Assembly: GCF_003319115.1 (NCBI RefSeq)
Contig: NZ_QOHF01000005.1
Location: 1-64,000, forward strand
DNA: 64,000 nt
Direction: 5' to 3'
DNA from: Geodermatophilus sp. TF02-6
GTDB taxonomy: Bacteria > Actinomycetota > Actinomycetes > Mycobacteriales > Geodermatophilaceae
Shown: in pieces, positions 1-64,000 of the stretch
Numbering within the stretch: the first letter of the stretch is position 1
Layout of the letters: each line of letters begins with the position of its first letter
Program-made: the position numbers and the translations under genes
Notes under the pieces: generated by a model
What the model was told of the DNA's origin: nothing
Seen by the model: only the letters and a program-made list of their open reading frames with translations
The model's database searches: none

Positions 1-123
1 CCAGCGAAAACGGCGGATCCACACGGCTCTACGATGGTCGACCTATCGTCGCGAGCACCAAGCCGACGCACGCCGCCATCACTTCCGACGACGACTCAGG
101 CTCCAGGTTGTAGCCCTGTAGTA
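1..123. other. Window edge, no gene recognised
   Basis: This stretch lies beyond the 3' end of the TetR gene and is slightly less GC-rich than the rest. I see no convincing reading frame, tRNA fold or terminator here; it may be the edge of a neighbouring intergenic region. Confidence 0.4.
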
Positions 124-810
124 CTAGCCGACGGGTGCGAATCGGGCGCGCAGCCCCTCGACCAGGAGGTCCAGGCCGAACTCGAAGGTCGCGGTGTGCG
201 GCAGCCGCACCAGGTCGGTGATCGCCGACAGCAGCAGCGGCTGGTCGGCCAGCGCCCGCTGCCGCCGGGCCGCCTCCCGCCCGTCGTGGGCGACCGGCGT
301 CGGTGCGGTGCGGCTGCGCTCGGCCTCCGCCTGCCACTCGGTCGCGGCGCCGATGACGTACGAGCCGATCGTGAACAGGACCCGCTGGGCGTCGACCGGG
401 CGCAGGCCGGCCCCGACCAGCACCGCCAGCGAGCGCTCCAGCTGGGCGAAGCTGTCCCGGCTCGGCCGGTTGCCCGCGAGCACCCGCGGGGCGTCCCGGG
501 TCGCGACCAGCGCGGAGAACATGCGGGTGGCGTCGTCGCGCAGCCACTCCCACCACGGCTGGTCCGGCGCCGGGCCGGCGTGGTCGACGCCCGCCCGGCG
601 CAGCAGCTCCTCGGCCATGAGGTCCATGAGCTGGCGCTTGTTGTCCACGTGCCAGTACAGCGTCGGCCCGGCGACGCCGAGGCGGGCGGCGACCCGCCGG
701 AACGACACCGCCTCCAGGCCGCCCTCGGCGAGCAGGGCGAGCGCGGCGTCCACGACCGCCGCGCGGGTCACCCGGGTCCGTTCCGCCGCCGCCGCGCCCG
801 TCACCGTCAC
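124..810 (-). CDS. TetR/AcrR-family transcriptional repressor of the adjacent ABC exporter
   Basis: A 228-residue regulator. An N-terminal helix-turn-helix (about residues 15-60) ends in the typical LYWHVDNKRQL segment, and a TetR-type C-terminal ligand domain follows. The GTG at 810 was chosen because a TAGAGT box (818-823, minus strand) ends seven bases upstream, the usual spacing for a leaderless actinobacterial transcript; longer versions would run into the divergent exporter gene. It is transcribed away from the DrrA-like ATPase gene and shares a palindromic operator with it. By analogy with family members it probably represses the exporter until a toxic ligand binds. The ligand cannot be read from the sequence. 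Confidence 0.85.
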   Translation of the reverse strand: MTVTGAAAAERTRVTRAAVVDAALALLAEGGLEAVSFRRVAARLGVAGPTLYWHVDNKRQLMDLMAEELLRRAGVDHAGPAPDQPWWEWLRDDATRMFSALVATRDAPRVLAGNRPSRDSFAQLERSLAVLVGAGLRPVDAQRVLFTIGSYVIGAATEWQAEAERSRTAPTPVAHDGREAARRQRALADQPLLLSAITDLVRLPHTATFEFGLDLLVEGLRARFAPVG

Positions 811-818
811 GCTTGACA

Positions 819-835
819 CTCTAACGGTGTTAGAG
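819..835. promoter_or_regulatory. Palindromic TetR operator in the divergent promoter
   Basis: A perfect 7-bp inverted repeat CTCTAAC/GTTAGAG is separated by GGT. A consensus-like TTGACA lies at 813-818 and the TetR gene's own -10 box (818-823, minus strand) overlaps the palindrome, so a bound repressor would block both directions. The arms resemble operators known for drug-exporter TetR repressors. Confidence 0.75.
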
Positions 836-847
836 AAGCCTTGTCCC

Positions 848-1843
848 GTGCCGTACACCGGGACAGGACCGGCGATCGAGGTCGCCGGGCTGACCAAGAG
901 CTATCCGAACGGCTCCACCGTGGTAGAGGCGGTCAAGGGCATCGACCTGCGCGTCGAGGCCGGCCAGACCTACGGCTTCCTCGGGCCCAACGGCGCGGGC
1001 AAGTCGACGACCATCGAGATGCTGTGCACCATCCGCAACCCCACCTCGGGCACCGCGCGGGTCGCCGGGTACGACGTCGTCCGCCAGCGGGAGGAGGTGC
1101 GCCGGCGGATCGGCCTGGTCTTCCAGCAGCAGACGCTCGACCTGCAGCTGTCCGCCGAGCAGAACCTGCGCTTCCACGCCGAGCTCTACGGGCTCTCCCG
1201 GGCCGAGGCCGAGCGCCGCATCGCCGAGGTGCTCGACATGGTCGCGCTCGCCGACCGCCGTCGCGACACGGTGGCCAAGTTCTCCGGCGGCATGAAGCGC
1301 CGACTGGAGATCGCCCGCGGCCTCGTGCACGCCCCGCAGGTGCTCTTCCTCGACGAGCCCACCATCGGGCTGGACCCGCAGACCCGCGCCGCCATCTGGG
1401 ACTACCTCCACCAACTGCGCCGCACGACGGAGATCACCGTCTTCGTCACCACGCACTACATGGACGAGGCCGAGCACTGCGACCGCATCGCGATCATGGA
1501 CCACGGCGAGATCGTCGTCGAGGACACCCCGGAGGCGCTGAAGTCCAGCGTCGGCACCGACCGGATCGCGCTGCGCACCGACGACGACGAGCTGGCGATC
1601 GCCCGCGTGCGCGAACGACTCGGCATCGAGGCCGGCGTCCACGAAGGGCAGGTGACCCTGGCGGCGGCGGACGGCGCGCAGGTCGTCCCCCGGCTGTTCA
1701 CCGAGCTCGACGTGGGCATCCGGTCGGTCACCGTCACCCGGCCCAGCCTCGACGACGTCTTCCTGACCTACACCGGCCGCACCATCCGCGACTCCGAGGG
1801 TCCGCAGCACACGCGCACGCCCCCGTTCGCCGGGAGGCGATGA
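848..1843 (+). CDS. ABC exporter ATP-binding subunit, DrrA-like (daunorubicin-resistance family)
   Basis: A 331-residue cytoplasmic ATPase that would power the membrane subunit encoded next. Visible motifs are Walker A GPNGAGKST (about residue 45), signature FSGGMKRRLEIARG (about 140), Walker B VLFLDEPTIGLDP and a switch histidine in TTHYMDEAE. The C-terminal extension ending VTRPSLDDVFLTYTGR is typical of DrrA and supplies contacts to DrrB. The GTG at 848 was chosen; an in-frame TTG at 841 is possible. The stop at 1841-1843 falls in the first unit of a 27-bp tandem array that separates it from the permease gene. Drug efflux is the family role; the substrate is unknown. Confidence 0.9.
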   Translation: MPYTGTGPAIEVAGLTKSYPNGSTVVEAVKGIDLRVEAGQTYGFLGPNGAGKSTTIEMLCTIRNPTSGTARVAGYDVVRQREEVRRRIGLVFQQQTLDLQLSAEQNLRFHAELYGLSRAEAERRIAEVLDMVALADRRRDTVAKFSGGMKRRLEIARGLVHAPQVLFLDEPTIGLDPQTRAAIWDYLHQLRRTTEITVFVTTHYMDEAEHCDRIAIMDHGEIVVEDTPEALKSSVGTDRIALRTDDDELAIARVRERLGIEAGVHEGQVTLAAADGAQVVPRLFTELDVGIRSVTVTRPSLDDVFLTYTGRTIRDSEGPQHTRTPPFAGRR

Positions 1844-2052
1844 CGTGGCCGGCTCCGCCGGGAGCGATGACGTGGCCGGCTCCGCCGGGAGCGATGACGT
1901 GGCCGGCTGCGCCGGGAGCGATGACGTGGCCGGCTGCGCCGGGAGCGATGACGTGGCCGGCTGCGCCGGGAGCGATGACGTGGCCGGCTGCGCCGGGAGC
2001 GATGACGTGGCCGGCTCCGCCGGGAGCGATGACATGACCGGCTGCGCCGGAG
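1837..2052 (+). repeat. 27-bp tandem repeat array (8 units) between ABC ATPase and permease genes
   Basis: Eight head-to-tail 27-bp units begin at 1837. The first seven differ only by a C/G change (GGCTCCGCC or GGCTGCGCC); the eighth is degenerate. Each unit carries GGGA shortly before an ATGA, which is a weak ribosome site plus overlapping stop and start. The length is a multiple of three, so copy-number change never shifts frame. One frame reads as repeats of VAGSAGSDD, another as MTWPAPPGA, and the exporter frame stops once per unit. Confidence 0.95.
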
Positions 2053-2066
2053 AGGACCAGACATGA
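1845..2066 (+). CDS. Possible repeat-encoded small ORF coupling ATPase and permease translation
   Basis: A 73-codon frame from a GTG at 1845 runs the length of the tandem array as about seven copies of VAGSAGSDD and stops at 2064-2066, overlapping the permease ATG (2063) as ATGA. It begins one base after the ATPase stop. Whether it yields a stable peptide is unknown; it may only carry ribosomes from the ATPase cistron to the permease cistron. The composition is entirely that of the repeat and no domain is recognisable. Confidence 0.3.
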   Translation: MAGSAGSDDVAGSAGSDDVAGCAGSDDVAGCAGSDDVAGCAGSDDVAGCAGSDDVAGSAGSDDMTGCAGEDQT

Positions 2067-2953
2067 CCATCCGCGACACCGCCCGCGAAACCGCCGTCCC
2101 GCCCGCCCCGGCGCGCGGCCGGCTGCCCGAGGTCCGCAGCGACCTGGCGCACGAGCTGCGCGCCACCTGGGTCGTCACGCGGCGGGAGCTGCTGCGCTTC
2201 AAGCAGGACCGGGCCCGCATGGTGACGATGCTGCTGCAGCCGATCCTGTTCGTCTTCGTGATGGGCACCGGGCTGGGCAGCATCGTCGACACCGGCGGCG
2301 GCACCAGCTTCCGCACCTTCCTCTTCCCCGGCGTGCTGGCCACGTCGGTGCTGTTCACCGCCGCGTTCGCCGGGATCTCCCTGGTGTGGGACCGCGAGTT
2401 CGGGTTCCTCCGCGAGATGATGGTCGCCCCCATCTCGCGCGCCTCGATCATCTGGGGCAAGTGCCTGGGCGGCGCCGTCGTCGCCACCGGGCAGAGCCTG
2501 GTCCTGCTGGCCCTGGCCGGCACCGTCGGCATCCCCTACGACCCGGTGCTGCTGCTGGAGCTGATCGGCTGCCTGTTCCTCGGCGCGATGCTGCTCACCG
2601 CCCTGGGCGTGCTGCTGTCCACCCGCATCTCCAGCATCCAGACGGCGATGCCGGTCAGCCAGCTGCTGATCATGCCGATGATGTTCCTGTCGGGCTCGCT
2701 GTTCCCCATCTCGGGACTGCCCGGCTGGCTGGCGGTCCTGACCCGGCTCAACCCGCTCACCTACGTCGTCCAGCCGATGCGCCACCTCACCCTCGACCAC
2801 CTGGACCTGTCGGCCGCCGAGCGTGAGCGGCTGCTGCCGGTCGTCACGTGGTTCGGCTGGCCGGTGCCGGTCGGCGTGCAGCTGCTCGCCGTCGCCGTCA
2901 TCACCCTCGGCCTGGTCACCCTGGCGGCGCGGGTCTTCCGGACGACGGAGTAG
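2063..2953 (+). CDS. ABC-2 type exporter permease, DrrB-like
   Basis: A 296-residue membrane protein. A basic cytoplasmic N-terminus (to about residue 55) precedes six predicted membrane spans, including LLQPILFVFVMGTGLG, LFPGVLATSVLFTAAFAG, the ABC-2 segment around GKCLGGAVVATGQSLVLLALAG, and a last span VQLLAVAVITLGLVTLAARVF. It pairs with the upstream DrrA-like ATPase and is probably regulated by the divergent TetR protein. The ATG at 2063 overlaps the stop of the repeat-encoded frame. An intergenic hairpin of the recurrent GC-rich family follows the stop. Confidence 0.9.
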   Translation: MTIRDTARETAVPPAPARGRLPEVRSDLAHELRATWVVTRRELLRFKQDRARMVTMLLQPILFVFVMGTGLGSIVDTGGGTSFRTFLFPGVLATSVLFTAAFAGISLVWDREFGFLREMMVAPISRASIIWGKCLGGAVVATGQSLVLLALAGTVGIPYDPVLLLELIGCLFLGAMLLTALGVLLSTRISSIQTAMPVSQLLIMPMMFLSGSLFPISGLPGWLAVLTRLNPLTYVVQPMRHLTLDHLDLSAAERERLLPVVTWFGWPVPVGVQLLAVAVITLGLVTLAARVFRTTE

Positions 2954-2956
2954 TAC

Positions 2957-3031
2957 GAGGACCCCGTCCCGAGGCTCGGCCCCGTCCGGGCACCGACCCG
3001 AGCCTGCGAGGGGTGGGGGGACGGGGTCCTC
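2957..3031. repeat. GC-rich intergenic hairpin element, copy A (terminator-like)
   Basis: The outer arms GAGGACCCCGTCC and GGACGGGGTCCTC pair perfectly over 13 bp. The centre holds the family core GAGCCTGCGAGGGGTGGGGGG. It follows the exporter stop codon and probably acts as a terminator, although no U-tract is present. Confidence 0.8.
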
Positions 3032-3044
3032 ACCGGGGTCTCAC

Positions 3045-3050
3045 TAGGGT
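3045..3050 (+). promoter_or_regulatory. Likely -10 box for leaderless mftE transcript
   Basis: TAGGGT stands seven bases before the GTG at 3058. This TANNNT-N7-start geometry recurs at many genes in the window and fits leaderless transcription. Confidence 0.5.
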
Positions 3051-3057
3051 GGGGCCG

Positions 3058-3783
3058 GTGAGCTCGCTGGCGGGTGCCGTCTGGCCCGACCTGACCGGAC
3101 GCCCACTGCTGCTGGTCCCCCTCGGCGCGGTCGAGCAGCACGGACACCACCTGCCGCTGGGCACCGACACCACCGTGGCCTGCGCCGTCGCCGAGGCCGC
3201 CGTCGACGTCCTGGACAGCAGGGTCCCGGACGGCAGGGTCCCGGACGGCGTGCTGCTGGCCCCGGCGCTGGCCTACGGCGCCAGCGGCGAGCACGAGGAC
3301 TTCCCCGGCACCGTCTCGATCGGCACCGACGCGCTGACCGGCCTGCTGGTCGAGTACGGCCGCTCGGCCTGCCGCTGGGCCGACCGGCTGGTGCTGGTCA
3401 ACGGGCACGGCGGCAACCTCGACGCCCTGCGCACGGCCGGTGCGTGCCTGCGCGCCGAGGGGCGGGAGGTCGCCTGGTTCCCCTGCGGGGTCGCCGGCGC
3501 CGACGCGCACGCCGGGCGCACCGAGACCTCCCTGGCGTTGCACGTGGAACCGACGCTCGTCCGCTCCGACCGGGCGGTCGCCGGGGAGACCACACCGATC
3601 GCCGGCCTGCTGCCCCGGCTGCGCGCCGAGGGGGTGCGCGCGGTCAGCCCCACCGGCGTGCTCGGCGACCCGACCGGCGCCTCGGCCGAGGAGGGGGCCG
3701 AGCTGCTGGCCGGGATGGCGCAGCGGCTGGCCGACGCCGTCCTGGCGTGGGACGTCGACCCCGCCGGCCGGCTGCGGGGTTGA
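3058..3783 (+). CDS. mftE: Mycofactocin maturation peptidase MftE (creatininase family)
   Basis: A 241-residue metalloprotein of the creatininase fold. Metal-ligand and active-site segments are visible: VEQHGHHLPLGTDT near the start, GASGEHEDFPGTVS in the middle and NGHGGN after that. In the mycofactocin pathway MftE trims the modified precursor peptide down to the Val-Tyr-derived core. The MftE call rests mainly on the next gene, mftF; alone it could be any creatininase-family amidase. The GTG at 3058 was chosen because a TAGGGT box lies seven bases upstream; an in-frame GTG at 3049 is the alternative. mftA-mftD are not in the window. Confidence 0.8.
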   Translation: MSSLAGAVWPDLTGRPLLLVPLGAVEQHGHHLPLGTDTTVACAVAEAAVDVLDSRVPDGRVPDGVLLAPALAYGASGEHEDFPGTVSIGTDALTGLLVEYGRSACRWADRLVLVNGHGGNLDALRTAGACLRAEGREVAWFPCGVAGADAHAGRTETSLALHVEPTLVRSDRAVAGETTPIAGLLPRLRAEGVRAVSPTGVLGDPTGASAEEGAELLAGMAQRLADAVLAWDVDPAGRLRG

Positions 3784-3790
3784 GCGCGGT

Positions 3791-3796
3791 TACTGT
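3791..3796 (+). promoter_or_regulatory. Possible -10 box in front of the mftF leader ORF
   Basis: TACTGT ends seven bases before the ATG at 3804, the same geometry as other leaderless starts here. It would give mftF a promoter of its own, reached through the ten-codon leader ORF. Confidence 0.4.
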
Positions 3797-3803
3797 CGCC
3801 GGC

Positions 3804-3836
3804 ATGGGGACGGCCGAGGTGCTCGCCGCGGGATGA
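3804..3836 (+). CDS. Ten-codon leader ORF overlapping the mftF start
   Basis: The frame encodes MGTAEVLAAG and its stop TGA overlaps the mftF ATG (3833) as ATGA. A TACTGT box sits seven bases before its ATG. It may be a leader that couples translation into mftF. No homology claim is made and the peptide may have no function. Confidence 0.35.
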   Translation: MGTAEVLAAG

Positions 3837-5491
3837 GCTCCGGGGCGGGCGGGCGAGCGCCGGTGGCTCCGCCGCCGCCGGACCGGCTGCCCGACGGCTT
3901 CACCGTCCGGCTGGACCCCCGCACCCGGCGCCGGGACGGCGGGACGGCGCTGCTCGGCGGCTCCCCGCTGCGGCTGCTGCGCCTGCTGCCCCGCGCCCGC
4001 GACCTGCTGACCGGCGACCGGCTCGTCGTCACCAACACGGCCACCGCGGCGCTGGCCGCCCGGCTGCTCGACGCCGGCCTGGCCTCCCCCCAGCTCGTCG
4101 ACGACCGACCCGCGGACCTCACCGTCGTCGTCCCGGTCAAGGACCGCCCCGCCGGGCTGGCGCGGCTGCTGGCGGCGCTGCGGGCCGACCCGGCGACCGC
4201 GACCGTGCCGGTGGTCGTGGTCGACGACGGCTCGGCCGACCCGGCCGCGGTGACGGCGACCGCCGCGCGGCACGGCGCGCGGGTGGTGCGGCACGGGGTC
4301 AGCCGGGGCCCCGCCGCCGCCCGCAACGCCGGGCTCCGGGCGGCCGCCACCGAGCTGGTCGCCTTCCTCGACTCCGACTGCGTGCCCCGGCCCGGCTGGA
4401 CGACGGTGCTGGCCCGCCACACCGCCGACCCGCGCCTGGCCGTGGTCGCGCCCCGGATCACCGCCCTCGAGACCGGGGAGCGGCCTTCGTGGCCACTTCG
4501 CCCGCCCCGCCAGGGGCCGAAGTGGCCACGAAGGCCCCTCAAGGGGTGGGTGGACCGCTACGAGGCGGCGGTCAGCGCGCTGGACATGGGCCCATCGCCG
4601 GCGCCGGTCGCCCCCGGCACGGCGGTGTCCTACCTGCCCAGCGCCGCGCTGCTGGCCCGCCGCCGGGCGCTGGGCGGCGGGTTCGACGAGGCGATGCGGG
4701 TCGCCGAGGACGTCGACCTGGTCTGGCGGCTGACCGCGGCCGGCTGGCGGGTGCGCTACGAACCGGCCGCCGCGGTCGCCCACGAGCACCCGACGACCAC
4801 CGCCGCGTGGCTGCGCCGCCGCGTCTTCTACGGCACCGGCGCCGCCCTGCTGGCCGCCCGGCACGGCTCCGCGGTCGCCCCGGTGGTCGTCTCGCCCTGG
4901 TCGGCGGCGGCCTGGGCGCTGGCGCTGACCGGACGGCGCGCCGGGGCGGTCGCCGCCGCCGGTGTGCTCGCCGCCGCCAGTGCCCGGCTGGCCCGGCGGC
5001 TGGCCCGCCCGGGGCAGCCGCCGCCGGTGGGGCTGGCCGTCGTCCTCGTGCTGCGGGGCAGCGCCGCCGCCGGGCGCACCCTGGCCCGCAGCGCCACCCG
5101 GCACCACTGGCCGCTCGCGCTGGTCGCCGCCGTCGTCTCCCGCCGGGCCCGTCGCCGGATCGCCGCGGCCGCCGTCGCCGACGCCGTCCTCGCCTGGTGG
5201 CCGCACCGCCGGCGGGTCGGGCCGCTGCGCTTCGCCGTCGCCCGGCGGCTGGAGGACCTCGGCTACGGCGCCGGGCTGTGGTGGGGGGCGCTGCGCGCGC
5301 GGGACCCGCGGGCGCTGCTGCCCGCCGCGCCGCCCCCGGTCGGGCCGGCCCGCCGCCCGGGCCCCCGGAGGCGTCCCGGCCCACGTCCCGCGGTGAGCTC
5401 GGACGCCGCGCGACCGGCTGAGCCGATCGTCGACGGGCGGACCGTTCGCTGGTGGAAACGGGGAACAGCGGTCACGATGTGCTGGCCATGA
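3833..5491 (+). CDS. mftF: Mycofactocin glycosyltransferase MftF (GT2 family)
   Basis: A 552-residue protein. The MftF-type N-terminal domain begins LPDGFTVRLDP, and a GT-A glycosyltransferase domain starts at about residue 95 (DLTVVVPVKDRPAGLARLL) with VVDDGSADP, a DSDCVPRPGW metal site and a later EDVDLVWRL acceptor motif. Basic, hydrophobic helices and a Pro/Arg-rich C-terminus follow. MftF adds the oligoglucose chain to the mycofactocin core. It lies 49 bp behind mftE. The protein is longer than mycobacterial relatives: about 20 residues (near 215-237) come from a palindromic element at 4482-4536, and the basic tail is also extended. Confidence 0.85.
   Translation: MSSGAGGRAPVAPPPPDRLPDGFTVRLDPRTRRRDGGTALLGGSPLRLLRLLPRARDLLTGDRLVVTNTATAALAARLLDAGLASPQLVDDRPADLTVVVPVKDRPAGLARLLAALRADPATATVPVVVVDDGSADPAAVTATAARHGARVVRHGVSRGPAAARNAGLRAAATELVAFLDSDCVPRPGWTTVLARHTADPRLAVVAPRITALETGERPSWPLRPPRQGPKWPRRPLKGWVDRYEAAVSALDMGPSPAPVAPGTAVSYLPSAALLARRRALGGGFDEAMRVAEDVDLVWRLTAAGWRVRYEPAAAVAHEHPTTTAAWLRRRVFYGTGAALLAARHGSAVAPVVVSPWSAAAWALALTGRRAGAVAAAGVLAAASARLARRLARPGQPPPVGLAVVLVLRGSAAAGRTLARSATRHHWPLALVAAVVSRRARRRIAAAAVADAVLAWWPHRRRVGPLRFAVARRLEDLGYGAGLWWGALRARDPRALLPAAPPPVGPARRPGPRRRPGPRPAVSSDAARPAEPIVDGRTVRWWKRGTAVTMCWP
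4482..4536. repeat. Palindromic element inserted in frame within mftF
   Basis: Two perfect 19-bp arms, GGCCTTCGTGGCCACTTCG and its reverse complement, flank a 17-base loop. The whole element is translated as the Arg/Pro/Trp-rich stretch RPSWPLRPPRQGPKWPRRPL between the Asp-rich active-site region and the RYEAAVSALDMGP segment. It resembles known in-gene palindromic elements in being tolerated inside a coding frame. Confidence 0.85.
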
Positions 5492-5517
5492 GCCCGAGCC
5501 CGCGGACGACGCCGTGA
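5488..5517 (+). CDS. Nine-codon bridging ORF between mftF and the GAF regulator gene
   Basis: MSPSPRTTP starts at an ATG overlapping the mftF stop (ATGA) and stops at a TGA overlapping the GTG of the next gene (GTGA). It closes the 22-bp gap by two translational couplings. The peptide itself probably has no function. Confidence 0.3.
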   Translation: MSPSPRTTP

Positions 5518-6839
5518 CCGCGCCGAACCCGTGGCTCGCGCTGCCCGACGGCCGACCGGACGCGGCGCTCACCCGCCGGCTGCGCGCCGCCCACGAGGCG
5601 CTGGTGACCCGCGGCGGGCGGCCGGCGCGCGGCCAGGTGCGCGCCGTCGTCTGGGACTCCTGGCGGCGCAGCCTCGGCAGCGGCGTCGACCCCGACGGCA
5701 GCGCGCCCCCCGTCGACCTGCTGGACGACGACCTGCTCGCCTACCGCGCCGCGCACCCGCTGGCCCCGGTGGTCCCGGTGATCCGCCGGCTGCTGGTCGA
5801 GGACGCCGAGGCCGACCGGATGATCGTCGCGGTCAGCGACGCGGCCGGCCGGATGCTGTGGGTGGAGGGTGACCGGCGGCTGCGCGCGCGGGCCGAGGCG
5901 ATGCACTTCGTCGAGGGCGCCCGGTGGGCCGAGGAGGTCGCCGGCACTAACGCCCCGGGGACCGCGCTGGCCCTCGACCACGCCGTCCAGATCTACGGCA
6001 GCGAGCACTACCGCCGGTCGGTGCAGCCGTGGAGCTGCTCGGCCGCGCCGGTGCACCACCCGGTCACCGGGGAGCTGCTCGGCGCCATCGACGTCACCGG
6101 CGGCGACCACGTGGCCAGCCCGCAGGTGCTCACCCTCGTCCGGGCCACGGTCGCGGCCGTGGAGTCCGAGCTGCGCTGGCTGCACCGCGAGACGACGGGC
6201 CGGTCGGGGAGCCCGCCGCCCGCCCCGCGCCCGGCCCCCCGGCTGGAGGTCCTCGGTCGGGAGCGGGCCCGGCTGGTGCTGCCGGCCGGCCCGCTCGAGC
6301 TCTCCCTGCGCCACTCGGAACTGCTGCTGCTCCTGGCCGAGGCGGCCGCCACCGGCAGCGGGCGCACCGCCGAGCAGCTGGCCGCCGAGTGCCACGCCGG
6401 TGACGCCGCGGCCGTCACCGTCCGCGCCGAGCTGTCCCGCCTGCGCCGCCTGCTCGGCGCCGACCTCGTCGGCTCCCGCCCCTACCGGCTGACCGGCCGG
6501 CTGGACACCGACCTCGAACAGGTGCGGCGGCTGCTCGCCCGCGGCGCGGTCGGGCCGGCGCTCGAGCGCTACGCCGGGGCGGTGCTGCCCCGCTCCACCG
6601 CGCCGGGCGTGGTCGCCGCCCGGGAGCGCCTGGCCGCCTCGCTGCGGTGGGCGGTGCTGGGTAGCCGGCGTCCGGAGCTGCTGCTGCGCTACAGCCGGCT
6701 GCCCGAGGCCCGCGACGACGTCGCGGTCTGGGCGGTCTGCCTGGACCTGCTGCCGCCGGGCGCACCCAGCCGGCCCGCGGTCGCCGCCCACCTGCACCGG
6801 CTGCGCCGCACCCCCCGCGCGCCGCTGCGCGTGCACTGA
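5514..6839 (+). CDS. GAF-domain transcriptional regulator
   Basis: A 441-residue protein. The N-terminal part (about 30-230) has a GAF fold of the AcoR-like type, with VVWDSWRRSLGSGVDP, the LWVEGDRRLRARAEAMHF segment and GTNAPGTALAL. The C-terminal half (about 245-325) resembles a winged-helix DNA-binding domain (ELSLRHSELLLLLAEA to LSRLRRLLGADL), followed by a helical tail. No sigma-54 AAA+ module is present. Relatives in actinobacteria often sit beside alcohol or aldehyde dehydrogenase genes; here it is coupled to mftF, so control of mycofactocin or alcohol metabolism is plausible but inferred. GTG start at 5514. Confidence 0.75.
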   Translation: MTAPNPWLALPDGRPDAALTRRLRAAHEALVTRGGRPARGQVRAVVWDSWRRSLGSGVDPDGSAPPVDLLDDDLLAYRAAHPLAPVVPVIRRLLVEDAEADRMIVAVSDAAGRMLWVEGDRRLRARAEAMHFVEGARWAEEVAGTNAPGTALALDHAVQIYGSEHYRRSVQPWSCSAAPVHHPVTGELLGAIDVTGGDHVASPQVLTLVRATVAAVESELRWLHRETTGRSGSPPPAPRPAPRLEVLGRERARLVLPAGPLELSLRHSELLLLLAEAAATGSGRTAEQLAAECHAGDAAAVTVRAELSRLRRLLGADLVGSRPYRLTGRLDTDLEQVRRLLARGAVGPALERYAGAVLPRSTAPGVVAARERLAASLRWAVLGSRRPELLLRYSRLPEARDDVAVWAVCLDLLPPGAPSRPAVAAHLHRLRRTPRAPLRVH

Positions 6840-6841
6840 GA

Positions 6842-6921
6842 GAGGACCCTCCTGCTCCCGGCCCCCTCCCGGGCACCGCCGCGAGCCTGCGAGCGGCGAG
6901 GAGGACGGGGCCGCGAGGGTC
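6842..6921. repeat. GC-rich intergenic hairpin element, copy B
   Basis: The outer arms GACCCTC (6845-6851) and GAGGGTC (6915-6921) pair. The centre carries GCGAGCCTGCGAGCGGCGAGG, the inverted family core. It lies just behind the GAF gene stop and is a likely terminator-like structure. Confidence 0.7.
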
Positions 6922-7081
6922 ACAGCGCGTCGGCGAACAGCGGGACGGCGTCGTCCAGGGCGTACCCGATGCCCAGCGCCGACCCGCTGGAGAAGGCGCT
7001 GATCAGGATCTGGTCCTCCAGCGCCGTCTCGGCGTCGTCCCAGCCGAGGGCGACCACGCGGGTCGGCTGCTCCTCTGAGGC
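6920..7081 (-). pseudogene. Internally deleted remnant of a FecB-type siderophore-binding protein gene
   Basis: Read on the minus strand from an in-frame stop at 7082-7084, the frame gives EEQPTRVVALGWDDAETAL joined directly to EDQILISAFSSGSALGIGYA and then LDDAVPLFADAL with a stop. The first part matches the mature N-terminal strand of iron-siderophore binding proteins, which normally continues for about 250 residues before an end like the second part. There is no start codon or signal peptide. I read it as a gene reduced to both ends by a large internal deletion. The family assignment is by motif memory. Confidence 0.65.
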
Positions 7082-7143
7082 TCACCTGACTACTCACCCG
7101 ACGCGGGCCCTCCAGCAGGCCCTGCCCCGCGCCACCGGCGAGG

Positions 7144-7177
7144 CTGCAACGCCGCTGCAACGCCGCTGCAACGTTGC
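7144..7177. promoter_or_regulatory. Helically phased GCAACG repeats upstream of the cox operon
   Basis: Two full units and a partial third of the 11-bp sequence CTGCAACGCCG run head to tail, and the last merges into the palindrome GCAACGTTGC (7168-7177). The 11-bp period would place all boxes on one helix face. It lies about 135 bp upstream of the proposed cox -35 box. The binding protein is unknown. Confidence 0.45.
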
Positions 7178-7309
7178 CGCCCGACGCAGCCCCGGACGCA
7201 ACTCCGAACAGCCCTCCGCGGATGCGGAGACCCTTCCCGACCCGGTGGTGCAGACGCGGATCGGGCCGCCGTCGCCGTGTGGGTTGGCGTGGACTGGGCT
7301 GCGATCCCG

Positions 7310-7339
7310 TTGACACACTCCGCGCAGGTGGCCCTGTGT
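7310..7339 (+). promoter_or_regulatory. Candidate promoter of the coxSLMG operon
   Basis: A perfect TTGACA (7310-7315) is followed 17-18 bases later by a weak -10 (CCTGTG or CTGTGT). The GTG of coxS lies about 35 bases further on behind an AGAGAGGCGG ribosome site. Confidence 0.45.
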
Positions 7340-7374
7340 CCCGAGCCACACGAACCCTGCAGAGAGGCGGACCG

Positions 7375-10406
<3,032 letters not shown>

Positions 10407-10434
10407 TCCGCCGAGACGACGAAGGAGTCGAGCC

Positions 10435-11292
10435 ATGATCCCCGCTCCGTTCCAGTACGCCCGCCCCACCACGGTCGAGGAGGCGCTGCAGGCCATCGCC
10501 GACGGCGGGGACGACGTCAAGATCCTCGCCGGGGGGCAGTCGCTGATCCCGGTCATGCGGCTGCGCCTGGCCGCGCCGGAGACGGTGGTCGACCTCGGCC
10601 GGGTCGCGGAGCTGCGCGGCGTCCGGGACGACGGGGACGCGATCGTCGTCGGGGCCATGACGACCCACTCCGACGTGATCCGCGACCCGCTCGTGCAGCA
10701 GTACGCGCCGCTGGTCGCCGAGGCGACCGAGACCGTGGCCGACCGGCAGGTCCGCGCCCGCGGCACGTTCGGCGGCGCGCTGGCCCACGCCGACCCGGCC
10801 GGTGACCTGCCGGCGGTGGCCCTGGCCCTGGACGCGGAGTTCGTCATCGCCGGCCCGGAGGGACGACGCACCGTGCCCGCGGCGGAGTTCTTCGTCGACT
10901 ACCTCACCACCGCCCTGGAGGAGGGGGAGCTGCTCGTGGAGGTGCGGATCCCGGAGCTGGCCGGGGACTGGGGGATGCGCTACGAGAAGTTCAACCGGGT
11001 GGCCCAGGCGTGGTCGATCGTGGCGGTGGCCGCGGCAGTGCGCCGGGAGGACGGGCACATCGCCGAGGCGCGCATCGGGCTGACCAACATGGGCCCCACG
11101 CCGCTGCGGGCCTCGGCGGCCGAGGCCGCGCTGGCCGGCGCCGCGGCCAGCCCGGACGCGATCGCCGCCGCGGCGCGGTCGGCCGCCGAGGGCACCAGCC
11201 CGAGCAGCGACTTGAACGCCCAGGCCGACTACCGCCAGCACCTGGCCCAGGTGCTGACCCGCCGCGCGGTGAGCGCCGCCGCAGGGCTGTAG
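10435..11292 (+). CDS. coxM: CO/xanthine dehydrogenase-family FAD-binding medium subunit
   Basis: A 285-residue flavoprotein subunit that passes electrons from the iron-sulfur clusters onward. It starts MIPAPFQYARPTTVEEAL. The FAD-binding motif ILAGGQSLIPVM lies at about residue 33 and the second, RGTFGGALAHADPAGDLP, at about 107. The ATG at 10435 has a GAAGGAG ribosome site. It lies 28 bp behind coxL, third in the operon. A GC-rich hairpin follows the stop, so coxG may be partly uncoupled. Confidence 0.88.
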   Translation: MIPAPFQYARPTTVEEALQAIADGGDDVKILAGGQSLIPVMRLRLAAPETVVDLGRVAELRGVRDDGDAIVVGAMTTHSDVIRDPLVQQYAPLVAEATETVADRQVRARGTFGGALAHADPAGDLPAVALALDAEFVIAGPEGRRTVPAAEFFVDYLTTALEEGELLVEVRIPELAGDWGMRYEKFNRVAQAWSIVAVAAAVRREDGHIAEARIGLTNMGPTPLRASAAEAALAGAAASPDAIAAAARSAAEGTSPSSDLNAQADYRQHLAQVLTRRAVSAAAGL

Positions 11293-11295
11293 CTT

Positions 11296-11354
11296 GAAGG
11301 ACCCCGTCCCCCCCACCCCTCGCGCGCTCGGGGCGGGCCCCTGGACGGGGCCAA
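11296..11354. repeat. GC-rich intergenic hairpin element, copy C
   Basis: GAAGGACCCCGTCC is followed by the core CCCCTCGCGCGCTCGGGGCGGG and the closing arm GGACGGGGCC. It lies between coxM and coxG on the same strand, so it may attenuate transcription within the operon. Confidence 0.75.
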
Positions 11355-11384
11355 GGCGGATCGCTGGAGCGCTGGAGGTCGTCC

Positions 11385-12398
11385 GTGCAGTTGGAGAACT
11401 CGTTCACCGTTCCCCTCCCCGTCGACGAGGCCTGGCGGGTGCTCCTCGACGTCGAGCAGATCGCACCCTGCATGCCCGGCGCCGCGCTCGACTCGGTCGA
11501 GGGCGACTCGTTCACCGGCCGGGTCAAGGTCAAGCTGGGCCCGATCAACCTGACCTACCAGGGCAAGGGCTCGTTCGTGGAGAAGGACGAGGCGGCCCAC
11601 CGGGCGGTCATCGACGCCAAGGGCAAGGACCAGCGCGGCAACGGCACCGCCGCCGCCGTCATCACCGCCAACCTCGCGTCCGAGGGGTCGAACACCCGGG
11701 TCGACGTCCTGACCGACCTGAACATCACCGGCCGGCCGGCCCAGTTCGGCCGCGGGGTCATGACCGACGTCGGCAACAAGCTGCTCGGCCAGTTCGCCGA
11801 CAAGCTGGCCGCCCAGCTGGGCGGCGGCGCGACCGAGGCGGCGCCGCAGACCGCCGCGCCCGCGAAGAAGGCGGCGGCAGCCGCCGCCGGCGCGGTCGAG
11901 GAGGTCGCCGCCTCGGTCGAGCAGGTGCCGGGGGACAACGCCGTCGCGAAGAAGGCCCGCAAGACGGCGGCGTCGGCGAAGAAGACGGCCGCGGCCGCGG
12001 CGGACCGGGCCTCGACCGGGACCGCCCCGGCGCCGGAGAGCGCGGCCGCGCAGGCCCCGGCCACGCAGACCCCGGCGTCCACCGGCACGGCGCCGGCGCC
12101 GACCGACGTCACCCCGGCCGAGACCGCCCCGGCCGACGTCACCCCGGCCGAGACCGCCCCGGCGGCGACCGGCACGGCTCCGGCGGCGGAGTTCGGTGCG
12201 CCCGCGCCGGCCACGCCGACGGCCCCCACCACTCCGGCGGCGATGCCGTCCCGGCCGGCGCCGGCGGCCGAGCCCGAGCCGATCGACCTGCTCGAGGTCG
12301 CCGGCGGCGCCGCGCTGACCCGGTACGCGCCGCCGCTGGCGGGGGTCGCCGCGCTGCTGCTGGTCATCGCGTTCGTCGTGCGTCGGCTGCGCCGCTGA
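11385..12398 (+). CDS. coxG: CoxG-like SRPBCC protein with long linker and C-terminal membrane anchor
   Basis: A 337-residue protein. Residues 1-145 are a CoxG/SRPBCC helix-grip domain (FTVPLPVDEAWRVLLDVEQI, then CMPGAAL). An Ala/Lys-rich stretch (about 155-210) and a Pro/Thr/Ala-rich linker (about 210-305) follow, then one membrane span (PLAGVAALLLVIAFVVRRLRR) ending in Arg residues. CoxG-type proteins tether or serve the Mo-hydroxylase at the membrane, and a role in quinone hand-off has been proposed. The long linker would let the folded domain reach the enzyme. GTG start at 11385 behind TGGAGGTC. No coxD, coxE or coxF maturation gene follows. Confidence 0.75.
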   Translation: MQLENSFTVPLPVDEAWRVLLDVEQIAPCMPGAALDSVEGDSFTGRVKVKLGPINLTYQGKGSFVEKDEAAHRAVIDAKGKDQRGNGTAAAVITANLASEGSNTRVDVLTDLNITGRPAQFGRGVMTDVGNKLLGQFADKLAAQLGGGATEAAPQTAAPAKKAAAAAAGAVEEVAASVEQVPGDNAVAKKARKTAASAKKTAAAAADRASTGTAPAPESAAAQAPATQTPASTGTAPAPTDVTPAETAPADVTPAETAPAATGTAPAAEFGAPAPATPTAPTTPAAMPSRPAPAAEPEPIDLLEVAGGAALTRYAPPLAGVAALLLVIAFVVRRLRR

Positions 12399-12400
12399 GG

Positions 12401-13051
12401 TCAGGCGGGGCCGCTCGGGGACGGCACCCGTCGTCGGGCGACCCCGCCGAGCCCGTCCACCGCCGCGACGGCGACGACGTCCGGTGCGGCGGTGAGCGCG
12501 TGGTCGCCGGGGACGCCGTAGAGGGAGGCCCCGGCCCGGCCGGACAGCACGGCGGCGAGCTCCTCGGGACGGCCGGAGGCGTCGCGCTCGCCCTGCACCA
12601 CGACCAGCGACACCGGTACCGCGGTGAGCTCGGCCGCGCGGCTGCGCTCCGGCCGGCCCGGCGGGTGGAGGGGAAAGGCCAGGCACAGCACCGCCGCGGC
12701 CTGCTGCCCGACCGCGGAGCGGCACGCCACGCGGGCGCCCGCGCTGCGCCCGCCCAGCACGAGCGGACCGGTCAGCTCTCCGCCGTTCCGCAGGGCGTCG
12801 AGCACCGCCGCCCACGCCCGGTCCAGCTGCGCCGGGGCCGGCGCGATCCGCCGGCCGGCCACCCGCCACGGCTGCTCCACGCGCAGCACCCGCCACCCGG
12901 CCGCCGCGGCGGCCGCGGTGACGGCGAGCAGGTCGGCCGAGTCGATGCCGCCGCCGGCGCCGTGCCCGAGCACGAGCGTGCCGACGACGCCGTCCGCCGG
13001 CCCGGTGGCGGTGACCCGCGCCGGGCCCAGCGGGGTGGCGGGCTCCGTCAC
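12401..13051 (-). CDS. Alpha/beta hydrolase, KANL3/Tex30-like
   Basis: A 216-residue predicted cytoplasmic hydrolase. An oxyanion-side LGHGAGGG segment lies at about residue 30, the nucleophile elbow GGRSAGAR at about 105 and a final histidine in GDHAL. This matches the small KANL3/Tex30-like hydrolase family, whose substrates are largely unknown. The GTG at 13051 overlaps the stop of the HAD gene upstream (GTGA), and a third gene, DedA, overlaps that, so the three form one operon on the minus strand. It converges on coxG with a two-base gap. Confidence 0.75.
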   Translation of the reverse strand: MTEPATPLGPARVTATGPADGVVGTLVLGHGAGGGIDSADLLAVTAAAAAAGWRVLRVEQPWRVAGRRIAPAPAQLDRAWAAVLDALRNGGELTGPLVLGGRSAGARVACRSAVGQQAAAVLCLAFPLHPPGRPERSRAAELTAVPVSLVVVQGERDASGRPEELAAVLSGRAGASLYGVPGDHALTAAPDVVAVAAVDGLGGVARRRVPSPSGPA

Positions 13052-13719
13052 GCGGCGGGGAGCGCCAGCAGCCCGTCGACCGCGCCGGCCAGGTCGCCGG
13101 CGACCAGCGCCGACGGGTCGAACACGCCGGGGTAGACCCGCTCGCTGCGCGGGAACCAGGCGGCGGTCAGGCCGGCCCGCAGCGCTCCGTGCACGTCCCA
13201 GCCGTGGGCCGCGACCAGCGCCGTGCGCTCGGGGGCGACGCCGCAGACGCCGGCCGCCCACAGGTAGACCTCGCGGGCCGGCTTCCACGCCCGGATCACC
13301 TCGCTGGACAGCGACCGCTCCACCAGGGGGGCGACACCGCCGCGCTCCAGCCCCGCCTCGGCGACGCCGGGGGAGCCGTGGGACAGCGTGACGACGCGGA
13401 CGCCGGCCTCGACCAGCCGGCGCAGCGCAGGCTCCACGTCGGGGTGCGGTGCCAGCTCGAAGAACGCCTCGGCGACCCGCGACCGGTCGGCCTCGCCCAG
13501 GTCGCTGACCTGGGCGAGGGCGGCGTCGAAGGCCTCGCGGAACCGGCACCAGGTGCCCGTGACGGTACCCGCGGAGCCGGTGAGCAGGGTGCGGGCGAAG
13601 ACGGTGGACAGCAGGTCGGCGGGCTGGCCGAGCTCGACCAGGGCGGCGCGCACCGGGGCGAGGTCGAGCAGGGTCTCGTTGACGTCGAAGGCGACCACCT
13701 CGGGACGGCGCGCGGTCAC
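13048..13719 (-). CDS. HAD-superfamily hydrolase, haloacid dehalogenase type II-like
   Basis: A 223-residue HAD protein. The nucleophile motif is FDVNETLLDL, where the usual second Asp of DxDx(T/V) is Asn. A threonine/serine motif (TLSHGSPG) comes later, with lysine in RAWKPAREVY and a C-terminal AAHGWDVHGA loop. Lack of the second Asp, together with the AHGWD loop, is typical of the L-2-haloacid dehalogenase branch rather than phosphatases. GTG start at 13719 overlaps the DedA stop. The substrate cannot be inferred. Confidence 0.75.
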   Translation of the reverse strand: MTARRPEVVAFDVNETLLDLAPVRAALVELGQPADLLSTVFARTLLTGSAGTVTGTWCRFREAFDAALAQVSDLGEADRSRVAEAFFELAPHPDVEPALRRLVEAGVRVVTLSHGSPGVAEAGLERGGVAPLVERSLSSEVIRAWKPAREVYLWAAGVCGVAPERTALVAAHGWDVHGALRAGLTAAWFPRSERVYPGVFDPSALVAGDLAGAVDGLLALPAA

Positions 13720-14408
13720 GCCGGCCGCCGCTCGGCGTCGACGTCGTCCTCGGGCTGCGGGGTGGCCCGGTCGCGCCGGTGCCGCCGGATGTCCCTGACC
13801 CGCTTGACGACCAGGTACCCGACGCCGATCACGAACGCCGCGACCACGGCGTAGTCCAGGTAGTGCAGGTTCTGCTGCAGGAAGTCGCCGGCCGCCACCC
13901 CCAGGCCGATGAGCACGCTGTTCCAGATCAGGCTGCCCGCCGCGGAGAACAGCAGGAACTGGCCGAACGGCATGCGCACCACGCCGGCGGGCACGGAGAT
14001 GAAGCTGCGCACGATCGGCACCATGCGGCCGAGGAACACCGCCGAGCGCCCGTGCCGCTCGAACCAGGCGAAGGTGCGGTCGACGTCGGCGGTGTCCACC
14101 AGGGGCAGCCGGTCGAGGAAGGCGTGCGAGCGGCGCGGGCCCAGCGCCCGGCCGACGTAGTAGAAGAAGACCGCGCCGAGGACCGACCCGAGCGTGGCGC
14201 ACAGGACCACCGGGACGATCGACATCCGGCCGTCGTTGATGAGCACCCCGGCCAGGCCGAGCACCGCCTCGCTGGGGATCGGCGGGACCACCGTCTCCAG
14301 GAGGATGGCCAACCCCACGCCCACCGCGCCCAGCTCGTCGACCAGGTCGAGCAGGAAGCCGGTGATGCCGCCGGAGTCGGAGGAGGCAGCGGCGGCGAGC
14401 AGTGACAT
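13716..14408 (-). CDS. DedA-family membrane protein
   Basis: A 230-residue integral membrane protein with the DedA/VTT fold. It shows the re-entrant motif ETVVPPIPSEAVL near residue 45, the FYYVGRALG segment and the conserved GRMVPIVRSFISVPAG motif near 140, followed by two more membrane spans and a charged tail. DedA proteins act in lipid scrambling, envelope stability and proton-motive-force maintenance. The ATG at 14408 follows a TACCGT box by seven bases, so this is the likely leaderless start of the three-gene minus-strand operon. Confidence 0.85.
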   Translation of the reverse strand: MSLLAAAASSDSGGITGFLLDLVDELGAVGVGLAILLETVVPPIPSEAVLGLAGVLINDGRMSIVPVVLCATLGSVLGAVFFYYVGRALGPRRSHAFLDRLPLVDTADVDRTFAWFERHGRSAVFLGRMVPIVRSFISVPAGVVRMPFGQFLLFSAAGSLIWNSVLIGLGVAAGDFLQQNLHYLDYAVVAAFVIGVGYLVVKRVRDIRRHRRDRATPQPEDDVDAERRPA

Positions 14409-14415
14409 GCGCTCC

Positions 14416-14451
14416 ACGGTAACGGGGAGGTCACGCCGCCGCGGGTAGGTT
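14416..14451. promoter_or_regulatory. Divergent leaderless -10 boxes for dedA and amidohydrolase genes
   Basis: On the minus strand TACCGT (14416-14421) precedes the DedA ATG by seven bases. On the plus strand TAGGTT (14446-14451) precedes the amidohydrolase ATG by eight bases. Together they mark a compact divergent promoter. Confidence 0.55.
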
Positions 14452-14459
14452 GCCCGGGC

Positions 14460-15755
14460 ATGCGCCAGCGCTTCACCGCCCGGGCCGTCGTCGTCGGCGA
14501 CCGTGCCGGCACGGTCGTCCCCGACGCCGCGGTCGACGTCACCGACGGCGCGATCGACTGGGTCGGCCCCGCCGCCGACGCCCCGCTGCCCGGGGACGCC
14601 GAGGTGGTCGCCGTCACGGGGGTGCTCGTGCCGGGGCTGGTCAACACCCACTCGCACGCGCCGATGGTGCTGTTCCGCGGGCAGGCCGACGGGCTGCCGC
14701 TGGCCCGGTGGCTGCGCGAGGTGATCTGGCCGCGGGAGGCGCGGCTGACGCCGTCGGACGTCGAGGCGGCGATGACCGCGGCGTCGGCGGAGATGCTGTG
14801 CGGCGGGGTGACCACCAGCGTGGAGATGTACTTCTCCCCCGAGCGGATCGGCGCCGCCGTCGGCCGCACCGGCGCCCGGGCCGTCGTCGCCAGCCCGCTG
14901 CTGCCGCTGCCGGGGATGCCGCCGTTGGCCGAGCAGCTGGCCGACGCCGTCGCCTTGGCGCGACGGGCCCCCGGCGACGGCACGGTCGAGTACGGGATCG
15001 GCCCGCACGCGGCCTACACCCTCCCGCTGCCGGTGCTCCGCGACGCCGCGGCCGCCGCCCGCGAGCACGGCCTGCTGCTGCACCTGCACGTGGCCGAGAC
15101 GGTCGCCGAGGACGCCGACCTGCTGGCCACCCACGGGCTGTCGGCGCCGGCGCTGCTGGCCGCGCACGACGTCCTCGGCGCGCGGGTGCTGGCCGCGCAC
15201 TGCGTGCACCTCGACGACGGCGACCTCGAGCTGTGGCGCGAGTACGACGTCGCGGTCGCCCACTGCCCGGCCAGCAACGCCAAGCTGGCCAGCGGGATCG
15301 CGCCGGTGCGGGCTCTGCTCGACCGGGGCGTCCGGGTCGGCCTGGGCACCGACGGGCCGGCGTCCAACGACGGGCTGGACCTGCTCGCCGACGTCCGTCT
15401 CGCCGCGCAGCTGGCCCGGCTGCGGGAGTCCTCGGCCACCGCGCTGACCGCGGGCGAGGCGTTCTGGCTGGCCACCGGCGGCGCCGCCGACGCCATCGGC
15501 CGGCCCGACCTCGGGCAGGTCGCCGCCGGCCGCCGCGCCGACCTGGTGCACGTCGACACCGGCGACCTGGCCTTCGAGCCGGTGCTCGGCCCGGCCGACC
15601 TGCTCACCCACCTGGTGTGGTCGGGCACCTCCCGGCTGGTGCGTGACACCTGGGTGGGCGGGCGGCAGGTGGTGCGCGACGGCGTCTGCACGACCGTGGA
15701 CGCCGAGGCGCTGCGGGCCGACGTCGCCGAACGGGCCGCCCGCCTGGCCGGGTGA
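14460..15755 (+). CDS. Amidohydrolase of the MtaD/SsnA/TrzN type (probable aminohydrolase/deaminase)
   Basis: A 431-residue metal-dependent hydrolase. The metal ligands are visible in order: GLVNTHSHAPM (about residue 62), LHLHVAET (about 205), CVHLDD (about 245) and GTDGPASNDGLD (about 298). The pattern matches S-adenosylhomocysteine/methylthioadenosine deaminases and related chloro-triazine/guanine deaminases. A purine or nucleoside deamination role is most likely, but the exact substrate is open. The ATG at 14460 stands behind a TAGGTT box. It is divergent from dedA and convergent with the metallo-beta-lactamase-fold gene. Confidence 0.8.
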   Translation: MRQRFTARAVVVGDRAGTVVPDAAVDVTDGAIDWVGPAADAPLPGDAEVVAVTGVLVPGLVNTHSHAPMVLFRGQADGLPLARWLREVIWPREARLTPSDVEAAMTAASAEMLCGGVTTSVEMYFSPERIGAAVGRTGARAVVASPLLPLPGMPPLAEQLADAVALARRAPGDGTVEYGIGPHAAYTLPLPVLRDAAAAAREHGLLLHLHVAETVAEDADLLATHGLSAPALLAAHDVLGARVLAAHCVHLDDGDLELWREYDVAVAHCPASNAKLASGIAPVRALLDRGVRVGLGTDGPASNDGLDLLADVRLAAQLARLRESSATALTAGEAFWLATGGAADAIGRPDLGQVAAGRRADLVHVDTGDLAFEPVLGPADLLTHLVWSGTSRLVRDTWVGGRQVVRDGVCTTVDAEALRADVAERAARLAG

Positions 15756-15783
15756 CCACGGCGAGCCGCCCGAGAGGTCGACG

Positions 15784-15842
15784 CAGGCCCCCTTCCGGGT
15801 CCCGCCCCGAGCGTGCGAGGGGTGGGAGAAGGGGGTCCTTCC
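15784..15842. repeat. GC-rich intergenic hairpin element, copy D
   Basis: CCCCCTTC pairs with GAAGGGGG around the inverted core CCGAGCGTGCGAGGGGTGGG. It lies behind the amidohydrolase stop. A small hairpin CCGTCC-GTA-GGACGG (15861-15875) follows it. Confidence 0.7.
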
Positions 15843-15877
15843 AGGCACCTGGCCGTGGTGCCGTCCGTAGGACGGCC

Positions 15878-15939
15878 ATGTCATCGCGGTGCGATCCGGA
15901 GGATCGCGATGTCATCGCGGTGCGATCCGGAGGATCGCG
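15878..15939. repeat. Two 31-bp direct repeats with internal palindromes
   Basis: Two identical 31-bp units (15878-15908 and 15909-15939) each contain the palindrome GCGATCC-GGA-GGATCGC. They lie between convergent genes, immediately before the stop of the minus-strand gene, and could act as a bidirectional terminator or as a mobile palindromic repeat. Confidence 0.8.
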
Positions 15940-15942
15940 GTG

Positions 15943-16758
15943 TCACGGCCGCAGGGAGATCGTCTCGCCGCGCACCACCGGGCGGATCTCGCCCGGGGCC
16001 CGGCGCTCGGCCACCTCGCGGACGAAGTCGCCCAGCGGGGAGGCGAACCGGTCGTAGTCGTCGAAGTGCACCGGCACGGTCACCGGCGGCTTGAGCAGCT
16101 CGACCAGGTCGGCGCCCTGCCGGCCGTCCATGGTGACCGTGACACCGAGGGCCTTGGTGCCGCCCAGGTGCGGGATGAGGACGTCGAGGGGACCGCAACG
16201 CTGCAGTACCTCGCCCAGCCACGGCCGGAAGATCGTGTCGCCGCTGACGTAGCCCCGCCACGACACCTCGCCGTCCCGGACCAGCTCCAGGACGCTGCCC
16301 ATCACCGGCGGCAGCAGCTTGGCCATGGGGCCGGGCCCGTGCACGCCCGGCACCGAGGTGATCCGCAGCGTCTCGCCCTCCCGGCTCATCTCGTGCCGCT
16401 GCCAGGGGGTGAGGTCGAGGGTCTCCCGGAACCCGCGCCGGTCGAGCGCCTTGGCCGCGGCCCGGGTGGTCACCACCGGGGTGTCCCGATCGAGGGTGCG
16501 GGTGGCGATGCGGTCCCAGTGGTCGGCGTGGAGGTGCGACAGCACGATCGCGTCGAGCGTCGGCAGCTGGGTGGGCTGCAGCGCGGGCTCGGTGAGCCGC
16601 TTGGCCCACAGCCCCTTGCCGAGGTAGGCCCGCTGACCGCGGTGCAGGAAGTTCGGGTCGGTGAGCAGGGTGAACCCGCCGATCCGCAGCAGCATGGTGG
16701 CGTTCCCGCCGAAGGTGAGGGTGACGTCGTCGGCGGGGGACGGCGGGGACGAGGGCAT
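15943..16758 (-). CDS. Metallo-beta-lactamase-fold hydrolase (UlaG/NAPE-PLD-like)
   Basis: A 271-residue protein with the two-metal motif LSHLHADHWD (about residue 75), a preceding FGGNATMLL strand, a later VPGVHGPG and a SGDTIF aspartate, and a final VPVHFDDYDRF histidine. This arrangement matches UlaG-like or NAPE-PLD-like hydrolases acting on lactones or phosphodiesters. The ATG at 16758 was chosen; a longer frame from about 16794 would run into a palindromic element. It is divergent from tldD. Substrate unknown. Confidence 0.75.
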   Translation of the reverse strand: MPSSPPSPADDVTLTFGGNATMLLRIGGFTLLTDPNFLHRGQRAYLGKGLWAKRLTEPALQPTQLPTLDAIVLSHLHADHWDRIATRTLDRDTPVVTTRAAAKALDRRGFRETLDLTPWQRHEMSREGETLRITSVPGVHGPGPMAKLLPPVMGSVLELVRDGEVSWRGYVSGDTIFRPWLGEVLQRCGPLDVLIPHLGGTKALGVTVTMDGRQGADLVELLKPPVTVPVHFDDYDRFASPLGDFVREVAERRAPGEIRPVVRGETISLRP

Positions 16759-16787
16759 GGGGCGGCGATACCCGGCCAGCCACACCC

Positions 16788-16851
16788 CAGGCATGGGAAG
16801 CGATCCCTGCGTCCGGCCCACCCAGGACGGGGGGATCGCTTCCCATGCCTG
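16788..16851. repeat. Long perfect palindrome (20-bp arms) in the MBL-tldD divergent region
   Basis: CAGGCATGGGAAGCGATCCC at 16788-16807 and its exact complement at 16832-16851 flank a 24-base loop. Arm and loop lengths resemble the palindrome inside mftF, but the sequence is unrelated. Its place between divergent starts argues against a simple terminator. Confidence 0.85.
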
Positions 16852-16893
16852 CGGCCGCCCTGTCCCGACACCGCCTGCTGGTAGACAGGGCGG

Positions 16894-18405
16894 GTGGCTC
16901 CCCGCGACGTCGACGCCTCCTTCCTCGCCCTCCCGCTCTCGGCGCTGGCCGACGCGGCGCTCACCCGCGCCGTCGACCTGGGCTGCGAGCACGCCGACCT
17001 GCGGGTGGAGCGGATCCGCACCCAGACGATCAGCCTGCGCGACGCCCGGCTGGAGTCGCTGGCCGACGGCGAGGACCTCGGGCTGTCCGTGCGGGTGCTC
17101 GCCGAGGGCACCTGGGGGTTCGCCGCCGGCGTCGTCCTCACCGCCGCCGAGGCGGTCCGGCTGGCCGAGGAGGCGGTCGCGGTCGCCCAGGTGTCCGCGG
17201 CGGTGAACAGCGACCGCGTCGAGCTCGCCCCCGAGCCGGCGTACCCCGACGCGGCCTGGGTCTCCGACTACGACGTCGACCCCTTCGACGTCCCCGACGC
17301 GGACAAGACCGCGCTGCTCACCGAGCTGTCCGAGCAGCTGCTCGCCGCCGACGGCGTGGAGCACGTGCAGACCGGCTGCACGGCGGTCAAGGAGCAGAAG
17401 TACTACGCCGACACCGCGGGCACCCGCACCCGGCAGCAGCGGGTCCGCGTCCAGGCCGACCTGACCGCGCTCACCGTCGACCGCACCACCGGCGCGTTCG
17501 AGAGCATGCGCACCCTCGCCCCGCCGGCCGGCCGCGGCTGGGAGTACCTGACCGGCACCGGCTGGGACTGGCGCGGCGAGCTGGCCGAGATCCCCGAGCT
17601 GCTGCGCGAGAAGACCAAGGCGCCGTCGGTGCAGCCCGGCCGCTACGACCTCGTCGTCCACCCGTCGAACCTGTGGCTGACCATCCACGAGTCCATCGGG
17701 CACGCCACCGAGCTCGACCGCGCGCTGGGCTACGAGGCGGCCTACGCCGGCACCTCGTTCGCCACCGTGGACAAGCTGGGCACGCTCCGCTACGGGTCCG
17801 AGCTCATGCAGGTCACCGGCGACCGCACCGCCCCGCACGGGCTGTCCACGGTCGGGTGGGACGACGAGGGCGTCGCCGGCCAGCGGTGGGACCTCGTGCG
17901 CGACGGCGTGCTCGTCGGCTACCAGGTCGACCGGCACATGGCGCACCTGCGCGGGCTGCCGCGGTCCAACGGCTGCGCGTTCGCCGACTCGCCGCTGCAC
18001 GTGCCGATCCAGCGGATGGCGAACGTCTCGCTGCAGCCGGCGCCCGGGGGCCCCTCGGTCGAGGAGGTGCTCGGCGGGGTCGAGCGCGGCATCTACGTCG
18101 TCGGCGACAAGAGCTGGTCGATCGACATGCAGCGCTACAACTTCCAGTTCACCGGCCAGCGGTTCTACAGGGTCGAGAACGGCCGGCTGGCCGGGCAGCT
18201 GCGCGACGTGGCCTACCAGGCGACGACGACGGACTTCTGGGGTTCGATGGCCGTGGTGGGCGGGCCGCAGACCTACGTGCTCGGCGGGGCGTTCAACTGC
18301 GGCAAGGGGCAGCCCGGGCAGGTCGCCCCGGTCAGCCACGGCTGCCCGGTGGCGGTGTTCGAGAACGTGAACATCCTCAACACGGTGCAGGAGGCCGGGC
18401 GATGA
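16894..18405 (+). CDS. tldD: TldD-like metalloprotease subunit
   Basis: A 503-residue protein. The metal-binding HESIGHATE motif (HExxxH) lies at about residue 266, inside the typical TldD sequence preceding LDRALGYEAAYAGTSF. TldD pairs with TldE/PmbA to form a heterodimeric protease that processes modified peptides such as microcins and degrades unstructured peptides. The GTG at 16894 follows TAGACA by six bases. The stop overlaps the next start (ATGA), so the two subunits are translationally coupled. The C-terminal GGAFNCGKGQPGQVAPVSHG segment is family-typical. Confidence 0.9.
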   Translation: MAPRDVDASFLALPLSALADAALTRAVDLGCEHADLRVERIRTQTISLRDARLESLADGEDLGLSVRVLAEGTWGFAAGVVLTAAEAVRLAEEAVAVAQVSAAVNSDRVELAPEPAYPDAAWVSDYDVDPFDVPDADKTALLTELSEQLLAADGVEHVQTGCTAVKEQKYYADTAGTRTRQQRVRVQADLTALTVDRTTGAFESMRTLAPPAGRGWEYLTGTGWDWRGELAEIPELLREKTKAPSVQPGRYDLVVHPSNLWLTIHESIGHATELDRALGYEAAYAGTSFATVDKLGTLRYGSELMQVTGDRTAPHGLSTVGWDDEGVAGQRWDLVRDGVLVGYQVDRHMAHLRGLPRSNGCAFADSPLHVPIQRMANVSLQPAPGGPSVEEVLGGVERGIYVVGDKSWSIDMQRYNFQFTGQRFYRVENGRLAGQLRDVAYQATTTDFWGSMAVVGGPQTYVLGGAFNCGKGQPGQVAPVSHGCPVAVFENVNILNTVQEAGR

Positions 18406-19790
18406 CCCAGCTCAAGCCACAGGAGCTCGTGGAGAAGGCGCTCGCCGCCTCCACGGCCGACGGGCAGGTCGCCTTCGTCGTGGAGGGCTCGCAGGCCAAC
18501 CTGCGCTGGGCGAACAACAGCCTGACCACCAACGGGGCGATGCGCTCCCGGCAGGTCGTCGTCGTCTCGTTCGTCGACGGCGGGACCGGCACGGCGGCGG
18601 GCACCGTGGCGCGCTCCGGCAACCCCGACGTCGAGGAGCTGGTCGCCGCCAGTGAGCAGGCCGCCCGCGACGCCGGCCCCGCCGAGGACGCGATGCCGCT
18701 GGTCAGCGAGGCGCCCCCGGGCGCCGGCGACTGGGACGGCGACCCCGCGGAGACCTCGATCGCCGTCTTCGCCGACTTCGCCCCCGCCCTCGGGGAGGCC
18801 TTTCGCGCGGCCCGCGGCCGGGACGAGCTGCTGTTCGGCTACGCCGAGCACGCGATGGAGTCGACCTACCTCGGGACGTCGACCGGGCTGCGGCTGCGCC
18901 ACGACCAGCCGAGCGGCCGGGTGGAGCTCAACGGCAAGAGCACCGACTACAGCCGCTCGGTGTGGGCCGGCGTCGGCACCCGCGACTTCACAGACGTGGA
19001 CGTCGACCGGCTCGCCGCCGAGGTCGAGCGCAAGCTGGGCTGGTCGCAGCGCCGGGTGGAGCTGCCCGCCGGCCGGTACGAGACGCTGCTGCCGCCGTCC
19101 GCGGTCAGCGACCTGCTGATCTACGCGTACTGGACGATGGAGGCCCGCGACGCCGACGAGGGCCGCAACGTCTACGCCAAGCCCGGGGGTGGCAACCGGA
19201 TCGGCGAGCGCCTGGCCGGCCTGCCGCTGACCCTGCGCAGCGACCCGTTCGCGCCCGGCCTGGAGGCGCACCCGTTCCAGGTGGTGAGCAGGTCCTCCGG
19301 AGCGGCCTCGGTGTTCGACAACGGCATGGCCACGCCGGCGGTCGACTGGATCCGCGACGGCGTGCTCGCCAACCTGGTCCGGCCCCGGGCGTGGGCGGCC
19401 AGGACGTCGGCGCCGGCGGTGGCCGCCGTGGACAACCTGGTCCTCGAGCTGCCCGGGGCCACCGCCACCCAGGACGGGATGGTGGCCGCCACCGACCGCG
19501 GGCTGCTGCTGACCACGCTCTGGTACATCCGCGAGGTCGACCCGCAGACGCTGCTGCTCACCGGGCTGACCCGCGACGGCGTCTTCCTCGTCGAGGGCGG
19601 CGAGGTGACCGGCGCGGTGAACAACTTCCGGTTCAACGAGTCGCCGGTCGACCTGCTGGCCCGGATCACCGAGGCCGGCCGGACCGAGCGGACGCTGCCG
19701 CGGGAGTGGAACGACTGGTTCACCCGAGCGGCGATGCCGCCGGTGCGGGTGCCGGACTTCAACATGAGCTCGGTGTCGCCGGCCAGCTGA
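18402..19790 (+). CDS. TldE/PmbA-like protease partner subunit
   Basis: A 462-residue TldD/PmbA-family protein that lacks the HExxxH metal motif, as expected for the non-catalytic TldE subunit. N-terminal WANNSLTTNGAMRSRQV and the C-terminal TGLTRDGVFLVEGGEVTGAV with VNNFRFNESP are typical. Its ATG overlaps the tldD stop by four bases, consistent with equal production of both subunits. Stop at 19788. Confidence 0.88.
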   Translation: MTQLKPQELVEKALAASTADGQVAFVVEGSQANLRWANNSLTTNGAMRSRQVVVVSFVDGGTGTAAGTVARSGNPDVEELVAASEQAARDAGPAEDAMPLVSEAPPGAGDWDGDPAETSIAVFADFAPALGEAFRAARGRDELLFGYAEHAMESTYLGTSTGLRLRHDQPSGRVELNGKSTDYSRSVWAGVGTRDFTDVDVDRLAAEVERKLGWSQRRVELPAGRYETLLPPSAVSDLLIYAYWTMEARDADEGRNVYAKPGGGNRIGERLAGLPLTLRSDPFAPGLEAHPFQVVSRSSGAASVFDNGMATPAVDWIRDGVLANLVRPRAWAARTSAPAVAAVDNLVLELPGATATQDGMVAATDRGLLLTTLWYIREVDPQTLLLTGLTRDGVFLVEGGEVTGAVNNFRFNESPVDLLARITEAGRTERTLPREWNDWFTRAAMPPVRVPDFNMSSVSPAS

Positions 19791-19867
19791 CGCCGCCGGG
19801 AGCACCGACCGGTCGCGGGGCGCGTGTGCCGGCTGAGCCGGGTGGGGCTCGACCGGATCCTGAGCAG

Positions 19868-19895
19868 TGACCACCCGCACATGAGCCCCTACTCT
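19868..19895 (+). promoter_or_regulatory. Candidate promoter of the small Cys-rich protein gene
   Basis: GTGACC (19868-19873) and TACTCT (19890-19895) are spaced by 16 bp. The GTG at 19948 follows with a strong GAGAGGGAGGA ribosome site. Confidence 0.4.
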
Positions 19896-19947
19896 TGGTC
19901 GCAGCCGCCTCGGAGCGCTGCCGAGGTCCGTGAGAGGGAGGACTCCC

Positions 19948-20247
19948 GTGACCAGAGGTCGCAGGCCGTCGATCTTCCAGGTGGGCCAGGTCCGCGAGGA
20001 CGGGAACGCGGTCGTGGTGTCCGGCTGGGGCCTGGGGCCGTGCGCCTCCGGCTGCGTCTGCCACCGCGATCCGGCCACCGGTTCCCTGGCCCTCGCCGAG
20101 GACCAGGCCGAGGGGCTGCTCGGCCTGGTGACCCACCGCGACGGCTGCGACTGCTGCCAGCCGTGGACCGCCGCCGAGCTCGGCGCCGTCGTCCGCGACC
20201 TCGAGCGCCTCTCCGGGCTCGACGCCCCGGAGCCCCTGGCCGGCTGA
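19948..20247 (+). CDS. Small Cys/His-rich protein, unknown function
   Basis: A 99-residue hypothetical protein. After a short basic start (VTRGRRPSIFQVGQV) it carries two closely spaced motifs, CASGCVCHRD and HRDGCDCCQPW, which could bind a metal or iron-sulfur cluster. The remainder is a short amphipathic helical tail. I recognise no named family. The start is decided by the GAGAGGGAGGA ribosome site seven bases before the GTG. A GC-rich hairpin follows the stop. Confidence 0.65.
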   Translation: MTRGRRPSIFQVGQVREDGNAVVVSGWGLGPCASGCVCHRDPATGSLALAEDQAEGLLGLVTHRDGCDCCQPWTAAELGAVVRDLERLSGLDAPEPLAG

Positions 20248-20306
20248 GGAAGGACCCCGTCCTCCCCACCGCTCGCAGGCTCGGGGCGGGACCCGGGACG
20301 GGGCCG
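20248..20306. repeat. GC-rich intergenic hairpin element, copy E
   Basis: This is the clearest sense-orientation copy: GGAAGGACCCCGTCC, the core CCGCTCGCAGGCTCGGGGCGGG, then ACCCGGGACGGGGCC. It starts at the stop codon of the preceding gene. Confidence 0.8.
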
Positions 20307-20334
20307 AGGGCTCGGGGACGGGGTCGAGCAGTCG

Positions 20335-20733
20335 GTGACGCACCGGCCGAGCTCCTACGTGCCGGCCCGAACCCTGACCGCGCTGACGACCCGACGCCGG
20401 CTGCCGGGGTCCGCGCGCCCACCGGTGCGCAACCGCCTCGTGCACTGGGGCACCGGGGCGCTGGTCGGGTCGCTGCGCGGCGTGTGGTCGGCCAGCGGGT
20501 TGCGGGGCTGGCGCGCCTCGGCCTGGCACACCTCGGTGCGGCTGGCCACCGACCAGACGCTGGAGAACGCCACCGGCACCGGCGCGCCGCCGTGGACCTG
20601 GTCCCGCCGCGACCAGGTCGTCGACGTCGGCTGGAAGGCCGGGTACGCCTTCGTCACCGGCGTCGTCGCCGACCTCCTCGTGCCGCTGGCCCCCGACCGC
20701 ACGCCGTCGGGGTCGGCGCCGCCCCGCCGCTGA
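20335..20733 (+). CDS. Hypothetical protein
   Basis: A 132-residue protein from a GTG start. The N-terminus is Arg-rich. The central part (WGTGALVGSLRGVWSASGLRGW and WKAGYAFVTGVVADLLVPL) contains one or two weakly hydrophobic segments, so it may associate with the membrane. No domain is recognised. High third-position GC in this frame supports coding. It stands alone between two same-strand genes. Confidence 0.55.
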   Translation: MTHRPSSYVPARTLTALTTRRRLPGSARPPVRNRLVHWGTGALVGSLRGVWSASGLRGWRASAWHTSVRLATDQTLENATGTGAPPWTWSRRDQVVDVGWKAGYAFVTGVVADLLVPLAPDRTPSGSAPPRR

Positions 20734-20916
20734 TCGACGGGGCCGACGCGGACCGGCGTCGAGCGGGGCGCCGGAGGCCGCTGGGACCGGTGTGACGGGT
20801 GCACCCTCCCGACCGGCCGAGGTCCGCGCGCCGACCCGTACCCGGAGGCTCGGCATCCCTACGTTGCGGGAAGACGCGTCCGGAGCACCGGGTGCGGCGC
20901 GGCGAGGGGGGCGGCG

Positions 20917-21942
20917 ATGCAGCACGGGCGGACGACGAACCGGCGCGGGCCCGGTGCCGCGCTCGCCGTCGCTGCCGTGCTCGCCGTGGTCCTGGCCGCC
21001 GTGGTCCTGGCGCCGGCGCCGGCGAGCGCGACCCCGTCGTCCGCGGACGAGGCCGCCCGGCTGGTGGCCGACACCGGTCAGCAGCTCACCGACCTCGACG
21101 AGCAGGTCCACCAGGCACAGCTGACCGTCGCCGAGCAGCAGCAGGCCGCGGCCGCCGCCGCGCAGGCCGCCGACCGGGCCCGGGCCGCGCTGGCCGTCTA
21201 CGCGCCGCAGCTGCGGGCGATCGCGCAGACCTCCGGGACGTCGCAGTCGCGGCTGGCCGCCTTCCTCACCTCCGGCTCGGCGGCCGACGTCGTCGCGCAG
21301 ATGACGACGCTGGACCTCATCGCCGCCCACACCGAGGGGCTGCTCGCCGAGGTGTCGGCGGCCCAGCGGGCGGCCGAGCAGGCGCAGGCCGACGCGGACG
21401 CCGCCGCTGCCCAGGCCGCCACCGCGCTCGCCGAGCTCGAGCGCCAGCAGGACGAGGTGCAGACCCGCGCCGACGCCTACCAGGCCGACTTCTCCCGGTT
21501 GTCGGCCGCCGAGCAGGCCGTCGTCACCACCACGCTGGCCGGGCCGGCGCTGCCGCCGCCGGATCCCGCGTCGGTCGTGGCCGCCGCGCCCAGCGACGCC
21601 GTGGGCGCGGTCGTCGAGGCGGCGCTGGCCCAGGTGGGCAAGCCGTACGTGTGGGGCTCGTCCGGGCCCGACGGCTTCGACTGCTCGGGGCTGACCAGCT
21701 TCGCCTACGCCGCGGCGGGCATCACGCTGCCGCACTCCAGCCGCGCCCAGTCGCAGCTGGGGGTCCCGGTCGCCCGCTCGGCGCTGCAGCCCGGCGACAT
21801 CGTGTACTTCTACTCGCCGGTCAGCCACGTCGGCATCTACCTCGGCGACGGCCAGATGGTGCACGCCCGCACCTTCGGCGTCCCGGTGGCGGTGACCAGC
21901 GTGGACATGGCGGGCTACGCCGGGGCGCGCCGCGTCCGGTGA
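20917..21942 (+). CDS. Secreted NlpC/P60 peptidoglycan endopeptidase (RipA-like)
   Basis: A 341-residue exported protein. The signal peptide ends near PAPASA-TPSS (about residue 38). A long Ala/Gln-rich coiled coil (about 45-210) follows, then a C-terminal NlpC/P60 domain with the catalytic Cys in FDCSGL (about 255) and His in SHVGIYLGDGQMVHA (about 304). It would cleave D-Glu-mDAP bonds in peptidoglycan, with the coiled coil acting as regulator or partner platform. A TACGTT box lies about 60 bp upstream and a GAGGGGGGCGG ribosome site precedes the ATG. A paralogue is encoded at 57963-59120. Confidence 0.88.
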   Translation: MQHGRTTNRRGPGAALAVAAVLAVVLAAVVLAPAPASATPSSADEAARLVADTGQQLTDLDEQVHQAQLTVAEQQQAAAAAAQAADRARAALAVYAPQLRAIAQTSGTSQSRLAAFLTSGSAADVVAQMTTLDLIAAHTEGLLAEVSAAQRAAEQAQADADAAAAQAATALAELERQQDEVQTRADAYQADFSRLSAAEQAVVTTTLAGPALPPPDPASVVAAAPSDAVGAVVEAALAQVGKPYVWGSSGPDGFDCSGLTSFAYAAAGITLPHSSRAQSQLGVPVARSALQPGDIVYFYSPVSHVGIYLGDGQMVHARTFGVPVAVTSVDMAGYAGARRVR

Positions 21943-21955
21943 CCGCGGCGGCGCC

Positions 21956-22990
21956 TCACACCTCGGCGCGCAGGAGCTCCGCGGCCTGCGCGAGCGAGCG
22001 CATCTTGCCCTCGGCCGAGGCCCGCGGCAGGTACTTCAGGCCGCAGTCGCTGGAGAGCACCAGCTTCTCGACGTCCACGTCGTCCAGCGCGCGCCGCACC
22101 CGGTCGGCCACCACCTCCGGCGCCTCCACCTCGGGCGTGGACAGGTCGAGGACGCCGAGGGCGATGCCCTTGCCGCGCAGCGGCCGCAGCTCGGCGGGGT
22201 CGAGGTGCGACTGCGCGGTCTCCACCGAGACCGTGCCGACGGGGGTGTCGGCCAGCTCGGGCAGGAAGGAGTAGCCCTCCGGCCGCTCGGCGACCATCGC
22301 CGCGTAGCCGAAGCACACGTGCAGCACCGTCGGCCCGGCCGCGTCCTCCAGCGCCCGGGACACCACCTCCGCGCCGTACCGCCGGGCGACCTCCGGGCGC
22401 GCCTGCAGCCACGGCTCGTCGATCTGGACCACGTCGGCGCCGGCGGCGAACAGGTCGGCGATCTCCGCCCGGACGACGTCGGCGTAGGCCAGCGCCAGGG
22501 CGCGGTCGTCGCGGTAGTGGTCGTCCTGCGCCTGCTGGGCCATCGTGAACGGCCCGGGCAGCGTGACCTTGACGGTGCGGTCGGTGTGCTCGCGCAGGAA
22601 CCGCACGTCGCGGACCTGGACCGGTCCGCGCCGGCGGATCTCGCCGACGACCCGCGGGACGGGGATCGGCGTGCCGGAGCGGTTGAGCACGGTGCCCGGG
22701 GTGTCGAGGTCGACGCCGTCGAGGGCGGTGGCGAAGTGGTTGGAGTAGGACTCGCGGCGCTGTTCGCCGTCGGTGAGGACGTCGAGCCCGGCGTCCTCCT
22801 GCGCCCGGACGGCCAGCAGCGTCGCGTCGTCCTGGGCCTCCTCGAGCAGCTCGGGAGCGACCCGCCACAGCTCGCGCGCCCGCACCCGCGGCGGGAACTG
22901 GTGGGCCAGCCGCTCCCGGTCGATCAGCCAGCCGGGCTGGGGGAGGCTGCCGACGATCGCGGTGGGCAGCAGGGGCAGGGGTGCGGGCAT
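21956..22990 (-). CDS. MetE-like cobalamin-independent methionine synthase family protein
   Basis: A 344-residue protein corresponding to the catalytic C-terminal barrel of MetE. Zinc ligands can be seen in HVCFGY (about residue 215) and SSDCGLKYLPR near the C-terminus. QIDEPWL carries the conserved acidic residues. It lacks the N-terminal MetE domain, as do archaeal-type core MetE proteins, so the methyl donor may differ from methyltetrahydropteroyl-triglutamate. The ATG at 22990 follows CAGACT by six bases, a probable leaderless start. It converges on the NlpC/P60 gene. Confidence 0.8.
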   Translation of the reverse strand: MPAPLPLLPTAIVGSLPQPGWLIDRERLAHQFPPRVRARELWRVAPELLEEAQDDATLLAVRAQEDAGLDVLTDGEQRRESYSNHFATALDGVDLDTPGTVLNRSGTPIPVPRVVGEIRRRGPVQVRDVRFLREHTDRTVKVTLPGPFTMAQQAQDDHYRDDRALALAYADVVRAEIADLFAAGADVVQIDEPWLQARPEVARRYGAEVVSRALEDAAGPTVLHVCFGYAAMVAERPEGYSFLPELADTPVGTVSVETAQSHLDPAELRPLRGKGIALGVLDLSTPEVEAPEVVADRVRRALDDVDVEKLVLSSDCGLKYLPRASAEGKMRSLAQAAELLRAEV

Positions 22991-23052
22991 GCGGCGAGTC
23001 TGCCGTGCAAGGGGTGGGTGCGTGCCCGACGGCCCTGTGCTGTGCTGACCTC

Positions 23053-23631
23053 GTGGCCGAGAACTACATCGCCGAGTTGCCGTTCGGAGCGCCGAAGATC
23101 GACGACGAGGCGTTCGTCGCGCCGACGGCGGTCGTCGTCGGCGCCGTGACGATGGGGCCGCGGTCGAGCATCTGGTACGGCGCGGTCGCGCGGGCCGACT
23201 CGGAGGTCATCGAGATCGGCGAGGGCTCCAACGTCCAGGACGGGAGCACCCTGCACTCCGACCCCGGGTTCCCGCTGGTCGTCGGGCGGGGGGTCACGGT
23301 CGGCCACCGGGTGGTCCTGCACGGGGCCCGGGTGGACGACGACGTGCTGGTCGGCATGGGCAGCGTGGTGATGAACGGCGCGCACATCGGGTCCGGCTCG
23401 ATCGTCGCCGCGGGCGCGGTCGTCCCCCCGGGCACGCGGGTGCCGCCGGGTTCGCTCGTGGCCGGCGTCCCGGCCCGGGTGGTCCGCCAGGCCACCGACG
23501 ACGACCTGGCGCACATCCGCGGCAACGCGGCCAGCTACACCGACCGGCTGGCCTCGGCGCGCCGGGTGCGCCCGGTGGTCCGCTCCCCCCTGCCGCCGGC
23601 CGGTCAGATCGCCGGCGACGCGATGGACTGA
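23053..23631 (+). CDS. Gamma-class carbonic anhydrase-like hexapeptide protein
   Basis: A 192-residue left-handed beta-helix protein. Hexapeptide repeats run through the middle (IWYGAVARADSEVIEIGEGS). Zinc-ligand histidines are present in LHSDPG (about 67) and GHRVVLHG (about 84 and 89). Members are carbonic anhydrases or acyltransferase-like proteins that often remain uncharacterised; the three histidines favour metal binding. GTG start at 23053, near a divergent promoter with the MetE-like gene. Two GC-rich hairpin copies follow the stop. Confidence 0.8.
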   Translation: MAENYIAELPFGAPKIDDEAFVAPTAVVVGAVTMGPRSSIWYGAVARADSEVIEIGEGSNVQDGSTLHSDPGFPLVVGRGVTVGHRVVLHGARVDDDVLVGMGSVVMNGAHIGSGSIVAAGAVVPPGTRVPPGSLVAGVPARVVRQATDDDLAHIRGNAASYTDRLASARRVRPVVRSPLPPAGQIAGDAMD

Positions 23632-23632
23632 G

Positions 23633-23742
23633 GAAGGACCCCCTGCCCCCCGCCGCTCGCAAGCTCGCGTCGGGACCCTGCAGGGGGGCGCCCTTCCTCC
23701 CCACCCCTCGCAAGCTCGGGGCGGTGCCCTGGAAGGGGGCCG
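23633..23742. repeat. Two adjacent GC-rich intergenic hairpin elements, copies F1 and F2
   Basis: F1 (about 23633-23690) reads GGAAGGACCCCCTGCC, then CCGCTCGCAAGCTCGCGTCGGG and CTGCAGGGGGG. F2 (about 23691-23742) reads CCCACCCCTCGCAAGCTCGG and a closing GGAAGGGGGCC. Tandem copies are unusual in this window and suggest local duplication or insertion. Confidence 0.8.
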
Positions 23743-23744
23743 GG

Positions 23745-23927
23745 TCAGCCGGCGGCGAACCAGACCGTCTCCGGCGCGGCCGCGCCCCCGGACGACGGGA
23801 CGCCGGCGACCGGCCGCCACACCCCCGCCCACACCCCCTGCCGCTCGGGCAGCGGGCCGACCCGGGTGCGCAGCCCGTCGCCGGCCGCCCGCCGGGCACG
23901 GTCAGCGAGGACGCGTCCAGCGACCCT
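23745..23927 (-). pseudogene. 3' fragment of an unidentified gene next to the toxin locus
   Basis: A minus-strand frame with high third-position GC gives about 60 residues ending ERQGVWAGVWRPVAGVPSSG and then GAAAPETVWFAAG before the stop. No start codon or ribosome site is apparent; going upstream the frame runs into the toxin gene in a different phase. It looks like the tail of a gene whose front was replaced by the toxin-antitoxin cassette. Family not recognised; it could also be chance coding-like sequence. Confidence 0.35.
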
Positions 23928-24273
23928 AGAGCTGCAGGTGCAGCCGCAGCGCGTCGTCGAGCTCGGCCATGACGCGCGCCGGCAGCCGACCCAGGACCGG
24001 ACCGACGCGCTCGACGGCCACCGACCGCACCTGCTCCGCCTGGGCCTTGGAGTCGAGGCGGAGACCGGTCTCGTCGGCTCGCAGCAGGGTCTGGAACGGG
24101 AAGATGCGCTCGGTGTTGCTGGTCACCGGGACGACGGTGACCACACCCCGGCTCGATCGTGCGGCGGCCGCGTTGGCGCGGTCGTTGCTCACGACGACCG
24201 CCGGTCGACGCTTGTTCGCCTCGCTGCCGCGGGTGGGTTCCAGGTCGGTCAGCCGGACCTCACCTCGGAGCAC
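23926..24273 (-). CDS. MazF/PemK-type toxin (mRNA interferase)
   Basis: A 115-residue protein with the MazF/PemK fold: N-terminal [29 protein letters not shown], central [18 protein letters not shown], and a C-terminal helix. MazF toxins cut single-stranded mRNA at short motifs; specificity cannot be predicted. It follows the antitoxin gene with a 14-bp overlap, the usual order for this class, so translation is coupled. Confidence 0.88.
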
Positions 24274-24490
24274 CGGTCAGCCCGTCCGCGGTGGCTGCCT
24301 CCCAGGCGGCTGCCTCGCCGGAGGACTCCCACTCGTCCCACGCGGCGGCGTAGTCCTGCTCCAGGTCGGGGTGGCGGAGCAGGCGGATGGCGTGCTGCAG
24401 GGCGGCCGAGCGGGACCGCAGCCCAGCGGTGCGGATGTACTCGTCGAGGGCGGCGACGTCCTCCTCGGACAGGCTGACACTGAGCTTCAC
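24260..24490 (-). CDS. Ribbon-helix-helix antitoxin (MazE-like)
   Basis: A 76-residue protein. The N-terminal ribbon-helix-helix ([18 protein letters not shown], then [15 protein letters not shown]) binds DNA. The acidic C-terminal part ([20 protein letters not shown]) would wrap the toxin. The GTG at 24490 follows TAGCAT by six bases, indicating a leaderless start; an upstream ATG runs into a stop after three codons. A 16-bp palindrome overlaps the -10 box and is the likely autoregulatory operator. Confidence 0.88.
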
Positions 24491-24496
24491 ACCCCC

Positions 24497-24513
24497 ATGC
24501 TACCCGCGTAGCA
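24497..24513 (-). promoter_or_regulatory. Toxin-antitoxin promoter and palindromic operator
   Basis: The palindrome TGCTAC-CCGC-GTAGCA (24498-24513) overlaps the minus-strand -10 box TAGCAT (24497-24502), which lies six bases before the antitoxin GTG. Binding of the ribbon-helix-helix protein here would close the promoter. Confidence 0.7.
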
Positions 24514-24530
24514 CCAGGGTGGTAGAACGC

Positions 24531-24567
24531 CGGGGGCCGGGACGGACGCGGGTCTTCCCGGCCCCCG
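24531..24567. terminator. Strong hairpin behind the amino-acid ABC transporter operon
   Basis: Perfect 12-bp arms CGGGGGCCGGGA and TCCCGGCCCCCG flank a 13-base loop. It lies between the start of the antitoxin operon and the 3' end of the minus-strand transporter operon, which it probably terminates. No U-tract is present. Confidence 0.65.
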
Positions 24568-24605
24568 TCCCCGCCCGTCCGCGCACTGCAGTGGTGCCTC
24601 CCGGG

Positions 24606-25358
24606 TCAGAGCACCTTCGACAGGAACGCCCGGGTGCGGGGGTGCTGCGGGTCGGTGAGCACCCGGCGCGGGTCGCCGGCCTCGACGACCACGCCGTCGT
24701 CCATGAAGACGACGGTGTCGCCGACCTCGCGGGCGAAGCCCATCTCGTGGGTGACGACGACCATCGTCATCCCCGACTCGGCGAGCTCGCGCATGACGTC
24801 GAGGACCTCGCCGACCAGCTCGGGGTCGAGCGCCGAGGTCGGCTCGTCGAACAGCATGAGCTTGGGCTCCATCGCCAGCGCCCGGGCGATCGCCACCCGC
24901 TGCTGCTGGCCGCCGGAGAGCTGGTTGGGGTAGTTGTGCACCCGCTCGCCCAGGCCCACCCGCTCGAGCAGCTCGACGCCGCGGGTGCGGGCGGCGTCCT
25001 TGCGCAGCCCCTTCACCCCGGTCGGCGCCTCGACGACGTTCTCCAGGGCGGTCATGTGCGGGAAGAGGTTGAACCGCTGGAACACCATGCCGATGTCCCG
25101 CCGCTGCGCGGCGACCTCCCTGTCCCGCAGCTCGTGCAGCTTGCCGCCCCGCTCGCGGTAGCCGACCAGGTGGCCGTCGACCCAGAGCCGGCCGGCGTCG
25201 ATCTTCTCCAGGTGGTTGACGCAGCGCAGGAAGGTGGACTTGCCCGAGCCCGACGGGCCGATGACGCAGACCACCTCGCCCGGGGCGACCTCCAGGTCGA
25301 CGCCCTTCAGCACCTGCACGGAGCCGAACGACTTGTGCACCCCCTCGGCCCGCACCAT
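24606..25358 (-). CDS. Polar amino-acid ABC transporter ATP-binding protein (GlnQ type)
   Basis: A 250-residue ATPase. Walker [10 protein letters not shown] (about residue 35), Q-loop [13 protein letters not shown], signature [15 protein letters not shown], Walker [14 protein letters not shown] and switch histidine VVTHEMGF are all present. The set is typical of importers for glutamate, glutamine, aspartate or basic amino acids. The ATG at 25358 was chosen. A TTG at 25391, overlapping the permease stop behind a run of G residues, is an equally serious candidate and would add 11 residues. It is the last gene of the SBP-permease-ATPase operon. Confidence 0.9.
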
Positions 25359-25387
25359 CGACGACGGGGCGACCCCGGATGCGGCGC

Positions 25388-26353
25388 TCAATGCGACCCC
25401 CCCACGTCGGCGGCCCGGCGGGCGGCCCGCTGGGCGCGGGTCTCCCGCGCGCCGAAGCCGCGGCTGAACCGTCGCTCGAGGAAGTACTGGCCGATCATGA
25501 GCAGGCTGGTCAGCGCCAGGTACCAGAGGATCGAGGCGACGGCCATCGGGATGATCTGGAAGGTCCGGGCCCCGATGGCGCGCAGCTGGAAGTTCAGCTC
25601 GGTGGTCACCGGGACGGCGATGAGCAGCGAGGTGTCCTTGAGCATCGCGATGGTCTCGTTGCCCGTCGGCGGGATGATCACCCGCATCGCCTGCGGGAGC
25701 ACGACCCGGCGCATCGTCCGGCCGCGGCTCATGCCCAGCGCGTGCGCCGCCTCGGCCTGGCCGGGGTCGACCGACTGGATGCCGGCCCGCACGATCTCGG
25801 CCATGTAGGCGCCCTCGGACAGCGCCAGCCCGAGCAGCCCGGCGAAGAAGCCGGTGAAGATCTGGTTGCCGTCGAAGCCGAGGAAGCGCCAGTCGCCCTC
25901 GAACCCGAACAGGCCCATCAGCTGCCGGTCGAACGGGATGCCCAGTTCGTAGGTGGCGTAGAGCGCGCCGAGGTTGGCGATGAAGAACAGCAGCACGTAG
26001 CGGGGGACGGCGCGGAAGAACCAGATGTAGGCCCAGGCCGCGCCGGAGACGACCGGGTTGGTCGAGAGCCGCATGACGGCCAGGACGACGCCGAGCAGCA
26101 CGCCGAGGACCATGGCGAGCACGGTCATGACCAGCGCCGTCCGCGCACCCCGGAGCACGGGCGGGCTGAACATGTTGTCGAGCATGAAGTCCCACTGGAA
26201 CACCGGGTTGGTGACCAGCATGTGGACGAACATCGCCGCCAGCACCGCGATGACGGCGGCGGCGATCCAGCGGCCCGGGTGCCGGACCGGCACCGCCCGG
26301 ATCTGCTCGGGCGGTGCCGGCCGGGCCGTCGTGTCGGGAGCCTCGGCGGCCAT
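25388..26353 (-). CDS. Polar amino-acid ABC transporter permease (HisM/GlnP family)
   Basis: A 321-residue membrane protein. A charged, Pro-rich N-terminus precedes a first span ([18 protein letters not shown]), and the His/Glu/Gln/Arg-type permease domain occupies about residues 80-300. The EAA-like loop [22 protein letters not shown] contacts the ATPase. A periplasmic insert around [16 protein letters not shown] is common in actinobacterial members. Only one permease gene is present, so it probably forms a homodimer. Start ATG at 26353, with GAGGG upstream. Confidence 0.9.
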
Positions 26354-26370
26354 GGTGGGTGAGCCCTCGG

Positions 26371-27327
26371 TCAGCCGACGGTGGGGTTCACCGTCGGGTC
26401 GTCGATGGCGCCCTCCTCCAGGCCCCACCGCTGGAGGACCTCGGCGTAGCTGCCGTCGTCGATCAGCGCCTGGACGGCGTCCCGGACGGCGCCGGCGAAG
26501 TCGGCCTGGTCCTGCGGGACGACGTAGCCGTAGGGCGCCGAGTCGTAGATGTCACCGAGCAGCTCCAGCTGGCCGTTCGTCTGCTGGACGGCGTAGGCGA
26601 CCACCGGGGAGTCGGCCAGGACGGCGGCGTCGCGGCCGGAGGCGACCGCGGCCGTGGCGTCGCTCTGCGCGTCGAACTGGTCGATGGTGATCGCCTCGTT
26701 CCCCGCGGCGGTGCAGGCGTCGGAGCGGGCGGTGATGTCGTCGACCTGCACGGTGCCCCGCTGCACGGCGATCGACAGGCCGCAGGCGTTGTCCGGGTCG
26801 ACGCCGTCGGGGTTGCCGGCCCGGGTGGCCCACTGGGTGCCGGCGTTGAAGTAGCTGACCATGTTGGCCTGTTGCAGCCGGTCGGGGTTGATGGTGAACG
26901 AGGAGACACCCACCTCGTACCGGCCCGAGCCGACGCCGGCGATGATCGAGTCGAACGGCGCGGTCTCGAACTGGGCCTCGAGGCCCAGCTTCTGCGCGAC
27001 CAGCGTGAACAGGTCGACGTCGAAACCGACGATCGTCTGCCCGTCCTCGGCGAGGAACTCGTTCGGCGCGTAGGTGCTGTCGGTGCCGACCGTGATCACC
27101 CCGTCCTCGGCGACCGCTGTGGGGACCCGGGCGGTGAGCGCCTGGTCGGCCGCGACGCTGGGCAGCGGCGAGCCGGTGGCGGCCGCGCCGCCCGTCCCCC
27201 CGGCGCTGCCCCCGCCGCTGCTCGACGTGTCGCCGGAGCCGCCTCCGCAGCCGGTGAGGGCGAGGGTGAGGCCGGCGGCGGCAGCGAGGGCGGCCCGTCC
27301 ACGCCGGGTCAGGGGTCGGTTGGCCAC
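26371..27327 (-). CDS. Amino-acid ABC transporter substrate-binding lipoprotein
   Basis: A 318-residue lipoprotein. The signal peptide ends in the lipobox LALTGC (about residue 26), a Gly/Ser-rich linker follows, and then a family-3 solute-binding domain begins ([14 protein letters not shown]). The segment [16 protein letters not shown] and [15 protein letters not shown] fit polar amino-acid binders. The GTG at 27327 has an excellent GGAGGGAGAA ribosome site. It is the first gene of the three-gene importer operon. Ligand identity is not readable from the sequence. Confidence 0.88.
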
Positions 27328-27380
27328 GGGTTCTCCCTCCACAGGCGCCTCATCGTGCAGAGGTGCGGGGTCGGTCAGCG

Positions 27381-27416
27381 GTGCGGGGGCGGTCCGAAGT
27401 GCGGGGGCGGTCCGAA
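27381..27416. repeat. 18-bp direct repeat upstream of the amino-acid importer
   Basis: GTGCGGGGGCGGTCCGAA occurs twice in direct succession, with a degenerate copy just before it. It lies 54-89 bp upstream of the importer start and could be a regulator site; no known regulator motif is recognised. Confidence 0.6.
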
Positions 27417-27506
27417 GTGCGAGGAGTCGATCCTGCCGTCTCGACGCCGCCGGGACACGCCGAGGGGCCGCGGGCGCACGCGGTGGTGACGCGGGTCACG
27501 GCGGGG

Positions 27507-27998
27507 TCACGGCGTCGGGGTGCCGGTGTCCGGCGGGGCGGAGGGCGTCGGGGCCTCGGTCGTCGTCTCCTCGGGGGTCTGCCGGGTCGTCCGTTCCGGC
27601 GTCTCGGTCGGCGCCTGCTCGGTCGGGGTCCCCTCCGGGGCGCTCGTGGTCGTGCCGTCGGGGGAGGTGGTCCGCGGCGTCGTGGGGGCGGTCGGCTCGG
27701 AGGTCTCCGTCGGCTCCCGGGGAGCGGTGGTCGCCGGAGCGGTGGTCGCGGGGGCGGTGGTCCTGCCCGTCGGGGCGACGGCGGTGCCGGTGGAGGGCAC
27801 GTCCGGGCGGACGTAGAGGTACAGCGTGCCGATCGCGAGGAAGAGCACGGCGAGCACGACCGTCGAGGTGCGGACGCGACCCAGGTGGTGCGGGACCCTC
27901 GACCACAGGCGGCGCAGGCCGGTCGGCGGTGCGGCACCGCCCGGCGGCTGGGAGGGGAGCTCGCGGGTCGGGTGGTCGCCGTCGAGCGGGCCGGTCAC
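27507..27998 (-). CDS. Single-pass membrane protein with Thr/Pro-rich outer tail
   Basis: A 163-residue protein. A cytoplasmic N-terminus with basic residues is followed by one membrane span (STVVLAVLFLAIGTLYLYV, about residues 47-65). The outer tail of about 95 residues is almost only Thr, Pro, Ala, Glu and Ser (TTAPATTAPATTAP), probably an extended stalk that may be mannosylated. The GTG at 27998 overlaps the stop of the MscS gene (GTGA), so the two are co-translated. Function unknown; association with the channel is inferred from the coupling. Confidence 0.7.
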   Translation of the reverse strand: MTGPLDGDHPTRELPSQPPGGAAPPTGLRRLWSRVPHHLGRVRTSTVVLAVLFLAIGTLYLYVRPDVPSTGTAVAPTGRTTAPATTAPATTAPREPTETSEPTAPTTPRTTSPDGTTTSAPEGTPTEQAPTETPERTTRQTPEETTTEAPTPSAPPDTGTPTP

Positions 27999-28885
27999 CG
28001 GGCGCCGTCCCGCGCGGTCGCGGACAGTTCGGCGGCGGGTGCGCTCGGCGTCGGCACGTTGAGGCCCTCCCGGCGGAAGGCCAGGACGACGCGGGCACGC
28101 AGGTCGCGGCCGACCTCGAACTGCTTGCCGGGCAGCGTGCGGGCGACCATGCGCACGTTGACCTGCTCCAGGTCGATCGTCTCCACCCCCATGACGCTGG
28201 GCGGGTCGAGCAGCAGCGGGCGCAGCCGCTGGTCGCGGAAGGCCTCGGCGCCGACCTCCCGGAGGATCTCGTTGACCCGGTTGACGTCCACGGTGGTCGG
28301 CACGGGGACGTCGACGACGGCGCGGGCCCAGTCGCGGGAGAGGTTGGTGACCTTGACGATCTGCCCGTTGGGCACGGTGACCACCTCGCCGTTGGACGAG
28401 CGCAGCCGGGTGATCCGCAGCGTGACGTCCTCGATCGTCCCCTGGGCCTCGTCCCCGCCGCCGGACACCTGGATGGAGACGACGTCGCCGAAGCCGTACT
28501 GGCGCTCGGTGATGATGAAGAAGCCGGCCAGCACGTCGCCGACGATCCGCTGCGCGCCGAAGCCGAGGCCGACGCCGAGCACGGTGGCCGGCGCCACGAG
28601 CCCGCCGATGGGGATGCCGGCCCGGTCGAGGACGAAGAAGGCCGCGATCGTGTAGATCAGCACGACCAGCGTCCAGGTGAGCACCTGGGTCAGCGAGTGC
28701 CGGTGCTTGGCCGCCTCCGAGCGGACCAGCGCGTCGCCCCCGGTCGCCCGGGCGTCGATGCGGGTGGTGATCTTCGCTCCGACCCAGGCGACGAACCGGG
28801 CCAGCAGCACCGAGCCCAGGACGATGAGGACGATCTCCAGCCCGCGGCCGGCGAGCCAGGTGAGCAGGGTGTCGAAGGGTGTCAT
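27995..28885 (-). CDS. Small-conductance mechanosensitive channel, MscS family
   Basis: A 296-residue membrane protein with N-terminal spans (LEIVLIVLGSVLLARFV and LTWTLVVLIYTIAAFFVL). The pore helix region VLGVGLGFGAQRIVGDVLAGFFI is the MscS signature. The beta domain follows (GFGDVVSIQV to VVTVPNGQIVKVTNLSRDW). The channel relieves turgor on osmotic downshock. The downstream membrane gene overlaps it. Start ATG at 28885. Confidence 0.9.
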   Translation of the reverse strand: MTPFDTLLTWLAGRGLEIVLIVLGSVLLARFVAWVGAKITTRIDARATGGDALVRSEAAKHRHSLTQVLTWTLVVLIYTIAAFFVLDRAGIPIGGLVAPATVLGVGLGFGAQRIVGDVLAGFFIITERQYGFGDVVSIQVSGGGDEAQGTIEDVTLRITRLRSSNGEVVTVPNGQIVKVTNLSRDWARAVVDVPVPTTVDVNRVNEILREVGAEAFRDQRLRPLLLDPPSVMGVETIDLEQVNVRMVARTLPGKQFEVGRDLRARVVLAFRREGLNVPTPSAPAAELSATARDGAR

Positions 28886-28936
28886 CGGGCTCCAGCCTGG
28901 CCGTCGGGACGGCGGGAGGGCAACCGCGCCCGGCGC

Positions 28937-29731
28937 TCAGCGCGGCTCGACGAACAGCGCCTGCGCCGAGCGGCCGACCCGGCCGGTGGCGTCGTACAGG
29001 TCGGCGAAGCACTGGCCGGCGCCGGTCGGGCCGATCGTGGTGGCGGCGTCCACGCCGAGCCACTCCCCGGTCGGGGGACGGGTCAGCGCGACGGTCAGGT
29101 CGACGTTGGCGAACGTCGCGCGGGTCCAGTCCAGGACGGCGGAGATCCCGCTGGCCGCGTCGGTCATCACCAGCAGGTGCTGCAGCGGGGTGATCGGCTC
29201 GCCGTCCACCAGGGTGCACAGCGGCCGCGTCCAGGCCGCGGCCGGGCCGGGACCGTTGAAGGTGCCGTGCGCGAACCGCCACTCCAGCGCCCGGTGGTAG
29301 GCGACGTCGGTGGTGAAGAAGTCCGCGGACTCCGGGCGGCTGTCCTCCGGGCCGGGCAGCGGCAGCCCCGGTTCCGGCGTGCCCTCGGCCGCGCGGGTGC
29401 GCATCCGCCAGGCGGTCAGCCGCATCAGCGGCCGGTCGCTCTCGGCGCTCAGGGTGGCCTCCACCAGCTCGACCCGCTGCCCGGGCCGCAGCACGCGGGC
29501 GTGCACCTGGAGCGGGCCCACCGGCACGGGGCCGAGGATGTCGTAGGTCAGCCGGACGGTCTGGCCGCCGGGGATCCGGCCGGCCCGCTCCGCCTCCCGC
29601 GCCAGCAGCGCCGCGGGCGGGCCGGCGTGCTGCAGACCCGGGTCCCACGGCCCGATGGTCAGGTCGGTGGCGAGGAAGCCGCCGTCGGTCGGGGTGTACA
29701 GGGCGGCGGGCAGGTCCGGAGCCGGGCTCAT
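28937..29731 (-). CDS. Acyl-CoA thioesterase, TesB-like double hot-dog protein
   Basis: A 264-residue protein with two hot-dog domains. The first contains LATDLTIGPWDPGLQHAGPP and VRLTYDILGPVPVGPL. The second contains LQHLLVMTDAASGISAVLDW followed by ATFANVDLTVALTR, typical of acyl-CoA thioesterases of the TesB/4HBT-like family in actinobacteria. It would hydrolyse acyl-CoA to free acid and CoA. The ATG at 29731 follows CAGACT by eight bases. Chain-length preference unknown. Confidence 0.8.
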   Translation of the reverse strand: MSPAPDLPAALYTPTDGGFLATDLTIGPWDPGLQHAGPPAALLAREAERAGRIPGGQTVRLTYDILGPVPVGPLQVHARVLRPGQRVELVEATLSAESDRPLMRLTAWRMRTRAAEGTPEPGLPLPGPEDSRPESADFFTTDVAYHRALEWRFAHGTFNGPGPAAAWTRPLCTLVDGEPITPLQHLLVMTDAASGISAVLDWTRATFANVDLTVALTRPPTGEWLGVDAATTIGPTGAGQCFADLYDATGRVGRSAQALFVEPR

Positions 29732-29754
29732 GTCGTGGCAGTCTGCCGCCGGCG

Positions 29755-30129
29755 TCAGCCGCCGGAGCGGCGGGTCTCCCAGACGGCGAACGCGGTCCAC
29801 AGCGCGGCGGCGAGCGCGGCGACCACCCACAGCCAGCGCAGCGACCCGGCGGGGTTGGCCAGCACGAGCAGCACGGCGACCACGGACACCGCGCCGGCCA
29901 GCGGGGGCGTGCGCAGCAGCGTGCCCAGGGTGTCCGGGCCGGGGACGGCGACGAACACCACGAGCGCCACGACGAGCAGGAAGCCGCACAGCGCGGCGAG
30001 GAAGGCCGCCGTGACGCCGTACTGGGCGGGCAGGCCCACCGCGCCGAGCGCGCCGAGGACGGCGCCCACCGCCAGCACCGCCAGGAGCCGCCGGCGGCGG
30101 GCCGACCAGGGCGGGCGTGGCTGGGTCAC
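29755..30129 (-). CDS. Small membrane protein, unknown function
   Basis: A 124-residue protein with four predicted membrane spans (LLAVLAVGAVLGALGAVGL, FLAALCGFLLVVALVVFVAV, VSVVAVLLVLA, LWVVAALAAALWTAFAV) and basic ends. No domain recognised. The GTG at 30129 is supported by a GGAGGAGGA ribosome site. It is divergent from the DMT transporter gene and 23 bp before the thioesterase gene. Confidence 0.65.
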   Translation of the reverse strand: MTQPRPPWSARRRRLLAVLAVGAVLGALGAVGLPAQYGVTAAFLAALCGFLLVVALVVFVAVPGPDTLGTLLRTPPLAGAVSVVAVLLVLANPAGSLRWLWVVAALAAALWTAFAVWETRRSGG

Positions 30130-30211
30130 GGGGCGGTCCTCCTCCGTCGGGTCGTCCGGGCCGGGCGGTCCCCCGGGTACGAGGGTGCACCCCGTGCGCC
30201 GCGGGGTGGTG

Positions 30212-30243
30212 GGCGCCTGCCGACGACCTCATCGGCAGGCGCC
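30212..30243. promoter_or_regulatory. Perfect 12-bp hairpin in a divergent promoter region
   Basis: GGCGCCTGCCGA and TCGGCAGGCGCC flank an eight-base loop. It lies between divergent starts (30129 minus, 30311 plus), so an operator or attenuating structure is more likely than a terminator. Confidence 0.5.
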
Positions 30244-30310
30244 GCCCTCCCCGTGACGGGACCTCGACCCGGTAGGGGGCACGGGACGTTTCGGGGACTA
30301 CGTTGTCGGG

Positions 30311-31267
30311 GTGCCCCGACCCGTCCTCGGACACGCCGCCACCGTCGCCGCCGCGGGGCTTTTCGCGGTCAACGGCACCGTCTCCACGCTGGCGCTGCAG
30401 GCCGGCCTCCCGCCCACCCGGCTGACCGCGCTGCGCTGCGTCGGCGCCGCCGTCGGGCTGCTCGCCGTCCTGGCGGTCACGTCGCCGCGGTCGCTGCGGC
30501 TGTCCTGGCGCGAGGTGCCGCTCCTCGCCGCCTTCGGCGTGGTCGGCGTCGCGCTCACCCAGTTCCTCTACTACGTCGCCATCGGCCGGTTGCCAGTCGG
30601 CATCGCGCTGGTCTTCGAGATGACCGCGCCGGTGTTCATCGCGCTCCACGTGTGGCTGGTGCGCGGGGAGCGGGTGCGCGGCCGGCTGTGGGCGGCGCTG
30701 CTGCTGTCGCTGTCCGGCCTGGTCCTCGTGGCCGAGATCTGGCGGGGCGGCGGGTCGCTGGACCCGCTCGGGGTGGCCGCCGCCCTCGGCGCGGCGCTGT
30801 GCCTGGCCGCCTACTTCCTGCTGGGCGAGCGGGGGACGACGACCCGCGACCCGCTGGCGCTGACCTGCTGGAGCTTCGTGGCGGCCGGGCTGTTCTGGTC
30901 GATCGCGGCGCCGTGGTCGGACTTCGACGCCGCCCTCCTCGGCACGTCGGTGCCGGTGTCGATCGGCTCGCTGCGCCTGCCGCTGTGGGTGCTGGTCGGC
31001 TGGATCGTCGTCCTCGGCGCGATCGTGCCGTTCTGCCTGTCGGTGGCGGCGCTGCGGCACCTGCCCCCGACGACGGCCGGGCTCGTGGCGACGGTCGAGC
31101 CGGTGTTCGCCTCGGTCGTCGCCTGGCTGTGGGTGGAGCAGGTGCTGTCGGGCTGGCAGGTGCTCGGCGGCGCCGTCGTCCTGGTGGGGATCGGGCTGGC
31201 GCAGACCGCCCGCGCTCCGGCGGCACCGGCGTCCGTGCCGGAGACGCCCGCACCGCTGTCCTCCTGA
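30311..31267 (+). CDS. DMT-superfamily EamA exporter
   Basis: A 318-residue membrane protein with ten predicted spans in two EamA repeats. The first (about 10-140) contains TRLTALRCVGAAVGLLAV and LLAAFGVVGVALTQFLYYVAI. The second (about 150-300) ends TTAGLVATVEPVFASVVAWLWV with a final VLGGAVVLVGIGLAQ. Family members export metabolites such as amino acids. The GTG at 30311 follows TACGTT (30299-30304) by six bases, a leaderless start. Confidence 0.88.
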   Translation: MPRPVLGHAATVAAAGLFAVNGTVSTLALQAGLPPTRLTALRCVGAAVGLLAVLAVTSPRSLRLSWREVPLLAAFGVVGVALTQFLYYVAIGRLPVGIALVFEMTAPVFIALHVWLVRGERVRGRLWAALLLSLSGLVLVAEIWRGGGSLDPLGVAAALGAALCLAAYFLLGERGTTTRDPLALTCWSFVAAGLFWSIAAPWSDFDAALLGTSVPVSIGSLRLPLWVLVGWIVVLGAIVPFCLSVAALRHLPPTTAGLVATVEPVFASVVAWLWVEQVLSGWQVLGGAVVLVGIGLAQTARAPAAPASVPETPAPLSS

Positions 31268-31320
31268 CCGGACGCCGTCCTACGGTGGAACGCGCACCAC
31301 CACCGGGTGAGGAGGGCGTC

Positions 31321-32154
31321 ATGGGCCGGGTCGAGGGCAAGGTCGCGCTGGTGACCGGTGCGGCGCAGGGGCAGGGACGCAGTCACGCGGTGGAGCTGGC
31401 CCGCGAGGGCGCCGACGTCATCGCCGTGGACGTCTGCGAGCAGGTCCCCAACATGCCGTACGAGACGGGCACCTGGGAGAAGCTGCAGGAGACGGTGGGC
31501 GAGGTCGAGGCGCTCGACCGGCGGATCGTCGCGTACAAGGCCGACGTGGCCGACTTCGACGCGCTGCGCGGGGCCGTGGACGCCGGGGTGGCCGAGCTGG
31601 GCCGGCTGGACGTCGTCGCGGCCAATGCCGGCATCGGCTCGAGCCCGCACCGCGCGCACGAGATCCCCGGCGACATCTGGCAGCAGATGCTGGACGTCAA
31701 CCTGACCGGGGTCTGGCACACCTGCAAGGCGGCGCTGCCGCACCTGCTGGCCGGCGGGAACGGCGGCGCCATGGTGCTGACCAGCTCGGCGGCCGGGCTG
31801 CAGGCCTACGCCAACATCGCCCACTACGTCTCGGCCAAGCACGGCGTCGTCGGCCTGATGCGGACCCTCGCCGTCGAGTACGCGCCCGACCGGATCCGGG
31901 TCAACAGCATCCACCCCACCCAGGTCGACACCCCGATGATCATGAACTCGGTCACCATGCGGGTGTTCATGCCCGACGTCGCCGAGCCGACGATGGAGCA
32001 GTTCGCCGAGGCGTCGCAGCAGATGAACGCGCTGCCGATCCCCTGGGTCGAGCCGATCGACATCAGCCGGGCCCTGGTGTTCCTGGCCAGCGACGACGCC
32101 CGCTACATCACCGGCGTCGCGCTGCCGGTGGACGCCGGCTGCCTGGTCAAGTGA
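31321..32154 (+). CDS. Mycofactocin-coupled short-chain dehydrogenase/reductase
   Basis: A 277-residue SDR. The nucleotide motif is VTGAAQGQGRSHAVELAREG. The catalytic triad lies in LTSSAAGL (Ser) and HYVSAKHG (Tyr about 169, Lys about 173). GAAQGQGRSHA and the insert after DVCEQVPNMPYETGTWEKLQ are hallmarks of the mycofactocin-associated SDR group, which hold NAD tightly and pass electrons to mycofactocin. Substrate is probably an alcohol or carvone-like compound but is not determined. A TACGGT box lies 35 bp upstream and GTGAGGAGGG precedes the ATG. It shares the window with mftE and mftF. Confidence 0.85.
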   Translation: MGRVEGKVALVTGAAQGQGRSHAVELAREGADVIAVDVCEQVPNMPYETGTWEKLQETVGEVEALDRRIVAYKADVADFDALRGAVDAGVAELGRLDVVAANAGIGSSPHRAHEIPGDIWQQMLDVNLTGVWHTCKAALPHLLAGGNGGAMVLTSSAAGLQAYANIAHYVSAKHGVVGLMRTLAVEYAPDRIRVNSIHPTQVDTPMIMNSVTMRVFMPDVAEPTMEQFAEASQQMNALPIPWVEPIDISRALVFLASDDARYITGVALPVDAGCLVK

Positions 32155-32171
32155 GCTTCCCGGCCGAGTGA

Positions 32172-32215
32172 GCGGAGTGGGGCCCGTGCGGGTGAGCCGC
32201 ACGGGCCCACTCCGC
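32172..32215. terminator. Bidirectional hairpin between SDR and DsbA-like genes
   Basis: Arms of 19-20 bp, GCGGAGTGGGGCCCGTGCGG and CCGCACGGGCCCACTCCGC, pair with one bulged G around a five-base loop. It lies between convergent genes and should stop transcription from both sides. Confidence 0.8.
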
Positions 32216-32258
32216 CCGGCTGGTCATCGGTCGCCGTGGGGCAGGTCGCGCCCTCGGG

Positions 32259-32978
32259 TCACCGGTTCTGGCGGCGGCTGCCCCCGTGCCAGTCCTCCTC
32301 GGTGCCCACCTCGCCCGGGGAGACGCCGAAGGCCGGCAGCTGCGGGCGCTCGCGCAGGCTGCGCTTGAGCTCGGCGAACCCCGGGAAGCCGGCGAGCGCG
32401 ACGACGTGGTCCCACAGCGCCACGGCGTCCTCCGGACCGGGCAGCCGGCTGATCACCGGGCCGAAGAACGCCGCACCGTCGGGTGGGTGGAAGTGCAGGA
32501 CCGGCGTCCCGACGTCCTTGCCGGTCAGCGCCAGGGCCGCGTCGGTCTCGGCCTGGATCGCGGCGTCCTCCGCGTCGTCGTCGACGGCGCTGGCCAGTGC
32601 GGTGGGCAGGCCGGCCTCGGTGAGGACCTGCTCGACGAACGGCCGGCTGGTGGCGCGCTCCGGCGGTGGCTGGCCGGCCGGGTCCTCGAAGACGTGCCGG
32701 CCGAGCGCCGCGTAGAGCGGGTCGAGGGCGGCCGGGCCGTGCTCGGCGCGGGCGCGGGCGGCGACCCGCAGCAGCTCGAGCCCCGCGGTGTGCCCGGCCT
32801 CGTACTCGGGTGGGAACCGGGCGGCGTAGTCGACGTCCCTGTTGAGCAGCCGCAGGGAGATGAGCCGCCACTCGACGCGGTACTCGCGCTGCTCGGCGAC
32901 CATCCGCACCCACTTGCTGGTCAGCCAGGCGAACGGGCAGACCGGGTCGAACCAGAAGGACAGGTCGGCGTCGCTCAT
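32259..32978 (-). CDS. DsbA-family protein, mycothiol-dependent nitroreductase (Rv2466c)-like
   Basis: A 239-residue thioredoxin-fold protein with a helical insert. The N-terminal sequence LSFWFDPVCPFAWLTSKWV carries the active-site region at about residue 14; the motif is CPFA, so the second Cys of the CPWC pair seen in Rv2466c is missing. The C-terminal half has GTPVLHFHPPDGAAFFGPV, the cis-Pro loop. A monothiol mechanism with mycothiol is plausible. ATG at 32978 behind GCAAGGAGG. Substrate unknown. Confidence 0.75.
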   Translation of the reverse strand: MSDADLSFWFDPVCPFAWLTSKWVRMVAEQREYRVEWRLISLRLLNRDVDYAARFPPEYEAGHTAGLELLRVAARARAEHGPAALDPLYAALGRHVFEDPAGQPPPERATSRPFVEQVLTEAGLPTALASAVDDDAEDAAIQAETDAALALTGKDVGTPVLHFHPPDGAAFFGPVISRLPGPEDAVALWDHVVALAGFPGFAELKRSLRERPQLPAFGVSPGEVGTEEDWHGGSRRQNR

Positions 32979-33030
32979 GTGGCCTCCTTGCAGGGACCCG
33001 CCGCGGGCTTCGACCGGCCCCCCTGCAGCC

Positions 33031-33145
33031 GAAGGACCCCGTCCTCCCCACCCTTCGCAGGCTCAGGGCGGGACCCGGGACGGGGCCCGCGAGCCTGCGA
33101 GTGGTGGGGGGCAGGGGGGTCCTTCCAGGGAGGACGGGGTCCTTC
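33031..33145. repeat. Compound GC-rich hairpin element, copies G1 and G2 in opposite orientation
   Basis: The outer arms GAAGGACCCCGTCCTCCC (33031-33048) and GGGAGGACGGGGTCCTTC (33128-33145) match perfectly over 18 bp. The interior holds one sense core (CCCTTCGCAGGCTCAGGGCGGG) and one inverted core (GAGCCTGCGAGTGGTGGGGGG). It looks like two family elements joined head to head. Confidence 0.8.
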
Positions 33146-33146
33146 A

Positions 33147-33554
33147 TCAGTCCAGGCCGCTCAGGTCGTCGGGGACGTCGACCGCGTGCTGGCGCAGTGC
33201 CTCGAGCGGGACGACCTCCAGCGCGCGGGCGTTGGTGGCCGCGAGGACGACGCCCGCGGCCGCACCCGCCTGGTAGGCCTGCAACCACCGCACGGCGACG
33301 ACGCACCACCGGTCTCCGGGCCGCAGACCGGGGAAGCCGTACTCCGGCCGCGGGGTGGCCAGGTCGTTGCCCAGGTCCCGCTGCAGGGCGAGGAAGTCCG
33401 CCGAGACCACGGTGCAGACGGTGTGGCTGCCCAGGTCGTCCGGCCCGCTGCTGCACGAGCCGGTGCGGTAGAAGCCGGTCAGCGGGTCGGTGCTGCACGG
33501 CTCCAGCGGTCCGCCGAGGACGTTGCGCTCGACGTCGCCGCGCGGCTCGCTCAC
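33147..33554 (-). CDS. DUF2237-family protein
   Basis: A 135-residue protein with the DUF2237 pattern: NVLGGPLEPCSTDPLTGFYR, then TGSCSSGPDDLGSHTVCTVV, a FLALQRDLGNDLATPRPEYG segment and GDRWCVVAVRWLQAYQAG. The family is widespread and uncharacterised; conserved Cys and His suggest a catalytic or metal role. The GTG at 33554 was chosen because the conserved domain begins only ten residues later. Confidence 0.75.
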   Translation of the reverse strand: MSEPRGDVERNVLGGPLEPCSTDPLTGFYRTGSCSSGPDDLGSHTVCTVVSADFLALQRDLGNDLATPRPEYGFPGLRPGDRWCVVAVRWLQAYQAGAAAGVVLAATNARALEVVPLEALRQHAVDVPDDLSGLD

Positions 33555-33771
33555 GGCCGCCCCCGGTCGGCGCGCCGGACGCCGTGGCACCTGTTCGTGG
33601 CTCTGCTCATCGGGGGCATCCTCCCGCTCCCGCCGGGGAGGCGCTCCTCGTCGCCCGGGCCGCTTGCCATCCGCGCGGTCACCTCGCCGATGCCGGGCTG
33701 TCCCGCGGACGTCCGGCCGCGTTCGTCCACAGCCGGACGTACGGGGGGCGACGGGGTGGCAAGGTGAGGAT
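33555..33771. other. Intergenic region upstream of acetoacetyl-CoA synthetase
   Basis: No convincing gene is seen. It contains a 9-bp inverted repeat ACGTCCGGC / GCCGGACGT (about 33708-33752) that could be an operator for the downstream catabolic genes. A plus-strand frame with a short hydrophobic stretch (LFVALLIGGILPLPPG) has no supported start. Confidence 0.35.
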
Positions 33772-35772
33772 GTGAGCGCTGACACGTCTGCGGAGCCTGC
33801 GGTCCTCTGGCGCCCGACCCCCGAGTCGATGCGCGCCACCCGACTCGCCGAGTTCGCCGGCTGGGTCGCCGGGCGGCGCGGTCTCGACTTCGGCGACCCG
33901 CCGGACTACGACGCGATCTGGCGGTGGTCGGTCGAGCACCTCGACCAGTTCTGGGCCGACGTCGCCGCCTGGTCCGGCGTGCTGCCCGGCGTCCCCGACG
34001 ACCGCGTCCTGACCCGGCGCGAGATGCCCGGCGCCGAGTGGTTCCCCGACGCCACGCTCAACTACGCCGAGCAGGCGCTGCGGCACGCCGCCGACGGCAC
34101 CGTCCCGGCCGACTCGCCCGCGCTCGTCGCCGTCGCCGAGGACGCCGAGCCCACCGAGGTCAGCTGGGCGACGCTGCGCGCGCAGGTCGGCGCCTTCGCC
34201 GCCACGCTGCGCCGGCTCGGCGTCCGGCGCGGCGACCGGGTGGCCGGTTACCTCCCCAACGTCCCGGAGGCGGTCGTCGCCTTCCTCGGCACGGCGGCCG
34301 TCGGAGCCGTGTGGTCCTCCTGCGCCCCCGACTTCGGCACCCGCGCGGTCCTCGACCGCTTCGCCCAGATCGAGCCGACAGTGCTGGTCGCCGTCGACGG
34401 GTACCGCTGGGGCGGCAGGGAGTACGACCGGCGCGACGTCGTCGCCGAGCTGCGCGCCGCGCTGACCAGCGTGCGGACGACGATCGCCGTCCCCCGGCTG
34501 CACCCCGACGAGGTCCCCGACGGCGCGCTGCCCTGGGGCGAGGCGGTCGCCGACGAGCAGGAGCCGCAGTTCGAGCAGCTCCCGTTCGACTCCCCGCTGT
34601 GGATCGTCTACTCCTCGGGCACCACCGGTCTGCCCAAGGGCATCGTGCACGGCCACGGCGGGATCACCGTCGAGCAGCACAAGCAGCTGGCCCTGCACGG
34701 CGACGTCCGCCCCGGCGACCGCTTCTACTGGTACGCCTCCACCGCCTGGATCATGTGGAACATCGCCACCTCGGCGCTGCTGTGCGGCGCCACCGTGGTC
34801 GTGCACGACGGCGCGCCGACGTACCCGTCGGTCGACGCCCAGTTCGCCATCGCCGCGCAGACCCGGCTGACCTACCTCGGCACCAGCGCCGGCTACCTGA
34901 CGACCTGTGAGAAGGCCGCCGCGAGGCCGGGCGAGACCCACGACCTCTCGGCGCTGCGGTCCATCGGCTCGACCGGGTCACCGCTGCCGGCGTCCGCTTT
35001 CGAGTGGGTGTACGACGCGGTGGAGGCCGACGTCTTCCTCGGCTCGCTGTCCGGCGGCACCGACGTCGCCACCGGCTTCATCGGCAGTTCGCTGCTGCTG
35101 CCGGTGACCGCCGGCGAGCTGCAGCGGCCCATGCTCGCCGTCGCCGCGGCCGCCTGGGACGAGCAGGGCCGGCCGGTCGTCGGCGAGCTGGGCGAGCTGG
35201 TGGTCACCGAACCCATGCCGACCATGCCCCTGTACTTCTGGAACGACCCCGACGGCGCCCGCTACCGCGAGACCTACTTCGAGCCCTGGCCCGGCGTGTG
35301 GCGGCACGGCGACTGGATGGAGGTCACCGAGCGCGGCACCTGCATCATCACCGGCCGGTCGGACTCCACGCTCAACCGCGGCGGCGTGCGCATGGGGACG
35401 GCGGACATCTACGCCGCCGTCGAGTCGGTCCCCGAGGTGCTCGACTGCGTCGTCCTCGGCGTCGAGCAGCGCGACGGCGGCTACTGGATGCCGCTGTTCG
35501 TCCAGCTCGCGCCGGGGGAGGAGCTCACCGACGAGCTGCAGGCGCGGATCAGGGAGGCGATCCGCCGCCAGGCCAGCCCCCGCCACGTGCCCGACGAGGT
35601 CCTCGCGGTGCCCGCCGTCCCGCACACCCGCACCGGCAAGCGCCTGGAGGTGCCGCTCAAGCGGCTGTTCCAGGGCGTCGACCCGGCCAGGGCGCTCAAC
35701 GTCGGCGCCGTCGACGACCCCGCCGCGGTCGAGCACTACGTCGCCCTGGCCCGGGAGCGCGGCCCCCGCTGA
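33772..35772 (+). CDS. aacS: Acetoacetate-CoA ligase
   Basis: A 666-residue adenylate-forming ligase. The N-terminus LWRPTPESMRATRLAEFAGW and the acetyl-CoA-synthetase-type cap (about 20-90) fit AacS. The AMP-binding loop YSSGTTGLPKG is at about residue 281, with TYLGTSAGYL and GDWMEVTERGTCIITGRSDS later and the catalytic-lysine region TRTGKRLEVPLKR near the end. It activates acetoacetate to acetoacetyl-CoA, linking ketone-body or leucine/steroid degradation to central metabolism. GTG at 33772 behind AAGGTGAGG. The next three genes are also catabolic. Confidence 0.88.
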   Translation: MSADTSAEPAVLWRPTPESMRATRLAEFAGWVAGRRGLDFGDPPDYDAIWRWSVEHLDQFWADVAAWSGVLPGVPDDRVLTRREMPGAEWFPDATLNYAEQALRHAADGTVPADSPALVAVAEDAEPTEVSWATLRAQVGAFAATLRRLGVRRGDRVAGYLPNVPEAVVAFLGTAAVGAVWSSCAPDFGTRAVLDRFAQIEPTVLVAVDGYRWGGREYDRRDVVAELRAALTSVRTTIAVPRLHPDEVPDGALPWGEAVADEQEPQFEQLPFDSPLWIVYSSGTTGLPKGIVHGHGGITVEQHKQLALHGDVRPGDRFYWYASTAWIMWNIATSALLCGATVVVHDGAPTYPSVDAQFAIAAQTRLTYLGTSAGYLTTCEKAAARPGETHDLSALRSIGSTGSPLPASAFEWVYDAVEADVFLGSLSGGTDVATGFIGSSLLLPVTAGELQRPMLAVAAAAWDEQGRPVVGELGELVVTEPMPTMPLYFWNDPDGARYRETYFEPWPGVWRHGDWMEVTERGTCIITGRSDSTLNRGGVRMGTADIYAAVESVPEVLDCVVLGVEQRDGGYWMPLFVQLAPGEELTDELQARIREAIRRQASPRHVPDEVLAVPAVPHTRTGKRLEVPLKRLFQGVDPARALNVGAVDDPAAVEHYVALARERGPR

Positions 35773-35774
35773 GC

Positions 35775-35800
35775 GCAGGAGGTCCCAGCAGGAGGTCCCA
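35775..35800. repeat. 13-bp tandem direct repeat behind aacS
   Basis: GCAGGAGGTCCCA is present twice head to tail, two bases after the aacS stop codon and 13 bases before the -35 box of the P450 promoter. It may be an activator or repressor half-site pair. Confidence 0.6.
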
Positions 35801-35812
35801 CGTGTACCAGCG

Positions 35813-35841
35813 TTGACAGACTCGAACCGGATGCACACGAT
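35813..35841 (+). promoter_or_regulatory. Leaderless promoter of the cytochrome P450 gene
   Basis: A perfect TTGACA (35813-35818) is followed by a 17-bp spacer and CACGAT (35836-35841), which stands seven bases before the GTG at 35849. This decides the start codon: the upstream TTG and ATG in the same frame lie inside the promoter. Confidence 0.65.
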
Positions 35842-35848
35842 CACCGCC

Positions 35849-37123
35849 GTGACCTCAGCCGTCGACCGCCGGCAGGCTGGTCAGGTCGTCGACGTCGAGC
35901 TCTTCGACCCGCAGCTGTGGGCCGCCCGGGGTCAGCCGACCGAGGCCTTCGCCGCCCTCCGCGCCGAGGCGCCCGTCGCCTGGATCGACGAGGTCGCCGT
36001 CCTCGGCTGGCCGCAGGGCCCGGGCTACTGGGGCGTGTTCCGGCACGCCGACGTCCGCACGGTGAACACGCACCCCGACGTGTTCAGCTCCCAGCTCGGC
36101 GCCACCCAGATCCACGACCCCGCGCCCGACGACCTGGTCTTCCAGCGGCGGATGCTGCTCAACCTCGACCCGCCCGAGCACTCCGTGCTGCGCCGCACCG
36201 TCAACCGCGCCTTCACCCCGCGCGCCGTCGCCCGGATGAGCGGCTGGGTGCACGACCGCGCCCGCGAGATCGTCGGCGCCCTGGCCGGGACGGCGGCGTG
36301 CGACTTCGCCCAGGACGTCGGCCGCGACCTGCCGCTGCTCACCCTCGCCGAGATCATGGGCGTCCCCCGGGAGGACCGGCACCTGCTCCTCGGGTGGGCC
36401 AACCGGGTGATCGGCGTCCACGACGAGGACTACGCCACGACCGGGGACGGCGGCCGCCCGGTCGACCCGCGGTCGCGCGCCAGCCTGCAGGACATGTTCG
36501 ACTACGCCCACCAGCTCGCCGCGCACAAGCGCGCGCACCCGGGCGACGACCTGATCAGCATGCTGCTGGCCGGCGTCGAGGGGCAGCCGCTCACCGACGA
36601 GGAGTTCGAGAACTTCTTCTTCCTGCTGTCGGTCGCCGGCAACGAGACGCTGCGCAACGCCATCCCCGGCGGCATGCTCGCCCTCCTCGAGCACCCCGAC
36701 CAGCTGGCCCGCCTGCGCGCCGACCGGAGCCTGCTGCCGAACGCCGTCGACGAGATGCTCCGCTGGGTCACCCCCGTCACCCAGTTCCGCCGGACGGCGA
36801 CCCGCGACACCGAGCTCGCCGGCCAGCGCATCGCCGCCGGTGACAAGGTCGTCGTCTACTACGCCTCGGCCAACCGTGACGAGGCGGTCTTCGACCGGCC
36901 CGACGTCTTCGACGTCGCCCGCACTCCCAACGACCACCTGAGCTTCGGCGTCGGCCCGCACTTCTGCCTCGGCACGGGCCTGGCCCGGCTGCAGATGACC
37001 GCGCTCTTCGGCGAGCTGCTCGACCGGCTGCACGACGTCGAGCTCGCGGGGGACGTCGTCCGGCTGCGGTCGAACTTCCAGAACGGCATCAAGCGGCTGC
37101 CGATCACCTACCGGTACCGCTGA
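35849..37123 (+). CDS. Cytochrome P450
   Basis: A 424-residue soluble P450. The I-helix motif SVAGNETLRNAIPGG lies at about residue 260, the ExxR helix in VDEMLRW at about 300, and the heme-binding loop FGVGPHFCLGTGLARLQ with the Cys ligand at about 373. MLLNLDPPEHSVLRRTVNRAF is the C-helix region. The I-helix acid-alcohol pair is present as Glu-Thr (AGNET). It resembles steroid or terpene-type CYP families (CYP125/142-like) but I cannot assign a subfamily. Together with aacS, a hydrolase and an acyl-CoA dehydrogenase it suggests degradation of a hydrophobic side chain. Start chosen from the leaderless promoter. Confidence 0.88.
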   Translation: MTSAVDRRQAGQVVDVELFDPQLWAARGQPTEAFAALRAEAPVAWIDEVAVLGWPQGPGYWGVFRHADVRTVNTHPDVFSSQLGATQIHDPAPDDLVFQRRMLLNLDPPEHSVLRRTVNRAFTPRAVARMSGWVHDRAREIVGALAGTAACDFAQDVGRDLPLLTLAEIMGVPREDRHLLLGWANRVIGVHDEDYATTGDGGRPVDPRSRASLQDMFDYAHQLAAHKRAHPGDDLISMLLAGVEGQPLTDEEFENFFFLLSVAGNETLRNAIPGGMLALLEHPDQLARLRADRSLLPNAVDEMLRWVTPVTQFRRTATRDTELAGQRIAAGDKVVVYYASANRDEAVFDRPDVFDVARTPNDHLSFGVGPHFCLGTGLARLQMTALFGELLDRLHDVELAGDVVRLRSNFQNGIKRLPITYRYR

Positions 37124-37173
37124 CGGCCATCGTGGCCACCTTGGCCGCCTCTTCGAGCGCGGAGGAGCGCGAG

Positions 37174-37932
37174 ATGGACGACGTCCGCACCGTCGGGTCG
37201 GGGCCGCACCGGGTGCTCGCCCTGCACGGGTGGTTCGGCTCGGCGCAGGGCTGGGGCCAGCTGCCCGACTACGTCGACCGGGAGGCCTACACCTGGGTCT
37301 TTCCCGACCAGCGCGGCTACGGCACCCGCCGGGACGAGCCCGGCGAGCACACGGTGGCCGAGGTCGCGGCCGACACCCTCGCCCTCGCCGACCGCCTCGG
37401 CTGGGACCGGTTCTCCCTGGTGGGCCACTCGATGGGCGCCAAGTACGCCCAGCAGGTGCTGGTCGACGCCCCGGGCCGGGTGCGGCGGCTGGTCGCGGTC
37501 AGCGGTGTCGCGGCCGGGCCCACCCCGTTCGACGACCAGGGGTGGGGGCTGTTCTCCGGCGCGCCCGGTGACCGGGGCAACCGGTACGCGATCATCGACC
37601 TGACCACCGGCAACCGGCTGACGCCCTCGTTCGTCGAAGCGCTGGTCCAGCACTCCCTCGACGCCTCCGACGCCGACGCCTTCGCCGACTACCTCACCGC
37701 CTGGGCGAAGACCGACATCTCCGAGGCCTGTGCCGACGTGGCCGGGCGGGTGCCGGTGCGGTGCATCGTCGGAGAGCACGACCCGGCGCTCGGCGCCGAG
37801 ACGATGCGCGCGACCTGGCTGCAGACCCACCCCGACGCCGACCTCGTCGTCCTGGCCAACGCGGGCCACTACGCGATGTTCGAGACCCCGGCGGCGCTCG
37901 TCGCCGCGATCGAGGAGTTCCTGGGTCGCTGA
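37174..37932 (+). CDS. Alpha/beta hydrolase
   Basis: A 252-residue hydrolase. The oxyanion motif LHGWFGSAQGW lies near residue 18, the nucleophile elbow GHSMGAKYAQQ near 90, an acid in VGEHDPALG and the catalytic His in NAGHYAMFE near the end. The ATG at 37174 was chosen because GGAGGA lies seven bases upstream; a GTG at 37132 would add 14 residues. Its stop overlaps the next start (TGATG). It may open an ester or lactone formed after the P450 step; this is inference from the gene order. Confidence 0.82.
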   Translation: MDDVRTVGSGPHRVLALHGWFGSAQGWGQLPDYVDREAYTWVFPDQRGYGTRRDEPGEHTVAEVAADTLALADRLGWDRFSLVGHSMGAKYAQQVLVDAPGRVRRLVAVSGVAAGPTPFDDQGWGLFSGAPGDRGNRYAIIDLTTGNRLTPSFVEALVQHSLDASDADAFADYLTAWAKTDISEACADVAGRVPVRCIVGEHDPALGAETMRATWLQTHPDADLVVLANAGHYAMFETPAALVAAIEEFLGR

Positions 37933-39176
37933 TGACGACCCCGACCGAGACGGTGCAGCCGCAGCCGCCGGCCCTGTTGCCGCCCTGGCACACCCCCGAG
38001 CGGGAGGCGCTGCAGCTGCAGGCCCGCCGGTTCGCCATGGAGGAGGTGTTGCCGGTGGCCAACGAGCTCGATCCGCAGAAGGGCGAGATCCCGGCGTCCC
38101 TGCTGGCCCGGATCGCCGGGCTCGGGTACTTCGGCATCACCGTCCCGGCCGAGTACGGCGGGCTGGGCCTCGGGGTCTTCGAGTACTGCATGGTCAGCGA
38201 GGAGCTGGCCCGCGCGTGGATGTCGACGGCCAGCATCCTGGCCCGGTCCCAGGGCCTCGGGACGGCGCTCGCCGACGCCGGCCGCCGCGCCGAGCTGCTC
38301 CGGCGCAGCGCCCGCGGCGAGTGGATCGGCGCCATCGCGCTCTCCGAGCCCGACGCCGGCTCCGACCTGGCCGGCGTCTCCACCCGCGCCGTCCTGGACG
38401 GCGACGAGTGGGTGGTCACCGGCCGCAAGCGCTGGTGCGGCAACGCGAAGGCCGCCGACTTCATCCAGGTGCTCGTCCGCGAGCGCGACCCCGAGCCGGG
38501 GGAGCCCCGCTCGGCCGGCCTGGTCAACCTGCTGCTGCAGAAGGAGCGGGGCGAGTTCCCCGCGGGCCTGACCGGCTACCCGATCGACAAGGTCGGCTAC
38601 CACGGCTTCCTCACCTGGGACCTCACCTTCGATGGCGTCCGCATTCCCGCGGAGAACGTGCTCGACGAGGCCGACGCGACCGACGGAGCGGGCGAGGAGG
38701 GCGCGCGCGCCGGGTTCGCCGAGGCCCAGCGCTTCCTCAACACCGCCCGCGTGCACACCGCCGCCCGCGCCGTCGGGCTGGCCCGCGCCGCCCTGGAGGA
38801 CTCCGTCCGCTACCTGCAGGAGCGCAAGCAGTTCGGCCACCCGATCGGCGACTTCCAGGCACTGCGCTTCGCCGTCGCCGAGATGGCCGCGCAGATCGAG
38901 CAGTCCCGCGCCTTCTACCGCCAGGTCGCCCATCTGCTCGACCTCGGCGTGCCCTGCGAGCGCGAGGCGGCGATGGTGAAGCTCGAGGCCACCGAGATGG
39001 CGGTGCGGGCGACCAACCAGGCCATGCAGCTGCACGGCGGCAACGGCTACACCACCGAACGGCAGGTCGAGCGGCACTGGCGCGACGCGCGGCTGACCAC
39101 GATCTTCGAGGGCACCAGCGAGATCCAGAAGCGGATCATCAGCGACCGCCTCCTGCCGAGGTCCCCGCTGGCCTGA
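37932..39176 (+). CDS. Acyl-CoA dehydrogenase
   Basis: A 414-residue flavoprotein. FAD and substrate motifs are present: ALSEPDAGSDLAGV (about residue 140), VTGRKRWCGNAKAADF, RYLQERKQFGHPIGDFQALR (about 300), QLHGGNGYTTERQVERHWRD and the C-terminal TIFEGTSEIQKRIISDRLL. It would introduce the alpha-beta double bond in an acyl-CoA and pass electrons to ETF. The ATG overlaps the hydrolase stop by one base, so the two are coupled. Chain preference unknown. Confidence 0.9.
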   Translation: MTTPTETVQPQPPALLPPWHTPEREALQLQARRFAMEEVLPVANELDPQKGEIPASLLARIAGLGYFGITVPAEYGGLGLGVFEYCMVSEELARAWMSTASILARSQGLGTALADAGRRAELLRRSARGEWIGAIALSEPDAGSDLAGVSTRAVLDGDEWVVTGRKRWCGNAKAADFIQVLVRERDPEPGEPRSAGLVNLLLQKERGEFPAGLTGYPIDKVGYHGFLTWDLTFDGVRIPAENVLDEADATDGAGEEGARAGFAEAQRFLNTARVHTAARAVGLARAALEDSVRYLQERKQFGHPIGDFQALRFAVAEMAAQIEQSRAFYRQVAHLLDLGVPCEREAAMVKLEATEMAVRATNQAMQLHGGNGYTTERQVERHWRDARLTTIFEGTSEIQKRIISDRLLPRSPLA

Positions 39177-39203
39177 TCGCGATCCGTCCGTTGGCTGACG
39201 CTG

Positions 39204-39605
39204 ATGAACGTCCTGTGGGGCGGCGGCTGCATGTCACTGGCGTTGTTCGGCGCGGCTCCCGCGCTGTGGCTGACGGTCGTGCTGGCTGCGGCCATGGGTG
39301 CCACCTTCCAGGCCGCCAACGTCATCTGGGGCACGCTGCTGCAGCGCCGGGTGCCGCCCGCGCTGCTCGGCCGGGTGGCCAGCCTGGACTTCTTCGTCTC
39401 GCTGAGCTCCATGCCGGTGTCGATGGCGCTGGCCGGCACGGTCAGCGAGCTGCTCGGGGTGACCGCGACCTTCCTGGTCGCCGGTCTCGTTCCGCCGGTG
39501 CTCGCGGTGGTCGCCGTCCTCGCCGCGGGGCTGCCGACCGACGAGCGCGCCCACCCGCTCGAGCGGGCCCCGGCCGAGCCGGTGAACGCGCTCTCCGCCT
39601 CCTGA
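39204..39605 (+). pseudogene. Truncated MFS transporter (C-terminal third only)
   Basis: 133 residues resembling the last four spans of a drug-efflux MFS protein: PALWLTVVLAAAMGATFQAANV, the loop GTLLQRRVPPALLGRVASLDFF, SMPVSMALAGTVSELLGV and VAGLVPPVLAVVAVLAAGL. Family members have about 400 residues in 12 spans; nothing corresponding to the first eight spans lies upstream, where the acyl-CoA dehydrogenase ends 27 bp before. The ATG is probably an internal Met of the former gene. It is most likely a deletion remnant. Confidence 0.7.
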
Positions 39606-39615
39606 GCCCGGTCCC

Positions 39616-40563
39616 TCAGCCCTTCTCCGCCCCGGCGGTCAGGCCGCCGGTGAGCAGCCGCTCGGTGGCGAAGAACAGGACGACGATCGGCAGGGTGAGG
39701 ATCACCGAGCCCGCCATCAGCACGGTGGTGGGGATCTCGATGCTGCCGGCGAGCTGCGACAACCCCAGCGAGACCGTCCACCGCGACCGGTCCTCGACCA
39801 GGAACAGCAGCGCGAACAGGAACTCGTTCCACGCGATCATGAAGACGAACAGCGCGTTGGACAGGATCGCCGGCATCGCCAGCGGCAGGGTGATCCGACG
39901 CAGGATCGTGAACCGCCCGGCGCCGTCGACCGCCGCGGCCTCCTCGATGCTGGCCGGCACGGTCTGGAAGTAGTTGCGGAGCATGTAGATCGCCACCGCG
40001 ACCGTCTGCGACACGTACACCAGCACGAGCGCGGCCAGGGAGCCGCGCAGCCCGATGCGGGTGAAGAACACGAACAGCGGGACGGCGAGCAGGATGCTGG
40101 GGAACAGGTAGACCGCGAGGAACAGCACGCTGATGTTGCGCCGTCCGGGGAACCGCAGCCGCGCGATGGCGTACGCCCCCGAGATGGCGAAGGCCAGCGT
40201 CACCGCGACCGTGCCCAGCGCGATCAGGCCGCTGTTGGCGATGAAGCGCAGGAACCCCTGCCCGCCGGACCCGGTGGAGGTCAGCACCTCGCGGTAGGTG
40301 CTGACCGTGAACTCCGAGAGCGCCGGCCACAGCCGTGCCGGGTCCTGCAGCAGCGCGGAGAGGTCGCGGACCGAGAGCAGCACCATGTAGTAGAAGGGGA
40401 AGAGCGTGAACAGCATCAGCCCCACGATCACGACCCAGCGCAGGACGCCGAGCACCCGCACCTCGACCCGGTAGCGAGACCAGCGCCGCCCCGCCGTCGG
40501 GCCTCTCCGCTGCGCGGTGGGGGCGGCCGGTGCGTCCGCCGCCGCCGTCACGACGTCCGCCAT
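39616..40563 (-). CDS. Carbohydrate ABC transporter permease, MalG type
   Basis: A 315-residue membrane protein with six predicted spans. The ATPase-contact loop is EEAAAVDGAGRFTILRRITLPLAMPAI. The first span is VVIVGLMLFTLFPFYYMV. LRFPGRRNISVLFLAVYLFP and NEFLFALLFLVEDRSRWTV are typical of MalG-like subunits. It is the last gene of the alpha-glucoside operon; its ATG overlaps the stop of the partner permease. No ATPase gene follows. Confidence 0.9.
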   Translation of the reverse strand: MADVVTAAADAPAAPTAQRRGPTAGRRWSRYRVEVRVLGVLRWVVIVGLMLFTLFPFYYMVLLSVRDLSALLQDPARLWPALSEFTVSTYREVLTSTGSGGQGFLRFIANSGLIALGTVAVTLAFAISGAYAIARLRFPGRRNISVLFLAVYLFPSILLAVPLFVFFTRIGLRGSLAALVLVYVSQTVAVAIYMLRNYFQTVPASIEEAAAVDGAGRFTILRRITLPLAMPAILSNALFVFMIAWNEFLFALLFLVEDRSRWTVSLGLSQLAGSIEIPTTVLMAGSVILTLPIVVLFFATERLLTGGLTAGAEKG

Positions 40564-41504
40564 CAGGCCACCTCGTCCTTCGCCGCGAACCGGTAGTACA
40601 CCGTGACCAGCACCAGCAGCACCGTGGAGAGGACCAGCGCCTGCGCCGACGCCGCGCCGATGTCCCCGCGGCTGACCAGGTAGTCGAACACCCGCACGCT
40701 GATCACCTGGGTGCCGGCCCCTCCGCCGGTGAGCAGGAAGATGTCGTCGAAGTTGTTGAAGGTCCAGATGAAGCGCAGCAGCGCCAGCACCGCGATCGTG
40801 GGCATCAGCTGCGGCAGCAGGATGTGCCGGAACACCTGGGTCGGGGTCGCGCCGTCGACCTTGGCGGCCTCCTCCAGCGTGGCCGGTGCGGCCTGCAGGC
40901 GGGCGGTGAGGAAGAGGAAGGCGAAGGGGAACGAGCGCCACATCTCGAAGACGATGACGGTGATCAGCGCGGTCGGGCGCTGGGACAGGAAGGCGATCGG
41001 CTCGTCCCAGCCGAGCAGCCGCGTGCCGACCTCGTTCACGATGCCGAACTGGGGGTTGAGCATGACGCCCCACACGAACGTGGCCGCCACGATCGGCGCC
41101 ACGTACGGCAGCAGCAGGGACGCCCGGACGAACGTGCGACCGCGGAAGCCACCGCGCAGCGCCAGGGCCGCGACCAGGCCCAGCCCGATGGCCGCCGCCG
41201 TGCCGCAGACGGAGTAGACCAGCGTGGTGACCAGCGCGCTCCAGAACCCGGAGGAGCTGAAGACCTGGACGAAGTTGTCGAGGGTGTAGTCCCCCAGCAG
41301 CCCGGCGGTGCGCAGCCGGATCAGCCGCAGGTCCTGGAAGGCGAGCACCACCGTCCACAGGATGGGCAGCACCACCAGGACCACGACGATCACCACGGTC
41401 GGTGAGATCATCGCGAGCCCGGCTCGCGCCTCGCGCCACTGCAGGGTCCCGCGGCCGCGAGCTCCCGGCTCGCGGCCGCGGTCCCGACGACGTGTGGACA
41501 GCAC
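40563..41504 (-). CDS. Carbohydrate ABC transporter permease, MalF type
   Basis: A 313-residue membrane protein with six predicted spans, the first being MISPTVVIVVVLVVLPILW. The ATPase loop is EEAAKVDGATPTQVFRHILLPQL. LLPYVAPIVAATFVWGVML and FAFLFLTARLQ fit the MalF-like family without the large periplasmic insertion of E. coli MalF. GTG start at 41504, eleven bases after the binding-protein gene stop. Confidence 0.9.
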   Translation of the reverse strand: MLSTRRRDRGREPGARGRGTLQWREARAGLAMISPTVVIVVVLVVLPILWTVVLAFQDLRLIRLRTAGLLGDYTLDNFVQVFSSSGFWSALVTTLVYSVCGTAAAIGLGLVAALALRGGFRGRTFVRASLLLPYVAPIVAATFVWGVMLNPQFGIVNEVGTRLLGWDEPIAFLSQRPTALITVIVFEMWRSFPFAFLFLTARLQAAPATLEEAAKVDGATPTQVFRHILLPQLMPTIAVLALLRFIWTFNNFDDIFLLTGGGAGTQVISVRVFDYLVSRGDIGAASAQALVLSTVLLVLVTVYYRFAAKDEVA

Positions 41505-41515
41505 CGGGGCCCCGG

Positions 41516-42925
41516 TCAGTCCAGGGACGAGGCGATCTCGCGCAGCGCGTCGGCTGCCTGCTTCGCCGCCGCGCTCGGGTCGAGCTCGCCCGCCGTCATC
41601 GAGGCGATGGCCTGCGGCACGGGCAGCTCACCGAGGGAGGCCCCGACCAGGGCGCCCTGCCCCTGCGGGATGCCCCACGGGGAGATGGTGTCCGGGCTGG
41701 TGCGCAGGGCGTCGAGGACGTCGGCGGAGTAGAAGTCGGCCAGCGGCGCCTTGGTGTCCACGCCCGCGGGCAGGGTGGCCCAGGCGTCGATGAAGCGCGT
41801 CGGCTCGTCGGCGGTGCCCGTGCGGGTCGGCACCTTGCCCTCGGGCGAGAAGCCGATCCACTGCTCGTACCCGTCGCTCATCATGTACTGGACGAACCGG
41901 GTCGCCGCGTCGGTCTGGGCGTCGGCGGTCACGGCCCAGGAGACGATCTCGCCGAACTGCGCCGGCTCGTCCCCGTCCGGGCCGGAGATGGCGGTCACCA
42001 CGCCGCTGTTCTTCGCGAGGAAGGCCGGGTCGGCCGCGCACTCCGGGCAGGTCGGCTTCGCGTCGGCCCGCAGGCCGGCCATCTCGTCGAGGATGAACGA
42101 CGACCACACCACCATGGCCGACTGGCCGGCGAAGTAGGCGGCGCGGGTGGTGTCCACGTCCTGCGCCCCCGACACCGAGTAGTCGCTGATCAGCCGGTCG
42201 TAGAAGTCGAACGCGGCCACGCACTGGTCGCTGTCGAGGGTGACGTCGCCGCCGTCGTCCACCATCTGGCACCCGTTGCCCAGGGCGAGGTGCTCGAAGG
42301 TCTGCTGGGTGAAGGCGTCGTTCGGCACGGTCGCCCCGGTGAAGCCGGCCAGCTGCGGGGTGTCCAGCTTCTGCGCCGCCGCCAGGATGTCGTCGTAGGT
42401 CGCCGGAGCCGGGAGCCCCGCGGCGTCGAAGAGGTCCTTGCGGTACAGGAGCAGCTGCGCCCACCCGTCGCTGGGGACGGCGAGCTGCGTGTCGTCGTCG
42501 CTGGTCAGCTCCAGCGCCCGCTCGGAGAACGTGTCGGCGCCCAGGTCGTCCACCACGGCTGCGGCCGCGTCCGGGTCGAGGAGCTCGTTGGCCGCCAGCG
42601 CCTGGACGCCGGCCAGCGGCAGGGCGCCGACGACGTCGGGCAGCTCGCCGGCGGCCGCCGAGGACGTGAGCAGCTGGTTGAACTGGTTCTCGTCGATGGC
42701 GACGAGGTCGACGTCGATCCCGCTGCTCTGGGTGAAGGCGGCCGCGATCTGCTCCTGGGCGGCGACGCGGTCGGGGAGGTTCTCCAGGGTCCAGACGACC
42801 AGCGGGCCGCCGGCGTCGTCGCCGCCACCCCCTCCTCCGGAGTCGTCGGAACCACAGGCGGCGAGCAGAGCCGTCGCTCCGACCGCCGCCACCGAGACGC
42901 GAACCCGTCGCTTCGCTGCTCGCAT
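41516..42925 (-). CDS. Carbohydrate ABC transporter substrate-binding lipoprotein
   Basis: A 469-residue lipoprotein. The signal peptide ends in LLAACG (Cys about residue 25), then a Gly/Asp-rich linker. The family-1 binding domain starts PLVVWTLENLPDRVAAQEQI. Signature segments include VPSDGWAQLLLYRKDLFDAAG and RAAYFAGQSAMVVWSS. CPECAADPAF and GNGCQMVDDGGDV add cysteines that may form a disulfide. The neighbouring alpha-glucosidase suggests a maltose-, trehalose- or isomaltose-like ligand. ATG at 42925. Confidence 0.88.
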   Translation of the reverse strand: MRAAKRRVRVSVAAVGATALLAACGSDDSGGGGGGDDAGGPLVVWTLENLPDRVAAQEQIAAAFTQSSGIDVDLVAIDENQFNQLLTSSAAAGELPDVVGALPLAGVQALAANELLDPDAAAAVVDDLGADTFSERALELTSDDDTQLAVPSDGWAQLLLYRKDLFDAAGLPAPATYDDILAAAQKLDTPQLAGFTGATVPNDAFTQQTFEHLALGNGCQMVDDGGDVTLDSDQCVAAFDFYDRLISDYSVSGAQDVDTTRAAYFAGQSAMVVWSSFILDEMAGLRADAKPTCPECAADPAFLAKNSGVVTAISGPDGDEPAQFGEIVSWAVTADAQTDAATRFVQYMMSDGYEQWIGFSPEGKVPTRTGTADEPTRFIDAWATLPAGVDTKAPLADFYSADVLDALRTSPDTISPWGIPQGQGALVGASLGELPVPQAIASMTAGELDPSAAAKQAADALREIASSLD

Positions 42926-43029
42926 TGTGCTCTCCTCGGAGTCGACCGGCGCCCCTGCCGGACCCGGACAGTAGCCGGTGGGCACCCGGCGCGCGTCCCG
43001 GCCGCGGCAGGCGCGGGCCGGCCCGGCGG

Positions 43030-44736
43030 TCAGCGCACCCGCAGGACCCGCGCCTCCCACGGGCGCAGCAGCGCCGGGTCGTCCTCGGGCAGGTTGCCCA
43101 GCACCAGCTCGGCGGCTCCCGCCTGCGGCAGCAGCTCGGCGAGGGCCTGCTCGTGCCCGCTCACGTTGCAGACGACGAGCAGCGTCTCGCCGTCCAGGCT
43201 GCGGGTGAACGCGTACACGTCCTCGTGCTCGGGCAGCAGCATGGTGAAGTCGCCCAGCGCCACGACCGGATCCTCGTGCCGCAGCGCGATCAGGCGCCGG
43301 TGGTGGGCGAACACCGAGGTGGGGTCGGCCCGCTGGGCCTCGGCGTTCCACTCGAGGTGGTCGGGGTTGACCGCGATCCACGGCGTGCCGGTGGTGAACC
43401 CGGCGTTCGTCGAGGTGTCCCACTGCACCGGCGTCCTGGCGTTGTCCCGGCTCATCCGCCGCAGCGCGGCGAGCACCTCGCCGGGGTCGGCTCCGTGCGC
43501 CACCGCCTGCACGTGGTGGTTGAGCGACTCGACGTCCCGGAACTGCTCGAGCGAGGTGAACGGGAAGTTGGCCATCCCCAGCTCCTCGCCCTGGTAGACG
43601 TAGGGCGTCCCCCGGTGCAGGTGCAGCAGCGTGGCCAGGCAGGTCGCCGAGTCCCGCCGGAACCGGGGGGAGTCGTCGCCGAAGCGCGACACCGCCCGCG
43701 GCTGGTCGTGGTTGTCCCAGTAGAGGGAGTTCCAGCCGACGTCGGCCAGGCCGGCCTGCCAGCGGCCGAAGGAGGCCTTGAGGTCGCGCATGCGCAGCGG
43801 CCGCGGGTGCCACTTGGACTCGTCGAAGTCCAGCCCCACGTGCTCGAACTGGAACACCATGTCCACCTCGGCCCGCGCCGGGTCGGTGAACAGCCGCGCC
43901 TGCTCGATCGTCACCCCGGGCATCTCCCCGACCGTGAGCAGCCGGTCCGGTCGTCCGGCGAACACCTCGCGGTGCATCTCCTGCAGGAACTCGTGGATCC
44001 GCGGCCCGCACAGGAAGGACGCCGACCCGTCGCCGTAGGGCAGTCCCGGCAACGGTGGGCCGTCGTGCAGGTGCCCGTCCGGGGCGACCTCCTTGCTGAT
44101 CATGTTGATGACGTCCATGCGGAAGCCGTCGACCCCGCGGTCGAGCCACCACCGCATCATCGCGTACACCGCCTGCCGGACCTGCGGGTTCTCCCAGTTC
44201 AGGTCCGGCTGCTTGCGGGAGAACAGGTGCAGGTAGTACTCGCCGCTGGCCTCGTCCAGCGTCCAGGTCGGGCCGGAGAAGAACGAGTGCCAGTTGGTCG
44301 GCTCGGCGCCCGGCTGCCCCGCAGCCATGTGCTCCCGCGGCGGCCGCCACCAGTACCAGTCCCGCGTGGACGAGTCGCGCGACGACCGCGCCTCGACGAA
44401 CCACGGGTGCTCGTCGCTGGTGTGGTTGACCACCAGGTCCATGACCAGCCTCATCCCGCGGTCGTGCAGCGCGGCGATCAGCTCGTCCAGCTGCGTCAGC
44501 GAGCCGAACGTCGGGTCGACGCCCTCGTAGTCGCTGATGTCGTAGCCGTTGTCCGCCTGCGGCGAGGGGTAGACCGGCGAGAGCCAGACGACGTCGACGC
44601 CCAGGTCGGCCAGGTGGTCCAGCCGCTGCAGGACCCCGCCGAGGTCGCCGACGCCGTCGCCGTCGGAGTCCTGGAACGAGCGCGGGTAGACCTGGTAGAC
44701 GACCGCGCGGGTCCACCATGCCGGCTGGTCGGGCAC
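43030..44736 (-). CDS. Alpha-glucosidase, GH13 oligo-1,6-glucosidase-like
   Basis: A 568-residue cytoplasmic GH13 enzyme. Conserved regions appear in order: DLVVNHTSDEH (about 98), GFRMDVINMI with the Asp nucleophile (about 205), LLTVGEMPG with the acid/base Glu (about 270) and YWDNHDQPR (about 341). The Val after the nucleophile Asp and the MPG after Glu are typical of enzymes acting on alpha-1,6 or broad alpha-glucosides. It lies first in the operon, 104 bp before the binding protein, so imported oligosaccharides are probably hydrolysed at once. GTG at 44736. Confidence 0.88.
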   Translation of the reverse strand: MPDQPAWWTRAVVYQVYPRSFQDSDGDGVGDLGGVLQRLDHLADLGVDVVWLSPVYPSPQADNGYDISDYEGVDPTFGSLTQLDELIAALHDRGMRLVMDLVVNHTSDEHPWFVEARSSRDSSTRDWYWWRPPREHMAAGQPGAEPTNWHSFFSGPTWTLDEASGEYYLHLFSRKQPDLNWENPQVRQAVYAMMRWWLDRGVDGFRMDVINMISKEVAPDGHLHDGPPLPGLPYGDGSASFLCGPRIHEFLQEMHREVFAGRPDRLLTVGEMPGVTIEQARLFTDPARAEVDMVFQFEHVGLDFDESKWHPRPLRMRDLKASFGRWQAGLADVGWNSLYWDNHDQPRAVSRFGDDSPRFRRDSATCLATLLHLHRGTPYVYQGEELGMANFPFTSLEQFRDVESLNHHVQAVAHGADPGEVLAALRRMSRDNARTPVQWDTSTNAGFTTGTPWIAVNPDHLEWNAEAQRADPTSVFAHHRRLIALRHEDPVVALGDFTMLLPEHEDVYAFTRSLDGETLLVVCNVSGHEQALAELLPQAGAAELVLGNLPEDDPALLRPWEARVLRVR

Positions 44737-44827
44737 GTCCCCAGCCCAGCACGGGCGCGGCGGCCCCGCACCCGGTCAGGCGGCGCCGTCCGCGGCACGA
44801 CCTCCGGTGGGGCAAGGGGGTCCTTCC

Positions 44828-45217
44828 TCAGGAGGAGTGCCAGGTGTGGTGCACCGCCTCGACGTTGTTCCCGTCGGGGTCGCGGAAGAAGGTGCCGTAG
44901 TAGCCCGCGTGGTACTCCGGCCAGACCCGCGGCTCGTGCAGGATCTCCGCGCCGGCCTCCCGGGCCAGCGCGTACACCTCGTCGACGGCCGCGCGGGAGT
45001 GCGCCTGCAGGGCCAGGTGCACCGGCCGCACCCCGTCGTCCACCAGCGCGCCGAGCCACAGCCGCGGGAAGCGTTCGGGGCCGGCCAGGCCCACGACGAG
45101 GCCCCCCGGGGTCTCGTAGCGCATCACCGTCCGGACGTCGAGGGGTGCGAAGACCCTGGTGTAGAAGGCCTCCGAGGCGGCGACGTCCGTGACCTGCAGC
45201 GCCAGGTGGTCGATCAC
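44828..45217 (-). CDS. VOC-family (glyoxalase/dioxygenase fold) protein
   Basis: A 129-residue protein made of two beta-alpha-beta-beta-beta modules. Possible metal ligands are His in VIDHLALQV, His in RPVHLALQA and Glu in GNNVEAVHH. FFRDPDGNNVE is the family signature. Substrate unknown. The GTG at 45217 follows TACGGT (45225-45230, minus strand) by seven bases, a textbook leaderless start in this genome. Confidence 0.82.
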   Translation of the reverse strand: MIDHLALQVTDVAASEAFYTRVFAPLDVRTVMRYETPGGLVVGLAGPERFPRLWLGALVDDGVRPVHLALQAHSRAAVDEVYALAREAGAEILHEPRVWPEYHAGYYGTFFRDPDGNNVEAVHHTWHSS

Positions 45218-45224
45218 GCGCCGG

Positions 45225-45230
45225 ACCGTA
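45225..45230 (-). promoter_or_regulatory. -10 box of the leaderless VOC gene
   Basis: TACGGT on the minus strand ends seven bases before the GTG start codon, leaving no room for a ribosome site. Confidence 0.55.
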
Positions 45231-45307
45231 GCCGGGGCGGCGACCCCGGGGAACCGCTGTTTGGATGAGGGCGCCCCCCCCGGCACCCGCGACCCCGAGG
45301 AGAACCG

Positions 45308-45688
45308 ATGGCCCAGCCGCTGAGCCGCCCCGACGTCGACCCGCCCACCGGCCCGGCCCCCGACGATCTGGTCATCGAGGACCTCGTCGTCGGCGACGGC
45401 CCCGAGGCCGAGGCCGGCGACCTGGTGAGCGCCCACTACGTCGGCGTCACCCACGAGGGCGGCGAGCAGTTCGACGCCTCCTGGGACCGCGGCGACCCGC
45501 TGGAGTTCCGGCTCGGCGTCGGCATGGTCATCCAGGGCTGGGACGAGGGGATCGTCGGCATGCGGGTCGGCGGCCGCCGCCGACTGACCATCCCGGCGCA
45601 CAAGGCCTACGGCGACCGCGGTGCCGGCGGGGTCATCGAGCCCGGCGCCACCCTGGTCTTCGTCGTCGACCTGGTCGGCGTGCGGTAG
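45308..45688 (+). CDS. FKBP-type peptidyl-prolyl cis-trans isomerase
   Basis: A 126-residue protein with a short N-terminal extension and one FKBP domain: VSAHYVGVTHEGGEQFDASW, then FRLGVGMVIQGWDEGIVGM, RRLTIPAHKAYGDRGAGGVI and TLVFVVDLVGV. Active-site aromatic and acidic residues (Tyr, Asp, Trp, Tyr) are conserved. No signal peptide is seen, so it is cytoplasmic and helps protein folding. ATG at 45308 behind GAGGAGAACC. Confidence 0.92.
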   Translation: MAQPLSRPDVDPPTGPAPDDLVIEDLVVGDGPEAEAGDLVSAHYVGVTHEGGEQFDASWDRGDPLEFRLGVGMVIQGWDEGIVGMRVGGRRRLTIPAHKAYGDRGAGGVIEPGATLVFVVDLVGVR

Positions 45689-45744
45689 CCGCCCGGGACG
45701 CTCCCCGCGGTTGGACGCCGTGGCCGCGGGGCACGGGTCGGCGC

Positions 45745-46767
45745 ATGACACAGCCGGGGACCGCCCGCCAGCCGTCCACCCCGCTGTCCGCGCAGGGTGA
45801 GATCGGCAGCCCCGAGCACGGCGGTGGCGAGGAGTCGACCGTCACCGTCGTCGTCGCGGGGCTGGCCAACCTCGGGATCGCGATCGCCAAGCTGGTCGGC
45901 GGCCTGATCAGCCACTCCTCGGCGATGCTGTCGGAGGCCGCGCACTCGGTCGCGGACACGATCACCGAGGTGCTGCTGTTCGTCGCGCTCAAGCGGGGCA
46001 ACCGGCCGGCCGACGACCGGCACCCGTTCGGCTACGGCCGGGAGACCTACTTCTGGGCCTTTCTGGCGTCGCTGGCCACCTTCGCGCTGGGCGCCGGGTT
46101 CTCCGTCTGGCAGGGCGTCACGACCATCATCGAGGGCGAGGAGCAGGGCAACCCGTTCGTCTCCTACGTCGTGCTGGCCGTCTCCTTCGTCCTCGAGGGC
46201 GCCTCCTGGCTCAGGGCGGTCCGCCAGGTGCGCGGCGCGGCCCGCAGGTGGCGGGTCAGCCCGGGGCGCTACCTGTCGGCCACCACCGACACCACGGTCA
46301 AGGCGGTGACCTTCGAGGACAGCGCCGCCCTGGTCGGCCTCGTGCTGGCCGCCCTGGGCCTGTTCCTCGAGCACGTCACCGGCGACCCGCTGTGGGACGG
46401 TGTCGCGGCGATCGCCATCGGCGTGCTGCTGCTCGTGGTGGCCGGCGTCCTCGCCCGGGCCAACGTCTCCCTGCTCATCGGCCAGGCGGCCTCGCCGCGC
46501 ATCGAGGAGGAGCTGCGGCAGGAGATCGCCGCGCTGGAGCACGTCGAGGACGTGCCGTTCCTGCTCACGTCGGTGATCGGGCCGGGGCAGCTGGCCGTGG
46601 CGGCCAAGGTCGACTTCGCCGACGACGTGACCGCCGGCGACATCGAGCGCACCTCCGACGAGGCCGAGCGGCGACTGGTCGCCCGTCACCCCGGCGTCCG
46701 CTACGTCTTCCTCGACCCCACCACCGGCGACGGGCGCGCCCGGGCGGAGGCGCACCGGCCGGGATGA
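45745..46767 (+). CDS. Cation diffusion facilitator (CDF) transporter
   Basis: A 340-residue membrane protein. The first spans carry the metal motif AAHSVADTITE (HxxxD at about residue 74), followed by DDRHPFGYGRETYFWAF. A second metal motif (DTTVKAVTFEDSAALVG) lies near 195, and a cytoplasmic ferredoxin-like domain forms the C-terminus. CDF proteins exchange Zn, Fe, Mn or Co for protons. HxxxD in span II and D/E residues in span V leave the metal open. ATG at 45745; a strong hairpin follows the stop. Confidence 0.88.
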   Translation: MTQPGTARQPSTPLSAQGEIGSPEHGGGEESTVTVVVAGLANLGIAIAKLVGGLISHSSAMLSEAAHSVADTITEVLLFVALKRGNRPADDRHPFGYGRETYFWAFLASLATFALGAGFSVWQGVTTIIEGEEQGNPFVSYVVLAVSFVLEGASWLRAVRQVRGAARRWRVSPGRYLSATTDTTVKAVTFEDSAALVGLVLAALGLFLEHVTGDPLWDGVAAIAIGVLLLVVAGVLARANVSLLIGQAASPRIEEELRQEIAALEHVEDVPFLLTSVIGPGQLAVAAKVDFADDVTAGDIERTSDEAERRLVARHPGVRYVFLDPTTGDGRARAEAHRPG

Positions 46768-46785
46768 CCCGGTCCCACACGTGCG

Positions 46786-46818
46786 GACGGCCGCCTCCCC
46801 GAGAGGGAGGCGGCCGTC
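46786..46818. terminator. Terminator hairpin behind the CDF transporter gene
   Basis: Perfect 14-bp arms GACGGCCGCCTCCC and GGGAGGCGGCCGTC flank the loop CGAGA. It lies between convergent genes and can serve both. Confidence 0.8.
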
Positions 46819-46833
46819 GTGTACGGCCTTCTG

Positions 46834-47076
46834 CTACTGGGTGGCGGGGCCGCCGTGCTCGGTGCCCTGCAGCTTGCCGAGGAACTCGTGGCAGCGCTTG
46901 GCACGTGCGGAGTCCTGCTCCATGACCTCGCGGAAGAAGCTGGCGATGTCGTCGAGCCCGGCGTTCTCGGCGTCACGGACGTACTGGCCGTAGTCGTGCC
47001 CGGCCTTGAGGGAGTGGTACTGCACCGAGATCAGGTCGTAGAAGACGTCCTCGAACCCGGTCTCACCGGTGGCCAT
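46834..47076 (-). CDS. Small helical protein, unknown function
   Basis: An 80-residue acidic protein, predicted all-helical: FEDVFYDLISVQYHSLKAGH, YGQYVRDAENAGLDDIASFF, then REVMEQDSARAKRCHEFLGK. The spaced Glu, His and Tyr residues recall ferritin-like helices but are too few for a firm call. A strong AACGAGGAGGTCAGTC ribosome site decides the ATG at 47076. Transcribed toward the CDF gene terminator. Confidence 0.7.
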   Translation of the reverse strand: MATGETGFEDVFYDLISVQYHSLKAGHDYGQYVRDAENAGLDDIASFFREVMEQDSARAKRCHEFLGKLQGTEHGGPATQ

Positions 47077-47154
47077 GACTGACCTCCTCGTTGATCGGCT
47101 GTGGGGGTCCTCACAGTTGCCCGGCTGCCACGTCCTGAAACCGACCGGCGCGTG

Positions 47155-47592
47155 TCAGTCGACCGGGGCCTCGGAGAAGGCGCCGCCGACCACGCCGGGT
47201 CCGTCCACGCCGCCGCCGGTCAGGTCGCCACCCCCGGCGTCGTCGGCGGCGTCCCGTCCGGTGGTCAGCTCCTCCTCGCCGGTGACCGAGGGGTCGTCCG
47301 CGGTGGAGGCGAGGTCCTCGCCCTGCCCGTAGGCACCGGGGTCGGCCTGCTCGCGCGGGGCGAGCTCGCCGCGGGGGAGCTCGCCGGCGGCTGGCACTGA
47401 CACCTCGACGGGCTCGACGCCGAGGTCGCCGGGACCGACGGGCCGGGGGAGGGGGACCCGTTCTGGGCCGAGGTCGGCCCGCTCTACGGCCGTGCCCCCG
47501 CGGGCTGGCAGCCGCGACCGGGCTCCCGGGGCGTCCCCGCGTCCGGTGCCCCCACCACCGGCACCGGGTCGGTCCAGGGGTGCGGCGTTCAC
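47155..47592 (-). CDS. Acidic, probably disordered protein, unknown function
   Basis: A frame with strong third-position GC bias encodes up to 145 residues from a GTG at 47592; the start is uncertain and a GTG at 47667 is possible. The composition is rich in Gly, Pro, Glu and Asp, with no hydrophobic core. The C-terminal part reads DLASTADDPSVTGEEELTT and GGGDLTGGGVDGPGVVGGAF. It is divergent from the PEP carboxykinase gene. No family recognised. Confidence 0.5.
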   Translation of the reverse strand: MNAAPLDRPGAGGGGTGRGDAPGARSRLPARGGTAVERADLGPERVPLPRPVGPGDLGVEPVEVSVPAAGELPRGELAPREQADPGAYGQGEDLASTADDPSVTGEEELTTGRDAADDAGGGDLTGGGVDGPGVVGGAFSEAPVD

Positions 47593-47653
47593 CGGACCGG
47601 AGGGATCCGCGCTCCACCAGGGTCTTCCGACCCATTGGGTAGACGTCCTATAC

Positions 47654-47697
47654 GTAACATCTCTCACGGTTACAGCGGCGTTCCGCGCTTGTAGGCT
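47654..47697 (+). promoter_or_regulatory. pckG promoter with overlapping inverted repeat
   Basis: TTACAG (47670-47675) and TAGGCT (47692-47697) are 16 bp apart and give a leader of about 115 bases. An inverted repeat GTAAC-N10-GTTAC (47654-47673) overlaps the -35 box and could be the site of a gluconeogenesis regulator. The region is locally AT-richer than its surroundings. Confidence 0.55.
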
Positions 47698-47817
47698 GAC
47701 CGGACTCCGGACTCCCCGCCCGGCGCCGGCGGCACCGGGCGGTCCGGACGTCGGACACGAAGGACGAGCCCCAGCGCCGGTGGGTCATCCCCGGTGTACC
47801 CAGAGGATGGAGACGCC

Positions 47818-49632
<1,815 letters not shown>

Positions 49633-49684
49633 GCGGGGCGGCCGGACCCGGTTCTCGTCCATCGTCGGCGAGATTCAGGATCGG

Positions 49685-49740
49685 CCGCCCTTCAGGGGCC
49701 CTCCGCCTGAGCCTGCGAGGCGGGGGAAGGGTGGTCCTTC
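49685..49740. repeat. GC-rich intergenic hairpin element, copy H
   Basis: CGCCCTTCAGGGGCCCTCCG is followed by the inverted core GAGCCTGCGAGGCGGGGGAAGG and GTGGTCCTTC. It lies about 50 bp behind the pckG stop. The rest of the 260-bp gap holds a TAGCGT box (49836-49841), the probable -10 of the MFS gene. Confidence 0.65.
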
Positions 49741-49891
49741 TCCAACGGCGACCGGTGCGGGGTCCCTGCGCCGTCCTCCTCGCCTCGTCACCGGGAGGCT
49801 GCGGGTGTTGCCGGGCCGGTGGCAGGGACATCGGTTAGCGTGACCCGACGTACCGGAGCCGACACCCACCTGAGACGACGGGTCCACTTCC

Positions 49892-51106
49892 GTGCCCAAC
49901 CCCTACCTGTCCGTGCTGCGCACACCGCACGCCCTGCCCATGGTGCTGGCCGCGTTCATCGGGCGGCTGCCCCTGTCGATGGTCGGGCTGGGCTCGGTCC
50001 TGCTGATCGCCTCGGAGACCGGCTCGTACGGCCTCGGCGGCGCGGTCGCGGCGACCGGGGCGGTCACCACCGCCGTCGCCGGCCCGCTCATCGGCCGCTG
50101 GGCCGACACCCACGGCCAGCGCCGCACGCTCCTACCGGTGCTGGCCGTCTTCGTCGCGGCCGGCTGCCTGTTCCTGCCCGCGGTCAAGGAGGACTGGCCG
50201 CGCTGGATCCTCTTCGCCTCCGCCGGCCTGGCCGGCGCGTGCATCCCGCCGGTGTCCTCGATGATCCGGGTCCGCTGGACCCACCTGCTGCGCGGCACGC
50301 ACCGGCTGCCGACCGCGCTGGCCATGGAGTCGGTGGTCGACGAGTTCGTCTTCATCGTCGGACCGGTGCTGGTCACCTTCCTGTCCACCACCGGGCACGC
50401 CACCAGCGGCGTGGTCACCGCCTTCACCCTCGCCGTGGTGGGCAGCCTGCTGTTCGCCGCGCAGTCGCGCACCGAGCCGCCGCCGCACGGGCACGCGGCC
50501 CGCAGCGGGCCCTCGGCCATCCGCAGCCCGGGGCTGCGGGTGCTGTTCGTGGTCGGCGCCGCGGTCGGCGCCGTGCTGGGCACGCTGGAGATCGCGCTGG
50601 TCGCGTTCGCCGACGAGGTGGACGCCAAGGGGCTGTCCGGCGTCCTCATCGCCGCGCTCGCCGTGGGCTCGATGGCCAGCGGGATCGGCTGGGGGACGGT
50701 GCACTGGCGCCAGCCGCTGCGGCACCGGCTGGCCGTCGTCCTGGTGCTGCTGACCGTGCTGAGCACGCCCTTGCTGTTCGTCCACGAGATCTGGGTGATG
50801 ATCCCGTTCGTGGTGGTGGCCGGTGTCGCCGTCTCCCCGTCGCTGATCAGCTCCTTCACCCTGGCCGAGGTGCTCGTCCCGCGGTCGGCGGTCACCGAGG
50901 CGTTCACCTGGATCGGCACCGCACTGGGCCTCGGCGTGGCCATCGGCGCCTCGGTCGCCGGCCGGGTGGTCGACGCGGTCGGGGCCAACTCCGCCTTCCT
51001 CGTGGCCACCCTCGCCGCCGCGGCGGCCGCGGTCGTCGTCGCGGCCGGCCAGCGGGTGCTGCACGTGCCCGCCGAGCACGCCGCCGTCCCGGCGATGGCC
51101 CGGTGA
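49892..51106 (+). CDS. MFS transporter
   Basis: A 404-residue protein with 12 predicted spans. The A-motif-like loop is GPLIGRWADTHGQRRTLLPV (about residue 70). A central cytoplasmic loop (RTEPPPHGHAARSGPSAIRS) separates the halves. The sequence style fits the actinobacterial drug/metabolite efflux MFS group; substrate unknown. GTG at 49892. The two following genes lie 18 bp and zero bp behind, so the three are probably one transcript. Confidence 0.88.
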   Translation: MPNPYLSVLRTPHALPMVLAAFIGRLPLSMVGLGSVLLIASETGSYGLGGAVAATGAVTTAVAGPLIGRWADTHGQRRTLLPVLAVFVAAGCLFLPAVKEDWPRWILFASAGLAGACIPPVSSMIRVRWTHLLRGTHRLPTALAMESVVDEFVFIVGPVLVTFLSTTGHATSGVVTAFTLAVVGSLLFAAQSRTEPPPHGHAARSGPSAIRSPGLRVLFVVGAAVGAVLGTLEIALVAFADEVDAKGLSGVLIAALAVGSMASGIGWGTVHWRQPLRHRLAVVLVLLTVLSTPLLFVHEIWVMIPFVVVAGVAVSPSLISSFTLAEVLVPRSAVTEAFTWIGTALGLGVAIGASVAGRVVDAVGANSAFLVATLAAAAAAVVVAAGQRVLHVPAEHAAVPAMAR

Positions 51107-51124
51107 CGGCCCGGTGACGGCCCG

Positions 51125-51541
51125 GTGAGCACTCCCGAGGGCGGGCGGCCGCCCGCTCCCCGCAGCATCGACGAGGTGCTCGCCGAGGTGCGCGGCCGGC
51201 TCGACCGGCTGGAGCCGGCGGAGGCCGCGGTGCGGGTGGCCGCCGGCGCCGTCCTCGTCGACACCCGCCCGGCCGCCCAGCGCGAGGCCGACGGGGAGGT
51301 GCCCGGGGCCCTCGTCGTCGAGCGCAACGTCCTCGAGTGGCGGTTCGACCCGGCCAGCGACGCGCGGCTGCCCCAGGCGACCGGCTACGACGTCGAGGTG
51401 ATCGTCCTCTGCAACGAGGGCTACGCCTCCAGCCTGGCCGCCGACTCGCTGCGGGCCCTCGGCCTGCACCGCGCCACCGACGTCGTCGGCGGCTACCGGG
51501 CCTGGGCCGCGGCCGGGCTGCCGACGACCCGCGACGGGTGA
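51125..51541 (+). CDS. Rhodanese-like domain protein
   Basis: A 138-residue single-domain rhodanese. The active-site loop is LCNEGYASS with the Cys at about residue 96, and the domain begins VLVDTRPAAQREADGEVPGA. Such proteins carry persulfide sulfur. GTG at 51125. The stop overlaps the GTG of the release-factor gene (GTGA), so the two products are probably made in fixed ratio. Confidence 0.85.
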   Translation: MSTPEGGRPPAPRSIDEVLAEVRGRLDRLEPAEAAVRVAAGAVLVDTRPAAQREADGEVPGALVVERNVLEWRFDPASDARLPQATGYDVEVIVLCNEGYASSLAADSLRALGLHRATDVVGGYRAWAAAGLPTTRDG

Positions 51542-52200
51542 CCCGAGCCCGACCCGCCGCCGGCGGCGGCAGGCGGCTCGGGGTGGCGCCGGAACGGCTG
51601 GGCCGCTGGCTGGACGGCGTCGCCGCGCGTCACGGCGCCTTCACCCGGGTCGAGCTCGCCGACGGCGCCCTGCGGATCACCTGCCCGGACACCACCGAGG
51701 TCACCCTCCGGGCACCGTTCGACTGGCGGCCCGGCCCGCCGCTGCTGGCCTCGTTCACCGCCGCGGCGCGCCGCCCGCACCGCGCCGCCGTCCTGCTGGT
51801 GCGCCGCGGCCGCTGGGCCGTCGGGGTCTTCGCCGGTGTCGACCTCGTCGTCTCCAAGGTCGACACCCGGCTCGTGCAGGGCCGGACCGCCGCCGGCGGC
51901 TGGAGCCAGCAGCGCTTCGCCCGCCGCCGCGCCGCGCAGACCGACGCCGTCGTGGCCGCGGCCGCGCAGACCGCCGTCCGGGTGCTGCTGCCGCACGGCG
52001 GCGGCGTCGAGGCGCTGTTTCCCGGCGGGGACCGCGGGCTGGTGGACGCGGTCCTGGCCGACCCCCGGCTGCGGGCGCTGGCCGCGCTGCGCCGGGAGCC
52101 GGCCCTGGAGGTCGGGGAGCCGACGAAGGCGGCCCTGCAGGCCACCCCGCAGCAGTTCCGCGCCGTGCGGGTCCACGTCGTGGAGCCCGCCGACCGATGA
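51538..52200 (+). CDS. acVLRF1-family release factor / peptidyl-tRNA hydrolase
   Basis: A 220-residue protein of the actinobacterial Vms1-like release factor group. The signature GGWSQQRFARRRAAQ (about residues 118-132) contains the catalytic-loop Gln. Upstream strands (RAAVLLVRRGRWAVGVFAG and DLVVSKVDTR) match the eRF1-like fold. The family is predicted to release nascent chains from stalled or split ribosomes by cutting the tRNA CCA end or ester. GTG start at 51538 overlaps the rhodanese stop. Function in actinobacteria is largely untested. Confidence 0.8.
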   Translation: MTRARPAAGGGRRLGVAPERLGRWLDGVAARHGAFTRVELADGALRITCPDTTEVTLRAPFDWRPGPPLLASFTAAARRPHRAAVLLVRRGRWAVGVFAGVDLVVSKVDTRLVQGRTAAGGWSQQRFARRRAAQTDAVVAAAAQTAVRVLLPHGGGVEALFPGGDRGLVDAVLADPRLRALAALRREPALEVGEPTKAALQATPQQFRAVRVHVVEPADR

Positions 52201-52445
52201 CGACCGCGGCCGCGTGCCCTGCCCGATGGCGCTGAGCGGCCTGTCCCGTCCCTCCTCGGCGAGGCCTCCGGCCCCGTCGATCGGGACGACGGTCAGCCAC
52301 TGGTCGTGAGGCGGTCTGCGTCCTCCGGCGACCCGTGGTGGCCGGGTGATCACGCTCGTGCACCGGTCGGCGGGGGGTCCGGTGCAGGGTGTTGTGGACG
52401 GTGACGTCGTCTGTTCCAGTGGGGGGCCTCCACGGAAGGGGGCCC
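52201..52445. other. Intergenic region upstream of the class A PBP gene
   Basis: No gene is seen. It contains a 7-bp inverted repeat GCACCGG / CCGGTGC (about 52359-52386) and a somewhat AT-richer stretch near 52390-52420 that may hold the PBP promoter. Confidence 0.35.
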
Positions 52446-54971
52446 ATGGACCTGCGCAACGACGCACGGGTCGCGACGCTGCTCAAGCTCGCTGCCACGG
52501 TCGTGGCAGCCGGAGCGCTCCTCGCCGCGCTCCTGCTCCCCTGGGTCGGCGGCCCCGCGGTGGCCGCGCAGCGGTCGACCGGCCTGCTCGGTGACCTGCC
52601 CACCGAGCTGACCGCCGACCCGCCCCCGGCCAACACCGTGCTGCTGACCGCGGGCGGCGAGCCGATCACGTACTTCTACGACGAGAACCGCCAGCCGGTC
52701 CGCTCCGACCAGATCGCCGAGGTCGTGAAGCAGGCGATGGTCGCGATCGAGGACGCCCGCTTCTACCGGCACCACGGCCTGGACCTGCAGGGCACCCTGC
52801 GGGCGCTGGTCACCAACATCGCCGCCGGCGGCGTGGAGGAGGGCGGGTCGACGCTCACCCAGCAGCTGGTCAAGCAGACCCTGCTGCAGACCGCCGACAG
52901 CCCCGAGGAGCGCCGTGCGGCCACCGAGCAGACGCTGGGCCGCAAGCTGCGGGAGGCCCGGCTGGCCCTGGCCCTGGAGGACGCCTACTCCAAGGACGAC
53001 ATCCTCACCCGCTACCTCGACACCGTGTACTTCGGGCAGAACGCCTACGGCGTCCAGCCGGCCGCCCGGGCCTACTTCGGCGTCGACGCCGCTGCCCTCA
53101 CCCTGCCGCAGGCCGCGCTGCTGGCCGGACTGGCGCAGAGCCCGGCCGCCGACGACCCGTTCACCGACCCCGAGGCGGCCACCGCCCGGCGCAACGAGGT
53201 CCTGTCCCGGATGGCCGAGCAGGGCTACATCGACCGGACGCAGGCCGCCTCGGCGCAGGCCGAGCCGCTGGGCCTCGCGCCCGCCCCGGCGCCGCCGCGC
53301 GGGTGCGCCGAGGCCGGCGTCGGCGCCTTCGTCTGCGACTTCGTCCAGCGCTACCTGGTCCAGGAGCTGGGGATGACCCAGGAACAGCTGGACTCCGGCG
53401 GCTACGTCGTCCGCACCACGCTCGACGCCGACCTGCAGCGCTCCGGGGACGCCGCCGTCCTCGAGACGCTGCCGACGGGCGACCCCCTGGCCGCGGTGTT
53501 CACCGCGGTCGAGCCGGGCACCGGCCACCTGCTGGCGATGAGCGTCAACCGGGTCTTCGGCTACGACAAGGACGACCCCGCGCAGGAGTCGTTCAACCTC
53601 AACGTGGCGCCCAGCAAGGGCTCCGGGTCGACCTACAAGGTGTTCACCGCGGCCGCCGCGCTGGCCCGCGGCTACTCCAGCTACTACACGCTCACCGCGT
53701 CCGACCCCTACGTCTCCCGGGTCTACCGCGACGGCACCGGGAGCTACGACGTCGAGAACGTCGGTTCCTACCAGTCGACGCTGGACCTCACGACGGCCCT
53801 CTACCAGTCGTCGAACACCTACTTCCTCGCCCTCGAGGACGCGCTCGGCAGCGTCGAGGAGCCGGTGCGGATGGCCGAACGGATGGGGTTGTTCCAGTTC
53901 AGCGACCCCGCTCTGCCGCAGCAGATCGTCGACGAGAACCGCGGCTCGTTCACCTTCGGCGCCGAGGCGACCAGCCCGCTGGCCCTGGCCAGCGCCTACT
54001 CCACGCTGGCGGCCGGCGGCACCCGGTGCGACGTCGTCCCGGTGACCGCCGTCCTCGACCGGCACGGGGACCCGGCGGTCGGCCCCGACGGCGCACCGCT
54101 CGCCCTCGGCGACCGCTGCACGTCCGAGGCCATCCCCCCGGGGGTCGCCAACACGCTCAACCAGATGCTGCGCAAGGACGTCGAGCCCGGCAACCCCGGC
54201 CAGACCGGCGCCCGGGCCTTCGTCCCCGGCCACCAGATCGCCGGCAAGACCGGGACGGCGCAGGACAACGACTCGATCGCGTTCGTCGGCTACACGCCGG
54301 AGACCACCGCCAGCGTGATGGTGCTCAACCCCAAGGAGAAGCAGGACGTCGGCGGCTTCGGCGGCGGGAAGGCCGCCACGGTCTGGCACGACGCGATGGC
54401 GCCGATCCTGCAGGCGCGGGGCAGCGGCGAGTTCCTCCCGGCCGACGAGGTGGTGCAGAACGGCAACACCCGCGTCGTCCCGGGCTGCTCGTCGGTGCGG
54501 GCCTGCCAGGCGGCGCTCTCCGACGCCGGCTTCCAGTCCTCGGTCGTGCGGGTGGACAGCGTCCGCGCGGCCGGCACGCTGCTGGGCACCAGCCCGCCGA
54601 GCGGTGGCCGGGCGGTGCCGGGGCAGGTCGTGTCGATCCTGGTCAGCAACGGAGCCGACTACGTCGAGCCGACCCCCCGACCGGCACCGGAGCCCCGCCC
54701 CGCGCCGTCCACGGTGGCTCCGGAGCCGCCGGCCGCGCCGCGCACGGAGGAGGCGCCGGCGCCCGAACCCGCGCCCGAACCCGCGCCCGCTCCGGCGCCC
54801 GCCCCTGAGCCCGAGCCCGCCCCTGAGCCCGCTCCGGCGCCCGCGCCCGAACCCGCGCCGGAGCCGGCGCCTGCGCCGGCTCCCGCCGGGCCGCCGGCCG
54901 GGGCACCCAGAGCTCCCGGAGGGTTCGGGGGGGCCGGAGCCCCTGGGGCGCCCGGGGCGCCGGGCCGCTGA
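52446..54971 (+). CDS. Bifunctional penicillin-binding protein (class A) with PASTA-like domain
   Basis: An 841-residue membrane-anchored peptidoglycan synthase. One N-terminal span (ATVVAAGALLAALLLPWVGG) is followed by the GT51 transglycosylase with the catalytic Glu in AIEDARFYRHHG (about 101) and GGSTLTQQLVKQ. The transpeptidase has SxxK in SGSTYKVF (Ser about 395), SxN in YQSSNTYF (about 454) and KTG in AGKTGTAQ (about 600). A PASTA-like module (about 675-740) precedes a tail of about 95 residues rich in Pro, Ala and Glu. This PonA-type enzyme polymerises and cross-links the wall. The tail coding region overlaps the YihY gene on the other strand. Confidence 0.92.
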   Translation: MDLRNDARVATLLKLAATVVAAGALLAALLLPWVGGPAVAAQRSTGLLGDLPTELTADPPPANTVLLTAGGEPITYFYDENRQPVRSDQIAEVVKQAMVAIEDARFYRHHGLDLQGTLRALVTNIAAGGVEEGGSTLTQQLVKQTLLQTADSPEERRAATEQTLGRKLREARLALALEDAYSKDDILTRYLDTVYFGQNAYGVQPAARAYFGVDAAALTLPQAALLAGLAQSPAADDPFTDPEAATARRNEVLSRMAEQGYIDRTQAASAQAEPLGLAPAPAPPRGCAEAGVGAFVCDFVQRYLVQELGMTQEQLDSGGYVVRTTLDADLQRSGDAAVLETLPTGDPLAAVFTAVEPGTGHLLAMSVNRVFGYDKDDPAQESFNLNVAPSKGSGSTYKVFTAAAALARGYSSYYTLTASDPYVSRVYRDGTGSYDVENVGSYQSTLDLTTALYQSSNTYFLALEDALGSVEEPVRMAERMGLFQFSDPALPQQIVDENRGSFTFGAEATSPLALASAYSTLAAGGTRCDVVPVTAVLDRHGDPAVGPDGAPLALGDRCTSEAIPPGVANTLNQMLRKDVEPGNPGQTGARAFVPGHQIAGKTGTAQDNDSIAFVGYTPETTASVMVLNPKEKQDVGGFGGGKAATVWHDAMAPILQARGSGEFLPADEVVQNGNTRVVPGCSSVRACQAALSDAGFQSSVVRVDSVRAAGTLLGTSPPSGGRAVPGQVVSILVSNGADYVEPTPRPAPEPRPAPSTVAPEPPAAPRTEEAPAPEPAPEPAPAPAPAPEPEPAPEPAPAPAPEPAPEPAPAPAPAGPPAGAPRAPGGFGGAGAPGAPGAPGR

Positions 54972-55777
54972 CCCGAGCGGATCCGCTCGTCGAGGGACTG
55001 GGTGAGCAGCCAGCAGACGAGCACCACCAGGTGCAGCAGGAACAGCCAGAAGCTGATGGCCACCACCGCGCCGACCGCGCTCAGGCCACCGAAGGGCGCC
55101 CCGAGCGGCAGGGGCAGGGACAGGAACAGCACGAAGCCCTGCAGGAAGCCGGACAGGCAAGCGGCGGTGAACAGCACGCCCGACACCAGGGCCGGCCAGC
55201 GCAGCCGCCCGGCCGCGACCACGCCGAAGCCCCACAGCAGCGGCACGGTCAGCGCGAACAGCACCGAGTAGTAGCCCACGGCCAGGCTGCCCAGCCAGTT
55301 GCCCCGCTCGGACAGCTCCGCCATGGCCGACGCCGCCTGCAGCAGCAGGTAGACCAGCAGCGGCGTAGCCGCCACCAGCGGCAGCGCCAGCAGCCGCCCC
55401 CGCCAGCTGGTCAGCGTCTCCCGGTGCCCGGTGAACCGCAGCAGCGCCCGCCGCAACCCCTCGCCGTAGAGGGACATCGGCAGCAGGGCCAGCAGGAAGC
55501 GCACCGGGGTCAGGCCGATCCCCGCGTCGACCAGTGCGCGCAGCGCCTCGGGCGCCCCGAGCTCTGCCGGCAGCAGGTCGGCGAGCCGGTCGCTGAGCTC
55601 GCGGACCGTGTCCGGCGACGTGACGAGCGTGGTCAGCGAGATCGCCGTCAGGAGCAGCGGCACCACGGCGACGCCGGCGTAGAAGGTCAGCCCGGCCGCG
55701 ATCAGCGCCAGGTCCCGGCCGCGCAGCCGCCGTGCCACCCCGCGCAGCAGCGTTCCGGTCTCCCGCCGTAGGTCCAC
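54659..55777 (-). CDS. YihY/virulence factor BrkB-family membrane protein
   Basis: A 372-residue protein. Six predicted spans of the YihY/BrkB fold occupy residues 20-270 (ALIAAGLTFYAGVAVVPLLL, FLLALLPMSLYGEGLRRALL, VGAVVAISFWLFLLHLVVLV). After RIRSGQRPGAPGAPG comes an unusual tail of about 100 residues, nearly all Gly, Ala and Ser, caused by reading the antisense strand of the PBP tail. No stop occurs before 54659, so the two convergent genes overlap by 313 bp. Normal members end near the last span. GTG at 55777. Confidence 0.75.
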   Translation of the reverse strand: MDLRRETGTLLRGVARRLRGRDLALIAAGLTFYAGVAVVPLLLTAISLTTLVTSPDTVRELSDRLADLLPAELGAPEALRALVDAGIGLTPVRFLLALLPMSLYGEGLRRALLRFTGHRETLTSWRGRLLALPLVAATPLLVYLLLQAASAMAELSERGNWLGSLAVGYYSVLFALTVPLLWGFGVVAAGRLRWPALVSGVLFTAACLSGFLQGFVLFLSLPLPLGAPFGGLSAVGAVVAISFWLFLLHLVVLVCWLLTQSLDERIRSGQRPGAPGAPGAPAPPNPPGALGAPAGGPAGAGAGAGSGAGSGAGAGAGSGAGSGSGAGAGAGAGSGAGSGAGASSVRGAAGGSGATVDGAGRGSGAGRGVGST

Positions 55778-55838
55778 CCCGTCAATGGCACCAGGTCCGG
55801 CCGGATCCCGCCGCTCCAGCGGCGTCCGCCCCGGTCGG

Positions 55839-57394
55839 TCAGCAGCGGTCGAGCAGGTGCCGGGCCGCGGCGTGACCGCCCAGGCCGCTGACCGCTCCGC
55901 CGCGCACCGTGCCACCGGAGGACGCCGCGACCACGCGCGGGTGTGCCGTGGCCACCCCCCACGTCCCCACCTCCTCCGGCGTCGCGGCGACCGGCCAGGA
56001 GAGGTCGCCGTGGAAGATGTGGCCGCCCGGCATCGCCAGCGACGCCTCGACGTCCAGCGGGGACGCCGCCTGCAGGCACGGTTCGCCGGAGGAGTCGCGG
56101 GCCAGGCAGTCGCGCAGCGGCTCCTCGAGGTGCGCGTCGAGCTGGGCGAGCACCCGGCGCACCGCCTCCTCCCGGGTGACCGTCGGGTCGTCCCGGAACA
56201 GCCCGGCCGAGGTGTGCAGGCCGAACAGGGTGAGCGTGTGCCGTCCCGCGGCCCGCTCGGCCGGCCCGAGGACCGACGGGTCGGTCAGCGAGTGGCAGTA
56301 GACCTCGAACGGGACGACGTCGGGCAGCCGGCCCGCGGCGGCCTGCGCGTACGCGGCGTCGAGCTGGGAGGCGGCCTCGTCCACGTGGAAGGTGCCGGCG
56401 AAGGCGACCGCGGGGTCCACGCCCGAGCGCAGCCGGGCAGCCGGGTCAGCACCGCGTTGACCTTGAGCTGGGCGCCGTCCGAGGTGTCCCGGGGCGCGGC
56501 GCCGGTGAGCCGGTCGAGCACCGCGGGCGCGGCGCCGCCGACGACGTGCCCGGCCTCCACCGCGTGCTCGGCGCCGTCGTCGCCGGTCCAGTGCACGGTC
56601 ACGGCGTCGGCGCGCGGGTCCAGCGCCGTCACCTCGGCGCGGGTGACCAGCCCCGCCCCGCCCCGCCGCGCCGCGGCGGCCATCGCGCCGGTGACCGCGC
56701 CCATCCCGCCGACCGGCACCCGCCACCGCCCGGTGCCGTTGCCGACCACGTGGTAGAGGAAACAGCGCCCGGCCGGGCCGTCGGCGGCGTGCAGGTCGGC
56801 GGAGGTGCCGATCAGCCCGTCGGTGAGCACCACCCCGCGGACGACGTCGGAGGTCAGCTCGTCGGCGACCACGTCGGCCAGCGGCCGTTCGCGCAGGTCG
56901 TGCCACAGCCGCGGGTCGCGCAGCCGGCCGGCCATTCGCTGGGGGGAGAGCAGCGGCTCGGTGAGGGTCGGGGCGAGGTCCTCGGCGAGGGCCGCCACCC
57001 GGCCGGAGAAGCGGCGCCAGCCGGTCAGCTCGGCGGCGGAGCCGGTCAGCGCGCGGAACGACGCGGTGGTCGCCGGGCCCTCCTCCCCCTCGACCAGCAG
57101 CCCGGCGCCGCCCGGGACGGCGGTGTAGGAGGCCACCGCGCGGTCGGCCAGGGTGACCTGCAGACCGAGGTCGGCGACGATCCGGTCCGGCAGCAGGCTG
57201 ACCAGGTACGAGTACGCCGAGAGCCGGACGTCGACGCCCGGGAAGACCTGCCGGCTCACCGCGGCCCCGCCGACCTCCCCGAGCCGCTCGAGGACGAGCA
57301 CCGACCAGCCGGCCCGGGCCAGGTAGGCCGCGGCCACCAGCCCGTTGTGCCCGGCCCCCACGACGACGGCGTCGTACCTGCTGCGCACGCGCAT
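55839..57394 (-). pseudogene. CrtI-like FAD-dependent oxidoreductase gene with a -1 frameshift
   Basis: From the ATG at 57394 the frame gives VVVGAGHNGLVAAAYLARAG (FAD-binding), then a phytoene-desaturase-like protein through VNAVLTRLP. There it shifts: continued reading gives nonsense to 56285, while the next frame resumes RLRSGVDPAVAFAGTFHVDE and runs to 55839 with the conserved C-terminal SGGTVRGGAVSGLGGHAAAR. One C appears to be missing from a C-run near 56432-56438. Restored, the protein would have about 518 residues, the family norm. It is either an inactivating mutation or a sequencing error. Substrate unknown; carotenoid desaturase or related. Confidence 0.8.
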
Positions 57395-57421
57395 CGGCGG
57401 ACGTGGCCGCTGGCGGGGGTC

Positions 57422-57628
57422 TCAGCCGCTCTGGCTGGAACTGGCGGAGCTCTCGCTGCTGGGGGCGTCCTCGCTGTCCGAGCAGTCGGCCCGGTCCTGG
57501 GCGCCGGCCTCGGCGGCGCCGCAGTCGGTCGTGCCGCGGTCGACGTCGGTGTTGGAACCGCTGCTGCTGCTGCACCCGGTGAGCACCCCGGCGACGGCCA
57601 GCACGACCAGGGGCCGCTTGAGGTCCAT
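57422..57628 (-). CDS. Small putative lipoprotein
   Basis: A 68-residue protein. The signal peptide KRPLVVLAVAGVLTGC ends in a lipobox at about residue 19. The mature part is Ser/Asp-rich (SSSSGSNTDVDRGTTDCGAA) with two further Cys that could pair. No family recognised. ATG at 57628. It is 27 bp upstream of the frameshifted oxidoreductase gene on the same strand. Confidence 0.6.
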   Translation of the reverse strand: MDLKRPLVVLAVAGVLTGCSSSSGSNTDVDRGTTDCGAAEAGAQDRADCSDSEDAPSSESSASSSQSG

Positions 57629-57742
57629 GCACCCGCTGGTGCCCAGGGGTACCGGTGGCGAACCCCGCCCGCCCCACGGGTCCCGTCCGTCGCGCGCGGC
57701 CTGCGCAGTCGAGTCGAGAGTCCACGAAATCCCCGCGGGTGA

Positions 57743-57772
57743 TTGTCACGCCGAGGTCACGACCGTTACGGT
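57743..57772 (+). promoter_or_regulatory. Promoter of the second NlpC/P60 gene with a direct repeat
   Basis: TTGTCA (57743-57748) and TACGGT (57767-57772) are 18 bp apart. Two GTCACG hexamers (57745-57750 and 57756-57761) repeat directly with an 11-bp period across the -35 box, recalling MtrA-type direct-repeat sites reported at cell-wall genes of relatives. The regulator is inferred. Confidence 0.5.
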
Positions 57773-57782
57773 CAGTGCATCC

Positions 57783-57950
57783 GGCGGGGCGCTCCGTCAC
57801 CAGCCTGGGTGACACCTCCCGGACGCCGCCGCACCGGCGCTCTCCCCGAGCGACGGGCCGGGGACCCACCGCAGCGCCGGGGTGGAGCGCGCACGGCCTC
57901 GCCGGGCGTCGTCCCGCCCGGACCGGTAGGCGGCTCGTCGACGAACGGAG
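57783..57950 (+). ncRNA. Probable c-di-AMP riboswitch (ydaO/yuaA type)
   Basis: The leader of the NlpC/P60 gene contains a GTCACC...GGGTGAC stem early on, then GGGGACCCACC, followed after nine bases by GGGGTGGAG, and later GGACCGGTAGGCGG. These match the order of conserved blocks I know from ydaO leaders, which often precede NlpC/P60 and Rpf genes in actinobacteria. On binding c-di-AMP these switches usually turn expression off. Boundaries are approximate; a covariance-model search would settle it. Confidence 0.6.
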
Positions 57951-57962
57951 TGCCGCCGCAGC

Positions 57963-59120
57963 ATGGCGTCCCCTCGCACCGCCCGCCGGGCCGCCCTCGT
58001 CCTGGCCGGGGCCATCGGCCTCGCGCTCACCCCGGCCTCGGCCGGGGCCGAGGAACCGACCACCTCGCAGGAGGCCGCCGCCCTCGTCGCCGCCCGCGGG
58101 CACGACCTCGAGGTCCTCACCGAGCAGTTCAACGAGGCCCGCGAGGGGCTGGCCGCCCAGCAGGCGGCCGCCCAGGCCGCCGCCGCGGCGGTGTCCGAGG
58201 CGCAGTCGGCCGCCGACGCCGCCCAGGAGCAGCTGCGCGGCATCGCGCGCAGCGCCTTCACCGGCGACAGCATGGGCTCGCTGCAGGCCCTGATGACCAG
58301 CGGCTCGGCCGACGAGTTCGTCGACCGGGTCGGCCTGCTGCAGGCCGTGGCCGGGCACCAGGACGTGCTGCTCGACCAGGCCGTCGCCGCCGGCGAGGCC
58401 GCGGCGCGGGCGCGCACCGAGGCCGACCGCGCCGCGCGCGAGGCGCAGGACCGCTACGACGCCGTCGTCGCCCAGCAGGCCGACCTGCAGGCGCAGATCC
58501 AGGACTACCAGGACGACTACGCCCGCCTGTCCGCCGAGGAGCGGCGGGCGGCGCTGGAGGCCGCCGCGGCCGCGCAGGCCGCGCAGCAGGCGGCCGCCAC
58601 GGCGCAGGACGCCGAGGACCGGGTCGACGGGGACCGGGTCGACGGGGACCGGGCCGACGGGGATCGGGCCGACGGGGACACCGAGCGGGCCAGCCGAGTC
58701 GAGCGCGAGGAGCCGGCGGCGTCTGCCGCCGGGGCCGGGAGGGCAACGGCCGCAGCCGCCGGCAGCGGCGCGATCCAGACCGCCGTCGACACGGCGATGG
58801 CGCAGCGCGGCAAGCCCTACGTGTGGGCGGCCTCCGGGCCGGGCTCCTTCGACTGCTCGGGGCTGGTGCAGTACGCCTTCGGCGCGGCGGGGATCAGCCT
58901 GCCGCACTCGAGCCGGATGCAGTCGGCCATGGGGACGCCGGTCTCCCGGGCCGAGGCCCGCCCCGGCGACCTGGTGGCCTTCTACAGCCCGGTCAGCCAC
59001 ATCGGCGTCTACCTCGGCAACGGGCAGATGGTCCACGCGCCGACGTCCGGCGACGTCGTCAAGGTCGCCAGCGTGGACGTCATGGGCGCCACGCCGAAGT
59101 TCAACCGCATCGCCGGATGA
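57963..59120 (+). CDS. Secreted NlpC/P60 peptidoglycan endopeptidase (RipA-like), second copy
   Basis: A 385-residue exported protein. The signal peptide ends near PASAGA-EEPT (about residue 29). A long Ala/Gln coiled coil (about 35-215) is followed by an acidic linker with four VDGDR-type repeats (about 219-238), then the NlpC/P60 domain with Cys in FDCSGL (about 297) and His in SHIGVYLGNGQMVHA (about 345). Same layout as the protein at 20917-21942 except for the repeat linker. Expression is probably controlled by the riboswitch in its leader. It would open peptide stems for wall growth or cell separation. Confidence 0.88.
   Translation: MASPRTARRAALVLAGAIGLALTPASAGAEEPTTSQEAAALVAARGHDLEVLTEQFNEAREGLAAQQAAAQAAAAAVSEAQSAADAAQEQLRGIARSAFTGDSMGSLQALMTSGSADEFVDRVGLLQAVAGHQDVLLDQAVAAGEAAARARTEADRAAREAQDRYDAVVAQQADLQAQIQDYQDDYARLSAEERRAALEAAAAAQAAQQAAATAQDAEDRVDGDRVDGDRADGDRADGDTERASRVEREEPAASAAGAGRATAAAAGSGAIQTAVDTAMAQRGKPYVWAASGPGSFDCSGLVQYAFGAAGISLPHSSRMQSAMGTPVSRAEARPGDLVAFYSPVSHIGVYLGNGQMVHAPTSGDVVKVASVDVMGATPKFNRIAG
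58617..58676 (+). repeat. 15-bp tandem repeat in the NlpC/P60 linker
   Basis: Four units of GACCGGGTCGACGGG (with small changes) run head to tail and encode DRVDG / DRADG. They sit exactly between coiled coil and catalytic domain, and copy number can change without a frameshift. Confidence 0.85.
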
Positions 59121-59124
59121 CGGA

Positions 59125-59177
59125 GGCCCCCTGCCACGACCATCGGCTGCGAAGGCCCCCTGCCGCGATCATCGGCG
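59125..59177. repeat. 24-bp direct repeat behind the NlpC/P60 gene
   Basis: AGGCCCCCTGCCACGACCAT followed by CGGC occurs twice with a 29-bp period and two mismatches, just after the stop codon. No function is apparent. Confidence 0.6.
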
Positions 59178-59221
59178 GGCGGTCGCCCGACACGCCGAGG
59201 GGCACCGCCACCTGCCGGTGA

Positions 59222-59380
59222 TCACGGCATCCGGTCGACCACCTGTTGCAACAGGCCCCAGACGAACCGGGCCCGGACGCCGCCGGGCAGGCGCACCTCC
59301 CAGCGGGTGACCCCGCGCGCCGTCGCCCTCGCCGCCTCGGTGCCGCCGCCGGCCACCCTCTGGTTCGACCGCTCGGCCAC
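59222..59380 (-). CDS. Possible small protein, unknown function
   Basis: A 52-codon frame from a GTG at 59380 (VAERSNQRVAGGGTEAARAT, then ARGVTRWEVRLPGG and FVWGLLQQVVDRMP). Codon use is like that of real genes and the end looks like a short strand plus amphipathic helix. No ribosome site is clear. It could also be a gene remnant. Confidence 0.35.
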   Translation of the reverse strand: MAERSNQRVAGGGTEAARATARGVTRWEVRLPGGVRARFVWGLLQQVVDRMP

Positions 59381-59449
59381 CCGCACCGGCCGGCTCCCTG
59401 TGCCCGCCCCGACCTCGTCCTGACCCGCCCCCGGCCCACCGCTCGCCGC

Positions 59450-59455
59450 TACCGT
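59450..59455 (+). promoter_or_regulatory. -10 box of the leaderless serine hydrolase gene
   Basis: TACCGT ends seven bases before the GTG at 59463, with no ribosome site between. Confidence 0.5.
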
Positions 59456-59462
59456 CCCGGAC

Positions 59463-60788
59463 GTGCCCGTCGCCGTCCTGCCCTCCACCGCCCGCCTGCT
59501 GCTCGCCCGCACCGCCCGGGCCCAGCGCGACGGGCGGGCGCCCAGCCTCGTCGCCGGCGTCGTCCGGGAGGGCGGGCTGGCCTGGTCGGCCGGCCGCGGC
59601 GACGTGCCCGAGCCGCACGCCGACGTCCAGTACCGGCTCGGGTCGATCAGCAAGACGGTCACCGCGGTCGCCGTGCTGCGGCTGCGCGACGAGGGCCGGC
59701 TGCACCTGGACGACCCGCTCGACCGGCACGTGCCCGGTACCCCGCTCGGCGACCGCACCGTCGGTCAGCTGCTCGCGCACGTCGCCGGCGCCGCCGCGGA
59801 GAGCCCCGGCGGCTGGTGGGAGCGCACGCCCGGCGGCTCGCTCGCGGACCTGGCCTTGAGCGAGGAGCACGTCGTCCTCGGCGCCGCGCGCCGGTTCCAC
59901 TACTCCAACCTGGGCTTCGGCCTGCTCGGCGAGCTGGTGGCCCGGTTGCGCGGGCGGCCGTGGGCCGACGTCGTCCGCACCGAGGTGCTCGCGCCGCTGG
60001 GCATGACCCGCACGACGCCGCGACCGGTCGCCCCCGCCGCCGAGGGCCGCGCGGTGCACCCGTGGGCCGACGTCGTCCTGCCCGAGCCCGAGCACGACGC
60101 CGGGGTCATGGCCGCCGCCGGGCAGCTGTGGGCGACCCTGGCCGACCTCGCCCGCTTCGCCGTCTTCCTGCTCGGCGACACCGGCGGCGTGCTGGCCCCG
60201 GCGACGCTGGCGGAGATGACCGTGCCCGCCGGTGTCGACCCCTCGGTGCCCGGGTGGTCGGCGTACGGCCTGGGCCTGCAGGTGCTGCGGGTCGACGGGC
60301 GCACGCTGGTCGGCCACGGCGGGTCGATGCCCGGGTTCCTCGCCGGGGTCTTCGTCGACCGCGACGAGCGCACCGGCGCGGTCTCACTGGCCAACACCAC
60401 CAGCGGCCTGGACCCGCTGCTGCCCGGCCTGCTGGCCGACCTGCGCGCCGCCGAGCCGTTGGTCGTCGAGCCGTGGACGCCGTCGCCGCCGCCCGTGCCG
60501 CTGGAGTGCCTCGGCGTCTGGTTCTGGGGCCCGGCGCCGCACGTGCTGCGCGCGCTGCCCGGCGGGCTGCTGCACCTGGGCCCGCTGCCCGGCCGGGCCG
60601 GACGGGCCAGCCGGTTCACCCCGCGGGACGACGGCACGTGGGTGGGCCTGGACGGCTACTCCGCCGGCGAGCCGCTGCGCATCGCCGACGACCACCTCGA
60701 CCTGGGCACGTTCGTCTTCACCCGCACCCCCTACGACCCCGAGGCCCCGGTGCCCGGCGGGGTGGACGAGCGCGGCTGGCGGCCCTGA
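59463..60788 (+). CDS. Serine hydrolase of the beta-lactamase / DD-peptidase-like family
   Basis: A 441-residue protein of the class C beta-lactamase-like fold. The nucleophile motif is SISK (Ser about 61), the tyrosine motif HYSNLGFGLLGEL (about 140) and the third motif VGHGGSMPGF (about 280). A C-terminal beta domain (about 340-430) follows. No signal peptide is visible, so it is probably cytoplasmic and an esterase or peptidase rather than a secreted beta-lactamase. GTG at 59463 behind a leaderless -10 box. Confidence 0.82.
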   Translation: MPVAVLPSTARLLLARTARAQRDGRAPSLVAGVVREGGLAWSAGRGDVPEPHADVQYRLGSISKTVTAVAVLRLRDEGRLHLDDPLDRHVPGTPLGDRTVGQLLAHVAGAAAESPGGWWERTPGGSLADLALSEEHVVLGAARRFHYSNLGFGLLGELVARLRGRPWADVVRTEVLAPLGMTRTTPRPVAPAAEGRAVHPWADVVLPEPEHDAGVMAAAGQLWATLADLARFAVFLLGDTGGVLAPATLAEMTVPAGVDPSVPGWSAYGLGLQVLRVDGRTLVGHGGSMPGFLAGVFVDRDERTGAVSLANTTSGLDPLLPGLLADLRAAEPLVVEPWTPSPPPVPLECLGVWFWGPAPHVLRALPGGLLHLGPLPGRAGRASRFTPRDDGTWVGLDGYSAGEPLRIADDHLDLGTFVFTRTPYDPEAPVPGGVDERGWRP

Positions 60789-60800
60789 GCGCCGATCTCG

Positions 60801-61463
60801 TCAGGTGCTGGGGTACAGCCCGGCGGAGTACTGCTCGCCGTAGTAGCGCTCGATGTCCTCCAGCCGCTCCCCGCGCCGCTCCAGCTGGGCGGCGATCCGG
60901 GCCCGGGACGGGACGGTGTCCGGCGTCCAGGTGGCGGGGTCCCACAGGCCTGCGCGCAGGAACGCCTTGGCGCAGTGGGAGAACACCTGCTCGACCTCGA
61001 CCACCAGGGCCAGCAGCGGCCGGTGGCCCTTCTCCACCATCCGGTCGAGCAGGGCCGGGTCGCGGGTGAGGTGGGCCCGGCCGTTGATCCGGAGCGTGTC
61101 GCCGCGCCCGGGCAGCAGGTAGAGCAGGCCGACGTGCGGGTTGGTCAGGACGTTGCGGTAGCCGTCGGCCCGCCGGTTCCCGGCGCGCTCGGGGAGGGCG
61201 ATCGTCCGGTCGTCGAGGACGAGGGTGAACCCGGGCGGGTCGCCCTTGGGGGAGACGTCGCAGCTGCCGTCGGCGCCGCTGGTCGCCACCAGGCAGAACG
61301 GGGACGCCGCCAGCCACGTCCGGTCCAGCTCGTGCAGGCGGTCCCGCTCCTTGGCGAGGGCGGGCGGCGCGGGCTCCCCGAGCAGCTCCCGCAGCTGTAC
61401 CTCGCTGGTGATCTCGTGCACCTGCACAGTGTGACCGGCCGCCGTCTCGACGCCGAGGGTCAC
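60801..61463 (-). CDS. Pyridoxamine 5'-phosphate oxidase-family flavin-binding protein
   Basis: A 220-residue protein with the split-barrel FMN-binding fold: SPFCLVATSGADGSCDVSPK, then TIALPERAGNRRADGYRNVL, TNPHVGLLYLLPGRGDTLRI and NGRAHLT. It matches the MSMEG_1061-type subgroup of PPOX-like proteins, which bind FMN, F420 or heme. The GTG at 61463 was used; a GTG at about 61421 (VQVHEI) is also plausible. Convergent with the serine hydrolase gene. Confidence 0.78.
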   Translation of the reverse strand: MTLGVETAAGHTVQVHEITSEVQLRELLGEPAPPALAKERDRLHELDRTWLAASPFCLVATSGADGSCDVSPKGDPPGFTLVLDDRTIALPERAGNRRADGYRNVLTNPHVGLLYLLPGRGDTLRINGRAHLTRDPALLDRMVEKGHRPLLALVVEVEQVFSHCAKAFLRAGLWDPATWTPDTVPSRARIAAQLERRGERLEDIERYYGEQYSAGLYPST

Positions 61464-61517
61464 GACGTCGTGGCCATCAGCTCCTGATCGCCACGGGTTC
61501 GCAGTCCTCGGTGCGGC

Positions 61518-62036
61518 TCAGGGGGTGTCGAAGGCGTCCATCGTCGTCTTGACCACCGCGCCGTAGGTCAGGTGCGGCACCAGGTCGCTGACCCAGTCGG
61601 TCGCCGACCACGTGCGCGGGTCGGTGATGCCGAGCACGGTCATCGGCCCGTTGGCGGCGACCAGGACGCCCGCGGTGGTGAGCAGGGTGCCCACCAGCGG
61701 CCGGGAGCGGAAGCCGGCCGCCCGCACCAGCCCGACGACGACGCCCACGCCCACGCCGGCGACCAGCCCGGTCATCGGGCCCAGGCCCTGGACGCGGTTG
61801 GACCGCTTCTCGTCGTCCCCCGGGATCGGCACGTGCGCCTTGTCCGCCAGCTTCTCCACCGTCTGCTCGGGGGTCGAGCTGGTCGGGCGGCCACGGACGG
61901 CCATGTCGAGGTAGGTGACGCCGTTGAGCGCGGTGCTGCCCGCCGCCCCCGCCGCCGCCCCGCGGAGGGCCCAGCCCAGCACGCCGATGCCGCGTCGTCC
62001 CTTGCCGATCGTCCCCAGCGGGGTGCGCTTCGCCAT
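61518..62036 (-). CDS. Hypothetical membrane protein
   Basis: A 172-residue protein. A basic N-terminus (MAKRTPLGTIGKGRRG) is followed by a Gly/Ala helix (WALRGAAAGAAGSTALNGVT), a polar loop with SSTPEQTVEKLADKAHVPIP, and two hydrophobic segments (TGLVAGVGVGVVVGLVRAAG and VGTLLTTAGVLVAANGPMTV). No named family recognised. ATG at 62036. Confidence 0.65.
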   Translation of the reverse strand: MAKRTPLGTIGKGRRGIGVLGWALRGAAAGAAGSTALNGVTYLDMAVRGRPTSSTPEQTVEKLADKAHVPIPGDDEKRSNRVQGLGPMTGLVAGVGVGVVVGLVRAAGFRSRPLVGTLLTTAGVLVAANGPMTVLGITDPRTWSATDWVSDLVPHLTYGAVVKTTMDAFDTP

Positions 62037-62171
62037 GGGTCCGCTCTACCCCGGCGCGCCGCGGGCGCACACCCGGGCGAACACGGTCCCACCCGTGAGC
62101 GCGACCACGGGGTGCCGACGGCGCCCCATCCCGACGTCGGATGGCACGGCTGCGGCGCGTCACCGACGCTG

Positions 62172-62207
62172 GACGCCGTGGACGCCGTGGACGCCGTGGA
62201 CGCCGTG
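62172..62207 (+). repeat. 9-bp tandem repeat carrying start codons
   Basis: GACGCCGTG is repeated four times. Each unit supplies an in-frame GTG at 62178, 62187, 62196 and 62205 for the following DUF3253 gene. Confidence 0.85.
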
Positions 62208-62456
62208 GACGACGTCGGCGCGCGGCTGGAGCGGGCGCTCGAGGCGCTGCTCGACGACCGGCGGGCCGGCGCGACGATCTGCCCCTCGGAGGCCGCCCGC
62301 GCCGTCGACCCCGACGGCTGGCGCGCGCTGATGCCCGCGGCCCGTGCGGCGGCGGGCCGGCTGGCCGCGGCCGGGCGGGCGGAGGTCACCCAGCGCGGCG
62401 CGGTGGTCGACGTCGGCACGGCCCGCGGGCCCGTGCGGGTGCGCCGGCGGCACTGA
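62178..62456 (+). CDS. DUF3253-family protein
   Basis: A small protein of about 83-92 residues depending on which of four repeated GTG codons is used. The domain runs from LERALEALLDDRRAGATICP through SEAARAVDPDGWRALMPAAR to AEVTQRGAVVD, a winged-helix-like pattern. The family is common in bacteria and uncharacterised. Upstream in-frame starts such as a GTG near 62112 cannot be excluded. Confidence 0.65.
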   Translation: MDAVDAVDAVDDVGARLERALEALLDDRRAGATICPSEAARAVDPDGWRALMPAARAAAGRLAAAGRAEVTQRGAVVDVGTARGPVRVRRRH

Positions 62457-62472
62457 GGCCTCTCTGCAGGCG

Positions 62473-62533
62473 GAAGGACCCCGGCCCCTTGCACGGCCCC
62501 GCCGCGAGCGTGCGAGCGGGGGGCAAGGAGCTC
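62473..62533. repeat. GC-rich intergenic hairpin element, copy I
   Basis: GGAAGGACCCCGGCCCCTTG, a core CCGCCGCGAGCGTGCGAGCGG and the closing GGGGCAAGGAGCTCCT. It lies between the convergent DUF3253 and Lrp genes and probably ends both transcripts. Confidence 0.65.
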
Positions 62534-62534
62534 C

Positions 62535-63002
62535 TCACTCGGTGGTGCGCTCCAGCAGCGGCGCGATGCGGTGGTCGACCAGCCGGCGCAGCGCCAGGGC
62601 GGTGTCGGTGCGCTGGACGCCGGGGATGGCCAGCACCCGCTCGGTGATCCGCCACAGGTCGTCGGCGTCGGTGGCCACCACCCGCACCAGCAGGTCGGCG
62701 ACCCCGGACAGCGCGGTCACCTCCAGCACCTCGGGGATGTCGGCCAGCGCCTCCCCGACGTCGGCCAGGCTGCGCTGGACGACCTGCACGGTGACGTAGG
62801 CGGCGAGCCGGTAGCCGAGCGCCTCCGGCCGCACCCGGGAGGCGAAGGGCGCCAGCACGCCGCTGCCCTCCAGCCGGGCCAGTCGCGCCTGCACGGTGTT
62901 GCGGGCCAGCCCGAGCCGCTGGGACAGCGCCATCACGGTGGCCCGCGGGTCCTCGGTCAGGGCCTGCAGCAGACGGGCGTCGGTGGCGTCGACGGCAGGC
63001 AC
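62535..63002 (-). CDS. Lrp/AsnC-family transcriptional regulator
   Basis: A 155-residue regulator. The N-terminal helix-turn-helix reads DATDARLLQALTEDPRATVM then LSQRLGLARNTVQARLARLE. The C-terminal RAM/ligand domain follows (AYVTVQVVQRSLADVGEALA, VTALSGVADLLVRVVATD). It is divergent from the E1-alpha gene, the same arrangement known for Lrp-type regulators of branched-chain ketoacid dehydrogenase operons, so it probably senses an amino or keto acid. GTG at 63002 behind CAGACT with a seven-base gap. Confidence 0.88.
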   Translation of the reverse strand: MPAVDATDARLLQALTEDPRATVMALSQRLGLARNTVQARLARLEGSGVLAPFASRVRPEALGYRLAAYVTVQVVQRSLADVGEALADIPEVLEVTALSGVADLLVRVVATDADDLWRITERVLAIPGVQRTDTALALRRLVDHRIAPLLERTTE

Positions 63003-63037
63003 GGTGCTCAGTCTGACATGGGCGGCCCGCCCTCGAC

Positions 63038-63075
63038 TGCGCGATCTGCGCACCGACCGGGCCACCCCTTGCGCA
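63038..63075. promoter_or_regulatory. Putative Lrp operator
   Basis: TGCGC-GATCT-GCGCA (63038-63052) is a perfect inverted repeat with a five-base spacer. A further TTGCGCA half-site follows at 63069-63075, about two to three helix turns away. This matches Lrp-type multimeric binding between divergent genes. Confidence 0.55.
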
Positions 63076-63113
63076 TCTCGCCGGCACGGTGGTCTCCTCG
63101 CCGACACCAGGTC

Positions 63114-63136
63114 GTGCCACGATGTGTGAGTGGCAC
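63114..63136. promoter_or_regulatory. Inverted repeat upstream of the E1-alpha gene
   Basis: GTGCCAC and GTGGCAC flank nine bases and lie about 85 bp before the E1-alpha start, inside the likely promoter. It could be a second operator for a different regulator. Confidence 0.45.
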
Positions 63137-63221
63137 CACACCCCGGTGTCGCGAGACGTCCAGCACCGCCAGCTCGAGCGCGGCGACCCCGGCAGCGGCG
63201 GACGACGGCGAGGAGGAGCAC

Positions 63222-64000
63222 GTGAGCCTGTCCAGCGTGACCACCGAGGTGGTCGACCCCGTACCGGGGGCGCAGGCGCCCCACCTACCGCAGCAACCCG
63301 ACCTGGTGCAGCTGCTGACCCCCGAGGGGGAGCGGGTCGAGCACCCGGAGTACTCGGTCGACCTGGACGACCAGCAGCTGCGTGACCTCTACCGCGACCT
63401 GGTGCTGGTCCGCCGCTGGGACGTCGAGGCCACCGCGCTGCAGCGGCAGGGGGAGCTGGGCATCTGGGCCTCCCTGCTCGGCCAGGAGGCCGCGCAGATC
63501 GGCGCCGGCCGCGCGCTGGCACCCGGCGACACGGCCTTCCCGACCTACCGCGAGCACGGCGTGGCCTGGACCCGCGGGGTCGACCCGCTGCACGTGATGA
63601 GCCTGTTCCGCGGCGTCGACAACGGCGGCTGGGACCCGGTCGCCACCGGCTTCAACCTCTACACCGTCGTCATCGGCGCGCAGTGCCTGCACGCCACCGG
63701 CTACGCGATGGGCCTGCAGCGCGACGGCGCGGAGGCCGCGGTGTTGGCCTTTTTCGGCGACGGCGCCACCAGCCAGGGCGAGGTCAACGAGGCGATGATC
63801 TGGGCGGCCAGCTTCTCCGCCCCGGTCGTCTTCTTCTGCCAGAACAACCAGTACGCGATCAGCGTGCCCCTCGAACGCCAGTCGCGGGTGCCGCTGTACC
63901 GGCGGGCCGCCGGCTTCGGCTTCCCCGGCGTCCGGGTCGACGGCAACGACGTCCTCGCCGTCCTGGCGGTCACGAAGGCCGCGCTCGCCGCCGCTCGGGA
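63222..64000 (+). CDS. pdhA: 2-oxoacid dehydrogenase E1 component, alpha subunit (partial at window edge)
   Basis: The first 259 residues of an E1-alpha protein; the gene runs off the right edge. After an N-terminal extension the thiamine diphosphate motif GDGATSQGEVNEAMIWAASF with NN (about residues 179-207) is present, as is LVLVRRWDVEATALQRQGEL. It decarboxylates pyruvate or a branched-chain 2-oxoacid. GTG at 63222 behind GAGGAGGAGCA. The divergent Lrp regulator makes the branched-chain role as likely as pyruvate; the symbol is therefore tentative. Confidence 0.85.
   Translation, partial: MSLSSVTTEVVDPVPGAQAPHLPQQPDLVQLLTPEGERVEHPEYSVDLDDQQLRDLYRDLVLVRRWDVEATALQRQGELGIWASLLGQEAAQIGAGRALAPGDTAFPTYREHGVAWTRGVDPLHVMSLFRGVDNGGWDPVATGFNLYTVVIGAQCLHATGYAMGLQRDGAEAAVLAFFGDGATSQGEVNEAMIWAASFSAPVVFFCQNNQYAISVPLERQSRVPLYRRAAGFGFPGVRVDGNDVLAVLAVTKAALAAAR

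What the first reader, a model, noticed from the sequence alone, without database searches (positions are those of the whole stretch)
1837..2066. Eight-unit 27-bp minisatellite built from stop/start signals inside an ABC exporter operon
The array separates the ATPase and permease genes that normally join by a short overlap. Each unit carries a purine-rich site and ATGA, stops the ATPase frame, and leaves one frame open across the whole array into the permease ATG (ATGA). Because 27 is a multiple of three, copy-number change would alter coupling distance but not frame, a possible tuner of the ATPase:permease ratio. I know of no described system of this kind.
Basis: partly seen in the sequence, partly recalled or inferred. 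Interest (0 to 1): 0.75.

Follow-up and report, generated by a model that had tools for sequence, protein, structure and literature searches.

The report
Minisatellite grown inside a translational relay
In a soil actinobacterium the short joint between two genes of a drug-type exporter has been copied eight times in tandem, stop and start signals included, in a way that should still let ribosomes pass from the first gene to the second; it resembles known mycobacterial repeats and is more likely a tolerated expansion than a proven tuning device.

Summary
The array is real: 1828-2050, one 28-bp and seven 27-bp units plus a partial one (TRF score 402; best of 50 Markov resamples 88). It separates a DrrA-like ATPase (848-1843) from an ABC-2 permease (2063-2953). 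All ten forward-frame stops of the spacer sit in ATGA. One frame (GTG 1845 to TGA 2066, 73 codons) ends on the permease ATG; the second ends at ATGA 2034 and hands over to the first. None of 15 close orthologs has this array; in 13 the two genes abut. One, Geodermatophilus sp. LHW52908, has a single-unit version: a 10-codon leader ORF overlapping the permease start at GTGA. The array is best read as local amplification of the junction (ribosome site, stop, restart) inside such a leader. Stop-to-start spacing stays -4 at any copy number, so the anatomy predicts buffering, not tuning. "No described system" is wrong: mycobacterial MIRUs carry ORFs coupled at -4, and the rnc-fpg1 repeat has length linked to expression. 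The unit occurs at one place in 112 family genomes, so it is not a dispersed MIRU-type family. Copy-number variation and translation could not be tested.

The parts
124..810 (-). divergent TetR-family regulator gene (TetR_N + TetR_C_1); start approximate
   Evidence: Pfam PF00440, PF02909; home-made gene call
848..1843 (+). ABC exporter ATPase gene, DrrA-like, GTG start, TGA 1841-1843
   Evidence: TIGR01188 above cut-off, PF00005 and PF13732; tblastn orthologs
1828..2050 (+). tandem array: one 28-bp and seven 27-bp units plus a partial unit
1832..1837 (+). GGGAGG, ribosome-binding-like site at the ATPase 3' end, 7 nt before GTG 1845; present in 12 of 15 close orthologs at this place and copied as GGGAG in each later unit
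1845..2066 (+). through-running relay ORF (frame C), GTG start 1 nt after the ATPase TGA, 73 codons, TGA overlapping the permease ATG
1840..2037 (+). second open frame (frame B), ATG overlapping the ATPase TGA, ends at ATGA 2034-2037
2034..2066 (+). proposed ancestral leader ORF MTGCAGEDQT, counterpart of the leader MTRSAGEDAP in Geodermatophilus sp. LHW52908 (L005)
2049..2056 (+). GGAGAGGA, ribosome-binding-like site of the permease, 6 nt before ATG 2063
   Evidence: read from the sequence
2063..2953 (+). ABC-2 type permease gene, DrrB-like
   Evidence: PF01061, PF12698; TIGR01247 below its cut-off

Best explanation
A locus-specific minisatellite arose by tandem duplication (slippage between the near-repeats CGCCGGGAGG and CGCCGGAGAGG, 28 bp apart in the single-unit relative) of a coupled gene junction: the ATPase's last codons, its ribosome-binding-like site, its TGA and the restart codon beside it. 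It grew inside a short leader ORF that already relayed ribosomes from ATPase to permease. A ribosome that ends on the ATPase TGA restarts at GTG 1845 (or at ATG 1840), translates the array, ends on a TGA that overlaps the next start, and is delivered to the permease ATG at -4. Spacing stays -4 whatever the copy number, so the array is tolerated: it is buffered rather than tuned. Shown: anatomy, frames, single-unit relative, absence from the other close orthologs searched. Inferred: the order of events, the slippage, actual translation and coupling, and the neutrality of copy number.
For: Relatives: in 13 of the 15 orthologs L002-L016 a permease start lies -1 to +6 from the first base of the ATPase stop; L005 has the leader; in L012 the genes overlap and no start was resolved. 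TTCGCCGGGAGGCGMTGA ends the ATPase in 11 of 15 (L012 has one difference; L009-L011 differ more) (seven of these aligned), and the unit begins with it. L005 has TGA-C-ATG, a 10-codon ORF and GTGA at the permease, aligned to the window's last unit (90% over 41 bases, G019). All 10 forward-frame stops from the ATPase stop to the permease start lie in ATGA; frame B hands over to C at 2034, and C to the permease at 2063. The through-running frame C is the most coding-like of the three forward frames (0.01 per codon against -0.39 and -0.46), though far below the genes (0.48, 0.60). A second, independent expansion at the same junction in Modestobacter excelsi (L010: 15 bp x 4.2, start codon repeated) suggests the site is prone to this. 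Review: coupling is best at -4 to +3 and falls with spacing, and a -4-coupled ORF in a MIRU probably lets it insert with little effect.
Against: Only one relative (1 of 15) has the leader, and the tree does not place it next to the window (L005 groups with L002, support 95/90; the backbone is unresolved), so common ancestry of the leader is not shown by phylogeny. GTG 1845 is a weaker start than ATG 1840 (general knowledge). The permease has its own ribosome-binding-like site and might start independently. The codon score of frame C is near zero. No translation data. No second strain. Only one event supports frame-keeping (about 1 in 3 by chance).
Confidence: 0.6

Rival explanations
1. Uncoupling spacer: the permease starts on its own ribosome-binding site (GGAGAGGA) and the array is an inert, untranslated or poorly translated spacer that merely interrupts or weakens coupling.
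For: Own ribosome-binding-like site 6 nt before ATG 2063. The review reports coupling 3- to 10-fold lower at about +40 nt in early studies and little or none beyond 30 nt in another; the gap here is 219 nt.
Against: All stops are in ATGA and two frames lead to the permease; the leader with GTGA in L005 points to a relay. One study in the same review saw coupling fall only gradually from +50 to +350 nt, so even an untranslated gap need not abolish it.
Confidence: 0.22
2. Copy-number tuner: unit number sets the ATPase:permease ratio and varies within populations.
For: Near-identical units favour slippage (general knowledge); published precedent of repeat length linked to expression at rnc-fpg1 in M. 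tuberculosis (abstract and passages).
Against: Spacing at the permease stays -4 in the through-running frame; none of the 15 close orthologs has an array of this unit; no variation could be looked for here.
Confidence: 0.1
3. The 73-codon frame encodes a functional repeat peptide.
For: Open, with start and ribosome-binding-like site; weak Collagen match below the Pfam cut-off (21.8 against 27.2 bits).
Against: Low complexity, no Pfam family above its cut-off (no other library was tried for it), codon score near zero, only 10 codons in the one relative that has it.
Confidence: 0.03
4. The array carries an internal promoter or an RNA structure that controls the permease.
For: Published: the senX3-regX3 intergenic MIRU region drives regX3 on its own (passages).
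Against: No sigma-70-like site in 760-3060 (other promoter types not covered); folding no better than shuffles (z -0.09 for 1820-2085; -1.26 to +1.36 for five short pieces, one of them from L005).
Confidence: 0.05

Closest known systems
MIRU, mycobacterial interspersed repetitive units (e.g. senX3-regX3 intergenic region)
   Same: Tandem repeats in an operon spacer whose ORF is coupled to the next gene at -4 (NTGA); a relay ORF thought to soften the insertion (review PMC12548453, passages and section 11 read; PMC4213456, passages read).
   Different: MIRUs are 40-100 bp and scattered over 41 sites in H37Rv (PMC2734929, passages read); here the unit is 27 bp, at one locus, and derived from the junction itself.
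rnc-fpg1 tandem repeat (ETR-F / VNTR3239) of the M. tuberculosis complex
   Same: A junction of 1-6 bases in most of the other species compared (20-54 in M. avium and M. leprae) holds repeats (279-358 bp spacer) in one lineage; a 63-aa ORF has been predicted inside, doubted by the authors (PMC2734929, section 16 and passages read).
   Different: Complex set of 37-, 26-, 18- and 16-bp repeats; length linked to expression and polymorphic there; neither tested here.
TAACTGA repeats of Beggiatoaceae
   Same: Tandem repeats with stop codons close upstream of start codons, suggested translational role (PMC4679880, passages read).
   Different: 7-bp unit, many loci, stops in all three frames; no relay ORF mentioned in the passages seen.
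Short upstream ORF delivering ribosomes by translational coupling
   Same: A short ORF ending on the next start (PMC12548453, section 11 read).
   Different: Here the delivering ORF consists of repeated copies of the junction.

Membership tests
MIRU | Unit of about 40-100 bp | tested here: not met
   27 bp
MIRU | Dispersed at many loci | tested here: not met
   Unit pattern with up to 3 mismatches: 7 hits, all in this array, in 1 of 112 family genomes; one match in its own genome with the whole array
MIRU | Internal ORF overlapping the neighbouring gene's start at -4 (NTGA) | tested here: met
   TGA 2064-2066 overlaps ATG 2063; actual coupling not tested
VNTR (variable-number tandem repeat) | Copy number differs between strains | not testable with these tools
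   One genome per species is held; only between-species comparison was possible
DrrAB-type ABC exporter | ATPase matches the DrrA model above its cut-off | tested here: met
   TIGR01188 344.8 bits, cut-off 312.45
DrrAB-type ABC exporter | Permease matches the DrrB model above its cut-off | tested here: not met
   TIGR01247 175.7 bits, cut-off 223.05; ABC2_membrane above cut-off

The most novel reading that the evidence does not exclude
A self-buffering relay array: since every forward-frame stop in the spacer overlaps a start (ATGA) and the frames hand over A to B to C to the permease, any ribosome leaving the ATPase is delivered at -4 whatever the number of units. The minisatellite could then grow and shrink freely, and the dwell time or yield per unit could still fine-tune the subunit ratio. 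This would be a de novo, non-mobile counterpart of the MIRU strategy.
Probability: 0.25. Interest if true: 0.55.

Novelty: new variant of a known kind. Interest (0 to 1): 0.36.

Why it matters
It shows a probable route by which repeats can enter a tightly coupled operon junction without breaking it: by copying the junction's own stop/restart signals. With a single-unit relative, an array-bearing genome and an independent expansion in Modestobacter, it offers a small natural series for testing whether stop-start spacing, rather than gene distance, governs coupling in a high-G+C bacterium.

Tried and rejected
Dispersed palindrome: the unit contains CCGGC-TSC-GCCGG. With the whole array as query, 47 of 112 family genomes have a match at E 0.001 or better; apart from the window's own the best are G094 (4.5e-12) and G019, the single-unit junction (9.0e-8). 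Of the hits I read (six loci) several share that core, for example a 27-bp x 3.8 array between an aldolase gene and the next gene in G094 (L115). Against a family: outside the array the window has no copy with a TSC/GSA loop (8 of its 14 palindromes of this form are in the array), the unit itself is found nowhere else, and matching over several units selects arrays of equal period. Not fully excluded: in 75 other loci (294,643 bases) this loop class makes up 7 of 26 such palindromes, but that set includes loci fetched for their likeness to the array. I judged it not a family.

RNA hairpins hiding the ribosome sites: possible on paper (GCTCC/GGAGC), but folding energies are no better than shuffles.

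Multiples of three as a sign of selection: in 793,814 bases sampled (window, 20 stretches of G000, 20 of four relatives), 56 arrays passed (at least 3 copies or score 150). Of 14 in same-strand spacers 7 had a period divisible by three; of 32 called coding, 31 (on the TRF run). So there is no clear frame selection in spacers. Among 68 ATPase-permease junctions (67 of the 70 loci, plus the window; L033, L065 and L067 gave no ATPase match and were dropped), arrays of at least 3 copies, unit 9 bp or more and score 50 or more occur in 3 (window 27, L010 15, L047 18), all divisible by three; too few, and the latter two may lie inside permease coding sequence.

The first home-made gene caller trained on long antisense ORFs and called this operon on the wrong strand; its context classes were discarded and the caller reseeded with the ABC orthologs. 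That caller remains rough.

Paper searches showed me, in their listings, no report of this locus or of arrays in Geodermatophilus junctions; the listings were capped (15 of 322; 20 of 23; 10 of 20). Most subscription papers, including Supply et al. 1997, are not held and are known here only as cited.

Full report
What is there. TRF gives 27 bp x 8.2 at 1828-2050, 96% matches, score 402, the best of the window; the best score in 50 second-order Markov resamples was 88. The units are one of 28 bp and seven of 27 bp, then a partial one. The units from 1856 to 1991 differ from each other only at one site, CTC/CTG; the last full unit (2018) has ATGACATGACC where the others have ATGACGTGGCC. The whole array has one match in its own genome.

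The genes. 848-1843 is an ABC ATPase above the cut-off of the DrrA model; 2063-2953 is an ABC-2 permease, related to DrrB but below that model's cut-off. A TetR-family gene is divergent and a creatininase-family gene follows. The closest relatives of the permease with a name are Geodermatophilus, Blastococcus and Modestobacter.

Frames. The ATPase frame has 8 stops, one per unit (the first is the ATPase's own), each inside ATGA. Frame B (ATG 1840) ends at TGA 2035-2037, inside ATGA 2034. Frame C (GTG 1845, one base after the ATPase stop and 7 nt after GGGAGG) ends at TGA 2064-2066, inside ATGA 2063, the permease start. All ten stops are thus in ATGA and the frames hand over A to B to C to permease. 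An open frame through a 27-bp unit is not surprising in itself; what carries weight is where it ends and that a relative shares this.

Relatives. Of 112 family genomes 16, the window's own included, have a permease match at E 1e-100 or better; the unit, with up to 3 mismatches, is found in 1 of 112, at this locus only. Of the 15 orthologs of 80-86% identity held as loci from the genome collection (L002-L016; some are the same genomes as those), none has this array; in 13 a permease start lies -1 to +6 from the first base of the ATPase stop, in L005 a leader intervenes, and in L012 the genes overlap and no start was resolved. The ATPase ends with TTCGCCGGGAGGCGMTGA in 11 of 15. L005, Geodermatophilus sp. 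LHW52908, reads TGA-C-ATG, 10 codons (MTRSAGEDAP), then GTGA with GTG as permease start; the window's last unit reads MTGCAGEDQT, then ATGA. From ATPase stop to a fixed permease position L005 has 138 nt and the window 339: seven units (189) plus 12. The tree leaves the backbone open and groups L005 with L002, not with the window, so a shared origin of the leader rests on sequence similarity alone.

Second case. In Modestobacter excelsi (L010) the same junction holds 15 bp x 4.2, repeating the start codon in frame (MSTDP MSTDP VSTDP MGTDS); M. altitudinis (L011) does not have it. In all, 3 of 68 junctions examined have an array of at least 3 copies by the criteria used.

Background. In 793,814 sampled bases (TRF run) the array scores highest except for three repeats of about 90 bp at contig starts (438-446). 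Same-strand spacers do not clearly favour periods divisible by three (7 of 14).

How it probably works. The review puts coupling at its best at -4 to +3, 3- to 10-fold lower at about +40 in early studies, with little or none beyond 30 nt in one study but a slow decline from +50 to +350 in another (PMC12548453, section 6 read). An untranslated 219-nt gap would therefore be expected to weaken coupling; a translated relay keeps it at -4. Hence copy number should matter little, the opposite of a distance tuner. [quoted passage not shown] Against this, a published repeat between rnc and fpg1 has length linked to expression (PMC2734929, abstract and passages; section 16), so a graded effect is not excluded. 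Translation, coupling and copy-number variation are untested here.

Verdict. It looks as if it works like a MIRU relay but it is not a MIRU: unit length and dispersal were tested and not met.

Noticed in passing
window 15850-15945: A palindromic dispersed element, TGGCCGNGGTGNNGTCCGNAGGACNNCNNTGTCA, found in 24 of 26 genomes of the genus with up to 2 mismatches and with no hit of the reversed control in any of the 26; in the matches listed its arms change together (CGGTCC/GGACCG, TCGTCC/GGACGA, CCGTCC/GGACGG, CGATCC/GGATCG; a few do not pair). In the window it overlaps a tandem repeat (31 bp x 2.9) between converging gene ends.
   Followed up: partly
L145:1-237, L147:1-219, L150:1-220 (contig starts of the window's genome): Tandem repeats of about 90 bp at three of the 20 contig starts sampled; the assembly probably breaks at them. 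A match of the palindromic element lies at the end of the one in L147.
   Followed up: partly
window 3000 (+), 15809 (+), 23717 (-): A shared motif GAGCNTGCGAGGGGTGGG, one copy downstream of the permease within an inverted-repeat-like stretch (read by eye); 4 copies in 329,814 sampled bases of the genome and 1 in 400,000 of relatives.
   Followed up: partly
L115:1497-1597: In another family genome (G094) a 27-bp x 3.8 array with the same GGCCGGCTCCGCCGGG core lies between an aldolase gene and the next gene.
   Followed up: partly
L010:2429-2488: Modestobacter excelsi: 15-bp repeat multiplies the permease start codon at the same operon junction.
   Followed up: partly
L047, bases 80-182 of the junction stretch: Solirubrobacterales MAG: 18/36-bp repeats in a long ATPase-permease junction.
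   Followed up: no
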